From positions 1 through 64,000 of the forward strand of contig NZ_LN881716.1 of the NCBI RefSeq assembly GCF_001457435.1: a stretch of 64,000 nt of DNA. Direction: 5' to 3'. Each line of letters starts with the position of its first letter. Position 1 is the first letter of the stretch. The DNA comes from Actinobaculum massiliense (GTDB taxonomy: Bacteria; Actinomycetota; Actinomycetes; Actinomycetales; Actinomycetaceae). The notes under the pieces were generated by a model. The model was not told the DNA's origin. It worked only from the letters and a program-made list of their open reading frames with translations, and ran no database searches. Positions 1 to 64,000 of this stretch are shown here, in pieces. The translations under genes and the position numbers were made by a program.

Positions 1-11900: not shown

Positions 11901-13490
11901 CTACGCCGAGACATTTGCCAGAGCTTTGACGGCCGCGGCAAACTCGGCGTAGTTTTTGCGCTCCGCGTGGAGCGGAGCAAAGAATGCGCCGTCGGTTTCG
12001 GCCTTCACCCGTTCCACGATCCGCTCGCGCACCCGCTCCTCGGTTCGGGCAGCGCCTCGGGTGCGCGCAATGCGCGCCGCAGCCGAAACCACCACGCCCC
12101 AGAGGGCACCTCCCGCGAGCAAAACCGTGGGCCAAGGAATGCGGCCCAGGCGCGGGGAACCGCCTAGCTCGAAGCCGAGCCAGGGGGCAGCCATACGGGC
12201 TAGAACCCACACCGCCCCCACTACGAATGCTGCCGCGCCGATCCACTGTAAAAGTGCCACCAGACGCCACCAGAGCGGTGTACGCCGATACTCGGTATCC
12301 GTGGTCGTCACAATTCGATCGGCAAAATCTGCCAAATCATCCGCCGACCCGGCCACTCGCTCACGCACCGAAGAGCGCCACCGGCGCGGCATATCCACGC
12401 AGAGCTCATCGGCATAGCGCTGCAGTTCGGTTTGAGCGCGCTGAGCATCTGCCGGTGCAACGGCTGAGCTCGGTACACCGCCGTCGTCGGAAGAAAAAAC
12501 CCGACCCAAACCAATTCGCTCCAGCGGATCTCGCACCCGCCGCCGCGCCCAGCTCACCAGCGGCCAGCCGGTGCGCAAAGCGGCGCGATGCGCGTAAGAC
12601 GCGCCGGCCGCCCGAGCCACGTCGCGGGCACCAGCCGCCCGCGCAATAGCGCTGGCCACCGGCTTTCCATCCACCGGCTGATCGGTGGGAATTGTTCCAC
12701 CCTGGGCGGCAATATCAGCGGCGATACTGCTTCCCGCCCCGCGCACGTCTCCCGCTAAGCGCTCGGCAGCAGCGCGCCGAGTTTGCGCCGTTGCGGCCAG
12801 GCGCGCGCGAAGCGCCTCAATCCCATCCCCGCGCGCGGCGGAAACCAGCAGGACATCAGCAGAAATATGATCGGCGCGCAGCATTCGTTCCAGATCGTTC
12901 GCAATGGCGCGCGCATCCGCATTGGTCAATCGATCCACCTGGTTGAGAACCACCAGAATCGAACCGGAATTCTCCGCCAGCGGGCGCAGATAGTCTTCGT
13001 GAAGCACGGCATCAGCGTACTTTTGCGGATCCACGACCCACACCAGCACGTCGGCACGCGCAATCACGCCATCCGCGATTTCTCGGTGCTCCAGGCGCGT
13101 CGAATCGATGTCGGGCAGATCGATAAGCACCAGGTCCGCCAGTTCAGCTGACGAAAGCTGCATAACTACTTTTCGGTTACGCACCCCAAGCCAGTCCAAA
13201 ACGTCGGAGGCATGGCGCCCCGACACCCCGATAGCCTCGGAGGTCGCCGGGCGGGTAGCCGCGGTTTTGACCACTCGTTGGCCGACGACGGCGTTGACCA
13301 GGGACGATTTCCCCGATCCGGTGGGGCCAGCAAAAGCCACGACCGTGCGAGCCGCGCCAACTCTCCCGCGCTCACGAGCTTTTTCAAGAATCGCCTCGGC
13401 GTCGTGGCGGACCGCCGGATCCAGGTGGCGCCCACCCAGCTCGAGAGCCCGACTCAAATACGCAAGTCCGTCCGGAAGATTTAGCGCCAT
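11901..13490 (-). CDS. Membrane-associated dynamin-like/Era-like GTPase (second of a pair)
   Basis: GTP-binding protein of about 529 aa with a C-terminal membrane hairpin. The P-loop GPTGSGKS lies near residues 55-62, G3 is DLPDID and G4 is NQVD (in VVLNQVDRLT). Hydrophobic helices near LVALLQWIGAAAFVVGAV and the following VLLAGGALWGVVV segment suggest two membrane passes before a basic tail. A start 10 codons upstream is possible. I chose ATG 13490 because GGAGAGG lies 4 nt before it and it overlaps the end of the upstream GTPase, which points to coupled translation. Related pairs of GTPases occur in many actinobacteria, and bacterial dynamin-like pairs act in membrane remodelling. The exact role is unknown. 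Confidence 0.8.
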   Translation of the reverse strand: MALNLPDGLAYLSRALELGGRHLDPAVRHDAEAILEKARERGRVGAARTVVAFAGPTGSGKSSLVNAVVGQRVVKTAATRPATSEAIGVSGRHASDVLDWLGVRNRKVVMQLSSAELADLVLIDLPDIDSTRLEHREIADGVIARADVLVWVVDPQKYADAVLHEDYLRPLAENSGSILVVLNQVDRLTNADARAIANDLERMLRADHISADVLLVSAARGDGIEALRARLAATAQTRRAAAERLAGDVRGAGSSIAADIAAQGGTIPTDQPVDGKPVASAIARAAGARDVARAAGASYAHRAALRTGWPLVSWARRRVRDPLERIGLGRVFSSDDGGVPSSAVAPADAQRAQTELQRYADELCVDMPRRWRSSVRERVAGSADDLADFADRIVTTTDTEYRRTPLWWRLVALLQWIGAAAFVVGAVWVLARMAAPWLGFELGGSPRLGRIPWPTVLLAGGALWGVVVSAAARIARTRGAARTEERVRERIVERVKAETDGAFFAPLHAERKNYAEFAAAVKALANVSA

Positions 13491-15271
13491 GCCACCTCTC
13501 CTTCCCGCAGTGCGCGCCACGCGTTATCGAAGGCCGCGCCGGCACCGTCCAAGTACTGTTCGGAAATACCCAGGCGATCCACTTCGGCCAGGAATGCTCC
13601 GGCATCGGTGAGGAAGAAGTCCCGCGCCCGCTCAAGGAGGTCAGTGCGGGCATTCTTGGCCATGCGGCGTACGGCGTCGTCACCGAATATTGCTTCCAAA
13701 ACACGCTGGGCAACCACCGCGGTGCCGCCCGCAATCGCTACCTCCCCACCGGTGAGGCCGGCGGTCTGCGCGAAAACCACCACCATCAGGGCAACTCCCA
13801 CCGCATTGACCCCGAGGGCCGCGATACGCGCGGTGGTGCGTTTGCTTTCGCCTTCGCCGCGGAGCATCTCGAGAGTGGCGCGTTGCCAATCGCGCACCAG
13901 GCGGCCGGCGGCTTCCTCGCGCTGGTCGGCCGGGCGCAAACGCCCCCAGGCAGCCGTGGCGAGCCCGGCACCGCTCGGGGTGCGCTCAAAATCAGCGCGT
14001 ATACGGGAGATCATTCCGGTCGCACCCGCCACCAGCACCGCCTGAAGGGAATCTTCAATAGCCTCGGCGACCTCTGCTTCCCCGGTTGGTTGCTCTTTGC
14101 CGCGCAACCAGGAAGAAATACGATCGCGCACGGACGCCACCCCTGATTCCAGCTTGCGCATGAAATCTCCGGTTCCCACAATCTCCTGCCAGCGCCGTAG
14201 CACCTCGCCACGCAAAAGCTGCCCATCGGCAAGTGCCTCCGCGAGCGAACCTAGCGCCTGCTCCACGCCGGCGTGTGCCGAGTCGCGCAGTGCCTGCTCC
14301 TGGGCGAGCTGCTCGGTATAGGCATGAAGAATGAAGTCTTTTCGATTGAGGATGGAGGCGAGGGTGCCTTCCAGAGTCTGGCGAGCCACCGAAGCGCGCG
14401 CTTGAGCATCCGAGGCCAGCCCGTGTAGCCAGCCGCGCAGGGGCTCAATATCCCCGCTCGGGAGTTGATCGACCGGACCGGGCCCCTCTCCGATCACAAA
14501 TAGCGGTGCCGATCCGAGTCCGTGGTTTTCAAGTTCACGCGCCAGATCGGGGCGAATTTCTTGGGCCACCCCGGCCGGCACACGGTTGAGCACCACCGCC
14601 AGCACCACGTGCCGCTCGCGCGCATCATCAAGCATGGCCCAGGGAATAGCGTCCGCGTAACGAGCCGCGGTGGTTACGAAAATCCATAGGTCGGCCGCCG
14701 CCAAAAGCTGCGCGGCCAGCTGCCGGTTATCGGCCACAACCGAATCAATATCGGGCGAATCCACAATCGCGAGCCCGCTCGGTAGCGCGCTCGATCCCAC
14801 CATGCGAAGTTCGTTCGTGGCGGGCGCCGCGAACGAACTGGCTTCGGCCGGCGCGGGTTGCGCTGAGCCGGGATGCGCTGAATTGGCTTCCGCCGAGCGC
14901 GCCTCCGCCACGCGCGCCAGGCCGGGGAAAACCCGCTCGGGGGTAAACCACTGTTCCTCACCGACCGCGTGGATAAGAACAGGCTGACGGGTCGTTGGCC
15001 GTAGCGCTGACGAGCGAGTGACCACCTCGCCCACCAGCGAATTAACGATGGTGGATTTACCCGAACCCGTGGATCCGCCCACCACCGCAATAAGCGGTGC
15101 GGAAACGTTCCGCAAGCGTGGAATCACGTAGTCACTCAACTGCGCCACGGTATCGGCGGCGCCATCCGTGCCGCTTTCCCGCGCCGGGGTAGCCAGCGGA
15201 AACCTTAATTCGCTTAGGCTCTCGCGCAATTCCTCCAGCGCACCGACCAGTGCCTCGTCAACCTCGCCCAT
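13481..15271 (-). CDS. Membrane-associated dynamin-like GTPase (first of a pair)
   Basis: Large GTPase-like protein of 596 aa. The P-loop GGSTGSGKS is at 65-73, a threonine-rich switch segment follows, and G3 is DSPDID. G4 reads NRVP where NKxD or NQVD is expected, so the base-specifying Asp seems lost. The middle region (about 300-420) is predicted helical, and a hydrophobic region (GVALMVVVFAQTAGLTGGEVAIAGG, here written in pieces: VALMVVVFAQ and GGEVAIAGGTAVV) suggests a membrane hairpin. Its ATG directly abuts the hisS stop (TAA-ATG), so hisS and both GTPases form one transcript. Possible roles are membrane remodelling or septation, by analogy with actinobacterial dynamin-like pairs. This is an inference. 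Confidence 0.8.
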   Translation of the reverse strand: MGEVDEALVGALEELRESLSELRFPLATPARESGTDGAADTVAQLSDYVIPRLRNVSAPLIAVVGGSTGSGKSTIVNSLVGEVVTRSSALRPTTRQPVLIHAVGEEQWFTPERVFPGLARVAEARSAEANSAHPGSAQPAPAEASSFAAPATNELRMVGSSALPSGLAIVDSPDIDSVVADNRQLAAQLLAAADLWIFVTTAARYADAIPWAMLDDARERHVVLAVVLNRVPAGVAQEIRPDLARELENHGLGSAPLFVIGEGPGPVDQLPSGDIEPLRGWLHGLASDAQARASVARQTLEGTLASILNRKDFILHAYTEQLAQEQALRDSAHAGVEQALGSLAEALADGQLLRGEVLRRWQEIVGTGDFMRKLESGVASVRDRISSWLRGKEQPTGEAEVAEAIEDSLQAVLVAGATGMISRIRADFERTPSGAGLATAAWGRLRPADQREEAAGRLVRDWQRATLEMLRGEGESKRTTARIAALGVNAVGVALMVVVFAQTAGLTGGEVAIAGGTAVVAQRVLEAIFGDDAVRRMAKNARTDLLERARDFFLTDAGAFLAEVDRLGISEQYLDGAGAAFDNAWRALREGEVAWR

Positions 15272-16627
15272 TTACGCTTGTTCACCCCCGGTGCCTATTT
15301 CCGATTCGCGTGAGCGCAAAATCTGCACCTGCGCGTCTTCCACCGGCGGAGCCCAATTCTCCGGATCGGCGGGAGTTTGCTCGCCGCTGCGGATATCGCG
15401 CACCTGTTCGCCGTCGGCGGTGGTAAACCATACGAACGGTATGCCGCGCCGATCGGCGTTACGGATTTGCTTTCCGAATTTCACCGAATTGGGCGAAACC
15501 TCCACCGCAATCCCCCTCGCGCGCAACCGCATGGCGATTTTCTCCGCGTGCATGCGCTCCGACTCATCGTTGACCGCCACGTACACCGCGGCCGCAACTT
15601 TTCGGGAAGCCGTTAGTGCCCCGCTGGGAATGAAGCGTGAAAGGAGGCGCGAAACGCCAATCGAAAGCCCCACTCCTGGGTAGAGCTTCTTGCCGCTGGA
15701 GGCGAGCTGGTCATAGCGCCCGCCCGAGCAAATCGAGCCAAGATCCTCGTGCCCCACCAGGGTCGATTCATAAACCGATCCGGTGTAGTAATCCAGCCCG
15801 CGCGCAATCGACAAATCGGCGCTGAGGGAGCCCGGAATCAGTTCGTTGGCTCCATCTATCAACATCGTGAGTTCATTGAGACCTTCGTCGAGCAAATCAC
15901 CGCTTACTCCCAGCCCCGCCACCTGGTCGGCAAAGGAGGAGTCCGGGGTTTTAATGCCCGCCAGCTTGAGCGCCAGGGCGGCTTGCGCCGGGCTCGCCCC
16001 CACCGATTCGGCCAGCATCTCGGTGACGGCATCGGGCCCGATTTTGTCGATTTTGTCCATAATGCGCAGCGTCTCTTCGGTGTTCTCCAGACCAATCGCC
16101 TCATAGAAACCCTGCGCAAGTTTGCGGTTGGAAGCCCGAATAGTCACCCGCGGTAGCGGCAGGCGGGAAAAAGCATCCACCATGGTCAGCGGCACTTCAA
16201 TTTCGTGGTGGAACGCCAGTTCGCCGTCGCCCACCACATCTACATCCGCCTGGTAGAACTCGCGGAAGCGCCCCTCCTGAGGCCGTTCCCCGCGCCATAC
16301 CTTCTGAATTTGGTAGCGCTTGAAGGGGAAGGTGAGCTTCCCCGCGTGCTCGAGCACGTAGCGCGCCAACGGCACCGTCAGATCGAAATGAAGCCCCAGC
16401 TCAGCCTGTTCTTTCTGCTCGGCATCCTGGAGCCGCGAGAGCACGTAGACCTCCTTGGAAGTCTCACCCTTCCGCAACAGCTGATCGAGCGGCTCCACCG
16501 CCCGGGTATGCACCTCCGTGAACCCGTGGAGCTCAAACGTATCGCTGAGCGTATCCAGCACGCGCCGTTCCACCAGGCGCTCTTCGGGGAGCCACTCCGG
16601 AAAACCGGAGAGAGGAGCAATTTTCAT
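15272..16627 (-). CDS. hisS: Histidine--tRNA ligase
   Basis: Class II synthetase that charges tRNA-His, 451 aa. Visible signatures are the N-terminal LSGFPEWLPEE-type start, motif 2 region ERPQEGRFREFYQADVDVVG, the histidine-A loop RGLDYYTGSVYES and a motif 3 region containing GLSIGVSRL. A C-terminal anticodon-binding domain covers about 345-430 (VAAAVYVAV through IPFVWF), followed by a short acidic extension. A weak GAAAG is the only ribosome-binding site visible. It heads the transcript that continues into the two GTPases. No T-box leader is visible in the 94 nt upstream. Confidence 0.95.
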   Translation of the reverse strand: MKIAPLSGFPEWLPEERLVERRVLDTLSDTFELHGFTEVHTRAVEPLDQLLRKGETSKEVYVLSRLQDAEQKEQAELGLHFDLTVPLARYVLEHAGKLTFPFKRYQIQKVWRGERPQEGRFREFYQADVDVVGDGELAFHHEIEVPLTMVDAFSRLPLPRVTIRASNRKLAQGFYEAIGLENTEETLRIMDKIDKIGPDAVTEMLAESVGASPAQAALALKLAGIKTPDSSFADQVAGLGVSGDLLDEGLNELTMLIDGANELIPGSLSADLSIARGLDYYTGSVYESTLVGHEDLGSICSGGRYDQLASSGKKLYPGVGLSIGVSRLLSRFIPSGALTASRKVAAAVYVAVNDESERMHAEKIAMRLRARGIAVEVSPNSVKFGKQIRNADRRGIPFVWFTTADGEQVRDIRSGEQTPADPENWAPPVEDAQVQILRSRESEIGTGGEQA

Positions 16628-16721
16628 CGTTTCGTTTCTTTCGTGAAGGTTGAGCTAGGTTTGCTTGTCTTTTCTCGACGACGCCGCCGCGGCCGCGAAG
16701 CCTCGGGCCAAGTGGACGGGC

Positions 16722-17444
16722 CTAGGCGATGTAATGGCGAAGATAGGGCGAGAACTTCAATTCGCGCTTAATCGTGGACGGCCCAGCGTGCCCGGGGAAG
16801 AAAGGCAGGCTGTTGTCAATCTCCTCCACGATCTTGTGCAGGGTGGCCCGCATTGTCGGATCATCGCCGCCCAAGGTATCGGTGCGCCCAATACCATCGC
16901 GGAAAAGAACGTCCCCGGTCAGCATATAGTCATCGCCAAAACCCCATTCCGGGAGAGACGGAGTGTAGCGATCGGAGACGAATCGGCCGGAGAACAAATA
17001 AAGCGTTGAACCCTCGGTGTGGCCGGGAGCGGCGTAACAACTAATGGTCACTCCCTCCACCAGCTCAATGCCCGCCCGACTGAAGGCTTCGCGCGGCAGG
17101 GGGCGAATATCCTCCGGCGCCTGCCAATCATGCCCGCCGGCGGCGCGAATAACATCCGCAGCAATGGTGGTTCCCAACGGATCCTCCATGCGATACATAT
17201 CCGCTTCGTTGATATAGAAGGGCACATCATCACCGGCGATCAGTCCGGCGTCGTAAACGTGATCGGAATGCCCGTGCGTGGCCGCTACCGCCGCGAGGGT
17301 GAGCTGGCGCTCCGCCAGAACACTCTTCACCCACGGCTCGCTTCCCGCGCCCGGGTCAATAACTAAAGCCTGGCGCGATTCCTCATCGGCGAGGAGATAG
17401 CAGTTTGCCTCTAATGCTGTTGCGTTATAGCGCAGAAAGAACAT
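16722..17444 (-). CDS. MBL-fold metallo-hydrolase (glyoxalase II-like)
   Basis: Metallo-beta-lactamase-fold hydrolase of about 240 aa. It opens with the family pattern MFFLRYNATALEANCYLL and has the metal-binding THGHSDH motif, a later APGHTEGS with a metal His, and a LTGDVLFRDGIGRTD segment with the bridging Asp. This resembles hydroxyacylglutathione hydrolase-like proteins found next to hisS and relA in many bacteria. The thioester substrate is unknown, since actinobacteria usually lack glutathione. An upstream in-frame ATG at 17483 exists, but ATG 17444 fits the family start. No strong ribosome-binding site is seen at either. It is divergent from the DUF349 gene and 94 nt downstream lies hisS. 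Confidence 0.87.
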   Translation of the reverse strand: MFFLRYNATALEANCYLLADEESRQALVIDPGAGSEPWVKSVLAERQLTLAAVAATHGHSDHVYDAGLIAGDDVPFYINEADMYRMEDPLGTTIAADVIRAAGGHDWQAPEDIRPLPREAFSRAGIELVEGVTISCYAAPGHTEGSTLYLFSGRFVSDRYTPSLPEWGFGDDYMLTGDVLFRDGIGRTDTLGGDDPTMRATLHKIVEEIDNSLPFFPGHAGPSTIKRELKFSPYLRHYIA

Positions 17445-17711
17445 AGTGATACGGTACCGCCTACCCCGGGTCAAACCAAACATAAGCGCGCAAACTCAAC
17501 ATTTACGGCGCGTCTCCGGGCGGCGCGGGCCGCTTCGAGCCATTTTTAACCGGGCTTTGGTCGCGATCTCACCGCTCGCTCAGCGCTTTCTGACACACCG
17601 GCACGGATTTACTTCCGGTAACGTTCGATATGAAACCAATTTTCGACGTAAACTAGCGGAACAGCACATTTCTTTCGGCGCCCTCGAGCGCCGCCTTCTG
17701 AGGAGCATTAC

Positions 17712-19055
17712 ATGAGCGAAGAGACTCCCGCGCCCAAGCCGCAACCCGTCCCGCACCCTGCGCCCAAACCGGTTCAGGCAGCGCCGGCACACGCCACCCC
17801 CACCGATTCCGCCGCCGCAGCGGAGGCCGCCAGGTGGGGTCGCGTGGATGATGACGGCAAAGTTTGGCTTCGGTCCAGTGAGGGTGAACGCATCGTCGGG
17901 CAGTATGCCGCATCCGGTTCAGCGGAGGATGCCCTAGCTATTTACGTGCGTCGCTACCTGGATCTCGAAACCCAGGTTTCTCTTTTGGAGGCGCGGGTTG
18001 AAACCGTCAATCCGGATGAAACGCAAAAGTCGCTCAAGGCCCTCGCTAAGGATCTCAAAGAGCCGGCCGCCGTCGGTGATATCGAGGCCCTCCAACAGCG
18101 CGTGGAAGCCCTCAAGGAACGCGTGGCCCAGCGCCGCGAAGCACTTTCGGAGGAGCGCAAGGTAGCCAAGCAGCAGGCTCTCGAGCATCGCACGCGCATT
18201 GTGGAGCGGGCCGAAGAAATTTCGCGGCAAGATCCCGAGCAGACGCATTGGCGCAATTCCCGTACCGAGCTCTCGGAGCTTTTCGACGAGTGGAGGCAGG
18301 CCCAGCGTAGCGAGGCCCGTTTCGACCGACCCACCGAGCAGGAACTGTGGAAGCGTTTTTCCGCCGCGCGTTCTGCCTTTGATAAGAACCGGCGCCACCA
18401 TTTCACCGATCTCGATCAGAAGCGCGCCGAAGTGACGGCCACAAAGGAAAAGCTCATTGAGCGCGCCGCCGAACTCGCCTCGTCCACGGACTGGGGCCCC
18501 ACCGGGGCCGCTTACCGCGAGCTCCTGGAGGAATGGAAGCGCGCCGGACGTACGAACCATCGCCAAGATGACAAGCTCTGGCATCGCTTCCGCGAGGCAC
18601 AGCAGCCGTTCTACGATGCCCGCGAAGCCCACTTCAATCAGGTGGACGCCGTCGAGACGGAAAACCTCGCCGCCAAGCTCGAAATCCTCAAGGAAGCCGA
18701 AGCGGTTCTTCCCATCGACGACGTCGAGCAGGCGCGCGCCAAGCTCCGCGAGATCGGTGAGCGCTGGGATGCGATTGGTCCGGTTCCGCGCGCTGATGTA
18801 GCTCGCACCGAGGGCCGTATGCGCGAGATCGAAGATCAGGTGCGCGGCGCCGAAGCCGAGAAGTGGCGCAAGAGCGATCCGGAAAAGGAGCGCCGCTCGC
18901 AGGGCATGGCCGCCCAGCTTGAGCATCTCATTGACGAGCTTGACGAAGAAATCAAGCAGGCGCAAGCCGCCGGCGAGGATGCCAAGGTGAAGGAACTCAC
19001 CGAGGCTCTGCAGGCTCGCCAGGCCTGGCTCGACCAAGTCAATAAAGATCTCTAA
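17712..19055 (+). CDS. DUF349 domain-containing coiled-coil protein
   Basis: Cytoplasmic protein of 447 aa built from repeated charged helices. After a Pro/Ala-rich N-terminus (about 1-40) and a short beta segment (WGRVDDDGKVWLRSSEGERIVGQY, residues about 38-61, given here by its landmarks WGRVDDDG and ERIVGQY), the rest consists of three or four DUF349-like repeats, each with a W-x-x-R or W-x-E-W core such as LFDEWRQAQR and LLEEWKRAGR. The function is unknown. A DUF349 gene next to relA is common in actinobacteria. GAGGAG lies 7 nt before the ATG, and a clear terminator follows. Confidence 0.85.
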   Translation: MSEETPAPKPQPVPHPAPKPVQAAPAHATPTDSAAAAEAARWGRVDDDGKVWLRSSEGERIVGQYAASGSAEDALAIYVRRYLDLETQVSLLEARVETVNPDETQKSLKALAKDLKEPAAVGDIEALQQRVEALKERVAQRREALSEERKVAKQQALEHRTRIVERAEEISRQDPEQTHWRNSRTELSELFDEWRQAQRSEARFDRPTEQELWKRFSAARSAFDKNRRHHFTDLDQKRAEVTATKEKLIERAAELASSTDWGPTGAAYRELLEEWKRAGRTNHRQDDKLWHRFREAQQPFYDAREAHFNQVDAVETENLAAKLEILKEAEAVLPIDDVEQARAKLREIGERWDAIGPVPRADVARTEGRMREIEDQVRGAEAEKWRKSDPEKERRSQGMAAQLEHLIDELDEEIKQAQAAGEDAKVKELTEALQARQAWLDQVNKDL

Positions 19056-19091
19056 ATAGCGCTTTGCTCGCGAGAGCGAGTGCCCAAGCGC

Positions 19092-19130
19092 AAAGGTCCG
19101 GGAACCGCCCGCGCGGCGCCCGGGCCTTTT
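19092..19130 (+). terminator. Terminator after the DUF349 gene
   Basis: An 11-bp GC-rich stem (19092-19102 with 19119-19129, one G-U pair) ends in TTTT, 37 nt after the DUF349 stop. Confidence 0.75.
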
Positions 19131-19169
19131 GCTATGTCCCGGAGGCGCCAGGCTCGAGCGCCCGCGTTT

Positions 19170-19201
19170 GCGCATTTGTGTAATCGCGCATTTGTATAAT
19201 C
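19170..19201 (+). repeat. Two tandem 16-bp repeats with a TATAAT box
   Basis: The unit GCGCATTTGTGTAATC (19170-19185) is repeated at 19186-19201 with one change. That change creates a perfect TATAAT at 19195-19200. It may be the -10 of the gene at 19326, although no convincing -35 lies 16-18 nt upstream. Confidence 0.35.
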
Positions 19202-19325
19202 CCGCATGTCCGAGCTTCCGCGATCACGCGCCTTTGCGGTAACGCGACCCCAGACAATCCACCACTCTATCCACAATTAAACGTAATCAAACATACTCAC
19301 CGAGCATTACTGAGACACTAGCGGT

Positions 19326-19895
19326 ATGCAGAATTGGAGACGAGCTGAGCCCCTCGACGCAATCACCCGGATAGAGGTGCGGGAGGGACATTTATTCGAG
19401 TACGTTCCGGGCCGCACGGTCGCCACCGATCTGATCGTGACCCCCGGGCTCCGCGCTCGCCTCCTGGCTCCTTTTATGCGCGGCAATTCGGTAGTGTGCA
19501 CCCTTTCGGCACTTTGGGTACATACCGGCTACTGGCCGCCGGATTGCCTGCCCACGCTCACCATCGCCCATCCCAATCAGTCCGCCTATCCGGTGCGGCT
19601 AAGAACTCGAATAGGGGCCCGCTACCGGACCGCGATTGGGGGCGTACCCGTGACCACCCCGGAGCGGACAGCTATCGATTTGCTTCGCTACGAAGAGCTA
19701 TCGCTCGCCGTAACCGGAGTTCTGTACTTGCTACGCGCCGGCCTGCGCCTCGATGCCCTCAAACATTGCGCCGACCTGGTGTTACGGGGTTACAGGTACG
19801 AATCCGCGCGAGCGTTTATTGCCGCCTTACCGGACTACCTTCGGCGTCGGGAAGCGGCCGCTCAAGCGACGTCGCGCGACCTCAACCCGCGATAA
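19326..19895 (+). CDS. AbiEi antitoxin-like protein, orphan
   Basis: Hypothetical protein of 189 aa. The central VPVTTPERTAIDLLRYE pattern and the surrounding helical region resemble the C-terminal domain of AbiEi-type antitoxins and related actinobacterial proteins, in which a V-T-(S/T)-x-x-R-T-x-x-D core is typical. No AbiEii nucleotidyltransferase toxin is adjacent: upstream is a terminator and downstream, convergent, is relA. The N-terminus lacks an obvious winged-helix domain. It may therefore be an orphan regulator or remnant. No strong ribosome-binding site is visible before the ATG. The coding frame is intact, and codon use resembles its neighbours. Confidence 0.6.
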   Translation: MQNWRRAEPLDAITRIEVREGHLFEYVPGRTVATDLIVTPGLRARLLAPFMRGNSVVCTLSALWVHTGYWPPDCLPTLTIAHPNQSAYPVRLRTRIGARYRTAIGGVPVTTPERTAIDLLRYEELSLAVTGVLYLLRAGLRLDALKHCADLVLRGYRYESARAFIAALPDYLRRREAAAQATSRDLNPR

Positions 19896-19909
19896 CTACT
19901 CCCACCCGG

Positions 19910-22207
19910 TTAGCCCTGCACCCGGCGATGGTTCCCCTTCTTGGACGGCGTGACGCGATAGGCATCGAAAACCCCTTCGATATTGCGCATATCGGTGAGA
20001 ATTCTTTGCAGGTGATGCGGGTCCGCCATTTCGAAGCTAAACACGCAACGACTCATCCGTTCCTTCGTGGTGGACATATTTCCGCCCAAGAGGTTCACGC
20101 CGTTATCGACAAGCACGCGCGAAATATCGGAAAGCAGACCCTGCCGGTCGAGCGCATCGACCTGGATTTGCACCACGTATACCGCCTCGGAGGCGTCAGA
20201 CCACACCACGTCCACAAAACGCTCTGGTTCGCGCTGCAGTTGCTCGACGTTTGGGCAGTCGGCGCGGTGAATGGAAAGCCCGTTCCCGCGCGTCACAAAA
20301 CCCACGATCTTATCGGGCGGCACCGGGGTACAGCATTTTGCCAGCTTGACCATGACGTCGCCAGAATCCATGCCTTCCACGACGACGGCGCTGTCTACCC
20401 CGCGGAACGAAGGCCGAGAAATCCGGGTGGGCGTAACTCCTTCAGCCAGGGTTTCCTCCACCCCGGCTTCTCCACCCTGCATCGAGATGAGCTCGCGCAC
20501 CACCGTCTCCGGGGAGATCGCGCCCTCCCCCATCGCCACGTAGAGATCATCCACATCGCTTCGCCCAATTTGATGGGCTACCTCGGAGAGGGTTTCATGC
20601 GTCATGAGGCGCTGAACGGGCTGGTTGCGCTTGCGAATAGCGCGAGCCAGCTTCTCTTTACCCCGCTCCAGGGATTCGTCCCGCTTGGACTTGCGGAACC
20701 ACACCCGGATCTTGGCGCGAGCGCGCGGCGTGGCAACAAAATCCATCCATCCGCGCGAGGGCCCCGCATCGGGGTTCTTGGAGGTAATGATCTCCACCGT
20801 ATCGCCGGACTCGAGCTTGTGATCAAGCGTCACCAGGCGATCATTAACACGGGCGCCAACCGTTTTGTGGCCGACCTCGGTGTGGACCGCGTAAGCAAAA
20901 TCAACCGGGGTCGCGCCGGCCGAAAGTTCCATGACCTCTCCGGCCGGGGTGAACACGTACACCTTGTTGCCGGAGATTTCGTAAGAGAGCGATTCGAGGA
21001 ACTCGGTTGGATCGGCGGTTTCCCGCTGCCAGTCCACCAGCTGACGTAGCCAGGTGAGCTGCGTCTGCTGCTCGGGATCGATGCTATTAGATTCCTTTTG
21101 CTTCTGGCTCTTCCCCGCGTCTTCCTTGTAACGCCAATGCGCCGCCACCCCGAATTCGGCTCGCCGGTGCATATCGTAGGTACGGATCTGAATTTCCAGG
21201 GTGCGATCATCCGGACCGATAACGGTGGTGTGGATCGACTGGTATAGGTTGAACTTCGGGGTGGCGATGTAGTCCTTAATGCGCCCTTGCAACGGCGTGT
21301 AGAGCGTATTTGCCACCCCGAGCACCGCGTAGCAATCCGGGATGGTATCCACCAGCACGCGCACTCCCACGAGATCATAAATATCGTTGAAGTCTTTGCC
21401 GCGCAAAATCATCTTTTGGTAGATGGAATAGAAATGCTTCGGCCGGCCGGTAATCGTGCACCGAATGTGCTGGTTCTTGAGTTCCTTGCTAAGTTGCGCC
21501 TCAATTTTCTTGATATACGCTTCGCGCTCCGGGGTGCGCTCGTGAACGAGCTTCTCGATCTCGGCGTAAACCTCCGGATACATGGTTTTGAAGCTGAGAT
21601 CCTCTAGCTCCCACTTAACCGAATTCATGCCCAAGCGATGGGCCAGCGGAGCGTAAATCTCAAGCGTTTCGCGTGCCTTAGAGCGGGCCTTTTCCTTGGG
21701 CATATATTTCCAGGTGCGAGCATTGTGCAGACGATCGGCGAGCTTAATGAGGAGCACCCGAATGTCTTTCGCCATGGCGATAACCATTTTTCGCACGGTC
21801 TCCGCCTGCGCCGCTTCGCCATATTCGACCTTGTCAAGCTTGGTCACCCCGTCGACGAGGAGCTCAACGGTAGAACCAAATTCCTCACGCACCTCGCGCA
21901 GGGTGTAATCCGTATCCTCGACGGTATCGTGCAACAGCGCACCCACAATCGAGTCTTCATCCATTCCCAGTTCGGCAAGGATCGTTGCCACCGCCACGGG
22001 GTGGGTAATGTAGGGCTCTCCCGAACGCCGGAACTGCCCTTCGTGACACTTCGCGGCTACGTTGTAGGCGCGGATAATCCGCGCACGATCCACATTCGTT
22101 GACCCCAGCGCACGCATAAGGGGCTCAAGGGCATCGGGCACCTGCGGCCCGAGTCGCCCGGTGAGCCACGACAGCCTTGAGGTTACTCTCGGTCCATTCT
22201 CTGGCAT
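19910..22207 (-). CDS. relA: Bifunctional (p)ppGpp synthetase/hydrolase
   Basis: Rel enzyme that makes and degrades (p)ppGpp in the stringent response, 765 aa. The HD hydrolase domain is N-terminal: HPVAVATILAELGMDEDS leads to the HD pair in ALLHDTVEDTDYT. The synthetase region contains YSIYQKMILRGKDFNDIYD and the ARRAEFGVAAHWRYKED-type segment. A TGS domain follows (VYVFTPAGEVMELSAGATP), and a C-terminal ACT domain (VDALDRQGLLSDISRVL) ends the protein. Both catalytic halves look intact. GGAGGG precedes the ATG. Position downstream of apt and secDF is the standard actinobacterial order. It converges on the AbiEi-like gene. Confidence 0.96.
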   Translation of the reverse strand: MPENGPRVTSRLSWLTGRLGPQVPDALEPLMRALGSTNVDRARIIRAYNVAAKCHEGQFRRSGEPYITHPVAVATILAELGMDEDSIVGALLHDTVEDTDYTLREVREEFGSTVELLVDGVTKLDKVEYGEAAQAETVRKMVIAMAKDIRVLLIKLADRLHNARTWKYMPKEKARSKARETLEIYAPLAHRLGMNSVKWELEDLSFKTMYPEVYAEIEKLVHERTPEREAYIKKIEAQLSKELKNQHIRCTITGRPKHFYSIYQKMILRGKDFNDIYDLVGVRVLVDTIPDCYAVLGVANTLYTPLQGRIKDYIATPKFNLYQSIHTTVIGPDDRTLEIQIRTYDMHRRAEFGVAAHWRYKEDAGKSQKQKESNSIDPEQQTQLTWLRQLVDWQRETADPTEFLESLSYEISGNKVYVFTPAGEVMELSAGATPVDFAYAVHTEVGHKTVGARVNDRLVTLDHKLESGDTVEIITSKNPDAGPSRGWMDFVATPRARAKIRVWFRKSKRDESLERGKEKLARAIRKRNQPVQRLMTHETLSEVAHQIGRSDVDDLYVAMGEGAISPETVVRELISMQGGEAGVEETLAEGVTPTRISRPSFRGVDSAVVVEGMDSGDVMVKLAKCCTPVPPDKIVGFVTRGNGLSIHRADCPNVEQLQREPERFVDVVWSDASEAVYVVQIQVDALDRQGLLSDISRVLVDNGVNLLGGNMSTTKERMSRCVFSFEMADPHHLQRILTDMRNIEGVFDAYRVTPSKKGNHRRVQG

Positions 22208-22264
22208 GTCGTTCCCTCCTCACGCTCCACGCCCGCTGAAGGTTTCCAGCAAGGCGTGCTCAAC

Positions 22265-22292
22265 GCTATACAAAAGACAATCCTAGTCTCAA
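22265..22292 (-). promoter_or_regulatory. Predicted relA promoter
   Basis: On the minus strand TTGAGA (22287-22292) and TATAGC (22265-22270) are 16 nt apart, about 58 nt before the relA start. This would let relA be transcribed apart from the secDF-apt operon. Confidence 0.45.
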
Positions 22293-22435
22293 CCGTCACA
22301 TACCTATAGATTTTTGGCGCCAGCACTCGCGAGCCGCGCGCCGGCGCGCCGCCGAGGCTGACTGAGCCTGGACTCGGCGGCGCAAAGCGCGGGCCACGCG
22401 CCCGCCGCTCATAGCTCGGAACGCTCACCTACGTT

Positions 22436-22469
22436 TTTGGGCCGCGCGCCCGAAAGCACGCGGCCCAAA
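22436..22469 (-). terminator. GC-rich hairpin after apt
   Basis: An 11-bp stem TTTGGGCCGCG / CGCGGCCCAAA lies 27 nt beyond the apt stop. It is followed by AAAACG rather than a U-run, so termination is likely but not certain. A second palindromic segment (CCGCCGAG/CTCGGCGG, about 22351-22382) lies between it and the relA promoter. Nothing else is recognised in 22208-22495. Confidence 0.45.
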
Positions 22470-22495
22470 CGGAATTTTGAAAACCCCACGGCTAC

Positions 22496-23035
22496 TTAGT
22501 CAAAAGTAACCACTGATTCAATATCGTAACCATTTAGGCGCTCACGCCCACCGAGGCCGGCCAGCTCGACGAGCACGCACAGCCCGGCTGCGATACCGCC
22601 CGAACCCTCGACCAGCTGAAACGCCGCATTAGCGGTACCACCGGTAGCAAGGACGTCGTCAACCACCAGCACGCGCTGGCCGTCTTCAACGGTGAACGGC
22701 TGTACCTCCATACGCGCGGTGCCGTACTCGAGTTCGTAATCGACGCCGATAATCGGTCCAGGCAGACGCCCCGCCTTACGAATGGTGACCATTCCAATCC
22801 CCATTGCGTAGGCGAGCGGCGCGGAAAGAATGAAGCCGCGCGATTCCAGGCCGGCAACCGCATCAATTTTCCCGTCGTAGTACTGCGCGATCCCATCGAT
22901 CGTCTTCTTGAACGCCTCACCGTCGCTCATTAGCGGGGTAATGTCACGGAACAGTACTCCCGGTGCCGGAAAATCCTCCTTGAGGCGAATCTTCGAATTG
23001 ACCAGGTCCGTCAGTTCCTGCGGAAATCCGCTCAC
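22496..23035 (-). CDS. apt: Adenine phosphoribosyltransferase
   Basis: Purine-salvage enzyme that converts adenine and PRPP to AMP, 179 aa, the normal length. The PRPP-binding motif is VLVVDDVLATGGTANA. The opening block KIRLKEDFPAPGVLFRDITPLM is the typical adenine-specific N-terminal signature (landmarks FPAPGVLFRDITP). The start is GTG at 23035, and it overlaps the secF stop as GTGA, so translation is probably coupled. It sits between secF and relA, the usual arrangement, and may link purine salvage to alarmone metabolism. Confidence 0.95.
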   Translation of the reverse strand: MSGFPQELTDLVNSKIRLKEDFPAPGVLFRDITPLMSDGEAFKKTIDGIAQYYDGKIDAVAGLESRGFILSAPLAYAMGIGMVTIRKAGRLPGPIIGVDYELEYGTARMEVQPFTVEDGQRVLVVDDVLATGGTANAAFQLVEGSGGIAAGLCVLVELAGLGGRERLNGYDIESVVTFD

Positions 23036-24159
23036 TTGTTCCTCCGATTCTTACGCCGCGGCTGAGCGGCTTGCCCGCGGTGATGGCCCGGATGGAGTGG
23101 ACCAACCACGGCCTCTTCGTCGGCAACCTCCTCGCCAGCGATACGGCGCGTTTCGCGATCCTGCTTCCGCTCCTCCCGGCCGGCCTCAACCTTCTGATTG
23201 TGGGCCTTGACCCGCGGATCAAGATTAGTCAACTCCACCGCCAGCGGAGCGGCAAGGAAGATTGAGGAATAGGCGGAGAGCAAAAGTCCCACGAAAAGCA
23301 CCAGCGCGAGATCACGCAGGGTGCCGGCGCCGAGAATCAAAACTCCGATAAAGAGAATCGAGGCCACCGGCAAAAGCGACGTCACGGAGGTGTTGATCGA
23401 ACGGATCAACGTCTGGTTGACAGCCCGGTTCGACGCATCACCAAAGGTGAAGCGATCCTGCTTGAGGATGTTCTCGGTATTCTCACGCAACTTATCGAAC
23501 ACCACCACGGTGTCGTAGAGCGAGTAGCCGAGAATCGTCAACAGACCGATCACTGTCGACGGCGTGAATTCAAAGCCGAACAAGCAGTAGATACCCACCG
23601 TAACGATCAAGTCGTGGAAGAGCGCCAGCACAGCGCCCAGCGCGTTGCGCCACGACCTCATGTAGATCGACAGACCGGCCAGCACCAGGACGATGAACAC
23701 CACGAAGCCCTGCAGGGCCTTGGTGGAGATTCCCTGGCCCCACACCGGGCCAATAAAGGTCGAGGTCACATCATCAATCGAGGTGCCGTAAGCGTCGGCC
23801 AACTCGGCACGAATTTGCTCCGTGTCGGTATTGGAGAGTGAGTTGGAATCCTCGCCCTCACCGGAGGACACCTGGATACGAAGCGAGGCATCGCCCACCT
23901 GGGCCACGCGCGCCACATCTCCGGTGTGCTTGCTAATCACATCGACGGCCGGCTGCTGCTCAACGGTCTGCGCATTGGAGACCGTGAACTGCGAACCACC
24001 GGTAAAGTCGATTCCGAGATTCAGACCGCGGCCAAAAAGTGCCACGAGAGAAACCACAATCGACACGATCGCGACGATGAACCAAATGCGCCGCTTTGGG
24101 ATAACCGGAACCGATCGGCGCCCGGTGTAGAGATCATTTCCAAGGCTGTACATCGACAT
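23032..24159 (-). CDS. secF: Protein translocase subunit SecF
   Basis: Membrane subunit of the SecDF complex, which uses the proton motive force to help pull exported proteins through SecYEG. The 375 residues contain six predicted helices. After the first helix comes LNLGIDFTGGSQFTV, the D-F-x-G-G signature. The later GILTILGYSLYDTVVVFDKLRE segment (landmarks GYSLYDTVVVFDK) is the conserved TM region with the functional Asp. The tail is basic and charged (about 320-375). It starts in a TAATG overlap with secD, with AAGGAG 8 nt upstream. It overlaps apt downstream by 4 nt. Confidence 0.95.
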   Translation of the reverse strand: MSMYSLGNDLYTGRRSVPVIPKRRIWFIVAIVSIVVSLVALFGRGLNLGIDFTGGSQFTVSNAQTVEQQPAVDVISKHTGDVARVAQVGDASLRIQVSSGEGEDSNSLSNTDTEQIRAELADAYGTSIDDVTSTFIGPVWGQGISTKALQGFVVFIVLVLAGLSIYMRSWRNALGAVLALFHDLIVTVGIYCLFGFEFTPSTVIGLLTILGYSLYDTVVVFDKLRENTENILKQDRFTFGDASNRAVNQTLIRSINTSVTSLLPVASILFIGVLILGAGTLRDLALVLFVGLLLSAYSSIFLAAPLAVELTNLDPRVKAHNQKVEAGREERKQDRETRRIAGEEVADEEAVVGPLHPGHHRGQAAQPRRKNRRNK

Positions 24160-26324
24160 TAGGCGTTCTCCTTCCCATCCGATTCTTCATCGGGTGTGGC
24201 AAGGTCACTCCCGGTGGTGGCTGAAGCGTCAGCGTCTTCAGCCACGTCGACGCCGTCGGCCTCCTCAGGCACCGCAATGCCTTCGGCACTGAGCTCAGCG
24301 CGCCGCTTGGCGGCGCGCCGCTCAGCTAGCGACGGTCCCTGCGGACCCGCGGAAATCGCGGCAAGCTCAGAATCAGCTTCCGCTGCCGAAACTTCATTTT
24401 CTGCCTCGGTGACAACCGCCGCGCTAGCCGGCGCCGCAACGAAAGCCTGCGTTGCTACTTCTTCCTTCTTGCGAGTATGCCCGCGCCCGCTGTAGGAAGG
24501 CGAGCGGCCGAGGAGCTCAGCGCTCATACCGGACCAGCGATGCCCACCACCGAAGAACTTGGTACGAACCAAAAGTTTCATCACCGGGTAGGTGAACCAG
24601 AAGGCCACGATAAGGTCCAGGATCGTCGTCAGGCCGAGCGTGAACGCGAATCCGCGTACCGAACCAACGGCCAGGAAGTAGAGCACCACCGCGGCCAGGA
24701 GGTTGACGGAGTCGGAGGCAAGAATCGTGCGGCGGGCACGCTGCCAGCCGCGCTCGGTGGCGGACTTGAGCGTGCGGCCATCGCGGATTTCATCGCGAAT
24801 ACGTTCAAAGTAAACGATGAAGGAGTCCGCCGAGATACCAATCGATATGATCAGACCGACCACGCCTGCCATGGATAGTCGGTAACCAATGGTCCACGAG
24901 AGCAAGCACACAATGAGGTAGGAAACTCCGGTTGCCAAAACCACCGAGAGGATCGCGACCACGCCCAGGGCGTGGTACTGCCACATCAGGTAAGCCACGA
25001 TGAGGATGAGGCCAATAAGACCGGCAATGAGGCCAGCGCGCAGGGATTCGGAACCGAGGGTTGCCGAGATCTGCTGCTGGGATTGCACCTCAAAGTGCAG
25101 GGGCAGGGAACCGAAGTTCAGCTGGTTGGCAAGGGTGCGCGCGTTTTGCGCATTGAGGCTACCGCCGGTGATCTGGGCCTGCCCGTCGCGAATCTGCACG
25201 CTGGGAACCGGGTTGGAAAGAACCTTCCCGTCCAGCACAATCGCGAACTGGTTACGCGGAGACTTCAGATTGAGCAAGCGCCCGGTCACCGCGGAGAAGG
25301 CGTCAGCACCTTCCTGGTTGAGGCGGAGGGAAACCGCCGGCTGGCCCGCCTGGTCGAAACCAGCGGTCGCCTGCTCAATTTGGGTGCCCTCTACCTCGGC
25401 CGGGCCAAGGATGAACTTTTGCGCCATAATCTCGCCGGTGGTCGGATCGGTCTGCGAGCTGCAGGCGACCAGCGGCTTTGCCGGATCGTCATTCGAATTG
25501 GCCTGCACATCAGCAGTGCAATCGAGCGTCCAGAAATCATAAAGCGTCTGCTCGGTGATCCACGCGGTGTCGGAAGCATCTGCGGGATGCTCGGCCGGCT
25601 CGTCAGAGATCTTGCCGTCGCCGTTGCTATCAGCAAGTTCCTTCGCGGCCGCTTCCAGCTCTGCACCTGTCAGGGGCTTGGCTTCGGTTGCGGGCTTGCT
25701 GGCGCCGTCGCTCGGCGTCGCCTCAGCCGAAGGGCTGGCGCTCGCCTGCGCATCGGCGCTCGGGCTGGCCGCTACCGGAGTATCGGTAGCACCCTGCTCT
25801 AGCGTTCCGGCCGCGGAAGTGGGAGCCTGATCGGGATTTGCCTGACCCTGCTCGCCTTCCTTCGCCTGACCTTCCTTCTGCTTCTTAGCCTGCTCGTAGA
25901 CGGCGTCCGTCAGCGGCGCCGGAACTCCGCTAGCCAGCACCGGGCGCATCCGCAAAATAGCGGAGGAACGCACCAGGTTCAGCGTTTCTTCAGAGGGCTG
26001 ACCGGGCAGACCCACCACGATGTTTTGGCCGCCCTGCGAGCTGATTTCCGCTTCAGCCACACCCTGCGCGTCCACGCGCTGGCGAATAATTTCAATCGCC
26101 TGGGAGACGTCCTCGTCAGTAATCGACGAGCCGTCCGTAGTTTGCGGGGTGAGAATAAGTTCCGTTCCACCCTCAAGGTCGAGCGCGAACTTAGGCGTTG
26201 CCCGGGACTCGGCGCTGGTGAAGCTACCAATAGCGAGCGCAACCACCAGCGCGATAACGAGCACGGTTAGTGTGATGAGACGACGGCGCGGCATGCGCGC
26301 GTCCGTATTATTGGAAGATGCCAT
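24159..26324 (-). CDS. secD: Protein translocase subunit SecD with long periplasmic-side linker
   Basis: Partner of SecF in the SecDF export motor, 721 aa, longer than typical. TM1 is at about 15-35, followed by LDLEGGTELIL, the D-[LF]-x-G-G signature. Between about 146 and 255 is a low-complexity linker rich in Ala, Ser, Pro, Gln and Glu that contains DSNGDGKISDE (232-242), resembling an EF-hand or dockerin loop but lacking the usual acidic residue at loop position 12. The remaining P1 domain and five C-terminal helices (SYLIVCLLSW, GISADSFIVYFERIRDE) are normal. The tail after about residue 600 is acidic and Ala-rich. It lies 21 nt after yajC and shares one base with secF. Confidence 0.94.
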   Translation of the reverse strand: MASSNNTDARMPRRRLITLTVLVIALVVALAIGSFTSAESRATPKFALDLEGGTELILTPQTTDGSSITDEDVSQAIEIIRQRVDAQGVAEAEISSQGGQNIVVGLPGQPSEETLNLVRSSAILRMRPVLASGVPAPLTDAVYEQAKKQKEGQAKEGEQGQANPDQAPTSAAGTLEQGATDTPVAASPSADAQASASPSAEATPSDGASKPATEAKPLTGAELEAAAKELADSNGDGKISDEPAEHPADASDTAWITEQTLYDFWTLDCTADVQANSNDDPAKPLVACSSQTDPTTGEIMAQKFILGPAEVEGTQIEQATAGFDQAGQPAVSLRLNQEGADAFSAVTGRLLNLKSPRNQFAIVLDGKVLSNPVPSVQIRDGQAQITGGSLNAQNARTLANQLNFGSLPLHFEVQSQQQISATLGSESLRAGLIAGLIGLILIVAYLMWQYHALGVVAILSVVLATGVSYLIVCLLSWTIGYRLSMAGVVGLIISIGISADSFIVYFERIRDEIRDGRTLKSATERGWQRARRTILASDSVNLLAAVVLYFLAVGSVRGFAFTLGLTTILDLIVAFWFTYPVMKLLVRTKFFGGGHRWSGMSAELLGRSPSYSGRGHTRKKEEVATQAFVAAPASAAVVTEAENEVSAAEADSELAAISAGPQGPSLAERRAAKRRAELSAEGIAVPEEADGVDVAEDADASATTGSDLATPDEESDGKENA

Positions 26325-26345
26325 AGGGATATCTCTGATTACTTC

Positions 26346-26801
26346 TTACTTCCAGGCGTTACCTGCAGTGCCATCTGAATCAGCGTCACGCTCAGAGGCG
26401 AGCGGCGCGGTACCTTCATTGCCCTTGCTCTCAGCAAAGGGCTCCGCCTCCGAGGATGCCTCGGCAAGCCGAGCCTCGGGAGCCTCGGCCGAATCCTCGG
26501 CGTCGAGCTGGGCGTCTTCCTCTTCCGAGATCGGAGCGAGCGGAATTTCCGCGATTCCGCGGATGGCCTGGCGGAGCCACACGGTTTCATCCCCGGATGG
26601 GGACTCGAGAGTGATGGCATCTCCGTCAATCGACACGATGGTTCCGAAGAACCCCGACGTCGTCATTACATTTGCTCCGACGACGATCGCCGAATCTCGT
26701 TCATCTTCCATCCGCTGACGTTGTTTCTTGGACGAGCGCCCCATGAACCACATCATGCCGCCAATCATGACGACGAAGATGATTATCTCCAAGCCACCCA
26801 C
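26346..26801 (-). CDS. yajC: YajC-family preprotein translocase subunit
   Basis: Small single-pass membrane protein associated with SecDF. The 151 residues include one N-terminal helix (LEIIIFVVMIGGMMWFM), a basic stretch (RSSKKQRQR) and the conserved core VGANVMTTSGFFGTIVSIDG. The acidic tail (about 95-151) is longer than in the E. coli protein, as often seen in actinobacteria. The start is GTG with AAGGAG 7 nt upstream, which settles the choice. It is first in the yajC-secD-secF-apt series and is separated from ruvB by 121 nt, where I found no strong promoter. Confidence 0.92.
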   Translation of the reverse strand: MGGLEIIIFVVMIGGMMWFMGRSSKKQRQRMEDERDSAIVVGANVMTTSGFFGTIVSIDGDAITLESPSGDETVWLRQAIRGIAEIPLAPISEEEDAQLDAEDSAEAPEARLAEASSEAEPFAESKGNEGTAPLASERDADSDGTAGNAWK

Positions 26802-26922
26802 GTGCTAACTCCTTAAAATTAGACAATTACCGTGCCAGTGTACCTGTGAACTAGCACTGTCCCGGCGGGGATCTCATCACAAAACCGTGCAACGAAACAC
26901 GTTCGCGCTAAAATTTGTGCCT

Positions 26923-27942
26923 TTACCCGAACAGCGTGTTACCTTCCGGCGGAGTCAAGCCCAAATGATCCCAGGACTTCTGGGTTGCCATTCGCCCGCG
27001 CGGGGTACGAACGACGTAGCCCTCGCGCACGAGGTATGGCTCGGCCACAGTTTCCACCGTTTCCGGCTCTTCGCCAACCGATGCGGCGAGGGTGGAAAGC
27101 CCGGCCGGCCCTCCCCCAAACCTTCCGCACAAAACTTCCAGTACGGCGCGATCAAGGCGATCTAATCCCATAGGGTCTACCTGGAAAAGATCAAGAGCCG
27201 CCTTTGCGGCAGCCAGATCCAGGTGCCCGTCTCCCTTGACCTGCGCCCAATCCTGGGCCCGGCGCAGGAGCCGGTTAGCGATGCGCGGAGTTCCGCGCGA
27301 GCGGGAGGCAATCTCGTGAGCCGCATCCGCATCAATAGTCACGCCGAGTTTCAGGGCAGAGCGGTTAACGATCCGCGCCAACTCGGCCTCGGTGTAGTAC
27401 TCGAGATGGGCCGTGAACCCAAAGCGATCCCGTAGCGGAGCCGGGAGCAGACCGGCGCGAGTGGTGGCCCCAACCACCGTGAAGAACGGGAGCGGGAGCG
27501 GGATGGACGTGGCCCCCGGCCCCTTCCCCACCATCACGTCGACGCGGAAGTCCTCCATAGCCAGATAGAGCATTTCCTCCGCATTTCGGGCTAAACGATG
27601 GATCTCATCAATGAAAAGAACATCGTTTTCCTGAATGGACGAGAGGATCGAGGCCAAATCCCCCGAGTGCTGGATGGCCGGGCCAGAGGTGAGGCGCAAG
27701 GCCCCACCCACCTCGTTAGCAATAATCATGGCCAGGGTCGTTTTTCCCAGCCCGGGCGGGCCCGAAAGCAGGACGTGGTCGGGAGTTTTACCGCGTTCGA
27801 CGGCGGCCTGCAAAACCAGTGCCAGCTGGTTACGGACCGTCTCCTGCCCCACGAATTCACTCAGTTGCTTGGGCCGTAGTGCGGCTTCGGCGGCGCGCTC
27901 CGAATCGGATGCGCCCGGATCAACTACGGACGGACTTGCCAC
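26923..27942 (-). CDS. ruvB: Holliday junction branch migration ATPase RuvB
   Basis: AAA+ motor that drives branch migration with RuvA, 339 aa. Walker A is GPPGLGKTT, Walker B is LFIDEIHRL, sensor 1 is TTRAGLL and the arginine-finger region is PLRDRFG. The C-terminal winged helix ends in [17 protein letters not shown], the DNA-binding signature. The start is GTG, 3 nt after the ruvA stop, so the two are translationally linked. Last gene of ruvCAB, with a normal length. Confidence 0.96.
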
Positions 27943-27945
27943 TGT

Positions 27946-28536
27946 CTATCGCCTTCCCAACATCTGCAAACTAGCACGCAAAAGTTGCTGAATATTTCCC
28001 TCGGGCAATTCTTCAAGTGCAGCTTCATAAGCGGAAGACGCATCCCGTTCCGACCATCCCAAGCCAATAAGCGCATCCACCACATCGCGCCCCGATGCAG
28101 ATCCCGCACCGGCGCGGGCCGTTACCCCGCCGCTGGCTGGGCCGAGTTTTCCGGCAAGCTCAAGCAGAAGTCGTTGCGCGCTCTTTTTACCGATACCCGG
28201 CACTCGGGTGAGTGCCGCTTCGTCTTTGGAATCCACCGCCCGGCGCAAAGAATCGGGATCCATCACCGCCAAAAGCGCCTGCGCAACTTTGGGGCCAATC
28301 CCCGATACCGACTGCAGAATCTCGTAGGTATCGCGTTCGTCGTCGTCCCCGAAGCCGTAAAGACTCATGGAATCCTCGCGCACCACAAAAGAGGTGGAGA
28401 GGCGGGCGTGCTGGCCTTCGCGCAGGGTTCCGAGGACGCTCGGGGTGGCGAAAACCTTCAGCCCCAACCCGCCAACCTCAATGACGGCAAAAGTCGGGGC
28501 GAGTTTTAGAACCGTCCCGCTTACGCTACTGATCAC
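27946..28536 (-). CDS. ruvA: Holliday junction branch migration protein RuvA
   Basis: DNA-binding subunit that holds the four-way junction and loads RuvB. The 196 residues comprise an N-terminal OB-fold (MISSVSGTVLKLAPTFAVIEV region), two helix-hairpin-helix motifs (LQSVSGIGPKVAQALL and LTRVPGIGKKSAQRLLLEL) and a C-terminal UBA-like domain (DVVDALIGLGWSERDASSA) that contacts RuvB. All domains look intact. It lies 164 nt downstream of ruvC in a GC-rich gap with no recognised feature. Confidence 0.95.
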   Translation of the reverse strand: MISSVSGTVLKLAPTFAVIEVGGLGLKVFATPSVLGTLREGQHARLSTSFVVREDSMSLYGFGDDDERDTYEILQSVSGIGPKVAQALLAVMDPDSLRRAVDSKDEAALTRVPGIGKKSAQRLLLELAGKLGPASGGVTARAGAGSASGRDVVDALIGLGWSERDASSAYEAALEELPEGNIQQLLRASLQMLGRR

Positions 28537-28700
28537 CGGAAATCCTCCCGCCGCTCTCGAACAACTGTTTGAATCCTAGCAACTGCCCCCGACACGAAAA
28601 AGTCGACCCGCGGCGCGCGTGGTGGGCGACGCCGCCCGGCTGGCCTCGCCGTGCCACTTCTCGCCGCCCGGCCAGCCCGCCGCATCCCGGCCGCCCGCGC

Positions 28701-29336
28701 CTAATTCGCTCCCTCCCGCGGAGCTACCGCCCCGTGGCGCCGGCTAAGGCGCTCGGCGGAGGCCCACATGCGCTGGGCATCGGTCAAGCCCGGCCCCTCG
28801 GCGCGCGGAAGCATTCCGGCCCCGCCGTGCTGACCATTATCTACTTCGTCGTCCAGAGCATGAGCCCCGCCGCGCCAGGAATGGCAAATCGCGATCGCCA
28901 AAGCGTCCGCCGCGTCCTTGGGGCGCGGCAACTCTGCCAGCCCCAGAATCCGTTGCACCATGGTTTGCACCTGGAGCTTGCCGGCCCGCCCCGAGCCGGT
29001 CACCGCGGCCTTAACCTCGGAGGGAGAATGCATGCCCAGCGGAAGCCCAGCGCGCGCCGCGGCGAGCATCGCCACTCCCGCCACCTGGGCGGTGGAGGTT
29101 ACCGAACGCATATTGTCTTGCGCAAACACTCGTTCAATCGCCACCACATCGGGCGAAAATTCCGCAATTGCTTCCTCGATGGCGTCGAAAACCAGGAGCA
29201 GGCGCTTATGCGGGGAAAGCTCCTTGGGTGAACGCGCCACCCGCATATCAATAAGGCTCACCCGCCGCGAGGAGTCGGCATCAATGGTGCCGAGCCCGCA
29301 ACGGGTGAGCCCCGGATCAATTCCTAGAACGCGCAA
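28701..29336 (-). CDS. ruvC: Crossover junction endodeoxyribonuclease RuvC
   Basis: Resolves Holliday junctions by symmetric cleavage. The 211 residues begin MRVLGIDPGLTRCGLG with the first catalytic Asp. The Glu in DVVAIERVFAQDN and the later Asp residues in PKDAADALAIAICH complete the acidic active site. The C-terminal 40 residues extend beyond the usual core. The start is TTG directly after the yebC stop (TAA-TTG) with GAGGA just upstream, which decides it. Positions 29044-29183 of this gene are the source of the corrupted copy embedded at 31117-31256. Confidence 0.95.
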   Translation of the reverse strand: MRVLGIDPGLTRCGLGTIDADSSRRVSLIDMRVARSPKELSPHKRLLLVFDAIEEAIAEFSPDVVAIERVFAQDNMRSVTSTAQVAGVAMLAAARAGLPLGMHSPSEVKAAVTGSGRAGKLQVQTMVQRILGLAELPRPKDAADALAIAICHSWRGGAHALDDEVDNGQHGGAGMLPRAEGPGLTDAQRMWASAERLSRRHGAVAPREGAN

Positions 29337-30089
29337 TTAATCCTCAAGTTCCGCCATAACCTCATCCGGGATGTCCGCGTTGGTGAAGACTTCCTGGATA
29401 TCGTCGACGTCGTCGAGCGCATCGGTGAGCTTAAGGACCTTCTTGGCGCCTTCAATATCGAGCGGGACCTCGGTGGAGGGAACCCACTTCGATTCGGCCG
29501 AGTTGTACTCGATTCCGTTCTCCTGGAGCGCGGTACGCACCGCCACAATATCCTTCGGATCGGATTCAATAATGAACACGTCGCCAGCTTCAGAGACTTC
29601 TTCAGCTCCGGCGTCAAGCACGGCCATCAAAATATCGTCCTCGGTGTTCTCCCCCTTAACCGCTTCCACGATTCCGCGACGGTTAAAGAGGTACGCCACC
29701 GAACCCGGGTCGGCGAGACTACCACCGTTGCGCGAAAGCGCGGTGCGCACTTCCGAAGCCGCGCGGTTGCGGTTATCGGTCAGGCACTCGATCAGAATCG
29801 CCACGCCGTTGGGACCGTAGCCCTCGTACATAATCGATTCGTACTGCACCGAATCATCGGTTTCACCCGAACCGCGCTTGACGGCGCGATCAATATTATC
29901 GGCGGGAACCGAGGCGCGCTTCGCCTTCTGGATCGCGTCGTACAGAGTGGGGTTACCGTCGGGGTCGCCGCCACCGGTACGCGCGGCCACCTCGATATTC
30001 TTGACGAGGCGCGCAAACATCTTGCCGCGCTTGGCGTCATTCGCTGCCTTCTTATGCTTTGTGGTCGCCCACTTAGAGTGTCCCGACAC
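29337..30089 (-). CDS. yebC: YebC/PmpR-family protein (TACO1-like)
   Basis: Conserved protein of about 250 aa, annotated as a transcriptional regulator and, for some members, implicated in translation. It begins [21 protein letters not shown], the invariant YebC start, here after a GTG at 30089 with AGGGAG 9 nt upstream. The frame stays open for 28 more codons, but these do not resemble the family. Further blocks are [21 protein letters not shown] and the [21 protein letters not shown] core (landmarks [10 protein letters not shown] and TDNRNR). Its place ahead of ruvCAB is the standard bacterial order and its stop abuts ruvC. Confidence 0.93.
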
Positions 30090-30245
30090 TGCAGTAGTCT
30101 CCCTCTCCAAACAACAATTACCGCCGAGCATTGTACGCCGATTACGCCCCTCGCGCTGTAACCGGCGTTTCACTTAGCGCGTTTCTTCTCAATTTCGTGC
30201 GCGAGGGTGGGCGCGCGTCTTCCGCGACGGCCGCGCCCCGCTCGC

Positions 30246-30830
30246 CTACCCCGAGTGGTCAGAAATTTCGGTTGGTGCACTGACTTCGCCAGCCAGCCAT
30301 TTTCGCGTGACGGCGCCCAAACATTCCGGATAAACAGGAACGTTTTCCAGTCCGTCACCGTTTTCGACGACGTCGATGTTCAGCCAGCGAATGTCATCGA
30401 GAACTTCCTTTTCTATCGCCGTCCACTCGGTATTTTTTCCTGCCACCGCTTGCCGGGCTTCTTCCTCGCTGAGCCGAACCAGAAAGAACTGCTCGTCTTG
30501 GCGGCGAGTCTCGCGCGCGAAGTGAAACATAGCCTGGCGTTTGAGAACAGGGCCTTCCAGGCGCTCGGCCGCTATGCGCAAACCAGTTTCTTCGGCGAGC
30601 TCGCGCACCGCGCCTTCGCGCGGATCTTCTCCCGGCCCGATCCCTCCACCCGGAGTGAACCACCAGCGATGGGCGGCGTCGTCGCCATCATGGCCAAGTT
30701 GTAGCAAGATTCGCTCATCGCTATCCACCGCGATCACGCGGGCGGCGCGGCGAAACGGAATACCGTCTTCGTCCGGCGTCCACTCCCGCTCAAGTTCTTC
30801 AAAATCTCCTTCGGTACTTTTACTCATCAT
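30246..30830 (-). CDS. NUDIX hydrolase
   Basis: Nudix-fold pyrophosphohydrolase of 194 aa. The Nudix box is complete: GGIGPGEDPREGAVRELAEE then TGL, matching G-x5-E-x7-RE-x2-EE-x-G. Such enzymes cleave nucleoside diphosphates linked to another group. The substrate cannot be told from sequence. The fold is preceded by RRAARVIAVDSDERILLQLG, a typical first strand of the domain. Its start overlaps the end of the disrupted membrane-protein gene by about 11 nt, so it belongs to the pgsA-patA-pimA transcript. It lies 156 nt upstream of yebC. Confidence 0.88.
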   Translation of the reverse strand: MMSKSTEGDFEELEREWTPDEDGIPFRRAARVIAVDSDERILLQLGHDGDDAAHRWWFTPGGGIGPGEDPREGAVRELAEETGLRIAAERLEGPVLKRQAMFHFARETRRQDEQFFLVRLSEEEARQAVAGKNTEWTAIEKEVLDDIRWLNIDVVENGDGLENVPVYPECLGAVTRKWLAGEVSAPTEISDHSG

Positions 30831-31605
30831 CTATATCGATTGTTTGCGGCATGGGGGCACGCCCGGCTAAATGGAGCACCCGGGTAAGAAAAGCCTTGTG
30901 CAAGACCCGTGCCTGGGCCACCTGGGAATTATGAAATTTGCGCGTCATGCGCACATCCAGCCGGCAGCGCTCCAGATGCGTGTACAGCTCTTTGTTTTCG
31001 GCCGAGATCGCGTTCTCTTCAAGCTCGCCCACCGTCAGGCGAAGCACGCGCGAAAGCTCGGATTCCAGTGCGCGGCGCTGGCGGGCGGCCCCGGCGCCGC
31101 CTCTTATACACATCTCAGCCCAGCGCGCGCCCCCGCCCGCACCCCCACCCCCCCCCCCCCGGCCGCGGAGGCGCCCGCACGCACACCGCCTTGCGCAAAC
31201 ACTCGTTCAATCGCCACCACAGCGCGCGACCCTTCCCCCATCGCCTCCCCCCCTGCTAGATGGGTAGAAGGGCCCTGCCCCGGCGCGCGCGGCGGGCGGC
31301 TCGGCCGGAGCCTTGGCATCAAAGAGATCTTCCAGCCCCTCGGCCACAATTGGCGCCATGCTGGCAGCCAGGCATGCTTCGGCGCCGTCGGTCAAAATAA
31401 GAGACCCGGCGATATCCAGTTCCCCGCAGCGGGCAAACTCGTCAGCCGCGCTGGCTCGGGCCGCGAGCGCCTGCTCAGCCACCCGGCGAGATTTCAAAAC
31501 ATTCGAGTGCAGGCGATTGAGCCTCCGCGCCAGGAGCAGGGAAATGCCGGCGATCACCAGCACGGCGATAATCACGGCCAGGATCACCAGATGCCACCAA
31601 CTCAT
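30820..31605 (-). pseudogene. Conserved actinobacterial single-pass membrane protein, split by an apparent assembly artefact
   Basis: Two coding pieces belong to one gene. The N-terminal piece (31605 down to about 31300) has a membrane helix (LVILAVIIAVLVIAGISLLL) followed by RRLNRLHSNVLKSRR and a helical region ending near LEDLFDAKAP. The C-terminal piece (about 31090 down to 30820) reads ARQRRALESELSRVLR, then RMTRKFHNSQVAQARVLH and ends LAGRAPMPQTIDIDDE. The family as I know it is about 180-200 aa with this order, LemA-like in layout and of unknown function. Between the pieces is foreign sequence that introduces a stop at 31207-31209. The start overlaps the pimA stop as ATGA. The gene is probably intact in the organism and broken only in this assembly. 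Confidence 0.75.
31101..31256 (+). other. Likely assembly artefact: transposase adapter fragment plus corrupted ruvC copy
   Basis: 31101-31115 reads CTCTTATACACATCT, an exact 15-nt part of the 19-bp mosaic end used in Tn5/Nextera libraries. From 31117 to 31256 the sequence aligns without gaps to ruvC positions 29044-29183. By hand count about 105 of 140 positions agree, including an unbroken 32-nt match (31190-31221 with 29117-29148). About 32 of the 35 differences read C, including a long C run at 31148-31160. This pattern fits a low-quality chimeric read. The flank 31257-31300 is also uncertain. Confidence 0.85.
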
Positions 31606-32726
31606 GAGTCCACCTCCGTTCCAGCGGTGCGGATGGCGGTCTCATAGACCGCAAGCACCTGGGATGCCACCGTCGACCAGTCATAGCGACCCGCCTCTTC
31701 GGCCCCGGCGCGAGCAATCTGGGCTCGTTGCTCGGGGTTTTCCAGCGCCTCAATAATCGTGCGTGCCAAGGCGCCAGAATCTTCGTTGGCGAACAGGGCA
31801 CCGAATTTACCCCCACCCAGAACCGCGGTGAAGGCAGGAATATCGGAGGCGACTACAAAAGCTCCCGCCGCCAGCGCTTCCACCAAAATAATGCCGAACG
31901 ATTCCCCGCCGGTGTTCGGCGCCACATAGGCGCTCACGGAGGCCAGCATGGAGGCTTTATCCTCGTCGCTCACCCGCCCCAGGAAGGTGACGTGATCGGC
32001 TGCGGAGCCAAAGCTTTGCTCGGCGGCCTGCAGATCCCCCGCCCCGGCGATAATGAAACGCACATTCGGAAGGGCTTCCACAATTGCGGGTGCGGCGGCC
32101 GCCAAAACCGGTAGTCCCTTCCGCGATTCATCAAGGCGGCCGAGGAATCCGATGGTCGGGGCATCTTCGGTGCCGAGGAAACGCTCATCTTGCGGAACCT
32201 CAAAATCCGCGGTGTAGACGCCGTTGGGAATAATAAATGCGTCCCCACCCAAATACTGCACAATCGTTCGCCGCGCCTCCTGCGAGACGGCAATGCGCGC
32301 CTGCGTTTTTTCCAGGATCGGACGTAGCACGGGGGTGAAAAGATGCAGCGCCCGGGAACGATCCATCGCGGTGTGGTGGGTAGAGACCACCGGGCAATCC
32401 GCGCTCATGAGCGCCAGCATAGAGACCGAAGGTACCAGTGGTTCATGCACGTGGACGACGTCGAAGTTGCCTTCCCGCAACCACGCCCTCACCGCTCGAT
32501 TCACCCGCGGCCCAAAGGATAGCCGCGCCACCGAGCCGTTGTAGGGAATCGGGACGGCGGCGCCCACGGGCACCACGTACTGTTCCAGGCCTTCTTCTTC
32601 CGAACTGGGGGTGATCACCGAAACCTGGTGGCCACGCGCGATCAGTTCTTCTGCTAAATCGCGGATATGGAACTGCACCCCTCCCGGCACGTCCCAGGAA
32701 TACGGGCAGGCAATACCTATTTTCAC
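31602..32726 (-). CDS. pimA: Phosphatidylinositol alpha-mannosyltransferase (PimA-like, GT4)
   Basis: GDP-mannose-dependent glycosyltransferase that adds the first mannose to phosphatidylinositol on the inner face of the membrane. The 374 residues have a GT-B fold. The N-terminal loop PGGVQFHIRDLAEELIARGH contains the substrate-gating region, HTAMDR lies in the first domain, and the C-terminal domain has GFLGRLDESRKGLPVL and the E-x7-E motif in GGESFGIILVEALAAG. The start is GTG, overlapping the patA stop by 4 nt. The upstream genes supply its lipid acceptor, so the assignment is supported by context as well as motif. Confidence 0.9.
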   Translation of the reverse strand: MKIGIACPYSWDVPGGVQFHIRDLAEELIARGHQVSVITPSSEEEGLEQYVVPVGAAVPIPYNGSVARLSFGPRVNRAVRAWLREGNFDVVHVHEPLVPSVSMLALMSADCPVVSTHHTAMDRSRALHLFTPVLRPILEKTQARIAVSQEARRTIVQYLGGDAFIIPNGVYTADFEVPQDERFLGTEDAPTIGFLGRLDESRKGLPVLAAAAPAIVEALPNVRFIIAGAGDLQAAEQSFGSAADHVTFLGRVSDEDKASMLASVSAYVAPNTGGESFGIILVEALAAGAFVVASDIPAFTAVLGGGKFGALFANEDSGALARTIIEALENPEQRAQIARAGAEEAGRYDWSTVASQVLAVYETAIRTAGTEVDS

Positions 32727-33721
32727 GCCGCCCCTCCCTCCGGGTTCGAGTTGTTTTCCAGCCGCGCGCGAGCTTTCGCGCGATTCGCCAAGTAGCGCTC
32801 CTGGTCAAGGTCCGCCACAAATACTTTCTGGAGCATATGCCAATCTTCGGGATGCGCCTCCACGTAAGGCTCGAAGGCACTTACCCACTCTTGGGTCATG
32901 CGTTCGATATCCGCCTGTTTTTCCGCGCGGCTCGCTTCCGAGCCGGCCTGAGCGTAGATGAACTCTGCCCCCTCCAGTACCAAGCGCCATCGGGTAGGAA
33001 GCTTTCCTCGCCGCGGCGCCTTTTCGTAGTAAATCGCGATCGGCATAATGGGCCGCCCGGTTTCCTGCGCCAAAATAGCCGGCCCGGCGGCGGCAAGCAT
33101 TTTCTCGCCGAAGAACTCCACTTCAATTCCCGACGCCGTTAAATCTCGATCCGCTAGCACCGGGGCGAGCACGGTTTGCTCACGCGCAACCTGGGCCAGC
33201 TTATGGATTGATCCGCCGCCCTTAATGACCGGGAAGATAATCATCCCTAGGCCCTCACGGAAATCCACGAAGGCGCGATAAAGCTCATCGGGCTTGAGCT
33301 TTTCCACCAGGGTGGCCACCTTCGCCAAGCGGCGATTCGACCAGGCACCTGCCAGATCCCAGTTGCCGAAATGCATAAGCGCCCCGACCACCGATTCGCC
33401 CCGCTCGAACTCCGCCCGCGCATGTTCCAGGCCCTGTTCGCGAACCCGCGCCGCAATTGTCTCTTCGTCCCAGGAACGCAGACGCAAGGCCTCGTAGTAG
33501 TAGCGCATATAGGAACGCATTCCGGCGCGCGAGAGCAAGCGAATTTTCCGGGCGGAATAATCCGGCTTTACGCGGCGCAAATTTGCTCGCAACTGCTGGG
33601 TTCCCGCCGTCGGCAAGGTACCGGCAACCGCGCCGACCGCATTGAAAATTCCCCGCCCTACCGGTTCGGGTAGCCGGTTAGCCACCGCGTCCGCGGCGCC
33701 GAAAATGCGCATAATATCCAC
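32723..33721 (-). CDS. Phosphatidylinositol mannoside acyltransferase (PatA-like)
   Basis: Lysophospholipid/lipid A acyltransferase-family enzyme of 332 aa. Context points to acylation of the PIM1/PIM2 mannose, as done by PatA of mycobacteria. The catalytic H-x4-D motif is HFGNWD (in LMHFGNWDLAG). Further family features are the KPDELYRAFVDFREGLGM segment, a conserved ILAQETGRPIMPIAIYYE block and a C-terminal WVSAFEPYVEAHPEDWHM segment. The start is GTG with GAGG 6 nt upstream and an internal ATG three codons later. It lies 8 nt after pgsA and overlaps pimA by 4 nt. Confidence 0.86.
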   Translation of the reverse strand: MDIMRIFGAADAVANRLPEPVGRGIFNAVGAVAGTLPTAGTQQLRANLRRVKPDYSARKIRLLSRAGMRSYMRYYYEALRLRSWDEETIAARVREQGLEHARAEFERGESVVGALMHFGNWDLAGAWSNRRLAKVATLVEKLKPDELYRAFVDFREGLGMIIFPVIKGGGSIHKLAQVAREQTVLAPVLADRDLTASGIEVEFFGEKMLAAAGPAILAQETGRPIMPIAIYYEKAPRRGKLPTRWRLVLEGAEFIYAQAGSEASRAEKQADIERMTQEWVSAFEPYVEAHPEDWHMLQKVFVADLDQERYLANRAKARARLENNSNPEGGAA

Positions 33722-33729
33722 GCGCTACC

Positions 33730-34437
33730 TCATCTCTGCTCGGGTTGCGACGATTCAGTGCGCGGCGCAGTGCCCCGGTCCGCGTCGGCGGGCCACGCCT
33801 GCCGATACACCGCTATCACGCGCTGAGCCACCGTGAAGTAGCCAGCAATAAACAGATACCAAAGTGCGAGGAGCAAAATCCATGCTCCCCAGCTCGCCGT
33901 GCTTCCCGCTCCCGAGGTGGCGAAGCCCGCCAGCAGGCTCGCCGCGAGGCTAATCACTAGCCGGTCCGCACGCTCCGAAAGGCCCACATTTGCTTCATAA
34001 CCGACGGCTTCGGCGCGCGCCCGCGCGTACGACGTCGTCAAACCCGCCGCCAGAGCGCCCAGGCCGCCCACCAGCATCCAATTCATTAGCCCCTGGGCTG
34101 CGCCCACCTGGTAGCGGAAAATCCACACCAGGATGCCGGCGAAAATCGCCGCATCAGCCAAGCGATCCATGGTCGAATCCAAGAACGCGCCCCACGGCGA
34201 GGCGGTGCGGGTCAAGCGCGCAATTTGACCGTCGAGCGAATCGAAAATCACCACCACACCTATGAGGAGCGATGCCGCCACCGGGTGCCCCAAGGGGAAG
34301 AGGATCAGCGCAAAGGCGATGACCAAAGCCGTTCCGGCAATTGTTACCGCGTTCGCGGAAATTCCCAGCCGCACGCACACTTTGGCAATCGGACCGAAGA
34401 TCATCTGCGCCAAGGGGCGCCCGCTGCGTGAAAGCAT
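33730..34437 (-). CDS. CDP-alcohol phosphatidyltransferase, probable phosphatidylinositol phosphate synthase
   Basis: Integral membrane enzyme of 235 aa that joins a CDP-diacylglycerol to an alcohol phosphate. In this position of actinobacterial genomes it is the synthase for phosphatidylinositol phosphate. The family motif D-x2-DG-x2-AR-x8-G-x3-D-x3-D is complete: DSLDGQIAR, then G and the D-x3-D of DSTMDRL. Five or six hydrophobic helices surround it. Its ATG directly follows the thrS stop (TAA-ATG). It is followed by patA and pimA, which use its product. Unlike some relatives, no HIT-domain gene lies between thrS and this gene. Confidence 0.88.
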   Translation of the reverse strand: MLSRSGRPLAQMIFGPIAKVCVRLGISANAVTIAGTALVIAFALILFPLGHPVAASLLIGVVVIFDSLDGQIARLTRTASPWGAFLDSTMDRLADAAIFAGILVWIFRYQVGAAQGLMNWMLVGGLGALAAGLTTSYARARAEAVGYEANVGLSERADRLVISLAASLLAGFATSGAGSTASWGAWILLLALWYLFIAGYFTVAQRVIAVYRQAWPADADRGTAPRTESSQPEQR

Positions 34438-36462
34438 TTAGAGATCGGCCTCCAGTTTCTCTTCTTCCGGTTTGTTGCGGCGCTCACGGATTACTCGTTC
34501 GATATGCTCCACCGCGCTCTCAATCCGCACGCCATTTTCCTGCGAGCCATCCCGGTAGCGGAAGGAGACCGCGCCGGCCTCGGCATCCTCTCCCCCGGCA
34601 ATGAGCACGAAGGGAATCTTTTCCTTGGCGGCGTTGCGAATCTTCTTACCGAAGCGATCGTCTGATTCATCAACTTCCGCGCGCACCCCGTGCTCGCGGA
34701 GCTTGGCCGCCACCTCTTCGCAGTAGCCGTTGAAGGCCTCGGCCACCGGAACCAGGCGGGCCTGCACCGGAGAGAGCCAAGCCGGGAAGGCGCCCGCGTA
34801 ATTCTCCAGTAGCACGGCCATAAAGCGCTCCACCGAGCCAAACAGCGCGCGGTGAATCATTACCGGCCGCTGGCGCGAGCCATCGGCCGCGGTGTATTCC
34901 AGGCCGAAGCGCTCCGGCAGGTTGAAGTCCAGCTGCACGGTAGACATCTGCCAGGTGCGGCCAATCGCATCGCGGGCCTGCACCGAAATCTTCGGTCCGT
35001 AGAAGGCGGCACCTTCAGGATCAGGCACCAGTTCCAGCCCGGAGGCCTTGGCCACCTCTTCCAGGGTTTCTTCGGCTTCGTCCCACAGCGCGTTATCGCC
35101 AATCATCTTGTGCGGATCACGAGTGGACATTTCCAGGTAGAAATCATCCAAGCCGAAGTCCTGCAGTAGCGACAAAATAAACGTCAGCGTGCTCGAAAGC
35201 TCTTCGCGCATCTGCTCGCGGGTGGTGTAAATATGCGCGTCATCCTGAGTAAAGCCACGCCCGCGGGTGAGACCGTGCACCACGCCGGACTTCTCGTAGC
35301 GATACACCGTGCCGAACTCGAAAAGTCGCAGGGGCAGATCGCGGTACGAGCGCCCACGCGAACGGTAAATCAGCGAATGCATGGGGCAGTTCATCGGCTT
35401 GAGGTAGTAATCCTGCCCCTGCCGGGTGATATTGCCGTCCGCGTCACGCTCTTCGTCCACGTGCATGGGCGGGAACATTCCGTCCTTGTACCAAGAAAGG
35501 TGCCCGGACGTCTCAAACAGTTGTCCCTTAGTGATATGCGGTGTGCACACGAAGTCGTAGCCGGCCTGCACGTGGCGCTGGCGCGAGTACTCTTCCATCT
35601 CCATGCGGATAATCCCGCCCTTGGGGTGGAATACCGCCAGGCCAGAGCCAATTTCCTCGGGGAAGGAGAAAAGATCCATTTCCTGGCCCAGGCGCCGGTG
35701 ATCGCGCCGCTCTGCTTCTTTAATACGGGTCTGATAGGCGTCCAGCTCATCCTTGCTGGGCCAGGCGGTGCCGTAAATGCGCTGGAGCTGATCGTTGTTT
35801 TGGTCGCCCTTCCAGTAGGCGGCCGAAGCGCGAGTAAGCGCAAAACCGTTGCCAATGTACTTGGTGGAGGGCAAATGCGGCCCGCGGCACAGGTCCGTCC
35901 AGACCGTTTCGCCCTTGCGGTTGACGTTGTCGTACATGGTCAGGCCGCCGTGGCCCACTTCCACGCTCGCCGTATCCGAGCCGCTCCCCTTCGTTTCAAT
36001 AAGCTCGAGCTTGTAGGGCTGATCCTTTTCTTCTTCGCGCGCCGCATCTTCGCTAATTTCGCGACGTACGAAGCGCTGGTTTTCCTTGACGATGCGCTTC
36101 ATGCGCTTTTCGAGGTCTTTCAGGAGCTCAGGGGTGACGGCGTCAATGTTTCCAAAGTCGTAGTAGAAACCATCTTCAATAAAAGGCCCGACGCCGAGGT
36201 GCGCCTGCGGGAAGATTTGCTGTACCGCCTGGGCAAGCACGTGAGTGGTCGAATGCCGCAAAATATTGAGGCCGTCCGGCGAATCGATTCGTACCGCTTC
36301 CACGGTGGCTCCATCGAGGGAAGCCAGGTCAGTTGCGAGATCCCGCAATTCGCCGTCAATTTTAAGGGCGACGACGCCGCTATCGGACTTATAAAAATCC
36401 GTCCCAAGCGTTTGCTCTTCGAATGATTGGGATTCACCGTCAATCGAGAGACGTGCTGGCAT
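34438..36462 (-). CDS. thrS: Threonine--tRNA ligase
   Basis: Class II synthetase that charges tRNA-Thr and edits mischarged Ser-tRNA, 674 aa. An N-terminal TGS-like segment is followed by the editing domain with [16 protein letters not shown], its zinc-like H-x3-H. The catalytic core includes [20 protein letters not shown] (the zinc-binding Cys in NCPMH), [19 protein letters not shown] and the motif 3 region [17 protein letters not shown]. The anticodon domain begins near [11 protein letters not shown]. The last 25 residues are charged. GGAG precedes the ATG. It heads a long minus-strand unit that continues into inositol-lipid synthesis. Confidence 0.96.
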
Positions 36463-36943
36463 TGGGTGCTCCTTTTTCTGTTATGTCTGGCGCCCATACC
36501 GGGGGCGCTTTTCTCATTTTCCCTCGCTATGCCCACAGTCCGCCCGCTTTGCGCACGAGTATACCTGTTCGCAAAGTTAGAACCTCGAGAATCTAGCGAG
36601 AGCCGGCGAGGCTTCCCTATTTCGCTAAAAGCCTCGGCAACTCTCGAATTTTATCACCTTCGCCCCGCCCACTTGAGCAGGCTACCGATTGTTTCAGGCA
36701 CCGCCGTCGCAATTTAGGCAACATTGCAGAGACAGATGGTTTGTGGCGCTATTCCAAACTGACAATGCAGATATATTTTTACCGTTTCGCAACTTAAAAT
36801 TGCGCGCCCGTGACATTTCGTCGAGATGAGACCCTCGATCAGTCCGGGAGACTGAATTCATACCCATATTATTTAACGATAAATAGCATTCTTATTCATA
36901 CCGCGTAACGATGAGCAGTTCGCTTGGCACGGATGGAAATACA
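36463..36943. other. Intergenic region with thrS promoter element and AT-rich segment
   Basis: No gene is evident here. On the minus strand TATACT (36558-36563) is the best -10 for thrS, with a poor -35. I looked for a T-box specifier region and its AGGGTGGNACCGCG antiterminator and found none. From about 36720 to 36910 the composition is clearly more AT-rich than its surroundings. It includes the palindrome TATTTA-ACGA-TAAATA (36870-36885) upstream of the small plus-strand gene, possibly an operator. Confidence 0.45.
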
Positions 36944-37243
36944 ATGAACGCAAAAGCCTTAATCGGTAGCGCATGCGCCGCCCTGGCGGCTGCCTTCACG
37001 TTTTACTTCGTTTCTTCACCGCGCACAACAACGCCAGAGACGGCAGCTCAACACGAGTTCCTGGATGACGCCTCTGGTTTTCACATTGTAAAATCCGTCA
37101 AAACCGATGGCCACCTCTACACCGAGGTGTATGGCCAAAACGGGACCTCCATGGGCGGATCGATAGACTTCGACACTTTTTCACCCGATGCCGTCCGCGA
37201 GGAAACCGTTCAGCCAGATCTGATTGACGACCTGACCAACTAG
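36944..37243 (+). CDS. Small predicted exported or membrane-anchored protein
   Basis: Hypothetical protein of about 99 aa. It starts MNAKALIGSACAALAAAFTFYF, which reads as a signal peptide or signal anchor, followed by a Thr-rich stretch and a hydrophilic domain with HEFLDDASGFHIVKSVKTDG. There is no Cys in lipobox context. I chose ATG 36944 because GGAA lies just before it, while the ATG 33 nt upstream has no ribosome-binding site. I recognise no family. It stands alone between AT-rich DNA and a strong terminator, and could be lineage-specific. Confidence 0.5.
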   Translation: MNAKALIGSACAALAAAFTFYFVSSPRTTTPETAAQHEFLDDASGFHIVKSVKTDGHLYTEVYGQNGTSMGGSIDFDTFSPDAVREETVQPDLIDDLTN

Positions 37244-37317
37244 GCGCTGGCCTAAATACATCGGCGGCTCAGCCGCCCGTTTATCTCTCGCCGGCATGCC
37301 ATATAGCGCGATTAACT

Positions 37318-37361
37318 ACCGGGGCGTTGGGTGTAGCTCCCGCTACACCCAACGCCCCGGT
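37318..37361. terminator. Long perfect hairpin, bidirectional terminator
   Basis: A perfect 19-bp stem (37318-37336 with 37343-37361) has a 6-nt loop. It lies between the convergent small-protein gene and dps. On the plus side it is followed by GAGTTTTC. The T-run is short, but the stem is very stable. Confidence 0.75.
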
Positions 37362-37396
37362 GAGTTTTCAATAGCCAAAACTACTTATCGGCCGTA

Positions 37397-37849
37397 TTAC
37401 TTCTCGACCGTGGTCGAGGCGGCGCGGAAGAACCAAGCCTGCTCCTCGAGGTTCTGACCCACGGCGATGAGGATATCGCCAGTGTAGGCATCGGCGTCGT
37501 CCACCTTGTCAAGATCGGCCTTAATGCGATCGGAGGCCTTCTGGAGCTTCTTGGCCATAATCGCGTATGTGTCAGCGGTATCAAAGGGGCCCTCGCCCGG
37601 ATCTTCGATCCCGGAGTCCTTCGCCACCGTCGCGGCGCGGCCGTCCGGGTAACCACCGATCTGCGCGATGCGCTCGGCGACCGTATCGAGGTCCTCGCGG
37701 GTTACGTGTACAACTTCGTCAAGCGCAAGGTGTAGGGCGCGGAAGCGCTCGCCCACAATGTTCCAGTGGTACTGCTTGGCCTGCAGGGACAGGTCCGTCA
37801 GGTCAACCAGCGTGCGCTGCAGAGCATCAATCACAATCTTTTCTGCCAT
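37397..37849 (-). CDS. dps: Dps-family DNA protection/ferritin-like protein
   Basis: Dodecameric mini-ferritin that stores iron, consumes peroxide and can coat DNA, about 150 aa. The first ferroxidase ligands are in KQYHWNIVGERFRALHLALDE, and the partner Asp and Glu in HVTREDLDTVAERIAQIGG. The later AWFFRAASTTVEK segment completes the four-helix bundle. ATG 37849 was chosen because GAGGGAAG lies immediately upstream. The ATG five codons earlier has none. Regulation is suggested by a perfect palindrome in its leader (37872-37890) just downstream of the -10. Confidence 0.93.
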   Translation of the reverse strand: MAEKIVIDALQRTLVDLTDLSLQAKQYHWNIVGERFRALHLALDEVVHVTREDLDTVAERIAQIGGYPDGRAATVAKDSGIEDPGEGPFDTADTYAIMAKKLQKASDRIKADLDKVDDADAYTGDILIAVGQNLEEQAWFFRAASTTVEK

Positions 37850-37871
37850 TTTCTTCCCTCTCATAACAGTA

Positions 37872-37890
37872 ATCTGGAATCATTCCAGAT
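37872..37890 (-). promoter_or_regulatory. Palindromic operator upstream of dps (Fur/PerR-like shape)
   Basis: ATCTGGAAT-C-ATTCCAGAT is a perfect 9-1-9 inverted repeat, centred 32 nt before the dps start and 13 nt downstream of the -10 box. The core xxxxAAT-n-ATTxxxx has the 7-1-7 layout of Fur-superfamily sites. Because Dps is an iron and peroxide defence protein, control by a Fur, PerR or CatR relative is a reasonable inference. No such regulator gene is in the window. Confidence 0.6.
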
Positions 37891-37902
37891 CGTACATCTC
37901 TA

Positions 37903-37908
37903 TTTATA
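37903..37908 (-). promoter_or_regulatory. dps promoter -10 element
   Basis: TATAAA on the minus strand, 54 nt before the dps start. The sequence 17 nt further upstream (TTTCGA) is a poor -35, which suggests an activator or an alternative sigma factor. Confidence 0.4.
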
Positions 37909-38053
37909 CGCGCCTTTTTCGGCGTTCGAAAGGCAGGACAGGCTTACCTCCGCGGAGTTCTGAGTACGGCGCGGCCCGCCAATCGCTTCAGTTGCCAGGC
38001 CAATTCAGCTGCCATGACACTTCAGATTCCATGCTACGTAAGTTCTCACGCGG

Positions 38054-38122
38054 AGAGCGCCCCCGCGCCATATCTGCTAAACACCTCTCGGTTCGTAGGT
38101 ATTCCGAAAAAGAGCGCCCCCG
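38054..38122 (+). repeat. 12-bp direct repeat in the region upstream of the alcohol dehydrogenase gene
   Basis: AGAGCGCCCCCG occurs at 38054-38065 and 38111-38122, a spacing of 57 bp, in the 386-bp interval between dps and adh. It may be a pair of regulator sites or chance. Nothing else is recognised between 37932 and 38235. Confidence 0.3.
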
Positions 38123-38235
38123 TAGCCCACATTTCGCCAGGCACTTAAAAAGGTGATTTGTATGTCTTTCAATCATCTCTTTCCAAAACAACGAGCACAG
38201 CTGGAACGCCAGCAAGGAGCTCGAAGGAGAGAATG

Positions 38236-39327
38236 ATGAAAGCATCTGTTGTACGCGAATTCGGTGGCGGCTTCCATACCGAGGAAGTGACCCTCGCCGA
38301 TCCCACCGGGCGCGAAGTCCTGGTGGAGGTCAAGGCCTCGGGCCTGTGCCATTCGGACGAACTGGCCCACCAGACGAACCTCGGCTATGACGTCCCAGTT
38401 GTTTTTGGGCACGAGGTAGCGGGCGTGGCGATCGAAGTTGGCCCGAACGTCACCGACATTCAGGTTGGCGATCACGTTGTGGGCTGCCTGGTACAGTACT
38501 GCGGCGCCTGCGTTAAGCGCCTCACCGGCCAGGTCTTCCTGTGCGAGAATCCCGGCGCAACCCTGCGCACCCCGGACGCCACCAGCCGCATTTTTGACGC
38601 CGATGGTAAGGACCTCAAGCAGGGCATGGGCCTGGGCGGATTCGCCGAGCGCGCCCTGATTCACGAGAACCAGCTAACCCGCATTCCGAAGGAAATGCCC
38701 TTCCCGCAGGCATGCCTGCTCGGCTACGGCGTCGTCACCGGTGCGGGCGCGGCCATTAACACCGCGAACGTGCGGGCCGGCGACACGGTAGCCGTGATCG
38801 GCACCGGCGGCGTCGGGCTGAATACCTTTAGCGGCGCGGTGATTGCCGGTGCCTCGCGCATTATCGCAATTGACGTAGCCGACGAGAATCTCGAAACCGC
38901 CAAGAAGTTTGGCGCCACGGACGTCATTAACTCGAAGAACACCGATCCGGTGGAGGCCGTTCGCGATCTGACCGGCGGCGGCGTTGATCACGCGTTCGAC
39001 CTGGTCGGCGCCTTCGGTCAGACCCGCAACGGCTATGACATGCTGGCCAAGGGTGGCGGGCGCTACCTCATTGGCCTCCTCGATGCCGAGAACTCCATTG
39101 AACTGTCCAGCTTCGAGAGCCTCACCTCCCTCAAGCACGTGCACGGCGTGTACATGGGCTCGACGGTTCACAAGCGCGATATCCCCATGGTCGCCAACCT
39201 CTACCTGCAGGACCGCTATGAACTGGACTCGCTGGTTTCCAAGGAGATCTCGATTGACGAGGTCCAGACCGGCTACGAAGCGTTGGCCGACCCGAATACT
39301 AACCGCGTCGTGATCACCAGCTTCTAA
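38236..39327 (+). CDS. Zinc-dependent alcohol dehydrogenase (MDR family)
   Basis: NAD(P)-dependent medium-chain dehydrogenase of about 363 aa that interconverts alcohols and aldehydes. Catalytic-zinc ligands are Cys38 (GLCHSDE) and His59 (FGHEVAG). The nucleotide-binding motif is VIGTGGVGLN. The structural-zinc lobe is altered: Cys89-x2-Cys92-x2-Arg95-x7-Cys103, with Arg in place of the third Cys. The family resembles NDMA- or thiol-dependent class III-like enzymes of actinobacteria. AAGGAG lies 6 nt before the second of two adjacent ATGs, so MKASVV is taken as the start. The convergent SDR gene behind it could share substrates, but they are not co-transcribed. Confidence 0.88.
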   Translation: MKASVVREFGGGFHTEEVTLADPTGREVLVEVKASGLCHSDELAHQTNLGYDVPVVFGHEVAGVAIEVGPNVTDIQVGDHVVGCLVQYCGACVKRLTGQVFLCENPGATLRTPDATSRIFDADGKDLKQGMGLGGFAERALIHENQLTRIPKEMPFPQACLLGYGVVTGAGAAINTANVRAGDTVAVIGTGGVGLNTFSGAVIAGASRIIAIDVADENLETAKKFGATDVINSKNTDPVEAVRDLTGGGVDHAFDLVGAFGQTRNGYDMLAKGGGRYLIGLLDAENSIELSSFESLTSLKHVHGVYMGSTVHKRDIPMVANLYLQDRYELDSLVSKEISIDEVQTGYEALADPNTNRVVITSF

Positions 39328-39383
39328 ACACGGAGTTTCTAGCACGGGGCAAAGCGCTTCCCGGATCACTCGCCGGCACATGC

Positions 39384-39420
39384 GCGAAGCCCCATAATGC
39401 GAAGCCCCATAATGCGAAGC
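39384..39420 (+). repeat. 15-bp tandem repeat, about 2.5 copies
   Basis: GCGAAGCCCCATAAT occurs at 39384-39398 and 39399-39413, then a partial copy at 39414-39420. It lies in the short gap between two convergent genes, just before the shared terminator. No function is evident. Confidence 0.5.
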
Positions 39421-39443
39421 AGCGTAAAGAGACACAAAAGAGG

Positions 39444-39480
39444 CCCGGCCGAGCTTCTGGAATTCCAGAGCTCGGCCGGG
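39444..39480. terminator. Bidirectional terminator between adh and the SDR gene
   Basis: Arms CCCGGCCGAGC and GCTCGGCCGGG enclose a smaller palindrome around GGAATTCC, with one bulged T. The plus side continues ATTTTTGCG and the minus side CCTCTTTTG, so it can end both convergent transcripts. Confidence 0.85.
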
Positions 39481-39505
39481 ATTTTTGCGTTATATGGGGC
39501 TTTGC

Positions 39506-40324
39506 CTAGGCCTGTTCGCCGTAGAGCTTCTCGTCCGCCCAGGCCCAGATATCCTCGCCGCGCAAGCTGGCATCGGTGCCGCCGTCGCAGTAGATCGTCT
39601 GGCCGGTGACGTGCGTGTTCTCCGGGTCGGTGAGCCAAATCAGCAGGTTCGCAATCGACTCCGGCGGCTGGTAGCCGTTGAGCGGCATCGGGGTGGAGGC
39701 ATCCACCATTGCCCGCCCTTCCGGGGTGGAGAGCAGCTGCTCCGTCATCGGGGTGATGACCGCGCCGGGGGCGACGGCGTTGAGGGCGATTCCCTCACCG
39801 GCCCACTCGGGCTTAATGCATTCGCGGCGCACCCAGCGAGATACCGCGCGCTTGGACGAGGGGTAGACGATGTAACCCGTCTGCGGATCATCGCTTTCGT
39901 AGCTGTGGGCGATTTCGAGCGCCTTCTCCTCGTCTCCCGCCAGCGCGGCCTCTACCATTTCCGGCGAGTTCTGCTGAATCGTCGCCATCGAGGAGACGAC
40001 GGCGGCGCGCGGCGCATCCGACTTGGCCAGCACCGGGCGTAGCGCCTCCAAAACCTCAACAACTCCGAAGTAATTAATGGAGATGGTCTTGGCAATTGGG
40101 GCGGAGATTCCCGCACAAGCGATCACGCCATCAATCTTGCCGCCGGTTTTTTCGATTGCTTCTTCCGCACCAGCCTTGCGGCCCTCGGGGGTGGATAGAT
40201 CCGCGGTAACTTCCGCACCTTTGAGGTCAATGCCAACCACGATATCTCCGCGCTTGCGCAGGATTTCTGCCGTGGCCTTTCCAATGCCGGAACCTGAACC
40301 GGTGAGGACATACGTACGTGCCAT
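39506..40324 (-). CDS. Short-chain dehydrogenase/reductase (hydroxysteroid-dehydrogenase-like)
   Basis: NAD(P)-dependent Rossmann-fold oxidoreductase of 272 aa. The cofactor motif is TGSGSGIG (residues 8-15). The cofactor-preference Asp follows in GIDLKG. The catalytic Ser lies in VVSSMAT, and the Tyr-x3-Lys is YPSSK. A C-terminal DGGTDASLRG closes the fold. The overall pattern, with a short gap after the first strand and IACAGIS, resembles the 3-alpha-hydroxysteroid dehydrogenase group of SDRs. The real substrate is unknown. ATG start. The region between it and ndk (40325-40448) has no feature I can name. Confidence 0.87.
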   Translation of the reverse strand: MARTYVLTGSGSGIGKATAEILRKRGDIVVGIDLKGAEVTADLSTPEGRKAGAEEAIEKTGGKIDGVIACAGISAPIAKTISINYFGVVEVLEALRPVLAKSDAPRAAVVSSMATIQQNSPEMVEAALAGDEEKALEIAHSYESDDPQTGYIVYPSSKRAVSRWVRRECIKPEWAGEGIALNAVAPGAVITPMTEQLLSTPEGRAMVDASTPMPLNGYQPPESIANLLIWLTDPENTHVTGQTIYCDGGTDASLRGEDIWAWADEKLYGEQA

Positions 40325-40448
40325 GCTTTTACTTCACTTTCCTTTGGATTTTCAGCGATTTAGCGCCAAAAAGCAAACGCTTTTCGAATCTCCTTCGATT
40401 CAAAACGTCATCATAATGAGAAAGCGTGTTTTACGCCATACTTACCCT

Positions 40449-40865
40449 CTAAGCGCCGAACCAGAGCGAGATCTCGCGCTCCGCGTTCTCGGGCGAGTCG
40501 GAGGCGTGGATCAGATTTCGCATATTGCCATCCTCCCAGGCCCTCCCGTAATCGCCCCGGATGCTACCCGGTGCGGCGCGGAGCGGATCGGTGGCGCCAA
40601 CAATCTGCCGAACGCCTTTGCCCACCCGGAACCCGCTCAGCGCACCCGTCACCACAGGCCCGGACGTCATATAACTTTCGACGTCCGAATAAAACGGCTT
40701 GTCGGCAATATGGGCGTAAAGCTTGCGCAACCGAAAAGGATCAAGACGGGTCATTTCCAGCCGCTCGATGAGGTAACCCTTGTTTTCAAGACGGGAAAGA
40801 AGAACGCCGACGAGGCCACGCTCTAAGGCATCCGGTTTCAAAATAATAAATACGTGTTCAGCCAT
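40449..40865 (-). CDS. ndk: Nucleoside diphosphate kinase
   Basis: Transfers the gamma phosphate of ATP to nucleoside diphosphates through a phospho-histidine. The 138 residues match the family. The opening FIILKPDALERGLVG is the conserved first strand, and the active-site His lies in NLIHASDS with the E-x-E-I-x-W-F ending (EREISLWF). ATG 40865 matches the family start. The ATG five codons upstream sits in the tail of the tRNA terminator. No good ribosome-binding site is visible for either, so translation may be weak or the leader short. Confidence 0.93.
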   Translation of the reverse strand: MAEHVFIILKPDALERGLVGVLLSRLENKGYLIERLEMTRLDPFRLRKLYAHIADKPFYSDVESYMTSGPVVTGALSGFRVGKGVRQIVGATDPLRAAPGSIRGDYGRAWEDGNMRNLIHASDSPENAEREISLWFGA

Positions 40866-40890
40866 ACCGCTATTGCTCATGCAGAAAAGA

Positions 40891-40915
40891 AAAAGTCCGG
40901 TAAAACCGGACTTTT
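40891..40915 (-). terminator. Terminator of the tRNA Gly-Cys-Val operon
   Basis: An 11-bp stem AAAAGTCCGGT / ACCGGACTTTT with a 3-nt loop, followed by TTCTTTTC on the minus strand. It lies 5 nt past tRNA-Val and just before ndk. Confidence 0.85.
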
Positions 40916-40920
40916 CGATC

Positions 40921-40996
40921 TGGTGGGCGATACAGGATTTGAACCTGTGACCTCTTCCGTGTCAGGGAAGCGCGCTAGCCCCTGCGCCAATCGCCC
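40921..40996 (-). tRNA. tRNA-Val (GAC)
   Basis: Acceptor arms GGGCGAT and ATCGCCC pair fully. The anticodon loop CTGACAC carries GAC. The T-loop GGTTCAAATCC is standard. The 3' CCA is encoded. Last of three tRNA genes read leftwards. Confidence 0.95.
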
Positions 40997-41003
40997 TTAT
41001 GCG

Positions 41004-41074
41004 AGGTGGGTACGGGATTCGAACCCGTGTACACGGCTTTGCAGGCCGTTGCCTCGCCTCTCGGCCAACCCACC
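41004..41074 (-). tRNA. tRNA-Cys (GCA)
   Basis: Acceptor arms GGTGGGT and ACCCACC pair. The anticodon loop CTGCAAA carries GCA, and the discriminator base is U, as required for tRNA-Cys. CCA is not encoded, in contrast to the neighbouring tRNA-Val. 71 nt. Confidence 0.95.
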
Positions 41075-41106
41075 GTGCGGATTGGAAGAATGTCTTCCAT
41101 CCTCCG

Positions 41107-41179
41107 AGCGGACAACGGGGCTCGAACCCGCGACCTCAACCTTGGCAAGGTTGCGCTCTACCAACTGAGCTATGTCCGC
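41107..41179 (-). tRNA. tRNA-Gly (GCC)
   Basis: Acceptor arms GCGGACA and TGTCCGC pair. The anticodon loop TTGCCAA carries GCC. CCA is not encoded. First gene of the Gly-Cys-Val transcript, about 24 nt downstream of the predicted start site. Confidence 0.95.
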
Positions 41180-41208
41180 GTTATCACCGCTTCCGGCGAC
41201 AGGTAAAA

Positions 41209-41238
41209 ACTATAGACGGGATTCGGCGCGGTTGTCCA
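41209..41238 (-). promoter_or_regulatory. Promoter of the tRNA Gly-Cys-Val operon
   Basis: TGGACA (41233-41238) and TATAGT (41209-41214) on the minus strand are 18 nt apart and lie 30 nt upstream of tRNA-Gly. Both boxes differ from consensus by one base. Confidence 0.65.
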
Positions 41239-41370
41239 CTCAAAAAACTGAGGTTCAGCACACGCTCCCCCGGGCGTGTCTTCCCTAGATCGAAAATCGC
41301 CAATGAGGTATTTATGCCGGCCTCCAACCAGCCCACAACCTAGACGTGAGCCGGCTCGCACCGCATTGAT

Positions 41371-41400
41371 TTGAACTTTCATCCCTCAGCACGGTAGGCT
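41371..41400 (+). promoter_or_regulatory. Promoter of tRNA-Val (CAC)
   Basis: TTGAAC (41371-41376) and TAGGCT (41395-41400) are 18 nt apart, ending 13 nt before the tRNA gene. Confidence 0.5.
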
Positions 41401-41413
41401 GGCTCTCCGTTAC

Positions 41414-41486
41414 GGGCGATTGGCTCAGGGGTTAGAGCGCTTCGTTCACACCGAAGAGGTCACTGGTTCGATTCCAGTATCGCCCA
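41414..41486 (+). tRNA. tRNA-Val (CAC)
   Basis: Acceptor arms GGGCGAT and ATCGCCC pair, and the loop TTCACAC carries anticodon CAC. The rest of the body resembles the tRNA-Val (GAC) 420 bp away on the other strand. CCA is not encoded. Confidence 0.95.
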
Positions 41487-41498
41487 CTGTAACGAGTA

Positions 41499-41526
41499 AA
41501 GCTCCGGCTAAGGCCGGGGCTTTTTC
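41499..41526 (+). terminator. Terminator after tRNA-Val (CAC)
   Basis: A 10-bp stem AAGCTCCGGC / GCCGGGGCTT (one G-U pair) followed by TTTTTC, 12 nt after the tRNA. Confidence 0.8.
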
Positions 41527-41636
41527 GTTTCATTTTGCCTAGAAGACCAGCTTAACAGCGTTTTTGGCAGTAAACGATTTTCCGCTCATCACGTAGGCCT
41601 GGGAAACTTGTCGGCAGGACGTGAGAGACTAAGACC

Positions 41637-44012
41637 ATGAGAATTTGGCCTGGACGCCCCTACCCGCTTGGCGCAACCTTTGACGGGTCGGGTACAAACT
41701 TCGCGATTTACTCGTCAGTAGCAGAAAAGGTAGTTCTCTGTTTGCTTGACGAGGACGATAACGAAACACAAATCGAGCTCCGGGAAGTCGATGCCAGCGT
41801 GTGGCACTGCTACCTTCCCTCCGTGCGTCCCGGACAGCGCTACGGCTATCGGGTCCACGGACCTTATGATCCGGCGCAGGGTTTGCGCTGCGATCCCTCT
41901 AAGTTCCTCCTCGATCCCTACGCGAAGGCGATCGACGGCGGTGTGGAGAATGCTCAGGAAGTCTTTTCTTACGAATTCAACGATCCCACCCAGCCTTCGA
42001 CACTCGACTCTCTGGGGCATGTGCCGGTTTCGGTGGTCATCAATCCCTACTTCGATTGGGGGCATGACCGCCCGCCGGACCACGATTATGCCGACACCAT
42101 TATTTACGAGACCCACGTGCGCGGATTTACCATGCAACATCCCGATGTGGCGCCAGAACTGCGCGGAACCTACCAGGGTCTAGCGTCCCCCGCCGCGATT
42201 GACTACTTCAAGCAACTCGGGGTCAACGCCATTGAGCTCATGCCCGTGCACCAGTACGTCAACGACACCTCACTGCAGGATCGAGGCTTGAGCAACTACT
42301 GGGGCTACAACACCATTGGTTTCTTCGCTCCGCACGATGCCTACGCCACCCACCACGGCGGCGACCAAGTCTATGAGTTCAAGGCGATGGTGAAGGCTCT
42401 GCACGAGGAACATATTGAGGTGATCCTCGACGTCGTCTATAACCACACCGCCGAAGGTAACCACCTCGGGCCCACGCTGTCCTTTAAGGGCATCGACAAC
42501 CCGTCGTATTACCGCTTGGTTCCGGGCGACGAAGCGCATTACTTCGATACCACCGGCACCGGTAACTCGCTCAATATGAAGTCTCCGCACTCTTTGCAGA
42601 TGATTATGGACTCGCTACGCTACTGGGTGACGGAAATGCATGTGGACGGCTTCCGTTTCGATTTGGCGTCCACTCTGGCCCGCGAGCTTCACGCGGTGGA
42701 TAAGTTGTCATCGTTCTTCGACATCATTCAGCAAGATCCTGTGATCTCGCAGGTCAAGCTCATTGCCGAGCCGTGGGACGTGGGCGAAGGCGGTTACCAG
42801 GTGGGTGGCTTCCCTCCCCTGTGGACGGAGTGGAATGGCAAGTTCCGCGATACCGTCCGCGATTTCTGGCGCGGAGAACCGGCAACTTTGCCCGAGCTTG
42901 CCTCGCGCCTAACGGGATCGTCGGATCTGTATGCGTCGTCGGGAAGGCGCCCCTTCGCCTCCATTAACTTCGTTACCGCGCATGATGGCTTCACCATGCG
43001 AGACCTCGTTTCCTACAACGAGAAGCACAATGATGCCAACGGCGAAGGTAACCAGGACGGCGAATCGAATAATCGCTCCTGGAACTGCGGCGAAGAAGGA
43101 CCCACGGACGATCCGGACGTGAAGAGGCTACGCCAGCGCCAGGTGCGTAACTTCATGGCAACCCTCCTGCTTTCGCAGGGCGTTCCTATGATCAGCCACG
43201 GTGACGAAATTGGGCGCACCCAGGGCGGAAATAACAACACCTACTGCCAGGACAATGAAATCTCCTGGGTGGACTGGGATTTGGATGAGGAGCGTGCCTC
43301 GTTCCTGCAATTCACCCGGAACGTTATAAAGCTCCGCAAGGATCACCCCAGCTTGCGCCGCCGCCGCTTCCTGAGCGACGAATCACGCGTGGAAAGTCCC
43401 GACTACGTGGGTGAGATCCAGTGGTTCCAGCCCAATGGCACGGTAATGCAGAACGAGGACTGGGAATCGTCCTTTGCCCGTTCCCTCATGGTGTTCCTCA
43501 ACGGGAATGCGATTCGTGAACCAGATGATTATGGCAACGACATCGTCGACGACGATCTTCTATTCACCTTCAATGCCGGGGACGAGAAAGTGGAATTCAC
43601 TATTCCGGATTCTCCCTATGACCGGGATTGGAAGATTGCCATGGACACCGCGGGAGACGCTGATGCCGATGCGACCTATCAGGCCGGAGACACTTTCGAG
43701 ATTATCGGCCGCTCCATGCGCGTGCTCATTCACGAGCGCGATGAGGCAGAAAAGCAGCCCGATGATCGCTCACACCTCGCTAAGGAATTGCGCGGGGTAG
43801 AACCGGTTATTGAATCCGGCCGCGGCGAAGAAGGCCGGGTGATTACGAATACCACGGTTTCCCAGCAGGGTGACGAGCCTGCGCCAGAGGGCGAAAAACC
43901 GCCGGCTGAAAGCGAGGTAGCACCAGAGGGTGATGAACCGGCTGAGGAACCCGAACCCGCCGAAACCGAGGCAGAGACCGAGGAGCCGGAAGCCAGCGGC
44001 GAAGGCCAGTAG
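41637..44012 (+). CDS. glgX: Glycogen debranching enzyme GlgX-type (isoamylase family)
   Basis: GH13 enzyme that hydrolyses alpha-1,6 branches of glycogen or limit dextrin, 791 aa. An N-terminal CBM48-like domain (PLGATFDGSGTNFAIYS) precedes the barrel. Catalytic signatures are DVVYNHTAEG, DGFRFDLA (nucleophile Asp), IAEPWDVG (acid Glu) and FVTAHDG. The C-terminus after about residue 735 is a low-complexity tail very rich in Glu, Pro and Ala that is absent from E. coli GlgX. It is first in the plus-strand series glgX-treY-treZ, where it supplies linear maltodextrins. ATG start with a modest GAGAG upstream. Confidence 0.93.
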   Translation: MRIWPGRPYPLGATFDGSGTNFAIYSSVAEKVVLCLLDEDDNETQIELREVDASVWHCYLPSVRPGQRYGYRVHGPYDPAQGLRCDPSKFLLDPYAKAIDGGVENAQEVFSYEFNDPTQPSTLDSLGHVPVSVVINPYFDWGHDRPPDHDYADTIIYETHVRGFTMQHPDVAPELRGTYQGLASPAAIDYFKQLGVNAIELMPVHQYVNDTSLQDRGLSNYWGYNTIGFFAPHDAYATHHGGDQVYEFKAMVKALHEEHIEVILDVVYNHTAEGNHLGPTLSFKGIDNPSYYRLVPGDEAHYFDTTGTGNSLNMKSPHSLQMIMDSLRYWVTEMHVDGFRFDLASTLARELHAVDKLSSFFDIIQQDPVISQVKLIAEPWDVGEGGYQVGGFPPLWTEWNGKFRDTVRDFWRGEPATLPELASRLTGSSDLYASSGRRPFASINFVTAHDGFTMRDLVSYNEKHNDANGEGNQDGESNNRSWNCGEEGPTDDPDVKRLRQRQVRNFMATLLLSQGVPMISHGDEIGRTQGGNNNTYCQDNEISWVDWDLDEERASFLQFTRNVIKLRKDHPSLRRRRFLSDESRVESPDYVGEIQWFQPNGTVMQNEDWESSFARSLMVFLNGNAIREPDDYGNDIVDDDLLFTFNAGDEKVEFTIPDSPYDRDWKIAMDTAGDADADATYQAGDTFEIIGRSMRVLIHERDEAEKQPDDRSHLAKELRGVEPVIESGRGEEGRVITNTTVSQQGDEPAPEGEKPPAESEVAPEGDEPAEEPEPAETEAETEEPEASGEGQ

Positions 44013-44061
44013 CGTAAAACTACTTTGGGAGGCAGCCCGGATACTCAGTTACTCTAGTGAT

Positions 44062-46656
44062 ATGAGTAACTCTGAGATCGATCCAAGCGCCGCCCGGCGC
44101 GCGCATATGCCCGCGCCGGGCAAACACCTCCCAATTTCTACCTACCGACTCCAACTTGGGCCGCAGTTCACCTTCTCTGACGCGACGGCGATTCTCCCCT
44201 ACTTGAAGCGTCTAGGCATTACCGACGTGTACTGCTCACCCATTTTGCAGGCCGCGCCTGGATCGACGCACGGCTACGACGTCGTCGACCATCGAAAGAT
44301 CTCAGAAGAAATGGGCGGGCAGGAAGGCTTCGAAAAGTTTGCCGACGCCGCCCACGCCGCCGGATTCGGCGTCGTTGTGGACGTGGTCCCCAACCATATG
44401 GCGGTGCCAACCCCGCTCTACCTCAACCGGGCGCTGTGGTCGGCGCTTCGCGATGGTCCGGACTCGAAATTCGCCAACTGGTTCGATGTCGATATCACCG
44501 AATCGGAAAATGGAATTCTCCTACCAGTGCTGGGCGAGCGAGTGGGAACGGTGCTCGCAAAAGGGCAAATTTCGCTCGACAAAATGGTGGTCCCCGGTTT
44601 GGAATCCGAGGGTGAAAAGTACGTTTTGCGGTACTTTGACCACGTTTTCCCGGTACGCGAGAACACCGAGTCGCTACCCCTTATCGATATGCTCGAACGG
44701 CAGTACTACCGCCTCGCCTACTGGAAGGTGGCGGAAGAGGAACTCAACTACCGCAGGTTCTTCGACGTGGATACGCTAGCGGCAGTGCGGGTGGAGGATC
44801 CGGAAGTCTTTAGCGTCGCGCACGCCCTCCTCATTGACCTCTACCATCGCGGCTATATTGACGCTTTCCGCATTGATCACCCCGACGGCCTATCTAATCC
44901 GCGCCAGTACATGGAGCGCCTGTATGAGGCAACCGGCGGCGCGTGGATCGCGGGCGAGAAAATCCTCGAGGGCGATGAGGAAATCCCCTCGGACTGGAAG
45001 GTTTCAGGAAGCACCGGCTACGAAGTCTCGTGGCGAATCGGGGCCGTTCTCACCGACCCGGTAGGTACGCGCACGCTCACCGCGCAATATGTGGAAATGT
45101 CGGGAACCATCGAGCCGTACCACAAAATCGAGCTGGAAGCGAAGAAACAGATTGTGCAGACCTCTCTGCACGCCGAACTTGAGCGCCTTACCGGCATTAT
45201 TTCGGAGGTATGCAAGGAAGATCTTCGCCTGCGCGATCATTCGCGCCGCTCAATTCGCGAGGCGCTAGCGGCTTTGGTCGTCAACCTCGACCGCTACCGG
45301 GCCTATGTGGTGCCGGGCGAAAAAGCACCGCAGCTTTCCGAGACGGTGATTGGCGAGGCGGCCCAGCGCGCCTGCGCTGAGCTCAATGATGATCGGCGCG
45401 AAACGTTAGAAGTCATCGTCGACATTGTGCTGGGCCATGAAATCGGCTCCGCCTCCAAGGTTCACGACGACGCCCGAAACGAAGCAATTGTGCGCTTCCA
45501 GCAGCTGTGCGGACCGGTAATGGCAAAAGGCATTGAGGATACCGCTTTTTACCGTTATACCGCGCTCACCTCCGCCACCGAGGTCGGCTCGGACCCGATG
45601 CAGGCAAATATTGACGCAGATAATCTGCACGCCTGGGCCCAGCGAATGGGAGCCGCCTGGCCGGCCATGATGAGCGCTCTGACCACCCATGACACCAAAC
45701 GCGGCGAAGATGTGCGCGCGCAAATCGCCACCCTGACGGAATTTGACGAAGATTGGATTTCGCTTCTCACACGCCTGCGCGCCCGCCACGCAAACTCGCG
45801 CCCCGCCGGGCTCAACGGCCAAATCGAAAACCTCATGTGGCAAACAATTATTGGCACCAATACCGCCCGCGGGCCAATCGAAATCGACCGTCTCTTGCAG
45901 TATCTAGAGAAGGCCGCCCGCGAGCAGAAGACGTGGACCACCTGGACAGCGCCCGACGGCGATGCGGAAACCGGGCTGTACGCCTACGCCCGCGATATCC
46001 TCTCCAACCCGGAGACCCTGCGGGACCTCGCGCAGTGGCGCGAGCGTACCCTTCCCGCCCTGACCTCGCGGATTTTGGCGCAAAAAACCTTGGCGCTCAC
46101 CCTGGTTGGAGTCGCTGATTCCTACCAGGGCGAAGAAATTACCCGCAATATACTGGTAGATCCCGATAACCGCGGAACCGTTGATTTTCAGCGGTTGGCC
46201 CAAATGCTTACCAAGTTGGAAGACGGCGGAAGCCTGCCGGGAGACGCCAGCCTCGACGAGCAAAAACTTTGGGTAACCTCAAAGATTTTGCAGCTACGCC
46301 GCGAGCGCCCCGATACTTTCGTGTCGGCCCGCTCGGGCTATGCGCCGTTACCGAGCACCACCGGGCACGCCATTGCTTTTACCCGCACCCTCGACGGAAC
46401 GCCCGACGTCGTCGTGGTCACCGATCGCCTGCGCCACCGGCTTGAGCAGGCTGGGGGTTGGCGAGAATCGACCGTGGTCCTCCCCCGCGGTACCTGGCGC
46501 AGCATCTTCACCGGCACCGAACGTAAGGGCGGACCGGTAGAAATCGCCGATCTCCTGAAATCTCTACCGGTGGCCGTCCTCAAGCGAATTGATGCGACTA
46601 CTGACGACGAAACGGACGCGGAAGCCGAAGGCGCCTCAGCGGGCAAGAAGGAATAG
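44062..46656 (+). CDS. treY: Maltooligosyl trehalose synthase
   Basis: GH13 enzyme that rearranges the reducing-end glucose of maltodextrin from alpha-1,4 to alpha,alpha-1,1. About 864 aa. It opens PISTYRLQLGPQFTFSDATA, the TreY signature, then YCSPILQAAPGSTHGYDVVD. The catalytic regions are VDVVPNHM, FRIDHPDGL and the IAGEKIL Glu. A late FEDTAFYRY-like block appears as IEDTAFYRY. The start is uncertain: ATG 44062 fits the family, but its only Shine-Dalgarno-like GGGAGG is 25-30 nt upstream. It overlaps nothing and lies 5 nt ahead of treZ, its functional partner. Confidence 0.93.
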   Translation: MSNSEIDPSAARRAHMPAPGKHLPISTYRLQLGPQFTFSDATAILPYLKRLGITDVYCSPILQAAPGSTHGYDVVDHRKISEEMGGQEGFEKFADAAHAAGFGVVVDVVPNHMAVPTPLYLNRALWSALRDGPDSKFANWFDVDITESENGILLPVLGERVGTVLAKGQISLDKMVVPGLESEGEKYVLRYFDHVFPVRENTESLPLIDMLERQYYRLAYWKVAEEELNYRRFFDVDTLAAVRVEDPEVFSVAHALLIDLYHRGYIDAFRIDHPDGLSNPRQYMERLYEATGGAWIAGEKILEGDEEIPSDWKVSGSTGYEVSWRIGAVLTDPVGTRTLTAQYVEMSGTIEPYHKIELEAKKQIVQTSLHAELERLTGIISEVCKEDLRLRDHSRRSIREALAALVVNLDRYRAYVVPGEKAPQLSETVIGEAAQRACAELNDDRRETLEVIVDIVLGHEIGSASKVHDDARNEAIVRFQQLCGPVMAKGIEDTAFYRYTALTSATEVGSDPMQANIDADNLHAWAQRMGAAWPAMMSALTTHDTKRGEDVRAQIATLTEFDEDWISLLTRLRARHANSRPAGLNGQIENLMWQTIIGTNTARGPIEIDRLLQYLEKAAREQKTWTTWTAPDGDAETGLYAYARDILSNPETLRDLAQWRERTLPALTSRILAQKTLALTLVGVADSYQGEEITRNILVDPDNRGTVDFQRLAQMLTKLEDGGSLPGDASLDEQKLWVTSKILQLRRERPDTFVSARSGYAPLPSTTGHAIAFTRTLDGTPDVVVVTDRLRHRLEQAGGWRESTVVLPRGTWRSIFTGTERKGGPVEIADLLKSLPVAVLKRIDATTDDETDAEAEGASAGKKE

Positions 46657-46661
46657 GGACA

Positions 46662-48509
46662 ATGGCACTTTTCGTATGGGCTCCGCAAGCTGAGCGAGGA
46701 GTGGAGATTAGCTATAGCTCCGGGGTGGAAGACTGGGCGCGGGCGGCCCTGCACCCGCTCACTCAGGAGGATATCGATAGTGCGCCACCGGCCCTGGCCC
46801 GCACGCTGGGGCGCGGCTCGGGTTGGTGGGTATTTCCGCATGACCTCGAGCCCGGCACGCGCTACTCTTACTCGCTTGATGGCGGTATGAACCTCCCCGA
46901 TCCGCGTTCGCGCTACCAGCCAGAAGGCGCCCACGGGCCCTCCCAGATCGTAGATGTGGAGAGCTTCAAGTTCTCCGATTTTCCCGGCATTGATCCGCTT
47001 GGCAAAGTGTTCTACGAGCTGCATATCGGCACCTTCACCCCGGCCGGCACTTTTGATTCAGCCGCGGAAAAGCTTCCCTACCTGCGCAGCCTCGGCGTCG
47101 ACGTGGTGGAAGTAATGCCAATTCAACCCGTCCCCGGCAAACGCAACTGGGGGTATGACGGCGTGGATCTCTACGCCGTCACTGCCAATTACGGTGGCCC
47201 GGCCGCTTTCGCTCGGTTTGTGGAAGCCGCGCATCAAGCGGGGCTGGGCGTATGCTTGGATGTGGTCTATAACCATTTCGGTGCGGACGGAAACTACTTG
47301 GCGCAATTCGGTCCCTACTTCACCGAAGCCCACCACACCCCGTGGGGCGCGGCAATCAACTTTGACGGTGAGGAATGCCAGGCAGTGCGCCAATTCTTCG
47401 TCGACAATGCGCTGCAGTGGGTGCGTGATTACCGGGTCGACGTTCTGCGCCTCGATGCGGTGCACGCGATTATCGACGATTCCGAGCGCCATATTTTGGC
47501 GGAGATTTCCGACGCCGTCGCGCAGTTCGCGGAGCAATCAGGCCGGCGGATTGGCCTCGTGGCCGAATCTGATTTGAATGATCCGGCGATGGTAAGCCCC
47601 ACCAGCGAGGGCGGCTACGGCATGGATATGCAGTGGACCGACGATGTACACCATGCCCTGCACGTTGCTACCACCGATGAAACCTTTGCCTACTACCACG
47701 ACTTCAGCTTGCCCGGCGCACTGGAAAAGGCCATGCGGCACGTCTTTGCGCATGACGGGAACTACTCCTCTTTCCGCAAGAAGAACTGGGGGAAGCCGGT
47801 CAGTGATGCCATCGATTCCGGCCGCTTCCTGGTCTATACGGAAAACCATGATCAGGTGGGGAATCGCGCGATTGGGGATCGGCGCGGGGCCATGCACTCC
47901 CTGGGGGCCCTTGCGGCCGCTGATGCGCTGGCTACTCTCTCCCCGTTCTCCTACATGATTTTCCAGGGTCAAGAGTGGGCCAGTAGCTCCCCTTTCCAGT
48001 TCTTTACCGACCACGATGAGGAACTTGGAGCCCTGGTGGATGAGGGGCGTGCCCACGAATTTGAGGACTGGGACTGGATGTCTATTTACGGTACGGATGT
48101 GTCCGTGCCCTCTCCGCAAGCGGAGACAACTTTCGCTGCCTCGCATCTCGATTGGTCGGAAAGCGAATCAGAAGAGCACGCCTACTACCTGCAGATCACT
48201 CGCGAGCTGTTACGCCTGCGCCGAGAGTCGCAGGATTTTGCCAGTTCAGATCGCGTTGATTCCGAGGTGATGCGCCTCGGGCCCGCCGGCTACTATCGGC
48301 GCGGCGGTAGTTTCGTCGCTTTTAATCTCGACAACGAAGCGCCCGCCACCGTCACGCTACCGCGCGCTGATCTCGCTCTCGCCTTGGCGTGGAATTCGGA
48401 GCTGGAAATCAATCAGATTCCGGCCCGCGGTGCCGAGGAACCCCCGCTCGGTATCGAGGTGCATTTCCCCGGCCCGGGCTTTGCGGTGTTCCTACCCGCC
48501 TCGGCTTAG
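46662..48509 (+). CDS. treZ: Malto-oligosyltrehalose trehalohydrolase
   Basis: GH13 enzyme that releases free trehalose from the TreY product, 615 aa. It starts MALFVWAPQAERGVEISY, a CBM48-like domain. Signatures are YELHIGTFTPAGTFDSA, GYDGVDLYAV, LDVVYNHFGADGNYL, VLRLDAVHAI (nucleophile), LVAESDLNDP (acid) and YTENHDQVGNRAIG. It starts 5 nt after treY, so the two are translated together. Its end overlaps the convergent FemAB-like gene by 4 nt. Confidence 0.94.
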   Translation: MALFVWAPQAERGVEISYSSGVEDWARAALHPLTQEDIDSAPPALARTLGRGSGWWVFPHDLEPGTRYSYSLDGGMNLPDPRSRYQPEGAHGPSQIVDVESFKFSDFPGIDPLGKVFYELHIGTFTPAGTFDSAAEKLPYLRSLGVDVVEVMPIQPVPGKRNWGYDGVDLYAVTANYGGPAAFARFVEAAHQAGLGVCLDVVYNHFGADGNYLAQFGPYFTEAHHTPWGAAINFDGEECQAVRQFFVDNALQWVRDYRVDVLRLDAVHAIIDDSERHILAEISDAVAQFAEQSGRRIGLVAESDLNDPAMVSPTSEGGYGMDMQWTDDVHHALHVATTDETFAYYHDFSLPGALEKAMRHVFAHDGNYSSFRKKNWGKPVSDAIDSGRFLVYTENHDQVGNRAIGDRRGAMHSLGALAAADALATLSPFSYMIFQGQEWASSSPFQFFTDHDEELGALVDEGRAHEFEDWDWMSIYGTDVSVPSPQAETTFAASHLDWSESESEEHAYYLQITRELLRLRRESQDFASSDRVDSEVMRLGPAGYYRRGGSFVAFNLDNEAPATVTLPRADLALALAWNSELEINQIPARGAEEPPLGIEVHFPGPGFAVFLPASA

Positions 48510-49672
48510 CTTGTCTTTTCTGAGCCGGAGGGCTCGGGCGAGCTATTTTCGCCGACCGGGCGAGCCACCTCTGCCTGGCTAGCCGCTGCAGGCTCGCCGG
48601 CCGCGCGGGCTTTGCGCACCTTGTTCGGAATCTCGCGCACGAAGCTAAGCGCGCCCCGCAAACCGCGGGTAGCGCTGCGCTTGGCGTGAAGCGCCGCCGT
48701 CAGGGTGCGGTAGAGAACCGGGTGGGCCGGAACATCCCAGGCCGCCGGAACCTGCGCAATCTCCTCGGAGAATTTGGTCTTGAACCGGGTCACTCCGCTC
48801 AGCTGCGGGGCAAGGTCGGAGTCAATTCCCATTAGGTCAAAACTCTCCACCCCGGCTTTCTTCATTTCGGTGGCCATAAACCACACCAGGGCATCGGGCG
48901 CCCCGAGGGCCCGCCCCCGCGCGGACGATGCCGCGTAGTAATACGTGGCGAGGGCACCGGCTCGAGTGACGATTCCCCAGCACACCGCTTCGCCGTCGAC
49001 CCTTCCGGTGAACAGCCGTGCGTGCTCGGGCCCGAGCGCGCTAAGCATTCGCTCGTAGGTGGCGCGATCATTGATACCGAAGGAATCACGCTCGCCGGTT
49101 TCCACCAGAAGCTCGTAGAGCTCGCCGAAATTCTGCGCGGCGCGGTCGGTTTCATCGGCCAGCACCAGATTGGGATTGCGCAAGGCCTTACGTACATCCC
49201 GCCGGCCGCGCTTCTTGAACGAGGCCATTAATTCGTCTTCAGTTTGGGTGAGATCCAAAATAATCGTGCGGTCAAAGGTCACCGACTGCAAAAGCGGTTG
49301 CAGTTGTTCAGAGCGGTGGAACATATGAAGCCGGACGAATGCTACCGAGGGAGCCTCTTGGCGCACGATCTTTAGGAGTTGGTTACGTAGCGCCTCTTCC
49401 TCGGCCGCGCTCGGGTTTTCGCCCGCCCAAATTGGGCCGTGCTTTGCCCACAAATAGGTGAAACCGCGCCCCTTCATGCAGGTGAAGGCCAAAAAAGCAC
49501 GCGCCTCATTATCGCGCGTCCACACCAGGCGCTTCCAGGGGCTACGGCCGGGGCTAGCGGAATCGAAAGCATCCCAGGCCGGGGTCTGCTCCAGTGGGAG
49601 ATCCACCCCCGCCTCGCTGGCGGAGAGCAGGAAGGTCCGATCGTCGACGTCGATAAATGCGCTAGCAACCAT
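48506..49672 (-). CDS. FemAB-family aminoacyltransferase (peptidoglycan bridge type)
   Basis: Protein of 388 aa with the double-GNAT fold of Fem transferases, which use aminoacyl-tRNA to extend the peptide side chain of lipid II at the inner membrane. Family blocks are QTPAWDAF near residue 30, GFTYLWAKHGPIW, TIILDLTQTEDELMASFKKRGRRDVRKALR (landmarks LTQTEDELM and RRDVRKA), FGELYELLVETGERD and YYYAASS, followed by DLMGID. The C-terminal 60 residues are Ala/Pro-rich and probably disordered. The amino acid added is unknown. It is convergent with treZ (4-nt overlap) and divergent from the DUF3000 gene. Confidence 0.85.
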   Translation of the reverse strand: MVASAFIDVDDRTFLLSASEAGVDLPLEQTPAWDAFDSASPGRSPWKRLVWTRDNEARAFLAFTCMKGRGFTYLWAKHGPIWAGENPSAAEEEALRNQLLKIVRQEAPSVAFVRLHMFHRSEQLQPLLQSVTFDRTIILDLTQTEDELMASFKKRGRRDVRKALRNPNLVLADETDRAAQNFGELYELLVETGERDSFGINDRATYERMLSALGPEHARLFTGRVDGEAVCWGIVTRAGALATYYYAASSARGRALGAPDALVWFMATEMKKAGVESFDLMGIDSDLAPQLSGVTRFKTKFSEEIAQVPAAWDVPAHPVLYRTLTAALHAKRSATRGLRGALSFVREIPNKVRKARAAGEPAAASQAEVARPVGENSSPEPSGSEKTS

Positions 49673-49732
49673 GCGGTTATTCTACCGGCGCGCCGTCGCC
49701 ATAATGCGAGCACCGGCCGCTATCGTGAAAAC

Positions 49733-50299
49733 GTGTCGCAGATCGAAGCACCCGGTGATTTTATTGAGGCGCTGGCGAGCCTTCGCGGACACACGTTCCG
49801 CAAAGAGTTGCACGTCACTCAAATCGCGCCTCCAAAACGGCTTGCACCCTGGGCAGTTGCCCTGCAGGCCGAAATTAACGAGTCCCCTGTGCTAGATCCG
49901 GACTTTTACCGCGGCGGTGCCCGCTTCGTCTTTATGTACGACCCGGACGGCCAGGAGGCGTGGGACGGTACCATGCGAATTGTTTGCCAACTCACCGCCC
50001 CGATGGATACGGAAATGAGCTCCGATCCCCTGCTCGGCGAAGTTGCCTGGGACTGGCTTTCGGATGCACTTGCTGCCCACGGGGCCGCCCATCACAACTT
50101 GGTGGGAACGGTTACGCGCGTATACAACGAGACCTTTGGCGGGTTAGAGTTACGCGGCGAGACCACCGAGCTCGAGCTACGCGCATCGTGGAGCCCTAAC
50201 TCCACCGATCTTGCGGGCCACCTGCGCGCGTGGGCGGATTTTATAGCCGTTTCCGCGGGCTTGGCTCCGGAAGGTGTGACGTCACTGCGGGCCCGGTAG
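49733..50299 (+). CDS. DUF3000 family protein
   Basis: Conserved actinobacterial protein of about 188 aa and unknown function. It begins around QIEAPGDFIEALASLRGHTFR and includes RLAPWAVALQAEI, ARFVFMYDPDGQEAWDGTMR, LLGEVAWDWLSDAL and a late SWSPNSTDLAGHLRAW block. The longer open frame upstream overlaps the divergent FemAB-like gene and is not coding. GTG 49733 best fits the family start, although no good ribosome-binding site is visible, so this may be a leaderless or weakly initiated gene. It is followed by RNase D, a conserved pairing. Confidence 0.82.
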   Translation: MSQIEAPGDFIEALASLRGHTFRKELHVTQIAPPKRLAPWAVALQAEINESPVLDPDFYRGGARFVFMYDPDGQEAWDGTMRIVCQLTAPMDTEMSSDPLLGEVAWDWLSDALAAHGAAHHNLVGTVTRVYNETFGGLELRGETTELELRASWSPNSTDLAGHLRAWADFIAVSAGLAPEGVTSLRAR

Positions 50300-50341
50300 C
50301 CCTGTGCAAAATATTCGAATAACAACCTAGGATTCTTTGGT

Positions 50342-51571
50342 TTGAACACCTCAACGTCTGCTTCCACCACTTCTCCGCGTCCCCTCAACCGGCCCAGCGG
50401 CGGGATTCCCGAGCTCACTAATCAGGATATTGACGCGGCGGTGGCCCGGCTGGCGGCCGGTACGGGAGCTTTTGCCATCGACACCGAGCGAGCCATGGGT
50501 ATCCGCTATTCCGCCCGCGCCTACCTCATCCAGATCCGCCGCGAAGGAGCGGGAACGTTTTTGGTTGATCCGGTAAATATTGAGGACCGCTTGGGTGGCC
50601 TCACCGAATTGCTAGCCACCGATCAATGGATTTTGCACGCGGCGGATCAAGACCTCCCCTCGCTTTACGAACTCGGCTTGCGGTGCACGAACCTCTTCGA
50701 CACCGAAATCGCCGGCATGATCCTCGGTTTCGAGCATCTCTCCCTACAGTGGGAGCTGGAGGAGTTGCTGGGAGTTCACCTTGCCAAAGAGCACGCCAAC
50801 TCCGACTGGTCCGCCCGCCCCCTCGCGCCCGAGCTACGCTCCTACGCCGCCCTCGACGTTGAGCTACTGATTCCCTTGCGCGACCGTCTCCTCGAATTGC
50901 TCGACGACGCCGGACGCACCGCCTGGTGCGAACAGGAATGCGAGCACATCCGCACCGCTCCACCTAAGAAGCCAAAGCCGGACCCGTGGCGCAAGCCCGC
51001 GAAGGCGGCCGGGATTCGGGATCGGCGCACGCTCGCCATTTTGCGCGAGCTGTGGTTTGCTCGCGATGAGGTGGCCCGCACCATGGACATTGCCACCGGT
51101 AAGGTCATCCCCGATAAGGCGCTGGGAGCCTTGGCCGCGCGCCGTCCGCGCTCGCTCGCCGACGTCGAAAATACCCCGACTCTCAAACGTGCCGGGCGCA
51201 AACGCTACGCCCGCCCGCTATGGAAGGGCGTGGCGCGGGCGTGGAACCTGGATGAGGCGGAGCTACCCGCCGCCAGGCTCCCGCGCAGTTCCTCGTATCC
51301 GTCCTCGACGCAAAATTGGAACAAGCACAATGAGGTGGCCGCCGAGCGCTGGGAGATTATTCGCCCCGCTGTCCTTGAGCGCGCCGCGGAGCTGGGAATC
51401 CGGCAAGATGTTCTCCTCAAGCCCGCCCTGCAAAAGGCCCTCGCCTGGTACGGCTGGAAAAAGCGCGGGCTAGAAGACGAGTTGGCTGATTTGGGCGCGC
51501 GGCCTTGGCAAATTGAGCAGGTTGCTCCGGCTATCGAGGCTGCTATGCGCCAGGCGCGTAGCCTCGGCTAG
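50342..51571 (+). CDS. rnd: Ribonuclease D (HRDC domain)
   Basis: 3'-5' exoribonuclease involved in tRNA and structured-RNA trimming, 409 aa. The DEDDy motifs are FAIDTERA (D and E), HAADQDLPSL (D) and YAALDVELL (Y-x3-D). An HRDC-like domain follows at about 215-295 (RDRRTLAILRELWFARDEVA), then a second helical domain, as in actinobacterial RNase D. The start is TTG, 42 nt after the DUF3000 stop, with AGGAT upstream. It converges with the methyltransferase gene. Confidence 0.9.
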   Translation: MNTSTSASTTSPRPLNRPSGGIPELTNQDIDAAVARLAAGTGAFAIDTERAMGIRYSARAYLIQIRREGAGTFLVDPVNIEDRLGGLTELLATDQWILHAADQDLPSLYELGLRCTNLFDTEIAGMILGFEHLSLQWELEELLGVHLAKEHANSDWSARPLAPELRSYAALDVELLIPLRDRLLELLDDAGRTAWCEQECEHIRTAPPKKPKPDPWRKPAKAAGIRDRRTLAILRELWFARDEVARTMDIATGKVIPDKALGALAARRPRSLADVENTPTLKRAGRKRYARPLWKGVARAWNLDEAELPAARLPRSSSYPSSTQNWNKHNEVAAERWEIIRPAVLERAAELGIRQDVLLKPALQKALAWYGWKKRGLEDELADLGARPWQIEQVAPAIEAAMRQARSLG

Positions 51572-51618
51572 CTTCGTTTGCCGGGGCGCGGCCCAGCATT
51601 TCCGCTTGACCGCGCGGC

Positions 51619-52863
51619 CTAAGCCAGGGTCGTGACCACCTCAAAATGGCTGGTGTTGGGGAACATATCGAGCGAATCCAGCGCCAGCACGCGCCGCCCG
51701 GCCGCGACCATCGCCGCCACATCGCGCGCCATTGCTGCCACATCACAGGAGACCAGCACAATGCGGCGGGCATCAGATTGCGCCGCCGCGCGGGCACCCT
51801 CAATTTTCAGACCGGTACGCGGCGGATCGGCGATCAGAACATCCGTTCCATACCCCTCGCGTTCAATCATGCGCGGGGTAATTTTTCCAGTACGAGCCCG
51901 CGCGCGCGGATAGTCGCGCAAATTCGCGCGGGCAGTTTCCACCGCTAAGCGATTCCCTTCAATCGCCCGCACGGTGCCGTTATCCCCTACCGCGGTGGAA
52001 AGCGACAAGGTAAACAGACCCGCCCCCGAATAAAGCTCGAGCACGTGATCGCCACTATGCACATCTGCCGCCTCGAGGACGAGGGCGGAAATTGCCGTAG
52101 CCGCTTCCCGATGAATCTGCCAGAATCCGTCGGCCCGCACGCGATAATCGTATTCGCGTCCCGCCAAGCTCACCCGCTCATGCACGAAAGGCGTTTCGGC
52201 GGGCTCGCCGTGGGCGTCGAGAACCTGGCGGCCCACCACGACGACGGGCTCCGAAGCGGAGGGAGCCACCGCCTTCACCCTGGTACCGGGTCCGAAATCC
52301 CAGCCCCGCCCAGCCGCGCCGCGCCCGAGTATCCCGAGCTCCTCAATGCGCGGATCGGCTATGGGTAGCCGCTCCAGTGCGATCACATCATGGGTTCCCT
52401 CGCGATACATTCCCAACCGGCCGCATCCGTCCGCGGTCAGGTCCACGCGCGTGCGGGTGTGCCAACCGTTGGTCTGCGCATCTTGCTCAAAACCCCGCAC
52501 CCGCGGCTCAATTCCCTGCGAGCGCAGATGCTCCGCTAGCTCTTCCCCGCCAATGCGGCGAATCTGGGATTGGAGTACGCGCGTTTTCCACTCCGTTTGC
52601 CAGGAGAATTCCACGTGCCCCAAATCGGCACCGCCCACCCCTCCCGGGCCGGCTTCCGGCCAGGGGTGAGCAATTCGATGCACGGAAGGCTCGCCCACCA
52701 CTTCGTAGGCATCGCCCTTGAGGTAGCGCTTTTTATCTTCGGTGACGTTGACCTTCACCGTTTCGCCGGGTAGCCCAAAGCGGACCATGGCGGCCCGTCC
52801 ATCGGGCGCGCGGCCCACCGCCACGCCACCGTGGCCAATATCGGTGAGTTCAACCTCGATCAT
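51619..52863 (-). CDS. TrmA/RumA-family RNA (uracil-5)-methyltransferase
   Basis: SAM-dependent enzyme that methylates uridine C5 in tRNA or rRNA, 414 aa. An N-terminal TRAM domain (GHGGVAVGRAPDGRAAMVRF) binds RNA. The SAM motif is LELYSGAGLFTLSL, followed by the DPPRTGL block, the nucleophile Cys in LVSCDVAAMARD, and the C-terminal LDMFPNTSHFEVVT. There is no 4Fe-4S Cys cluster in the N-terminal half, unlike RlmD. The position after the APC permease matches the Rv2689c-Rv2690c order of mycobacteria. Its ATG overlaps the permease stop as ATGA. Confidence 0.9.
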   Translation of the reverse strand: MIEVELTDIGHGGVAVGRAPDGRAAMVRFGLPGETVKVNVTEDKKRYLKGDAYEVVGEPSVHRIAHPWPEAGPGGVGGADLGHVEFSWQTEWKTRVLQSQIRRIGGEELAEHLRSQGIEPRVRGFEQDAQTNGWHTRTRVDLTADGCGRLGMYREGTHDVIALERLPIADPRIEELGILGRGAAGRGWDFGPGTRVKAVAPSASEPVVVVGRQVLDAHGEPAETPFVHERVSLAGREYDYRVRADGFWQIHREAATAISALVLEAADVHSGDHVLELYSGAGLFTLSLSTAVGDNGTVRAIEGNRLAVETARANLRDYPRARARTGKITPRMIEREGYGTDVLIADPPRTGLKIEGARAAAQSDARRIVLVSCDVAAMARDVAAMVAAGRRVLALDSLDMFPNTSHFEVVTTLA

Positions 52864-54764
52864 GCTTTTCCTTCGTCTCTATTACTCGGGGCCGCGACCT
52901 TCGCCGTCGGCGTGACATTTTCGCCGGCGGAATGATCCTGCCCGCCAGCAACTCGCCTTTCATGTTCGTCAAGATGCTCGTCTCGCGCATCCTCAATTAA
53001 GTAGGGCACCTGGGCGAACATTACGCGAGAATCTCCTGCTAGGTCGGAAAAGATACGCGGAGCACTGCGGGTGAGGAAAACCCGCTGCCAGGCACTTTCC
53101 GAAAGAACGCGCGGAACAATCACCATGACGACGTCGCGATCATATCGCTTGAGCAGGCTCCGCACGTACTCGGTAATCGGCTCGCGGGTAGCGCCTTCGG
53201 GGGTGCCGAGCACGGTAAGGCTCACCGGCAAATTGGATTCTTGCCAGTCCTCTCGCAGGCGATCGGTGGCCTTTGGCTCAAAGTCCACCGTAAGGGCCGT
53301 CAAAGTGGCAGCTCGCAAACCCCGCGCGTAGGTAACGGCGCGCAAGGTGGGCAAATCCAGCGTGGTCACAATAACGACGGCGTGAATGCGAACCGGCAAT
53401 GCGCGGCCTTCCCGCAAATCTTGCGGCGCTAACTTCTCCGTCATTTTCCCGCGTCCGCGCCGCACGCCCAGAATCATGACGGTGGGAACCAGTAGCGAGA
53501 GCAAAGAGAGCGCCGCCCACAGCGGTTGCAGAACGCCAATGAGGATAAGCAGGGCCAAGGCCCCCAGGGAAAGAAATGCGTGGAGCCAGACGTTTTTACG
53601 GGCTCGGCGCCGCTCGTCGCGTCGCTCCGAATCGCGAAGGAGCCGGCGCCCGCGAATAAAAATGCCGAAGGAGGTGAGCACAAAGCCAATAAAAGACGTG
53701 AAGACGAAGGCGACAACGCCGGCGTACGTCGTCGTCAAGAAATTACCGAGAAGTGCGCCCAGCAGCGCCGCCAGCCCGACGACGAGGCGGCGCGGCACCC
53801 CCGCCTCCGTCGAGGCAAGGCGATGGGGCAACATGCCGTCAATCGCGAGGGTGCGCAAAAGGCGTGGCAGGCGGTCGTAGACCGCGAGGGTGCAGGCAAT
53901 CCCCAGGATCAGGAAGGCCACCGCGGAGATAATGCGGCCGGTATTCCCCCAAAAAGCCGCCGCAATCACCAGCGAAGGCATGCCAATGGGCCAGGTAGCA
54001 ACTCCCAGCTGGGCCCCAACGTAGAAGGTGAGGGCAGTGTAAACCAGTGCCAAGGAAATGGTGATTCGCATGAATTTGCTCGGCACGCGCCGGGTGCGGG
54101 CGGTGGGCGAAACGCGCTCGGCGAGGAACCAGGTGAGAGCGGCCGGGAAGCACATCACCACGAAAGTTTGCAAAAGTGGATGGTTAACGCTCACAAAACC
54201 AGTCGGCTCCACCCGGTTGGTAATCAGCGTTGACAAACTCACCATGCGGCTCGCCTCTTTAATGAGGGCGTTAATGAGGATCGCGGTGAGGGTAGCCATG
54301 GCCAGAAGGCTGGCGATAATCGTGCCGCGCCAGTTGACTCTCCACCGCAACATAATGGGCAGGGCGAGCACAACGACGGACGGAATAATAACGATCCGCC
54401 CGTCGAATTCGTTAGGGGTGAGGGCGTTGACCGCCATCGAGATCAGGCCCGCCGCCAGCACGAGCAAAAGGACATACCCCACAAACCGCGCCGCCGCGGC
54501 AACCACGCCGGCCGCGCCCGCCACGTAGCGGGAGGCGATGGTATGGGAGTTCAAGTTGGGGGTGGTCGCGCCAATGCTGCTGATTGCAATATCAACCAGG
54601 ATGAGCACGGCGATGCCCGCCAACCCGGCGATTCCGAGAATCATCGGATCGGAGTAGCTTGCCGATCTTTGTACACTTCGGGGCAAGATAAGTGCGGCCA
54701 TCGCGGCGAGCGCGATGACTCCCGAGGCGCTACCGGCGCCGAAACGAGTTTGCTGTGCCATCAC
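52860..54764 (-). CDS. APC-superfamily permease with C-terminal cytoplasmic domain
   Basis: Membrane transporter of 634 aa with about 12 hydrophobic helices, then a cytoplasmic domain (about 440-600) whose strands, such as AVVIVTTLDLPTLRAVTYARG and DRDVVMVIVPRVL, resemble a universal-stress-type fold. It corresponds to the Rv2690c family, annotated as amino-acid permease-like. Related proteins with such domains include K+ uptake systems. It is divergent, with only 22 bp between starts, from two TrkA-type regulators. That makes a role in potassium transport plausible, but this is an inference. The start may be GTG 54764 or ATG 54761. Confidence 0.82.
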   Translation of the reverse strand: MMAQQTRFGAGSASGVIALAAMAALILPRSVQRSASYSDPMILGIAGLAGIAVLILVDIAISSIGATTPNLNSHTIASRYVAGAAGVVAAAARFVGYVLLLVLAAGLISMAVNALTPNEFDGRIVIIPSVVVLALPIMLRWRVNWRGTIIASLLAMATLTAILINALIKEASRMVSLSTLITNRVEPTGFVSVNHPLLQTFVVMCFPAALTWFLAERVSPTARTRRVPSKFMRITISLALVYTALTFYVGAQLGVATWPIGMPSLVIAAAFWGNTGRIISAVAFLILGIACTLAVYDRLPRLLRTLAIDGMLPHRLASTEAGVPRRLVVGLAALLGALLGNFLTTTYAGVVAFVFTSFIGFVLTSFGIFIRGRRLLRDSERRDERRRARKNVWLHAFLSLGALALLILIGVLQPLWAALSLLSLLVPTVMILGVRRGRGKMTEKLAPQDLREGRALPVRIHAVVIVTTLDLPTLRAVTYARGLRAATLTALTVDFEPKATDRLREDWQESNLPVSLTVLGTPEGATREPITEYVRSLLKRYDRDVVMVIVPRVLSESAWQRVFLTRSAPRIFSDLAGDSRVMFAQVPYLIEDARDEHLDEHERRVAGGQDHSAGENVTPTAKVAAPSNRDEGKA

Positions 54765-54786
54765 ATGCTCAGGGTAGTCTGTTGTT

Positions 54787-55467
54787 GTGCATTTCGTGAT
54801 TATGGGTTGCGGTCGCGTCGGAGCGACGCTCGCGCGCGAGCTGGCCTCACTGGGCCATTCGGTGGCGATTATTGATCAGGATCCGGAGGCCTTCCGTAAA
54901 CTTCCCGAGGACTTTCCGGGCCAAGAGATTACCGGAGTTGGCTTCGATCGAGACGTATTAATCAGCGCCTCCATTGAGGATGCGGCCGGCTTTGCCGCTG
55001 TTTCGTCGGGTGATAACTCGAATATTATTGCGGCGCGCGTGGCCCGGGAATCATTCGGGGTAACAAACACCGTTGTGCGCGTGTATGACCCAACGCGCGG
55101 TGAAGTTTTTGAGCGCCTGGGCTTCGATACCGTTCCCACCGTGCGCTGGACGGTGGATCAGGTTCTGCGGCGTCTCATCCCCCTTGGGCCGCATCACCTG
55201 TATACCGACGCCATTTCCGGGATTTCGCTCATTGAAGCCGATTTGGACCCGAGCTGGCACGGCCATACGGTGGGATTCATTGAATCCGCTACCCAGGCTC
55301 GGGTGGCCTATTTGCAACGCGGGGCGCGCGGCGTCGTCGTCACCGAAGACACGATCGTGCAAGACGGCGACATTATTAAGCTCATCAGCCCCTCCCGCAA
55401 GGCCGGCGGGGTACAACATATTCTCATGAATCGCGCGCTAGAGCGGACGGGCGGTGACGAGCAGTGA
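54787..55467 (+). CDS. TrkA-N domain potassium-uptake regulator (CeoB-like)
   Basis: Cytoplasmic K+ channel/transporter regulatory protein of 226 aa. It starts with the Rossmann motif VIMGCGRVGATLARELASLGHS and has the acidic IIDQDPEAF that prefers NAD. The C-terminal TrkA-C (RCK_C) domain spans about 140-215 (LIEADLDPSWHGHTVGFIE). The start is GTG. It overlaps the next TrkA gene by 4 nt (GTGA). Order and type match ceoB-ceoC of mycobacteria, with the APC permease divergent. Confidence 0.9.
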   Translation: MHFVIMGCGRVGATLARELASLGHSVAIIDQDPEAFRKLPEDFPGQEITGVGFDRDVLISASIEDAAGFAAVSSGDNSNIIAARVARESFGVTNTVVRVYDPTRGEVFERLGFDTVPTVRWTVDQVLRRLIPLGPHHLYTDAISGISLIEADLDPSWHGHTVGFIESATQARVAYLQRGARGVVVTEDTIVQDGDIIKLISPSRKAGGVQHILMNRALERTGGDEQ

Positions 55468-56216
55468 AAATTTTGATTGTGGGCGCCGGAGCGGTTGGGC
55501 TTTCGGTGGCAAAAGAACTCTCCGCCAGCGGAAACGACGTCTCGATTATTGATAAGAAGCCATCGGCTATGCGCGTTTCGGCGGTGCCGGAGGCCGCCTG
55601 GCATTTGGCCGACGCCGGGGAGCCTCCCGCTCTGCGCGAAGCCGGCGCCGCCGATGCGGATATCGTGGTGGCGGCAACCGGTGATGACAAGGTCAACCTC
55701 GTCGTTTCCCTGCTCGCGAAAACCGAATTCGGGGTGGATCGCGTGATCGCGCGCGTCAACAACCCCCGCAATGAATGGCTTTTCAATGACACCTGGGGCG
55801 TGGACGTCACGGTATCAACGCCGCGCATTATGGCCTCCCTGGTGGAGGATGCGGTGGCCGATGGCGCCCTAACGCAAATTCTGCGATTCCACCGTAGCGG
55901 AGCCTCGGTATGGCAGGTGACCGTCTCCCCGGGCGCCCCGGTGGAAGGGCAGACGGTGGGATCCGTTATTTTCCAGGCCGGCATTATCGTCAATGCGATC
56001 GTGCGCGACGGCGTACCCATGCAGGCCGAACCGGATCTGGTTTTTGCCGCCGACGATCAGGTGCTTCTCTTGGCCAGCGCCGAAACTGGCGATATCTCCG
56101 CGCTCCAGCAGTACTTCACGCCGCCTGCCGCGGCGCCAGAGGGCGAAAACGCTCCCGGTGCCACTGCCCCGGATGGCTCGGATGCCCCGGAGGCGCAGGC
56201 CGGCGACTCGCTCTAG
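55464..56216 (+). CDS. TrkA-N domain potassium-uptake regulator (CeoC/TrkA-like)
   Basis: Second RCK protein, 250 aa. The nucleotide motif is ILIVGAGAVGLSVAKELSASG, followed by SIIDKKPS. A TrkA-C domain occupies about 135-215 (VWQVTVSPGAPVEGQTVGSV). The last 35 residues are low-complexity, rich in Ala, Pro, Glu and Asp, and probably disordered. It starts with GTG in a 4-nt overlap with its partner. The two are likely to form a mixed RCK ring that senses nucleotide for a K+ transport system, by analogy with TrkA. Confidence 0.9.
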   Translation: MKILIVGAGAVGLSVAKELSASGNDVSIIDKKPSAMRVSAVPEAAWHLADAGEPPALREAGAADADIVVAATGDDKVNLVVSLLAKTEFGVDRVIARVNNPRNEWLFNDTWGVDVTVSTPRIMASLVEDAVADGALTQILRFHRSGASVWQVTVSPGAPVEGQTVGSVIFQAGIIVNAIVRDGVPMQAEPDLVFAADDQVLLLASAETGDISALQQYFTPPAAAPEGENAPGATAPDGSDAPEAQAGDSL

Positions 56217-56244
56217 CGAGGCGCCTTATTTTAGCGAGGCGCCT

Positions 56245-56481
56245 CTAGGGTTGCGAAAGAACCGTGAAATGCGGGTTGTAAACGGTTTCGCGGCCGCTCA
56301 CCGCGCCCTCAATCGCCAACCGGCTTCCAACCCGCATGCAACGAATGTCGCGCCGCCCCAAGAATGCCAAAGTGAATTGGGATCCTTCGGCGCTAGTGAC
56401 GTGAACGAGCACCGAGGGCGTGGGGCCGTCACCGGGATACGTCATCGCGGTGACCTCGCACTCCTCCCCCGAAAGGTACAT
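56245..56481 (-). CDS. OB-fold nucleic-acid-binding domain protein
   Basis: Small protein of 78 aa, a single predicted OB-fold (ECEVTAMTYPGDGPTPSVLVHV, here by landmarks ECEVTAM and VTSAEGSQFTLAFLG, then RLAIEGAVS and YNPHFTVL). This corresponds to the short OB-fold protein that follows DUF3710 in actinobacteria (Rv2694c region). The function is unknown; tRNA- or DNA-binding is only suggested by the fold. It starts 2 nt after the DUF3710 stop, so translation is coupled. Confidence 0.78.
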   Translation of the reverse strand: MYLSGEECEVTAMTYPGDGPTPSVLVHVTSAEGSQFTLAFLGRRDIRCMRVGSRLAIEGAVSGRETVYNPHFTVLSQP

Positions 56482-56483
56482 TC

Positions 56484-57173
56484 CTAGCGGACCTCGCTGA
56501 TCTCCGGTCCGCGGGCCGGAAGGTGATCCAAATTCGGCTCGCCTGCCTCAGCCTCACCCTCCGCATCGCTCTCGGGCGCGGGAAGCTCAATGGGGATGAG
56601 GTCGCGGACGGGTAGCGGCCGGCTTCCGCGTACCACCACCAGCTTGTCCAGAATGCTGTGGAAAAGCTCCGCGGCGACGTCGTTATCAAGCGCCGCGCGG
56701 CCGGTAACACCCACGCGAAGCAACCAGCGCGGCCCGTCAATTCCAATAAAACGTACCGGGATACGGGTATTGGCATCGGGTCCGGGCATCATAGCCCGCA
56801 GCTCTTTGCCGTATTCGCCTTCCGCTTCGGTGAAGCGGCCACCTTGCGCCACAATTGATTGGGCCACATCGGCTCGCACCGATTCCCAAATACCGTTCGA
56901 CTTCGGGGCCGCGAAAGCCTGGATCTGCACCCCGGAATCCTCGGTTTGATAGAGGGCGGCGAGAACTGTTTGGCGTGCTTTATCCACCGAGAACTGAAGC
57001 TTAATTCCGTCGACTACTGGCAGGCGCAAGCTTCCCGCATCAATATTGTCTAGATCTTCTGGCGCGTCCGCTTCATCGTAGGGACCGACGCGAGGGGTAT
57101 CCGTCTCTAGATTTTCCGAGGCGACCTCGGGCTCGCTATCGGTGTTGTTCTTGCGGCGCCTAAAAAGTGCCAT
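56484..57173 (-). CDS. DUF3710 family protein
   Basis: Actinobacterial protein of 229 aa and unknown function. After a basic start (MALFRRRKN) and an acidic linker (GPYDEADAPEDLDNIDAGSL), the conserved core includes VQIQAFAAPKSNGIWESVRADVA, GEYGKELRAMMP, RFIGIDGPRWLLRVGVTG and LFHSILDKLVVVRGSRPLPVRDLIPI (landmarks only). It matches the Rv2696c/DUF3710 type. GGAGG precedes the ATG. It is followed directly by the OB-fold gene, and the pair is convergent with the TrkA genes. Confidence 0.85.
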   Translation of the reverse strand: MALFRRRKNNTDSEPEVASENLETDTPRVGPYDEADAPEDLDNIDAGSLRLPVVDGIKLQFSVDKARQTVLAALYQTEDSGVQIQAFAAPKSNGIWESVRADVAQSIVAQGGRFTEAEGEYGKELRAMMPGPDANTRIPVRFIGIDGPRWLLRVGVTGRAALDNDVAAELFHSILDKLVVVRGSRPLPVRDLIPIELPAPESDAEGEAEAGEPNLDHLPARGPEISEVR

Positions 57174-57325
57174 TGCTTCCTCCCAGACTTATTGTGATCT
57201 TAGGTTACCGGAATCCCGGCCCGTTGCACGCCTGCCCGCGCGACGGCGTCGACCCCATGCTTCCTCGCGAGGGAATAACCGCCCGGCAACACGGCGGGCG
57301 GACGACCCAAACGAACGGCGAAAAA

Positions 57326-57407
57326 CCGGTGGACAGTAACAAACCGGTGGAACGGTAAAAGCCAGCCGCACGCCAAAAACGCCGGTGGGACGGTGAGTGC
57401 CGGTGGA
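57326..57407. repeat. Four copies of CCGGTGGR in an intergenic region
   Basis: CCGGTGGA at 57326-57333, 57344-57351 and 57400-57407 and CCGGTGGG at 57382-57389 are each followed by A-C or A-C-G-type bases (extended unit CCGGTGGRACRG). Spacing is 18, 38 and 18 bp. This lies in the 284-bp gap between DUF3710 and DUF4193. Possible binding-site cluster; no gene is seen here. Confidence 0.4.
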
Positions 57408-57430
57408 ACGACGCATGCCGGGTAAACAAA

Positions 57431-57451
57431 ACCCCGCGCCAGGCGCGGGGT
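57431..57451 (-). terminator. Terminator after the DUF4193 gene
   Basis: A 9-bp stem ACCCCGCGC / GCGCGGGGT with a 3-nt loop, followed on the minus strand by TTTGTTT, 7 nt past the stop codon. Confidence 0.8.
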
Positions 57452-57457
57452 CAGGAT

Positions 57458-57751
57458 TTAAGCAGCGCAGTCCACGCACACGGGGAGGCCGTCCTCCACG
57501 TGATCGAGCTGCGAGCGATGGTGAACCAGGAAGCAAACCGAGCAGGTGAATTCGTCATCCTGAGCGGGAATCACGTTTACCGAGAGCTCGACGTTGGAAA
57601 GATCCGCGCCCGGAAGCTCAAATCCCTCGGCGGCCTCTACTTCGTCTTCATCCACATTGCTCGACTGCTCCGACCGGTTGGTCAGTTGTTGCAAGGACTC
57701 CTCGCGAAGGCTCTCGTCCTTGTTACGAGGCGCATCGTAATCAGTTGCCAT
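57458..57751 (-). CDS. DUF4193 family protein with Cys pairs
   Basis: Small acidic actinobacterial protein of about 97 aa. It starts MATDYDAPRNKDESL, the family signature, continues through an acidic stretch (NVDEDEVEAAEGFELPG) and ends in a probable zinc ribbon: CSVCFLVHHRSQL and then CVDC. Function unknown (Rv2699c family). The ATG at 57751 is preceded by GGAG 7 nt upstream. A TTG six codons earlier is not used. Confidence 0.87.
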   Translation of the reverse strand: MATDYDAPRNKDESLREESLQQLTNRSEQSSNVDEDEVEAAEGFELPGADLSNVELSVNVIPAQDDEFTCSVCFLVHHRSQLDHVEDGLPVCVDCAA

Positions 57752-57871
57752 ATTCACGCTCCAAATCAAATTGGCAGTAGCCCACCCGGGACTCTCGAGA
57801 CTCTACGAACGGTACTATGCATCAACGTGCACGGCCCCGTTTTGTTCCAACAATTTCCTAATCGCGCGCTT

Positions 57872-57900
57872 AGTGTAACAGCGACGCCAAAAAATGCAAA
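57872..57900 (-). promoter_or_regulatory. Predicted promoter of the DUF4193 gene
   Basis: TTTGCA (57895-57900) and TACACT (57872-57877) on the minus strand are 17 nt apart. The leader would be about 115 nt. The rest of 57752-58130 shows no gene; a TTTTCGGCGCGGGCGGAAAA-like hairpin lies near 57990-58012. Confidence 0.45.
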
Positions 57901-58130
57901 TATCCATCTCAATTCAGTCGCTATTGGGCGAAATCTAGTCACTTCTTCACGAAATTTGACCGGCATTGGGCGCATGTGGGCGAGGCGCGATTTTTCGGCG
58001 CGGGCGGAAAAGGCCCTCAACCGGGTAACCTACAAGACAACGCAATTGTGAACACACCGGCTACCCTTCACCATTGAACGCGCGTTAAATGGCAATGTTG
58101 GAGCAGGTACCGCGTGAGTAAAGGGATGAT

Positions 58131-59372
58131 ATGAAGAAGCTTGAGCTCCTCGGCTTGCAGCCGGACGGCGAAAACCTCACTCTTAACGACGCCGAGGGAA
58201 ATCGCTATATCCTCCCCGTCACGGATGATTTGCGCGCGGCCTTGCGCAAAGACCGCACCCCGCAGGTGATTGCGGCCGAACCCAACCAGCAGATGACCCC
58301 GCGCGAGATTCAAGCACTCATCCGGGCCGGTCGCACCATTGACGAAGTTTCCGATCTTTCGGCGCTCCCGCCCTCGCGGATTTCCGCTCTGGCCGGGCCG
58401 ATTGAGGCGGAACGCGCCTACACCGCGCGGCTGGCTCGCCGTTTCCCGGTGGGCGCGGATGCGGGCGGATTTACCGTTGAAGAGCTTGTTACTTCGCGTC
58501 TGGTTTCGCGGGATGTGGACCCGGAGGCAATCACCTGGGATGCCACCCGCACCCACGGCCAGCCCTGGATGCTTTACGCCCGCTTCGTTTCGGGCGGCAT
58601 TGCACGCGAGGCAATGTGGAAAATTGATTTGGACCACCAGCAGATCAAGGCGCTCAACGATGAAGCCTCCTGGCTTTCGGAGACCTCGCTGACCGCCGAT
58701 GCCGGGCCGTGGCGCCCAGCGAATACCCCGCATATTGATGCGGACGTTGCCAGCGTTGAGAATTCTGCCGCGGCCCAAGCCGTGGCGCCCAGCGAACATC
58801 CTTCCGCTCCCGGCGCCGAGACGGGCGGGAATGTGCGGGTTTCCGCCACCGTCTCCGAGGTGCTCGCCTCTCTCGATTCCCAGCGGGGTAAAGCGCGCCC
58901 CATGCCTGACGCCGATAATGATATCGATCCGGAAGGTTTCGACGGCGCCCACCCGGCCCCCGAACAGATCGCCAGCTGGCCGGAAGAAGAAGATCCCGAA
59001 CCGGCAACGATTTTGCCCTTCCGACCCCGCATGGAGCAGATTCCCGGCCAGCGCGCCCTGCTCGAACCCGAGGAGCTTCCCAGCCTCGATTTGGACGAAA
59101 CGCCGGATGAGGCTGGCGCGCCCGCGAGCGATGAGGCCGGCATCAAGGTGAGCGAGCCGGAGCCAATCATTACTGACGAAAGGCCCGAGGCCTCGAAGCA
59201 ACCGTCCAGGAAACAGGCGCAGAGCCCGGCGGCGGAAACAAGTAAGACTGCCGCCGCCGCTGATTCTGCAGCTCCCCATCCCAAGGCCTCAGCTCCGCGC
59301 CGCGGCGGACGGCGTAAGAACCGGCCGGCCATGCCCAGCTGGGACGAGATCGTTTTCGGCAAGAAGGACTAG
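58131..59372 (+). CDS. sepH: Septation protein SepH
   Basis: Actinobacterial cell-division protein that, in Streptomyces, binds FtsZ and promotes its assembly. The 413 residues begin MKKLELLGLQPDGENLTLND, the DUF3071 domain. A helix-turn-helix-like segment follows at about 66-105 (MTPREIQALIRAGRTIDEVS). The middle (about 200-390) is long, disordered and Ala/Pro/Glu-rich. The C-terminus returns to a conserved short motif, MPSWDEIVFG, preceded by basic residues. GGGATGAT lies before the ATG. The phosphatase-like gene converges from the other side, matching the actinobacterial order. Confidence 0.9.
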   Translation: MKKLELLGLQPDGENLTLNDAEGNRYILPVTDDLRAALRKDRTPQVIAAEPNQQMTPREIQALIRAGRTIDEVSDLSALPPSRISALAGPIEAERAYTARLARRFPVGADAGGFTVEELVTSRLVSRDVDPEAITWDATRTHGQPWMLYARFVSGGIAREAMWKIDLDHQQIKALNDEASWLSETSLTADAGPWRPANTPHIDADVASVENSAAAQAVAPSEHPSAPGAETGGNVRVSATVSEVLASLDSQRGKARPMPDADNDIDPEGFDGAHPAPEQIASWPEEEDPEPATILPFRPRMEQIPGQRALLEPEELPSLDLDETPDEAGAPASDEAGIKVSEPEPIITDERPEASKQPSRKQAQSPAAETSKTAAAADSAAPHPKASAPRRGGRRKNRPAMPSWDEIVFGKKD

Positions 59373-59374
59373 CG

Positions 59375-60508
59375 CTAGCTCTCCGCCTGAACCCAGGGAA
59401 CCAGCATTTCGCGCCGCGTCAGCGAGCCGTGCACGCCCTTCATAAAGGGTCGCCCGGGCAGGCGGCTACGCGAATCCACAATGCTGAGCGAGCCGTGCTG
59501 ATAGGCGAGCACATCGCCCATCACCTGGCGCGAAAACTCGGTAACCTCGCCGTACAATCCGGCATTGATTGCCTGCGTCTTGGTGTAAATAAGCGAGCGC
59601 TCCCCGAGCGCTTCGTGCCAGCGCCGCGCCACGCCTTCGGGGTCCGCGGTGTACAAATGTAATCCGCGCTCCTCTCCCGAAACCAGATCAACGCCCTCCC
59701 GCAACTCCGGATACTCGGCAATGTCGATCCGCTCGGTGGGATCAACCATGCCGTGATCGGCGCTCAGTGCGATCCTGCTTCCGCGCGGCAGAGCGCGGCG
59801 AAGTTTCCCCAGCCCCCGATCGAGTTCCTCCAGCGCCCGAGCCCACTGTTCGGATTGCGCACCGTGTTCGTGACCGGCGTGATCAACCTCGGACCAGTAA
59901 AACACGCCCACTTTGCCGTCCTGCCGGCCGAAGAACTCCGCCGCCGCCGCAATCCGATCATCCAAGCGATCGGCCCCAATATGGCGCATTCCCTTCCAAG
60001 CCGCGCGGGTAAGGGCCGAGCCGGCGAATCGAACATCCTGAAATACCGCCACTCGCTCGCGTTCGGCGGCATCCAGTTGCTCGGCAATGCCGCGCTCGCG
60101 CTGCCATTCCTCCGGCTCAATCCCCACGTTTTGCCAGCTCAGCAAAGAAACGCTGCGGGCGGTAGCCGGTGAGCGCAATGCATAGGAGAGCATGGAGGTT
60201 CGCCCCGGTAGCTGGCCGGTTCCAATGGCGGTGAGGCAAGCCGCCGTCGTCGAAGGAATCATGGAGAAGAGAGGCTCCTGATGCTCCCAGCCGCGCAGAT
60301 TTGCCGCATAGGCGAGCCGCTCCCCCAGGTTTTCGTAGCCCAGGCCGTCAACGATCACAATGCAAACTCGCTCGGCACCGATCAGATCGAGTTCTACCGC
60401 ATCTTGCGCGCCGGTGCGCCCCGACGATTCAACCTCCCATCCCATCGCGCCACAGGCGGCCGAAAGCACCGCGCGAATTGAACGGGATGTGGGCGTCACA
60501 AAACTCAT
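59375..60508 (-). CDS. Alkaline-phosphatase-superfamily phosphodiesterase/nucleotide pyrophosphatase-like protein
   Basis: Metal-dependent hydrolase of 377 aa. Motifs of the superfamily are IVIVDGLGYENLGE (first metal Asp), a Thr nucleophile in PSTTAACLT, DHAGHEHG (Asp-His ligands) and SADHGMVD (Asp-His). There is no signal peptide, so it is probably cytoplasmic. Homologues lie next to sepH in other actinobacteria. Substrate is unknown. It ends 2 nt after sepH and its start is 107 bp from the divergent topoisomerase gene. Confidence 0.85.
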   Translation of the reverse strand: MSFVTPTSRSIRAVLSAACGAMGWEVESSGRTGAQDAVELDLIGAERVCIVIVDGLGYENLGERLAYAANLRGWEHQEPLFSMIPSTTAACLTAIGTGQLPGRTSMLSYALRSPATARSVSLLSWQNVGIEPEEWQRERGIAEQLDAAERERVAVFQDVRFAGSALTRAAWKGMRHIGADRLDDRIAAAAEFFGRQDGKVGVFYWSEVDHAGHEHGAQSEQWARALEELDRGLGKLRRALPRGSRIALSADHGMVDPTERIDIAEYPELREGVDLVSGEERGLHLYTADPEGVARRWHEALGERSLIYTKTQAINAGLYGEVTEFSRQVMGDVLAYQHGSLSIVDSRSRLPGRPFMKGVHGSLTRREMLVPWVQAES

Positions 60509-60615
60509 AGCGCTACTCTACCGGGCGCGGGTAGCGTCGGATTTCTCACCCGAATTCTTGCGCCGCTCCGCCGCCGCTTCCTCGAATTTGCGCGGAAATG
60601 CGCGATAATTAGGCA

Positions 60616-63126
60616 ATGGCCCAAACTGGAACTACGCATCCGAAAGAACACGTTGTCGAGGTAAACGTCTCGGACGAAATGCGCTCGTCCTTCCTCGAAT
60701 ACTCCTATTCGGTTATTTACGCCCGGGCACTCCCCGACGCGCGCGACGGCCTGAAGCCCGTACAGCGGCGCATTCTTTTCCAGATGGGGCAAATGGGCCT
60801 TCGCCCCGATAAGGGGCACGTCAAGTCTTCGCGCGTGGTGGGCGACGTAATGGGCAAGCTCCACCCGCACGGCGATACCGCGATTTATGACGCTATGGTT
60901 CGCCTGGCCCAGCCTTTCACCATGCGCCTGCCGCTGGTGGATGGGCACGGTAACTTCGGTTCTCTTGACGATGGACCCGCCGCCTCCCGCTACACCGAAG
61001 CACGCCTGGCGCCCGCCGCCCTCGCCATGCTCGCGGGTCTGGACGAAAACACCGTCGATATGGTGCCTAATTACGACAACACCCTGCGCCAACCCTCGGT
61101 TTTGCCTTCCGCGATACCCAATCTGCTCGTCAACGGCTCCTCGGGAATCGCCGTCGGCATGGCAACCAATATGCCTCCCCATAATTTGGTCGAGGTGGTG
61201 CAAGGCGCGCAGTATCTGCTGAAACATCCGCAGGCCACGCTCGACGAGCTCATGCGCTTTATCCCCGGGCCGGATCTTCCCGAGGGCGGAAAGATCGTGG
61301 GCTTGGATGGAATCCGCGAAGCATATGAGACCGGACGCGGTACCTTCCGCACCCGCGCCACCGCAAAAATCGAGAAGGTCAGCGCGCGCAAAAAGGGCAT
61401 TATTTTCACCGAACTTCCCTACCTCGTGGGCCCGGAGAAGGTGATCGACAAGCTGAAAACCGCGGTGCAATCGAAGAAAGTCAAGGGCGTATCTAACGTG
61501 CAAAACCTTACCGACCGTCACCACGGCACCCGCCTGGTGGTGGAGGTAAAGAACGGCTTCAATCCCGAGGCGGTGCTCGCCCAGCTGTATAAGCACACCC
61601 CGCTGGAGGATTCTTTCGGCATAAATAACGTGGCGCTGGTGGGGGGCCAGCCCCAGACCCTCGGGCTGCGTCAGTTGCTACAGGTCTTTATCGATCATCG
61701 CCTTGAGGTGGTACGACGCCGGAGCGAGCATCGCCTGGGCAAGGCCCGTGATGACCTCCACCTCACCGAGGGCCTACTTATTGCCGTCCTCAATATCGAC
61801 GAAGTGATTGCGGTGATTCGTTCGTCGGACGATACTCCGCAAGCCAAAGAGCGCCTCATGGCGGTTTTCGATCTTTCCGAGCAACAGGCTGAATACATCC
61901 TTGAGCTACGGTTGCGACGGTTGACGAAGTACTCGCAAATTGAACTTGAAGAACGCAAGAGCGAGCTAGAAGAAAAGATCCGCGAGCTTGAGGAAATCCT
62001 GGCTTCCCGCGATCGGCTGGAAGCCGTGGTCAGCGATGAGATGGCGGAGGTAGCGCGCGAATACGGTACCCCGCGGCGCACGATTTTGCTGGAATCTGAC
62101 GGCTCGGAAACCCTGGCAGCGGATGTTCCGCTGGAGGTGGCGGACGAGCCGACCTGGGTGATGCTTTCCGGAACCGGTCTTCTGGCGCGCACTACCTCTG
62201 GCGAGGTCCCGGCCCGTAGCGGGCCGCGCGCCCCGCACGATGCGGTGACGAGCATGGGGCTCACCACCGCCCGAGGGCAGATTGGGCTGGTGACGAGCCA
62301 CGGCCGAGTGGTTTCGGTTGATGTGCTGACTATCCCGGCGGTGCCCGACGCCGCCGGCCTACCGGCGCTGGCGGGAGGATCGCGCGCCCACGAACTCGCC
62401 GGACTGGAAAAGGATGAAAAAGCCTTGGCGATTGTGACCTTCGCTAGTACCGGCAATGATTCCGCCGAAACTGAAGAAACCGGCGATGCTGATGCGGACG
62501 GCAAAACGGCACCGAAGGCCGGGCCGAGTGAGCCTGGCTTACTTACCTTGCTTACCGCGGCCGGTAAGATCAAGCGGCTTTCGGAGCCGCTACCCGCCGG
62601 GCGTGTCTCCACCGACGTCATTACCCTGGCGGACGGCGACTCGGTGGTGGGCGCGGGATTTAGCCGCGATACCGATCAAATCGTTATTGTCTCCTCGGAT
62701 GCGCAACTTCTGCGCTTTGAGGCCTCCCTGGTGCGTGCCCAGCGCCGCGCCGGTCAAGGCATCGCGGGCATTAACATGGCCAGCGATGCACGGGCAATTG
62801 CGCTCGGTATTGCACCCGGCGATGATGTTTCCGGCGCCTACGTGGTGACGATTGCCGGTAGCGCGGATGCCTTGCCCGGCACCGTTCCCGGATCGGCCAA
62901 GGTAACCCCGCTCGATCGCTTCCCCGCCAAGGGAAGGGCCACCATGGGTGTACGTGCCCAGCGCTTCCTCAAGGGTGAAGATGAGCTCCAGCTGGCCTAC
63001 ATTGGACCCGAGCCGCTCCGCGCGATTACTCCCGCCGGCCAACCGGCGGCCTTGCCGGAGGTAGATGAGCGGCGCGATGCCTCTGGCACCGCTCTGGACG
63101 TCACCGTGCACGCCATCGGTATCTAG
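60616..63126 (+). CDS. parC: DNA topoisomerase IV subunit A (ParC type)
   Basis: Type IIA topoisomerase subunit that cuts and passes DNA duplexes to decatenate chromosomes, 836 aa. It starts near [28 protein letters not shown]. The DNA-cleaving Tyr is in [10 protein letters not shown], and the QRR-type region determining quinolone response lies in [16 protein letters not shown]. The C-terminal beta-propeller contains [10 protein letters not shown], a degraded version of the GyrA box QRRGGKG. That supports topoisomerase IV or a second gyrase-like enzyme rather than GyrA itself. Residues about 607-640 form an Asp/Glu/Ala-rich insertion in the propeller. No parE or gyrB is in the window. Confidence 0.9.
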
Positions 63127-63141
63127 GCAAGCGCCGCCCGT

Positions 63142-63207
63142 AAGGTAGGCGCCGCTTCAAGCCACCCGCTGCACGAAAGGTAGGCGCCGCTCCTAGCCAC
63201 CCGCCGC
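63142..63207. repeat. Two tandem 35-bp-spaced repeats
   Basis: AAGGTAGGCGCCGCT at 63142 and at 63177 begins a unit of about 29 bp that is repeated with three differences, period 35 bp. It lies between the convergent parC and GNAT genes and includes a GGCGCC palindrome. No T-run is seen, so it is not a standard terminator. Confidence 0.5.
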
Positions 63208-64000
63208 TAAGCCAGCTCCACCGGCTTGATGAGCACCTTGGTTTCGGTGGTTGGCGAGAAGCCAATTTCCTCGTAACCGGTAATACGCTCCTCCGCATCC
63301 TGCGCGTCCGGGCCGTGGTCAATCGTGACGTCCATTGAGGTGTAGCGCATGCCCGCATCGCGCTGGGCGCGCATCGAGGCAATGAGTAGTCCGGCGGTGA
63401 CGTTCGCCGTCGAGCGCACGGAAAGCTCGTCGATATAGCCCTCTTTCCAGCCCAGGCTCTGCCAATCCTGCTCGTAGCGGGCGGCGATAATATACCCGAC
63501 GACGCGCGGGCGATCCCCGCGCCGGTCCACTGCCAAAAAGCTCCAGTCCCTGTCCATAAAAGCGCGTTCGGTTGCCCACTGTTCGGGCGTCATTACCGCG
63601 TAGTCGAGCTTTTCGCCGTGGAAAGAGTTGTGCGCACCGAGCACGGTCGCATCCTGCTCACGGGTTATGGGCACGAAGTCAATGCCCGGTGCCGGAGTGT
63701 ATTCGGGCAAGGAGGCTCGCAACGAGCGGCGCATTTGCACGTAACTGTAGGCGTGGGTAAAACCGAACGCCCGCAAGACGCTCATCCGCTCTGCCTCCCA
63801 CGGCTCTAAATGTGCCACCGCGATAACCTGCTGGTCTTGGCTCACGGCCAGCGCGCGCGCCGCCTTCACCTGTTGGGCGGCAAGTTCCTTGACCCTTTCC
63901 CGGGGAGCGGCCGGGTGTACGACGCCGGAGATAATCACGGACGGGTGGCTACCGGCGGTATCAAAAAGCCGGGCCATACCGTACATCTCGAGGCGTCCGC
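63207..64000 (-). CDS. GNAT-family acetyltransferase, tandem-domain type, 5' end outside the window
   Basis: C-terminal about 264 residues of a protein that continues beyond the right edge. The frame is open through position 64000, and the preceding residues (GRLEMYGMARLFD) already look like the middle of a GNAT domain. A VVHPAAPRERVKELAAQQ segment occupies the acetyl-CoA-binding position of that first domain. A second domain runs from about DFVPITREQDATVLG, with VVGYIIAARYEQ, YIDELSVRSTANVTAG and YEEIGFSPTTET. The usual R/Q-x-x-G-x-G/A loop is degenerate in the second domain. Mycothiol synthase has such a two-domain layout, but I cannot assign a substrate. Confidence 0.75.
   Translation of the reverse strand, partial: GRLEMYGMARLFDTAGSHPSVIISGVVHPAAPRERVKELAAQQVKAARALAVSQDQQVIAVAHLEPWEAERMSVLRAFGFTHAYSYVQMRRSLRASLPEYTPAPGIDFVPITREQDATVLGAHNSFHGEKLDYAVMTPEQWATERAFMDRDWSFLAVDRRGDRPRVVGYIIAARYEQDWQSLGWKEGYIDELSVRSTANVTAGLLIASMRAQRDAGMRYTSMDVTIDHGPDAQDAEERITGYEEIGFSPTTETKVLIKPVELA

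Follow-up and report, generated by a model that had tools for sequence, protein, structure and literature searches.

Two described systems come closest to the structure analysed here, the junction adapter of Nextera mate-pair libraries and the insertion of Tn5. Skewer and NxTrim are examples of trimmers that remove mate-pair junction adapters from reads. In the Nextera mate-pair protocol the DNA is tagmented, circularised and sheared, and junction adapters are present in all proper fragments (PMC4074385); their trimming with NxTrim is described in PMC6298255. Tn5 duplicates 9 bp of its target, and in commercial kits the transposase joins free mosaic-end (ME) adapters to the target DNA (PMC4248319). 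Gaps of 9 bp after tagmentation are also named in PMC11226609.

We analysed the first 64,000 nucleotides of contig NZ_LN881716.1 of Actinobaculum massiliense (the window), which contain an insert of about 180 bases at 31097-31276 with traits of both systems. With a Nextera mate-pair junction left in reads it has in common the ME sequence, a partner on the same strand kilobases upstream and, elsewhere in the assembly, junctions of 38 nt; it differs in that one ME half stands to the left of a copied stretch of ruvC and a degraded half to its right, an arrangement that presumably arose when two read tails were put together. With a Tn5 insertion it shares a 9-bp direct repeat outside two inverted ME ends. 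Unlike such an insertion, it contains neither a transposase nor a cargo gene, its ends are synthetic and its cargo is a miscopied fragment of the host. We concluded that the insert is almost certainly a sequencing artefact of a Nextera-type mate-pair library that was built into the contig, and not a real feature of the genome.

Structure of the insert

The sequence CTCTTATACACATCT, a 15-nt piece of the Tn5 ME, was found without any change at 31101-31115, as the original prediction had reported, and is the single match in the window at up to 2 mismatches (mean of 0.01 in 100 shuffles). In a scan with up to 3 mismatches this left ME (plus strand) extends to 31097, and 17 of the 19 positions in 31097-31115 agree, both changes being T to C. 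The right edge had been missed earlier. It consists of a degraded ME in reverse complement at 31258-31276 (minus strand, 13/19), the sole match in 64 kb when the reverse-complement pattern was scanned with up to 6 mismatches, and its six changes, counted by hand, are three to G, two to C and one to T. The insert is thus made up of an ME, a corrupted copy of ruvC DNA and a degraded second ME. The two ME halves are 142 nt apart, and the full 38-nt double junction is not present at this site.

Directly outside both ME ends, and likewise missed before, an exact 9-mer is present at 31088-31096 and again at 31277-31285. The base preceding the two copies differs, and the following base (31097/31286) is the same, so that the identity extends one base further. 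Identical pairs of all-GC 9-mers at a spacing of 60-399 nt were counted in the window (29 of 8297), which gives a chance of about 0.35% for a position that leaves no choice, and the position of this repeat is fixed by the ME ends. We read the repeat as what Tn5 tagmentation would leave; a target duplication by Tn5 is expected in the tube as well as in a natural insertion. At the six other adapter places tested in the assembly no 9-bp repeat was found directly beside the adapter.

The middle of the insert (31116-31257, plus strand) is a copy of 29043-29183 (plus strand) within ruvC, aligned over 31116-31256. The gene itself (28701-29336, minus strand) has an uninterrupted open reading frame and a Pfam RuvC match at E 9.4e-48. 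One base, 31116, separates the 15-nt ME piece from a match of 140 nt, in which 29044-29183 aligns gap-free with the sequence 2073 nt further on at 105 of 140 positions, in agreement with the 75 percent estimated in the original prediction. A repeat finder recovered the same pair (29044-29175 and 31117-31248, 77%), and the ungapped score of the copy against window positions 1-31000 was 72, compared with 14-18 for 12 shuffled queries. The earlier statement that the differences are almost all changes to C was also confirmed (32 of 35). With 31116 included (141 nt) there are 36 differences, 33 of them to C. The source has 50 C positions, and all of them are kept in the copy (hypergeometric P 6e-9, a value that treats the changes as independent). 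The poly-C run noted before is 13 C at 31148-31160 (plus strand), and the central stretch of 32 nt at 31190-31221 (plus strand) is indeed identical to 29117-29148. Counted per 20 nt along the copy the errors are 3, 6, 8, 5, 0, 5 and 9, without a steady rise. By codon position the differences are distributed 9/15/12, with no sign of selection on the copy at the protein level. The source sits 2.05 kb upstream of the left flank on the same strand; 31096 is joined to 29043, which implies a circle of 2054 bp (29043-31096).

Damage to ruvC itself was considered because of the 78.5% G+C of 28600-28799, but the alignment of 28720-29345 with a sister species at 77% does not bear this out. The region between ruvA and ruvC (28560-28720) is very rich in G+C and has no counterpart at the DNA level in the stretch compared from the sister species.

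The split gene and related genomes

The insert lies in a minus-strand frame at 31605-30820, a small conserved actinobacterial gene with a hydrophobic N-terminus (judged by eye) and no named function, and a stop within the insert separates its two halves. The N-terminal half matched 25 of 38 relatives (26 of 39 when the own genome is included; E up to 0.001). From these 25 relatives 19 loci were fetched, and in 18 of the 19 both halves are in one frame, as read by eye from the translations; the exception, L015, breaks off after an X. In the sister species (G001) the gene is one uninterrupted frame of 206 codons. A stretch of 14 kb from this species has the same gene order as the window, namely ruvA, ruvC, yebC, Nudix, the split gene and a glycosyltransferase, and between 30975 and 31325 the two no longer match at the DNA level. 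When the flanks were joined with a single 9-mer, by removal of 189 nt, a frame of 198 open codons resulted, compared with the 206 of the sister species. Neither Pfam nor NCBIfam gave a match for the sister species protein at E 0.01, nor did Pfam for the two halves in the window. For the neighbouring glycosyltransferase the nearest named genome was Peptidiphaga gingivicola at 69%, in a comparison from which the records of the own genome may be left out.

The original prediction had named the same insert in an independent relative as a finding that would speak against it. None was found: the ME was absent from all 38 relatives at up to 1 mismatch (0/38), and the gene was uninterrupted in the 18 loci described above. 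Among 396 genomes sampled from the phylum, the 38-nt junction was present at up to 3 mismatches in two, the own genome (4 places) and G232. The assembly of the latter matches the junction 12 times in forward orientation, for example at locus L089.

Adapter remains elsewhere in the assembly

The search of the contig set for the adapter, proposed in the original prediction, was run over the whole own genome (4 contigs, 2,065,185 bases) and revealed 38-nt junctions and a P5 adapter outside the window insert. Five exact ME 15-mers are present, and the four outside the insert are all in 38-nt junctions. With up to 3 mismatches 14 ME matches were obtained, each palindromic junction being counted on both strands, and 0 with the reversed-pattern control. 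The exact mosaic 19-mer stands at four places, and junctions agreeing at 37 of 38 positions were found at C3:262290, C4:280208-280245, C4:1063589 and C4:1067746. A fifth junction, at C4:1062934-1062971, agrees at 33 of 38. Altogether at least six places in the assembly besides the window insert bear adapter sequence. At C3:262258-262327 and at C4:1067722-1067783 a second, degraded ME (4 mismatches by eye, and 2 mismatches, respectively) precedes the junction by a few bases. A weak ME match on the minus strand at C3:307099-307117 (3 mismatches) may be a further degraded adapter.

Two of these places could be followed to their partner DNA. The junction at C4:1062934-1062971 is followed by a copy of C4:1061817-1061914 with 82 of 98 positions identical, and 12 of the 16 differences are to C. 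Its source is on the same strand, 1155 bp upstream, and the copy decays into poly-C and 200 N. Three C positions are altered in it, so the bias is strong and incomplete. This junction with its corrupted copy has the same structure as the window insert. At C4:9943-10063 the order is a P5/TruSeq universal adapter (9943-10000, 54/58), a 44-nt copy of C4:15482-15525 (44/44), an ME with 2 mismatches and genomic sequence from 10064; this is a whole mate-pair molecule with a circle of 5462 bp. The ME in this P5-bearing molecule (C4:10045) is also in the single and not in the 38-nt double form. A poly-T stretch and an N stand shortly before the P5/TruSeq adapter (region C4:9895-10063). Together with the window insert, the implied circles at the three places are 2054, 1117 and 5462 bp.

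Over C4:1062934-1063626 adapter junctions and corrupted copies were seen on both sides of the 200 N. To the right of this gap, 1063398-1063459 repeats 1058872-1058933 in inverted orientation (55/62, with 7 of 7 changes to G), which simple mate-pair geometry does not give. A search of six stretches (118,405 of 2,065,185 bases) yielded no partner DNA for the junctions at C3:262 kb, C4:280 kb and C4:1067 kb, the best ungapped scores being 17-18 and one of 25, with 14-18 for shuffled queries. The flanks of the weak ME match at C3:307 kb had no partner in the searched stretches either. A scan for the 3' part of the TruSeq adapter (up to 3 mismatches) gave 6 forward and 0 reverse matches, and 0 in the reversed-pattern control. 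One of them, C4:9983, lies within the P5 adapter, and the five others, with 2 mismatches at C4:301678-301695 and 3 elsewhere, including one at 63775-63792 of the window, may be due to chance. A plasmid search gave no match.

Origin of the insert and its consequences

A left flank followed by an adapter and then by same-strand DNA from 2.05 kb upstream is the order that a mate-pair circle produces. We concluded that the library was of the mate-pair kind because 38-nt junctions are present elsewhere in the assembly together with a P5/TruSeq adapter, and in such a library the circularisation of a fragment, here of approx. 2.05 kb, is meant to yield just this kind of chimera. During library making Tn5 would have cut the genome at 31088-31096, once or repeatedly, and placed an ME adapter on each side of the cut, with duplication of the 9-bp target. 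The piece to the left (2054 bp, about 29043-31096) would then have closed into a circle in which the adapter links its end to its beginning within ruvC. Read tails of low quality that were left untrimmed on both sides, one running from the flank into the ME and then into ruvC with errors to C, the other from the flank back to the degraded ME, may finally have joined two contig ends through the assembler or a gap closer. That read tails and gap closing were the cause, and that a single cut, or else a preferred Tn5 site, produced the two flanks as sister ends, we infer from this arrangement. Errors to C on the left and partly to G in the right ME suit reads that enter the insert from either side. 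In detail, the mechanism does not explain why the 32-nt core is clean or why a second ME half is absent on the left. If the insert arose in this way, the true genome has one 9-bp copy at the site and no insert.

Paired-end kits contain this ME too, and read-through in an ordinary Nextera paired-end library could place it in a read; a circle could also be made without Tn5 by ligation of the ring adapter, and a ring adapter with these 38 nt has been ligated to sonicated DNA (PMC7357533). We regard such a source as very unlikely, because the 38-nt junctions stand back to back, P5/TruSeq lies outside and the ME inside, and the distance to the partner DNA, which lies on the same strand, is 1.1-5.5 kb, all of which speak for circles; the 9-bp repeat in the window speaks for Tn5, though it is absent at the six other places. 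The anatomy of 9 bp, ME, cargo, ME and 9 bp would also be expected if a short ME-ended element carrying a fragment of ruvC had inserted in the cell and left the duplication. This is highly improbable. The ends resemble the mosaic end, whose 19-mer is exact at four places of the assembly, and not the natural outside and inside ends of Tn5/IS50. The changes in the cargo, 33 of 36 to C, show no trace of selection, and an Illumina P5 adapter and mate-pair junctions are present elsewhere in the assembly. Furthermore, the Tn5-type DNA-binding family PF14706 had 0 matches in the own genome, with a positive control in E. coli (PF02281 matched in no genome, controls included, and is uninformative), and the mosaic end is described as a hyperactive replacement made in vitro (PMC4248319).

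The gap-free match of 105/140 to ruvC could also be taken for a natural duplication of part of the gene that decayed as a pseudogene. The original prediction had argued that the adapter and the one-sided substitutions speak against this, and the counts bear it out, with 0 of 50 C positions changed and nearly every change going to C. The exact 32-nt core, the adapter at the edges, the second place of the same structure in this assembly and the 14-kb stretch of the sister species, which has an unbroken gene and no aligning ruvC copy, point the same way, and we hold such a duplication to be extremely improbable. A real short element with mosaic-end-like termini that captured a ruvC fragment, made the 9-bp duplication and had its cargo changed one-sidedly to C is likewise extremely improbable. 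The view that a chimeric low-quality read was built into the contig is thus supported by the adapters, the one-sided errors, the other junctions, the P5 adapter and the intact gene in relatives, and we agree that the insert, not being a real feature, should be masked. A search of the literature on adapter contamination of public genomes returned no paper matching all aspects, which does not prove that such contamination is unreported.

The insert falsely splits a conserved gene and adds a false partial duplicate of ruvC to an assembly that is the sole genome of the species in the searched collection. The same library adapters stand at the other places described, and two of these places flank an N gap. 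Scanning public assemblies for the junction would be a simple way to catch errors of this kind.
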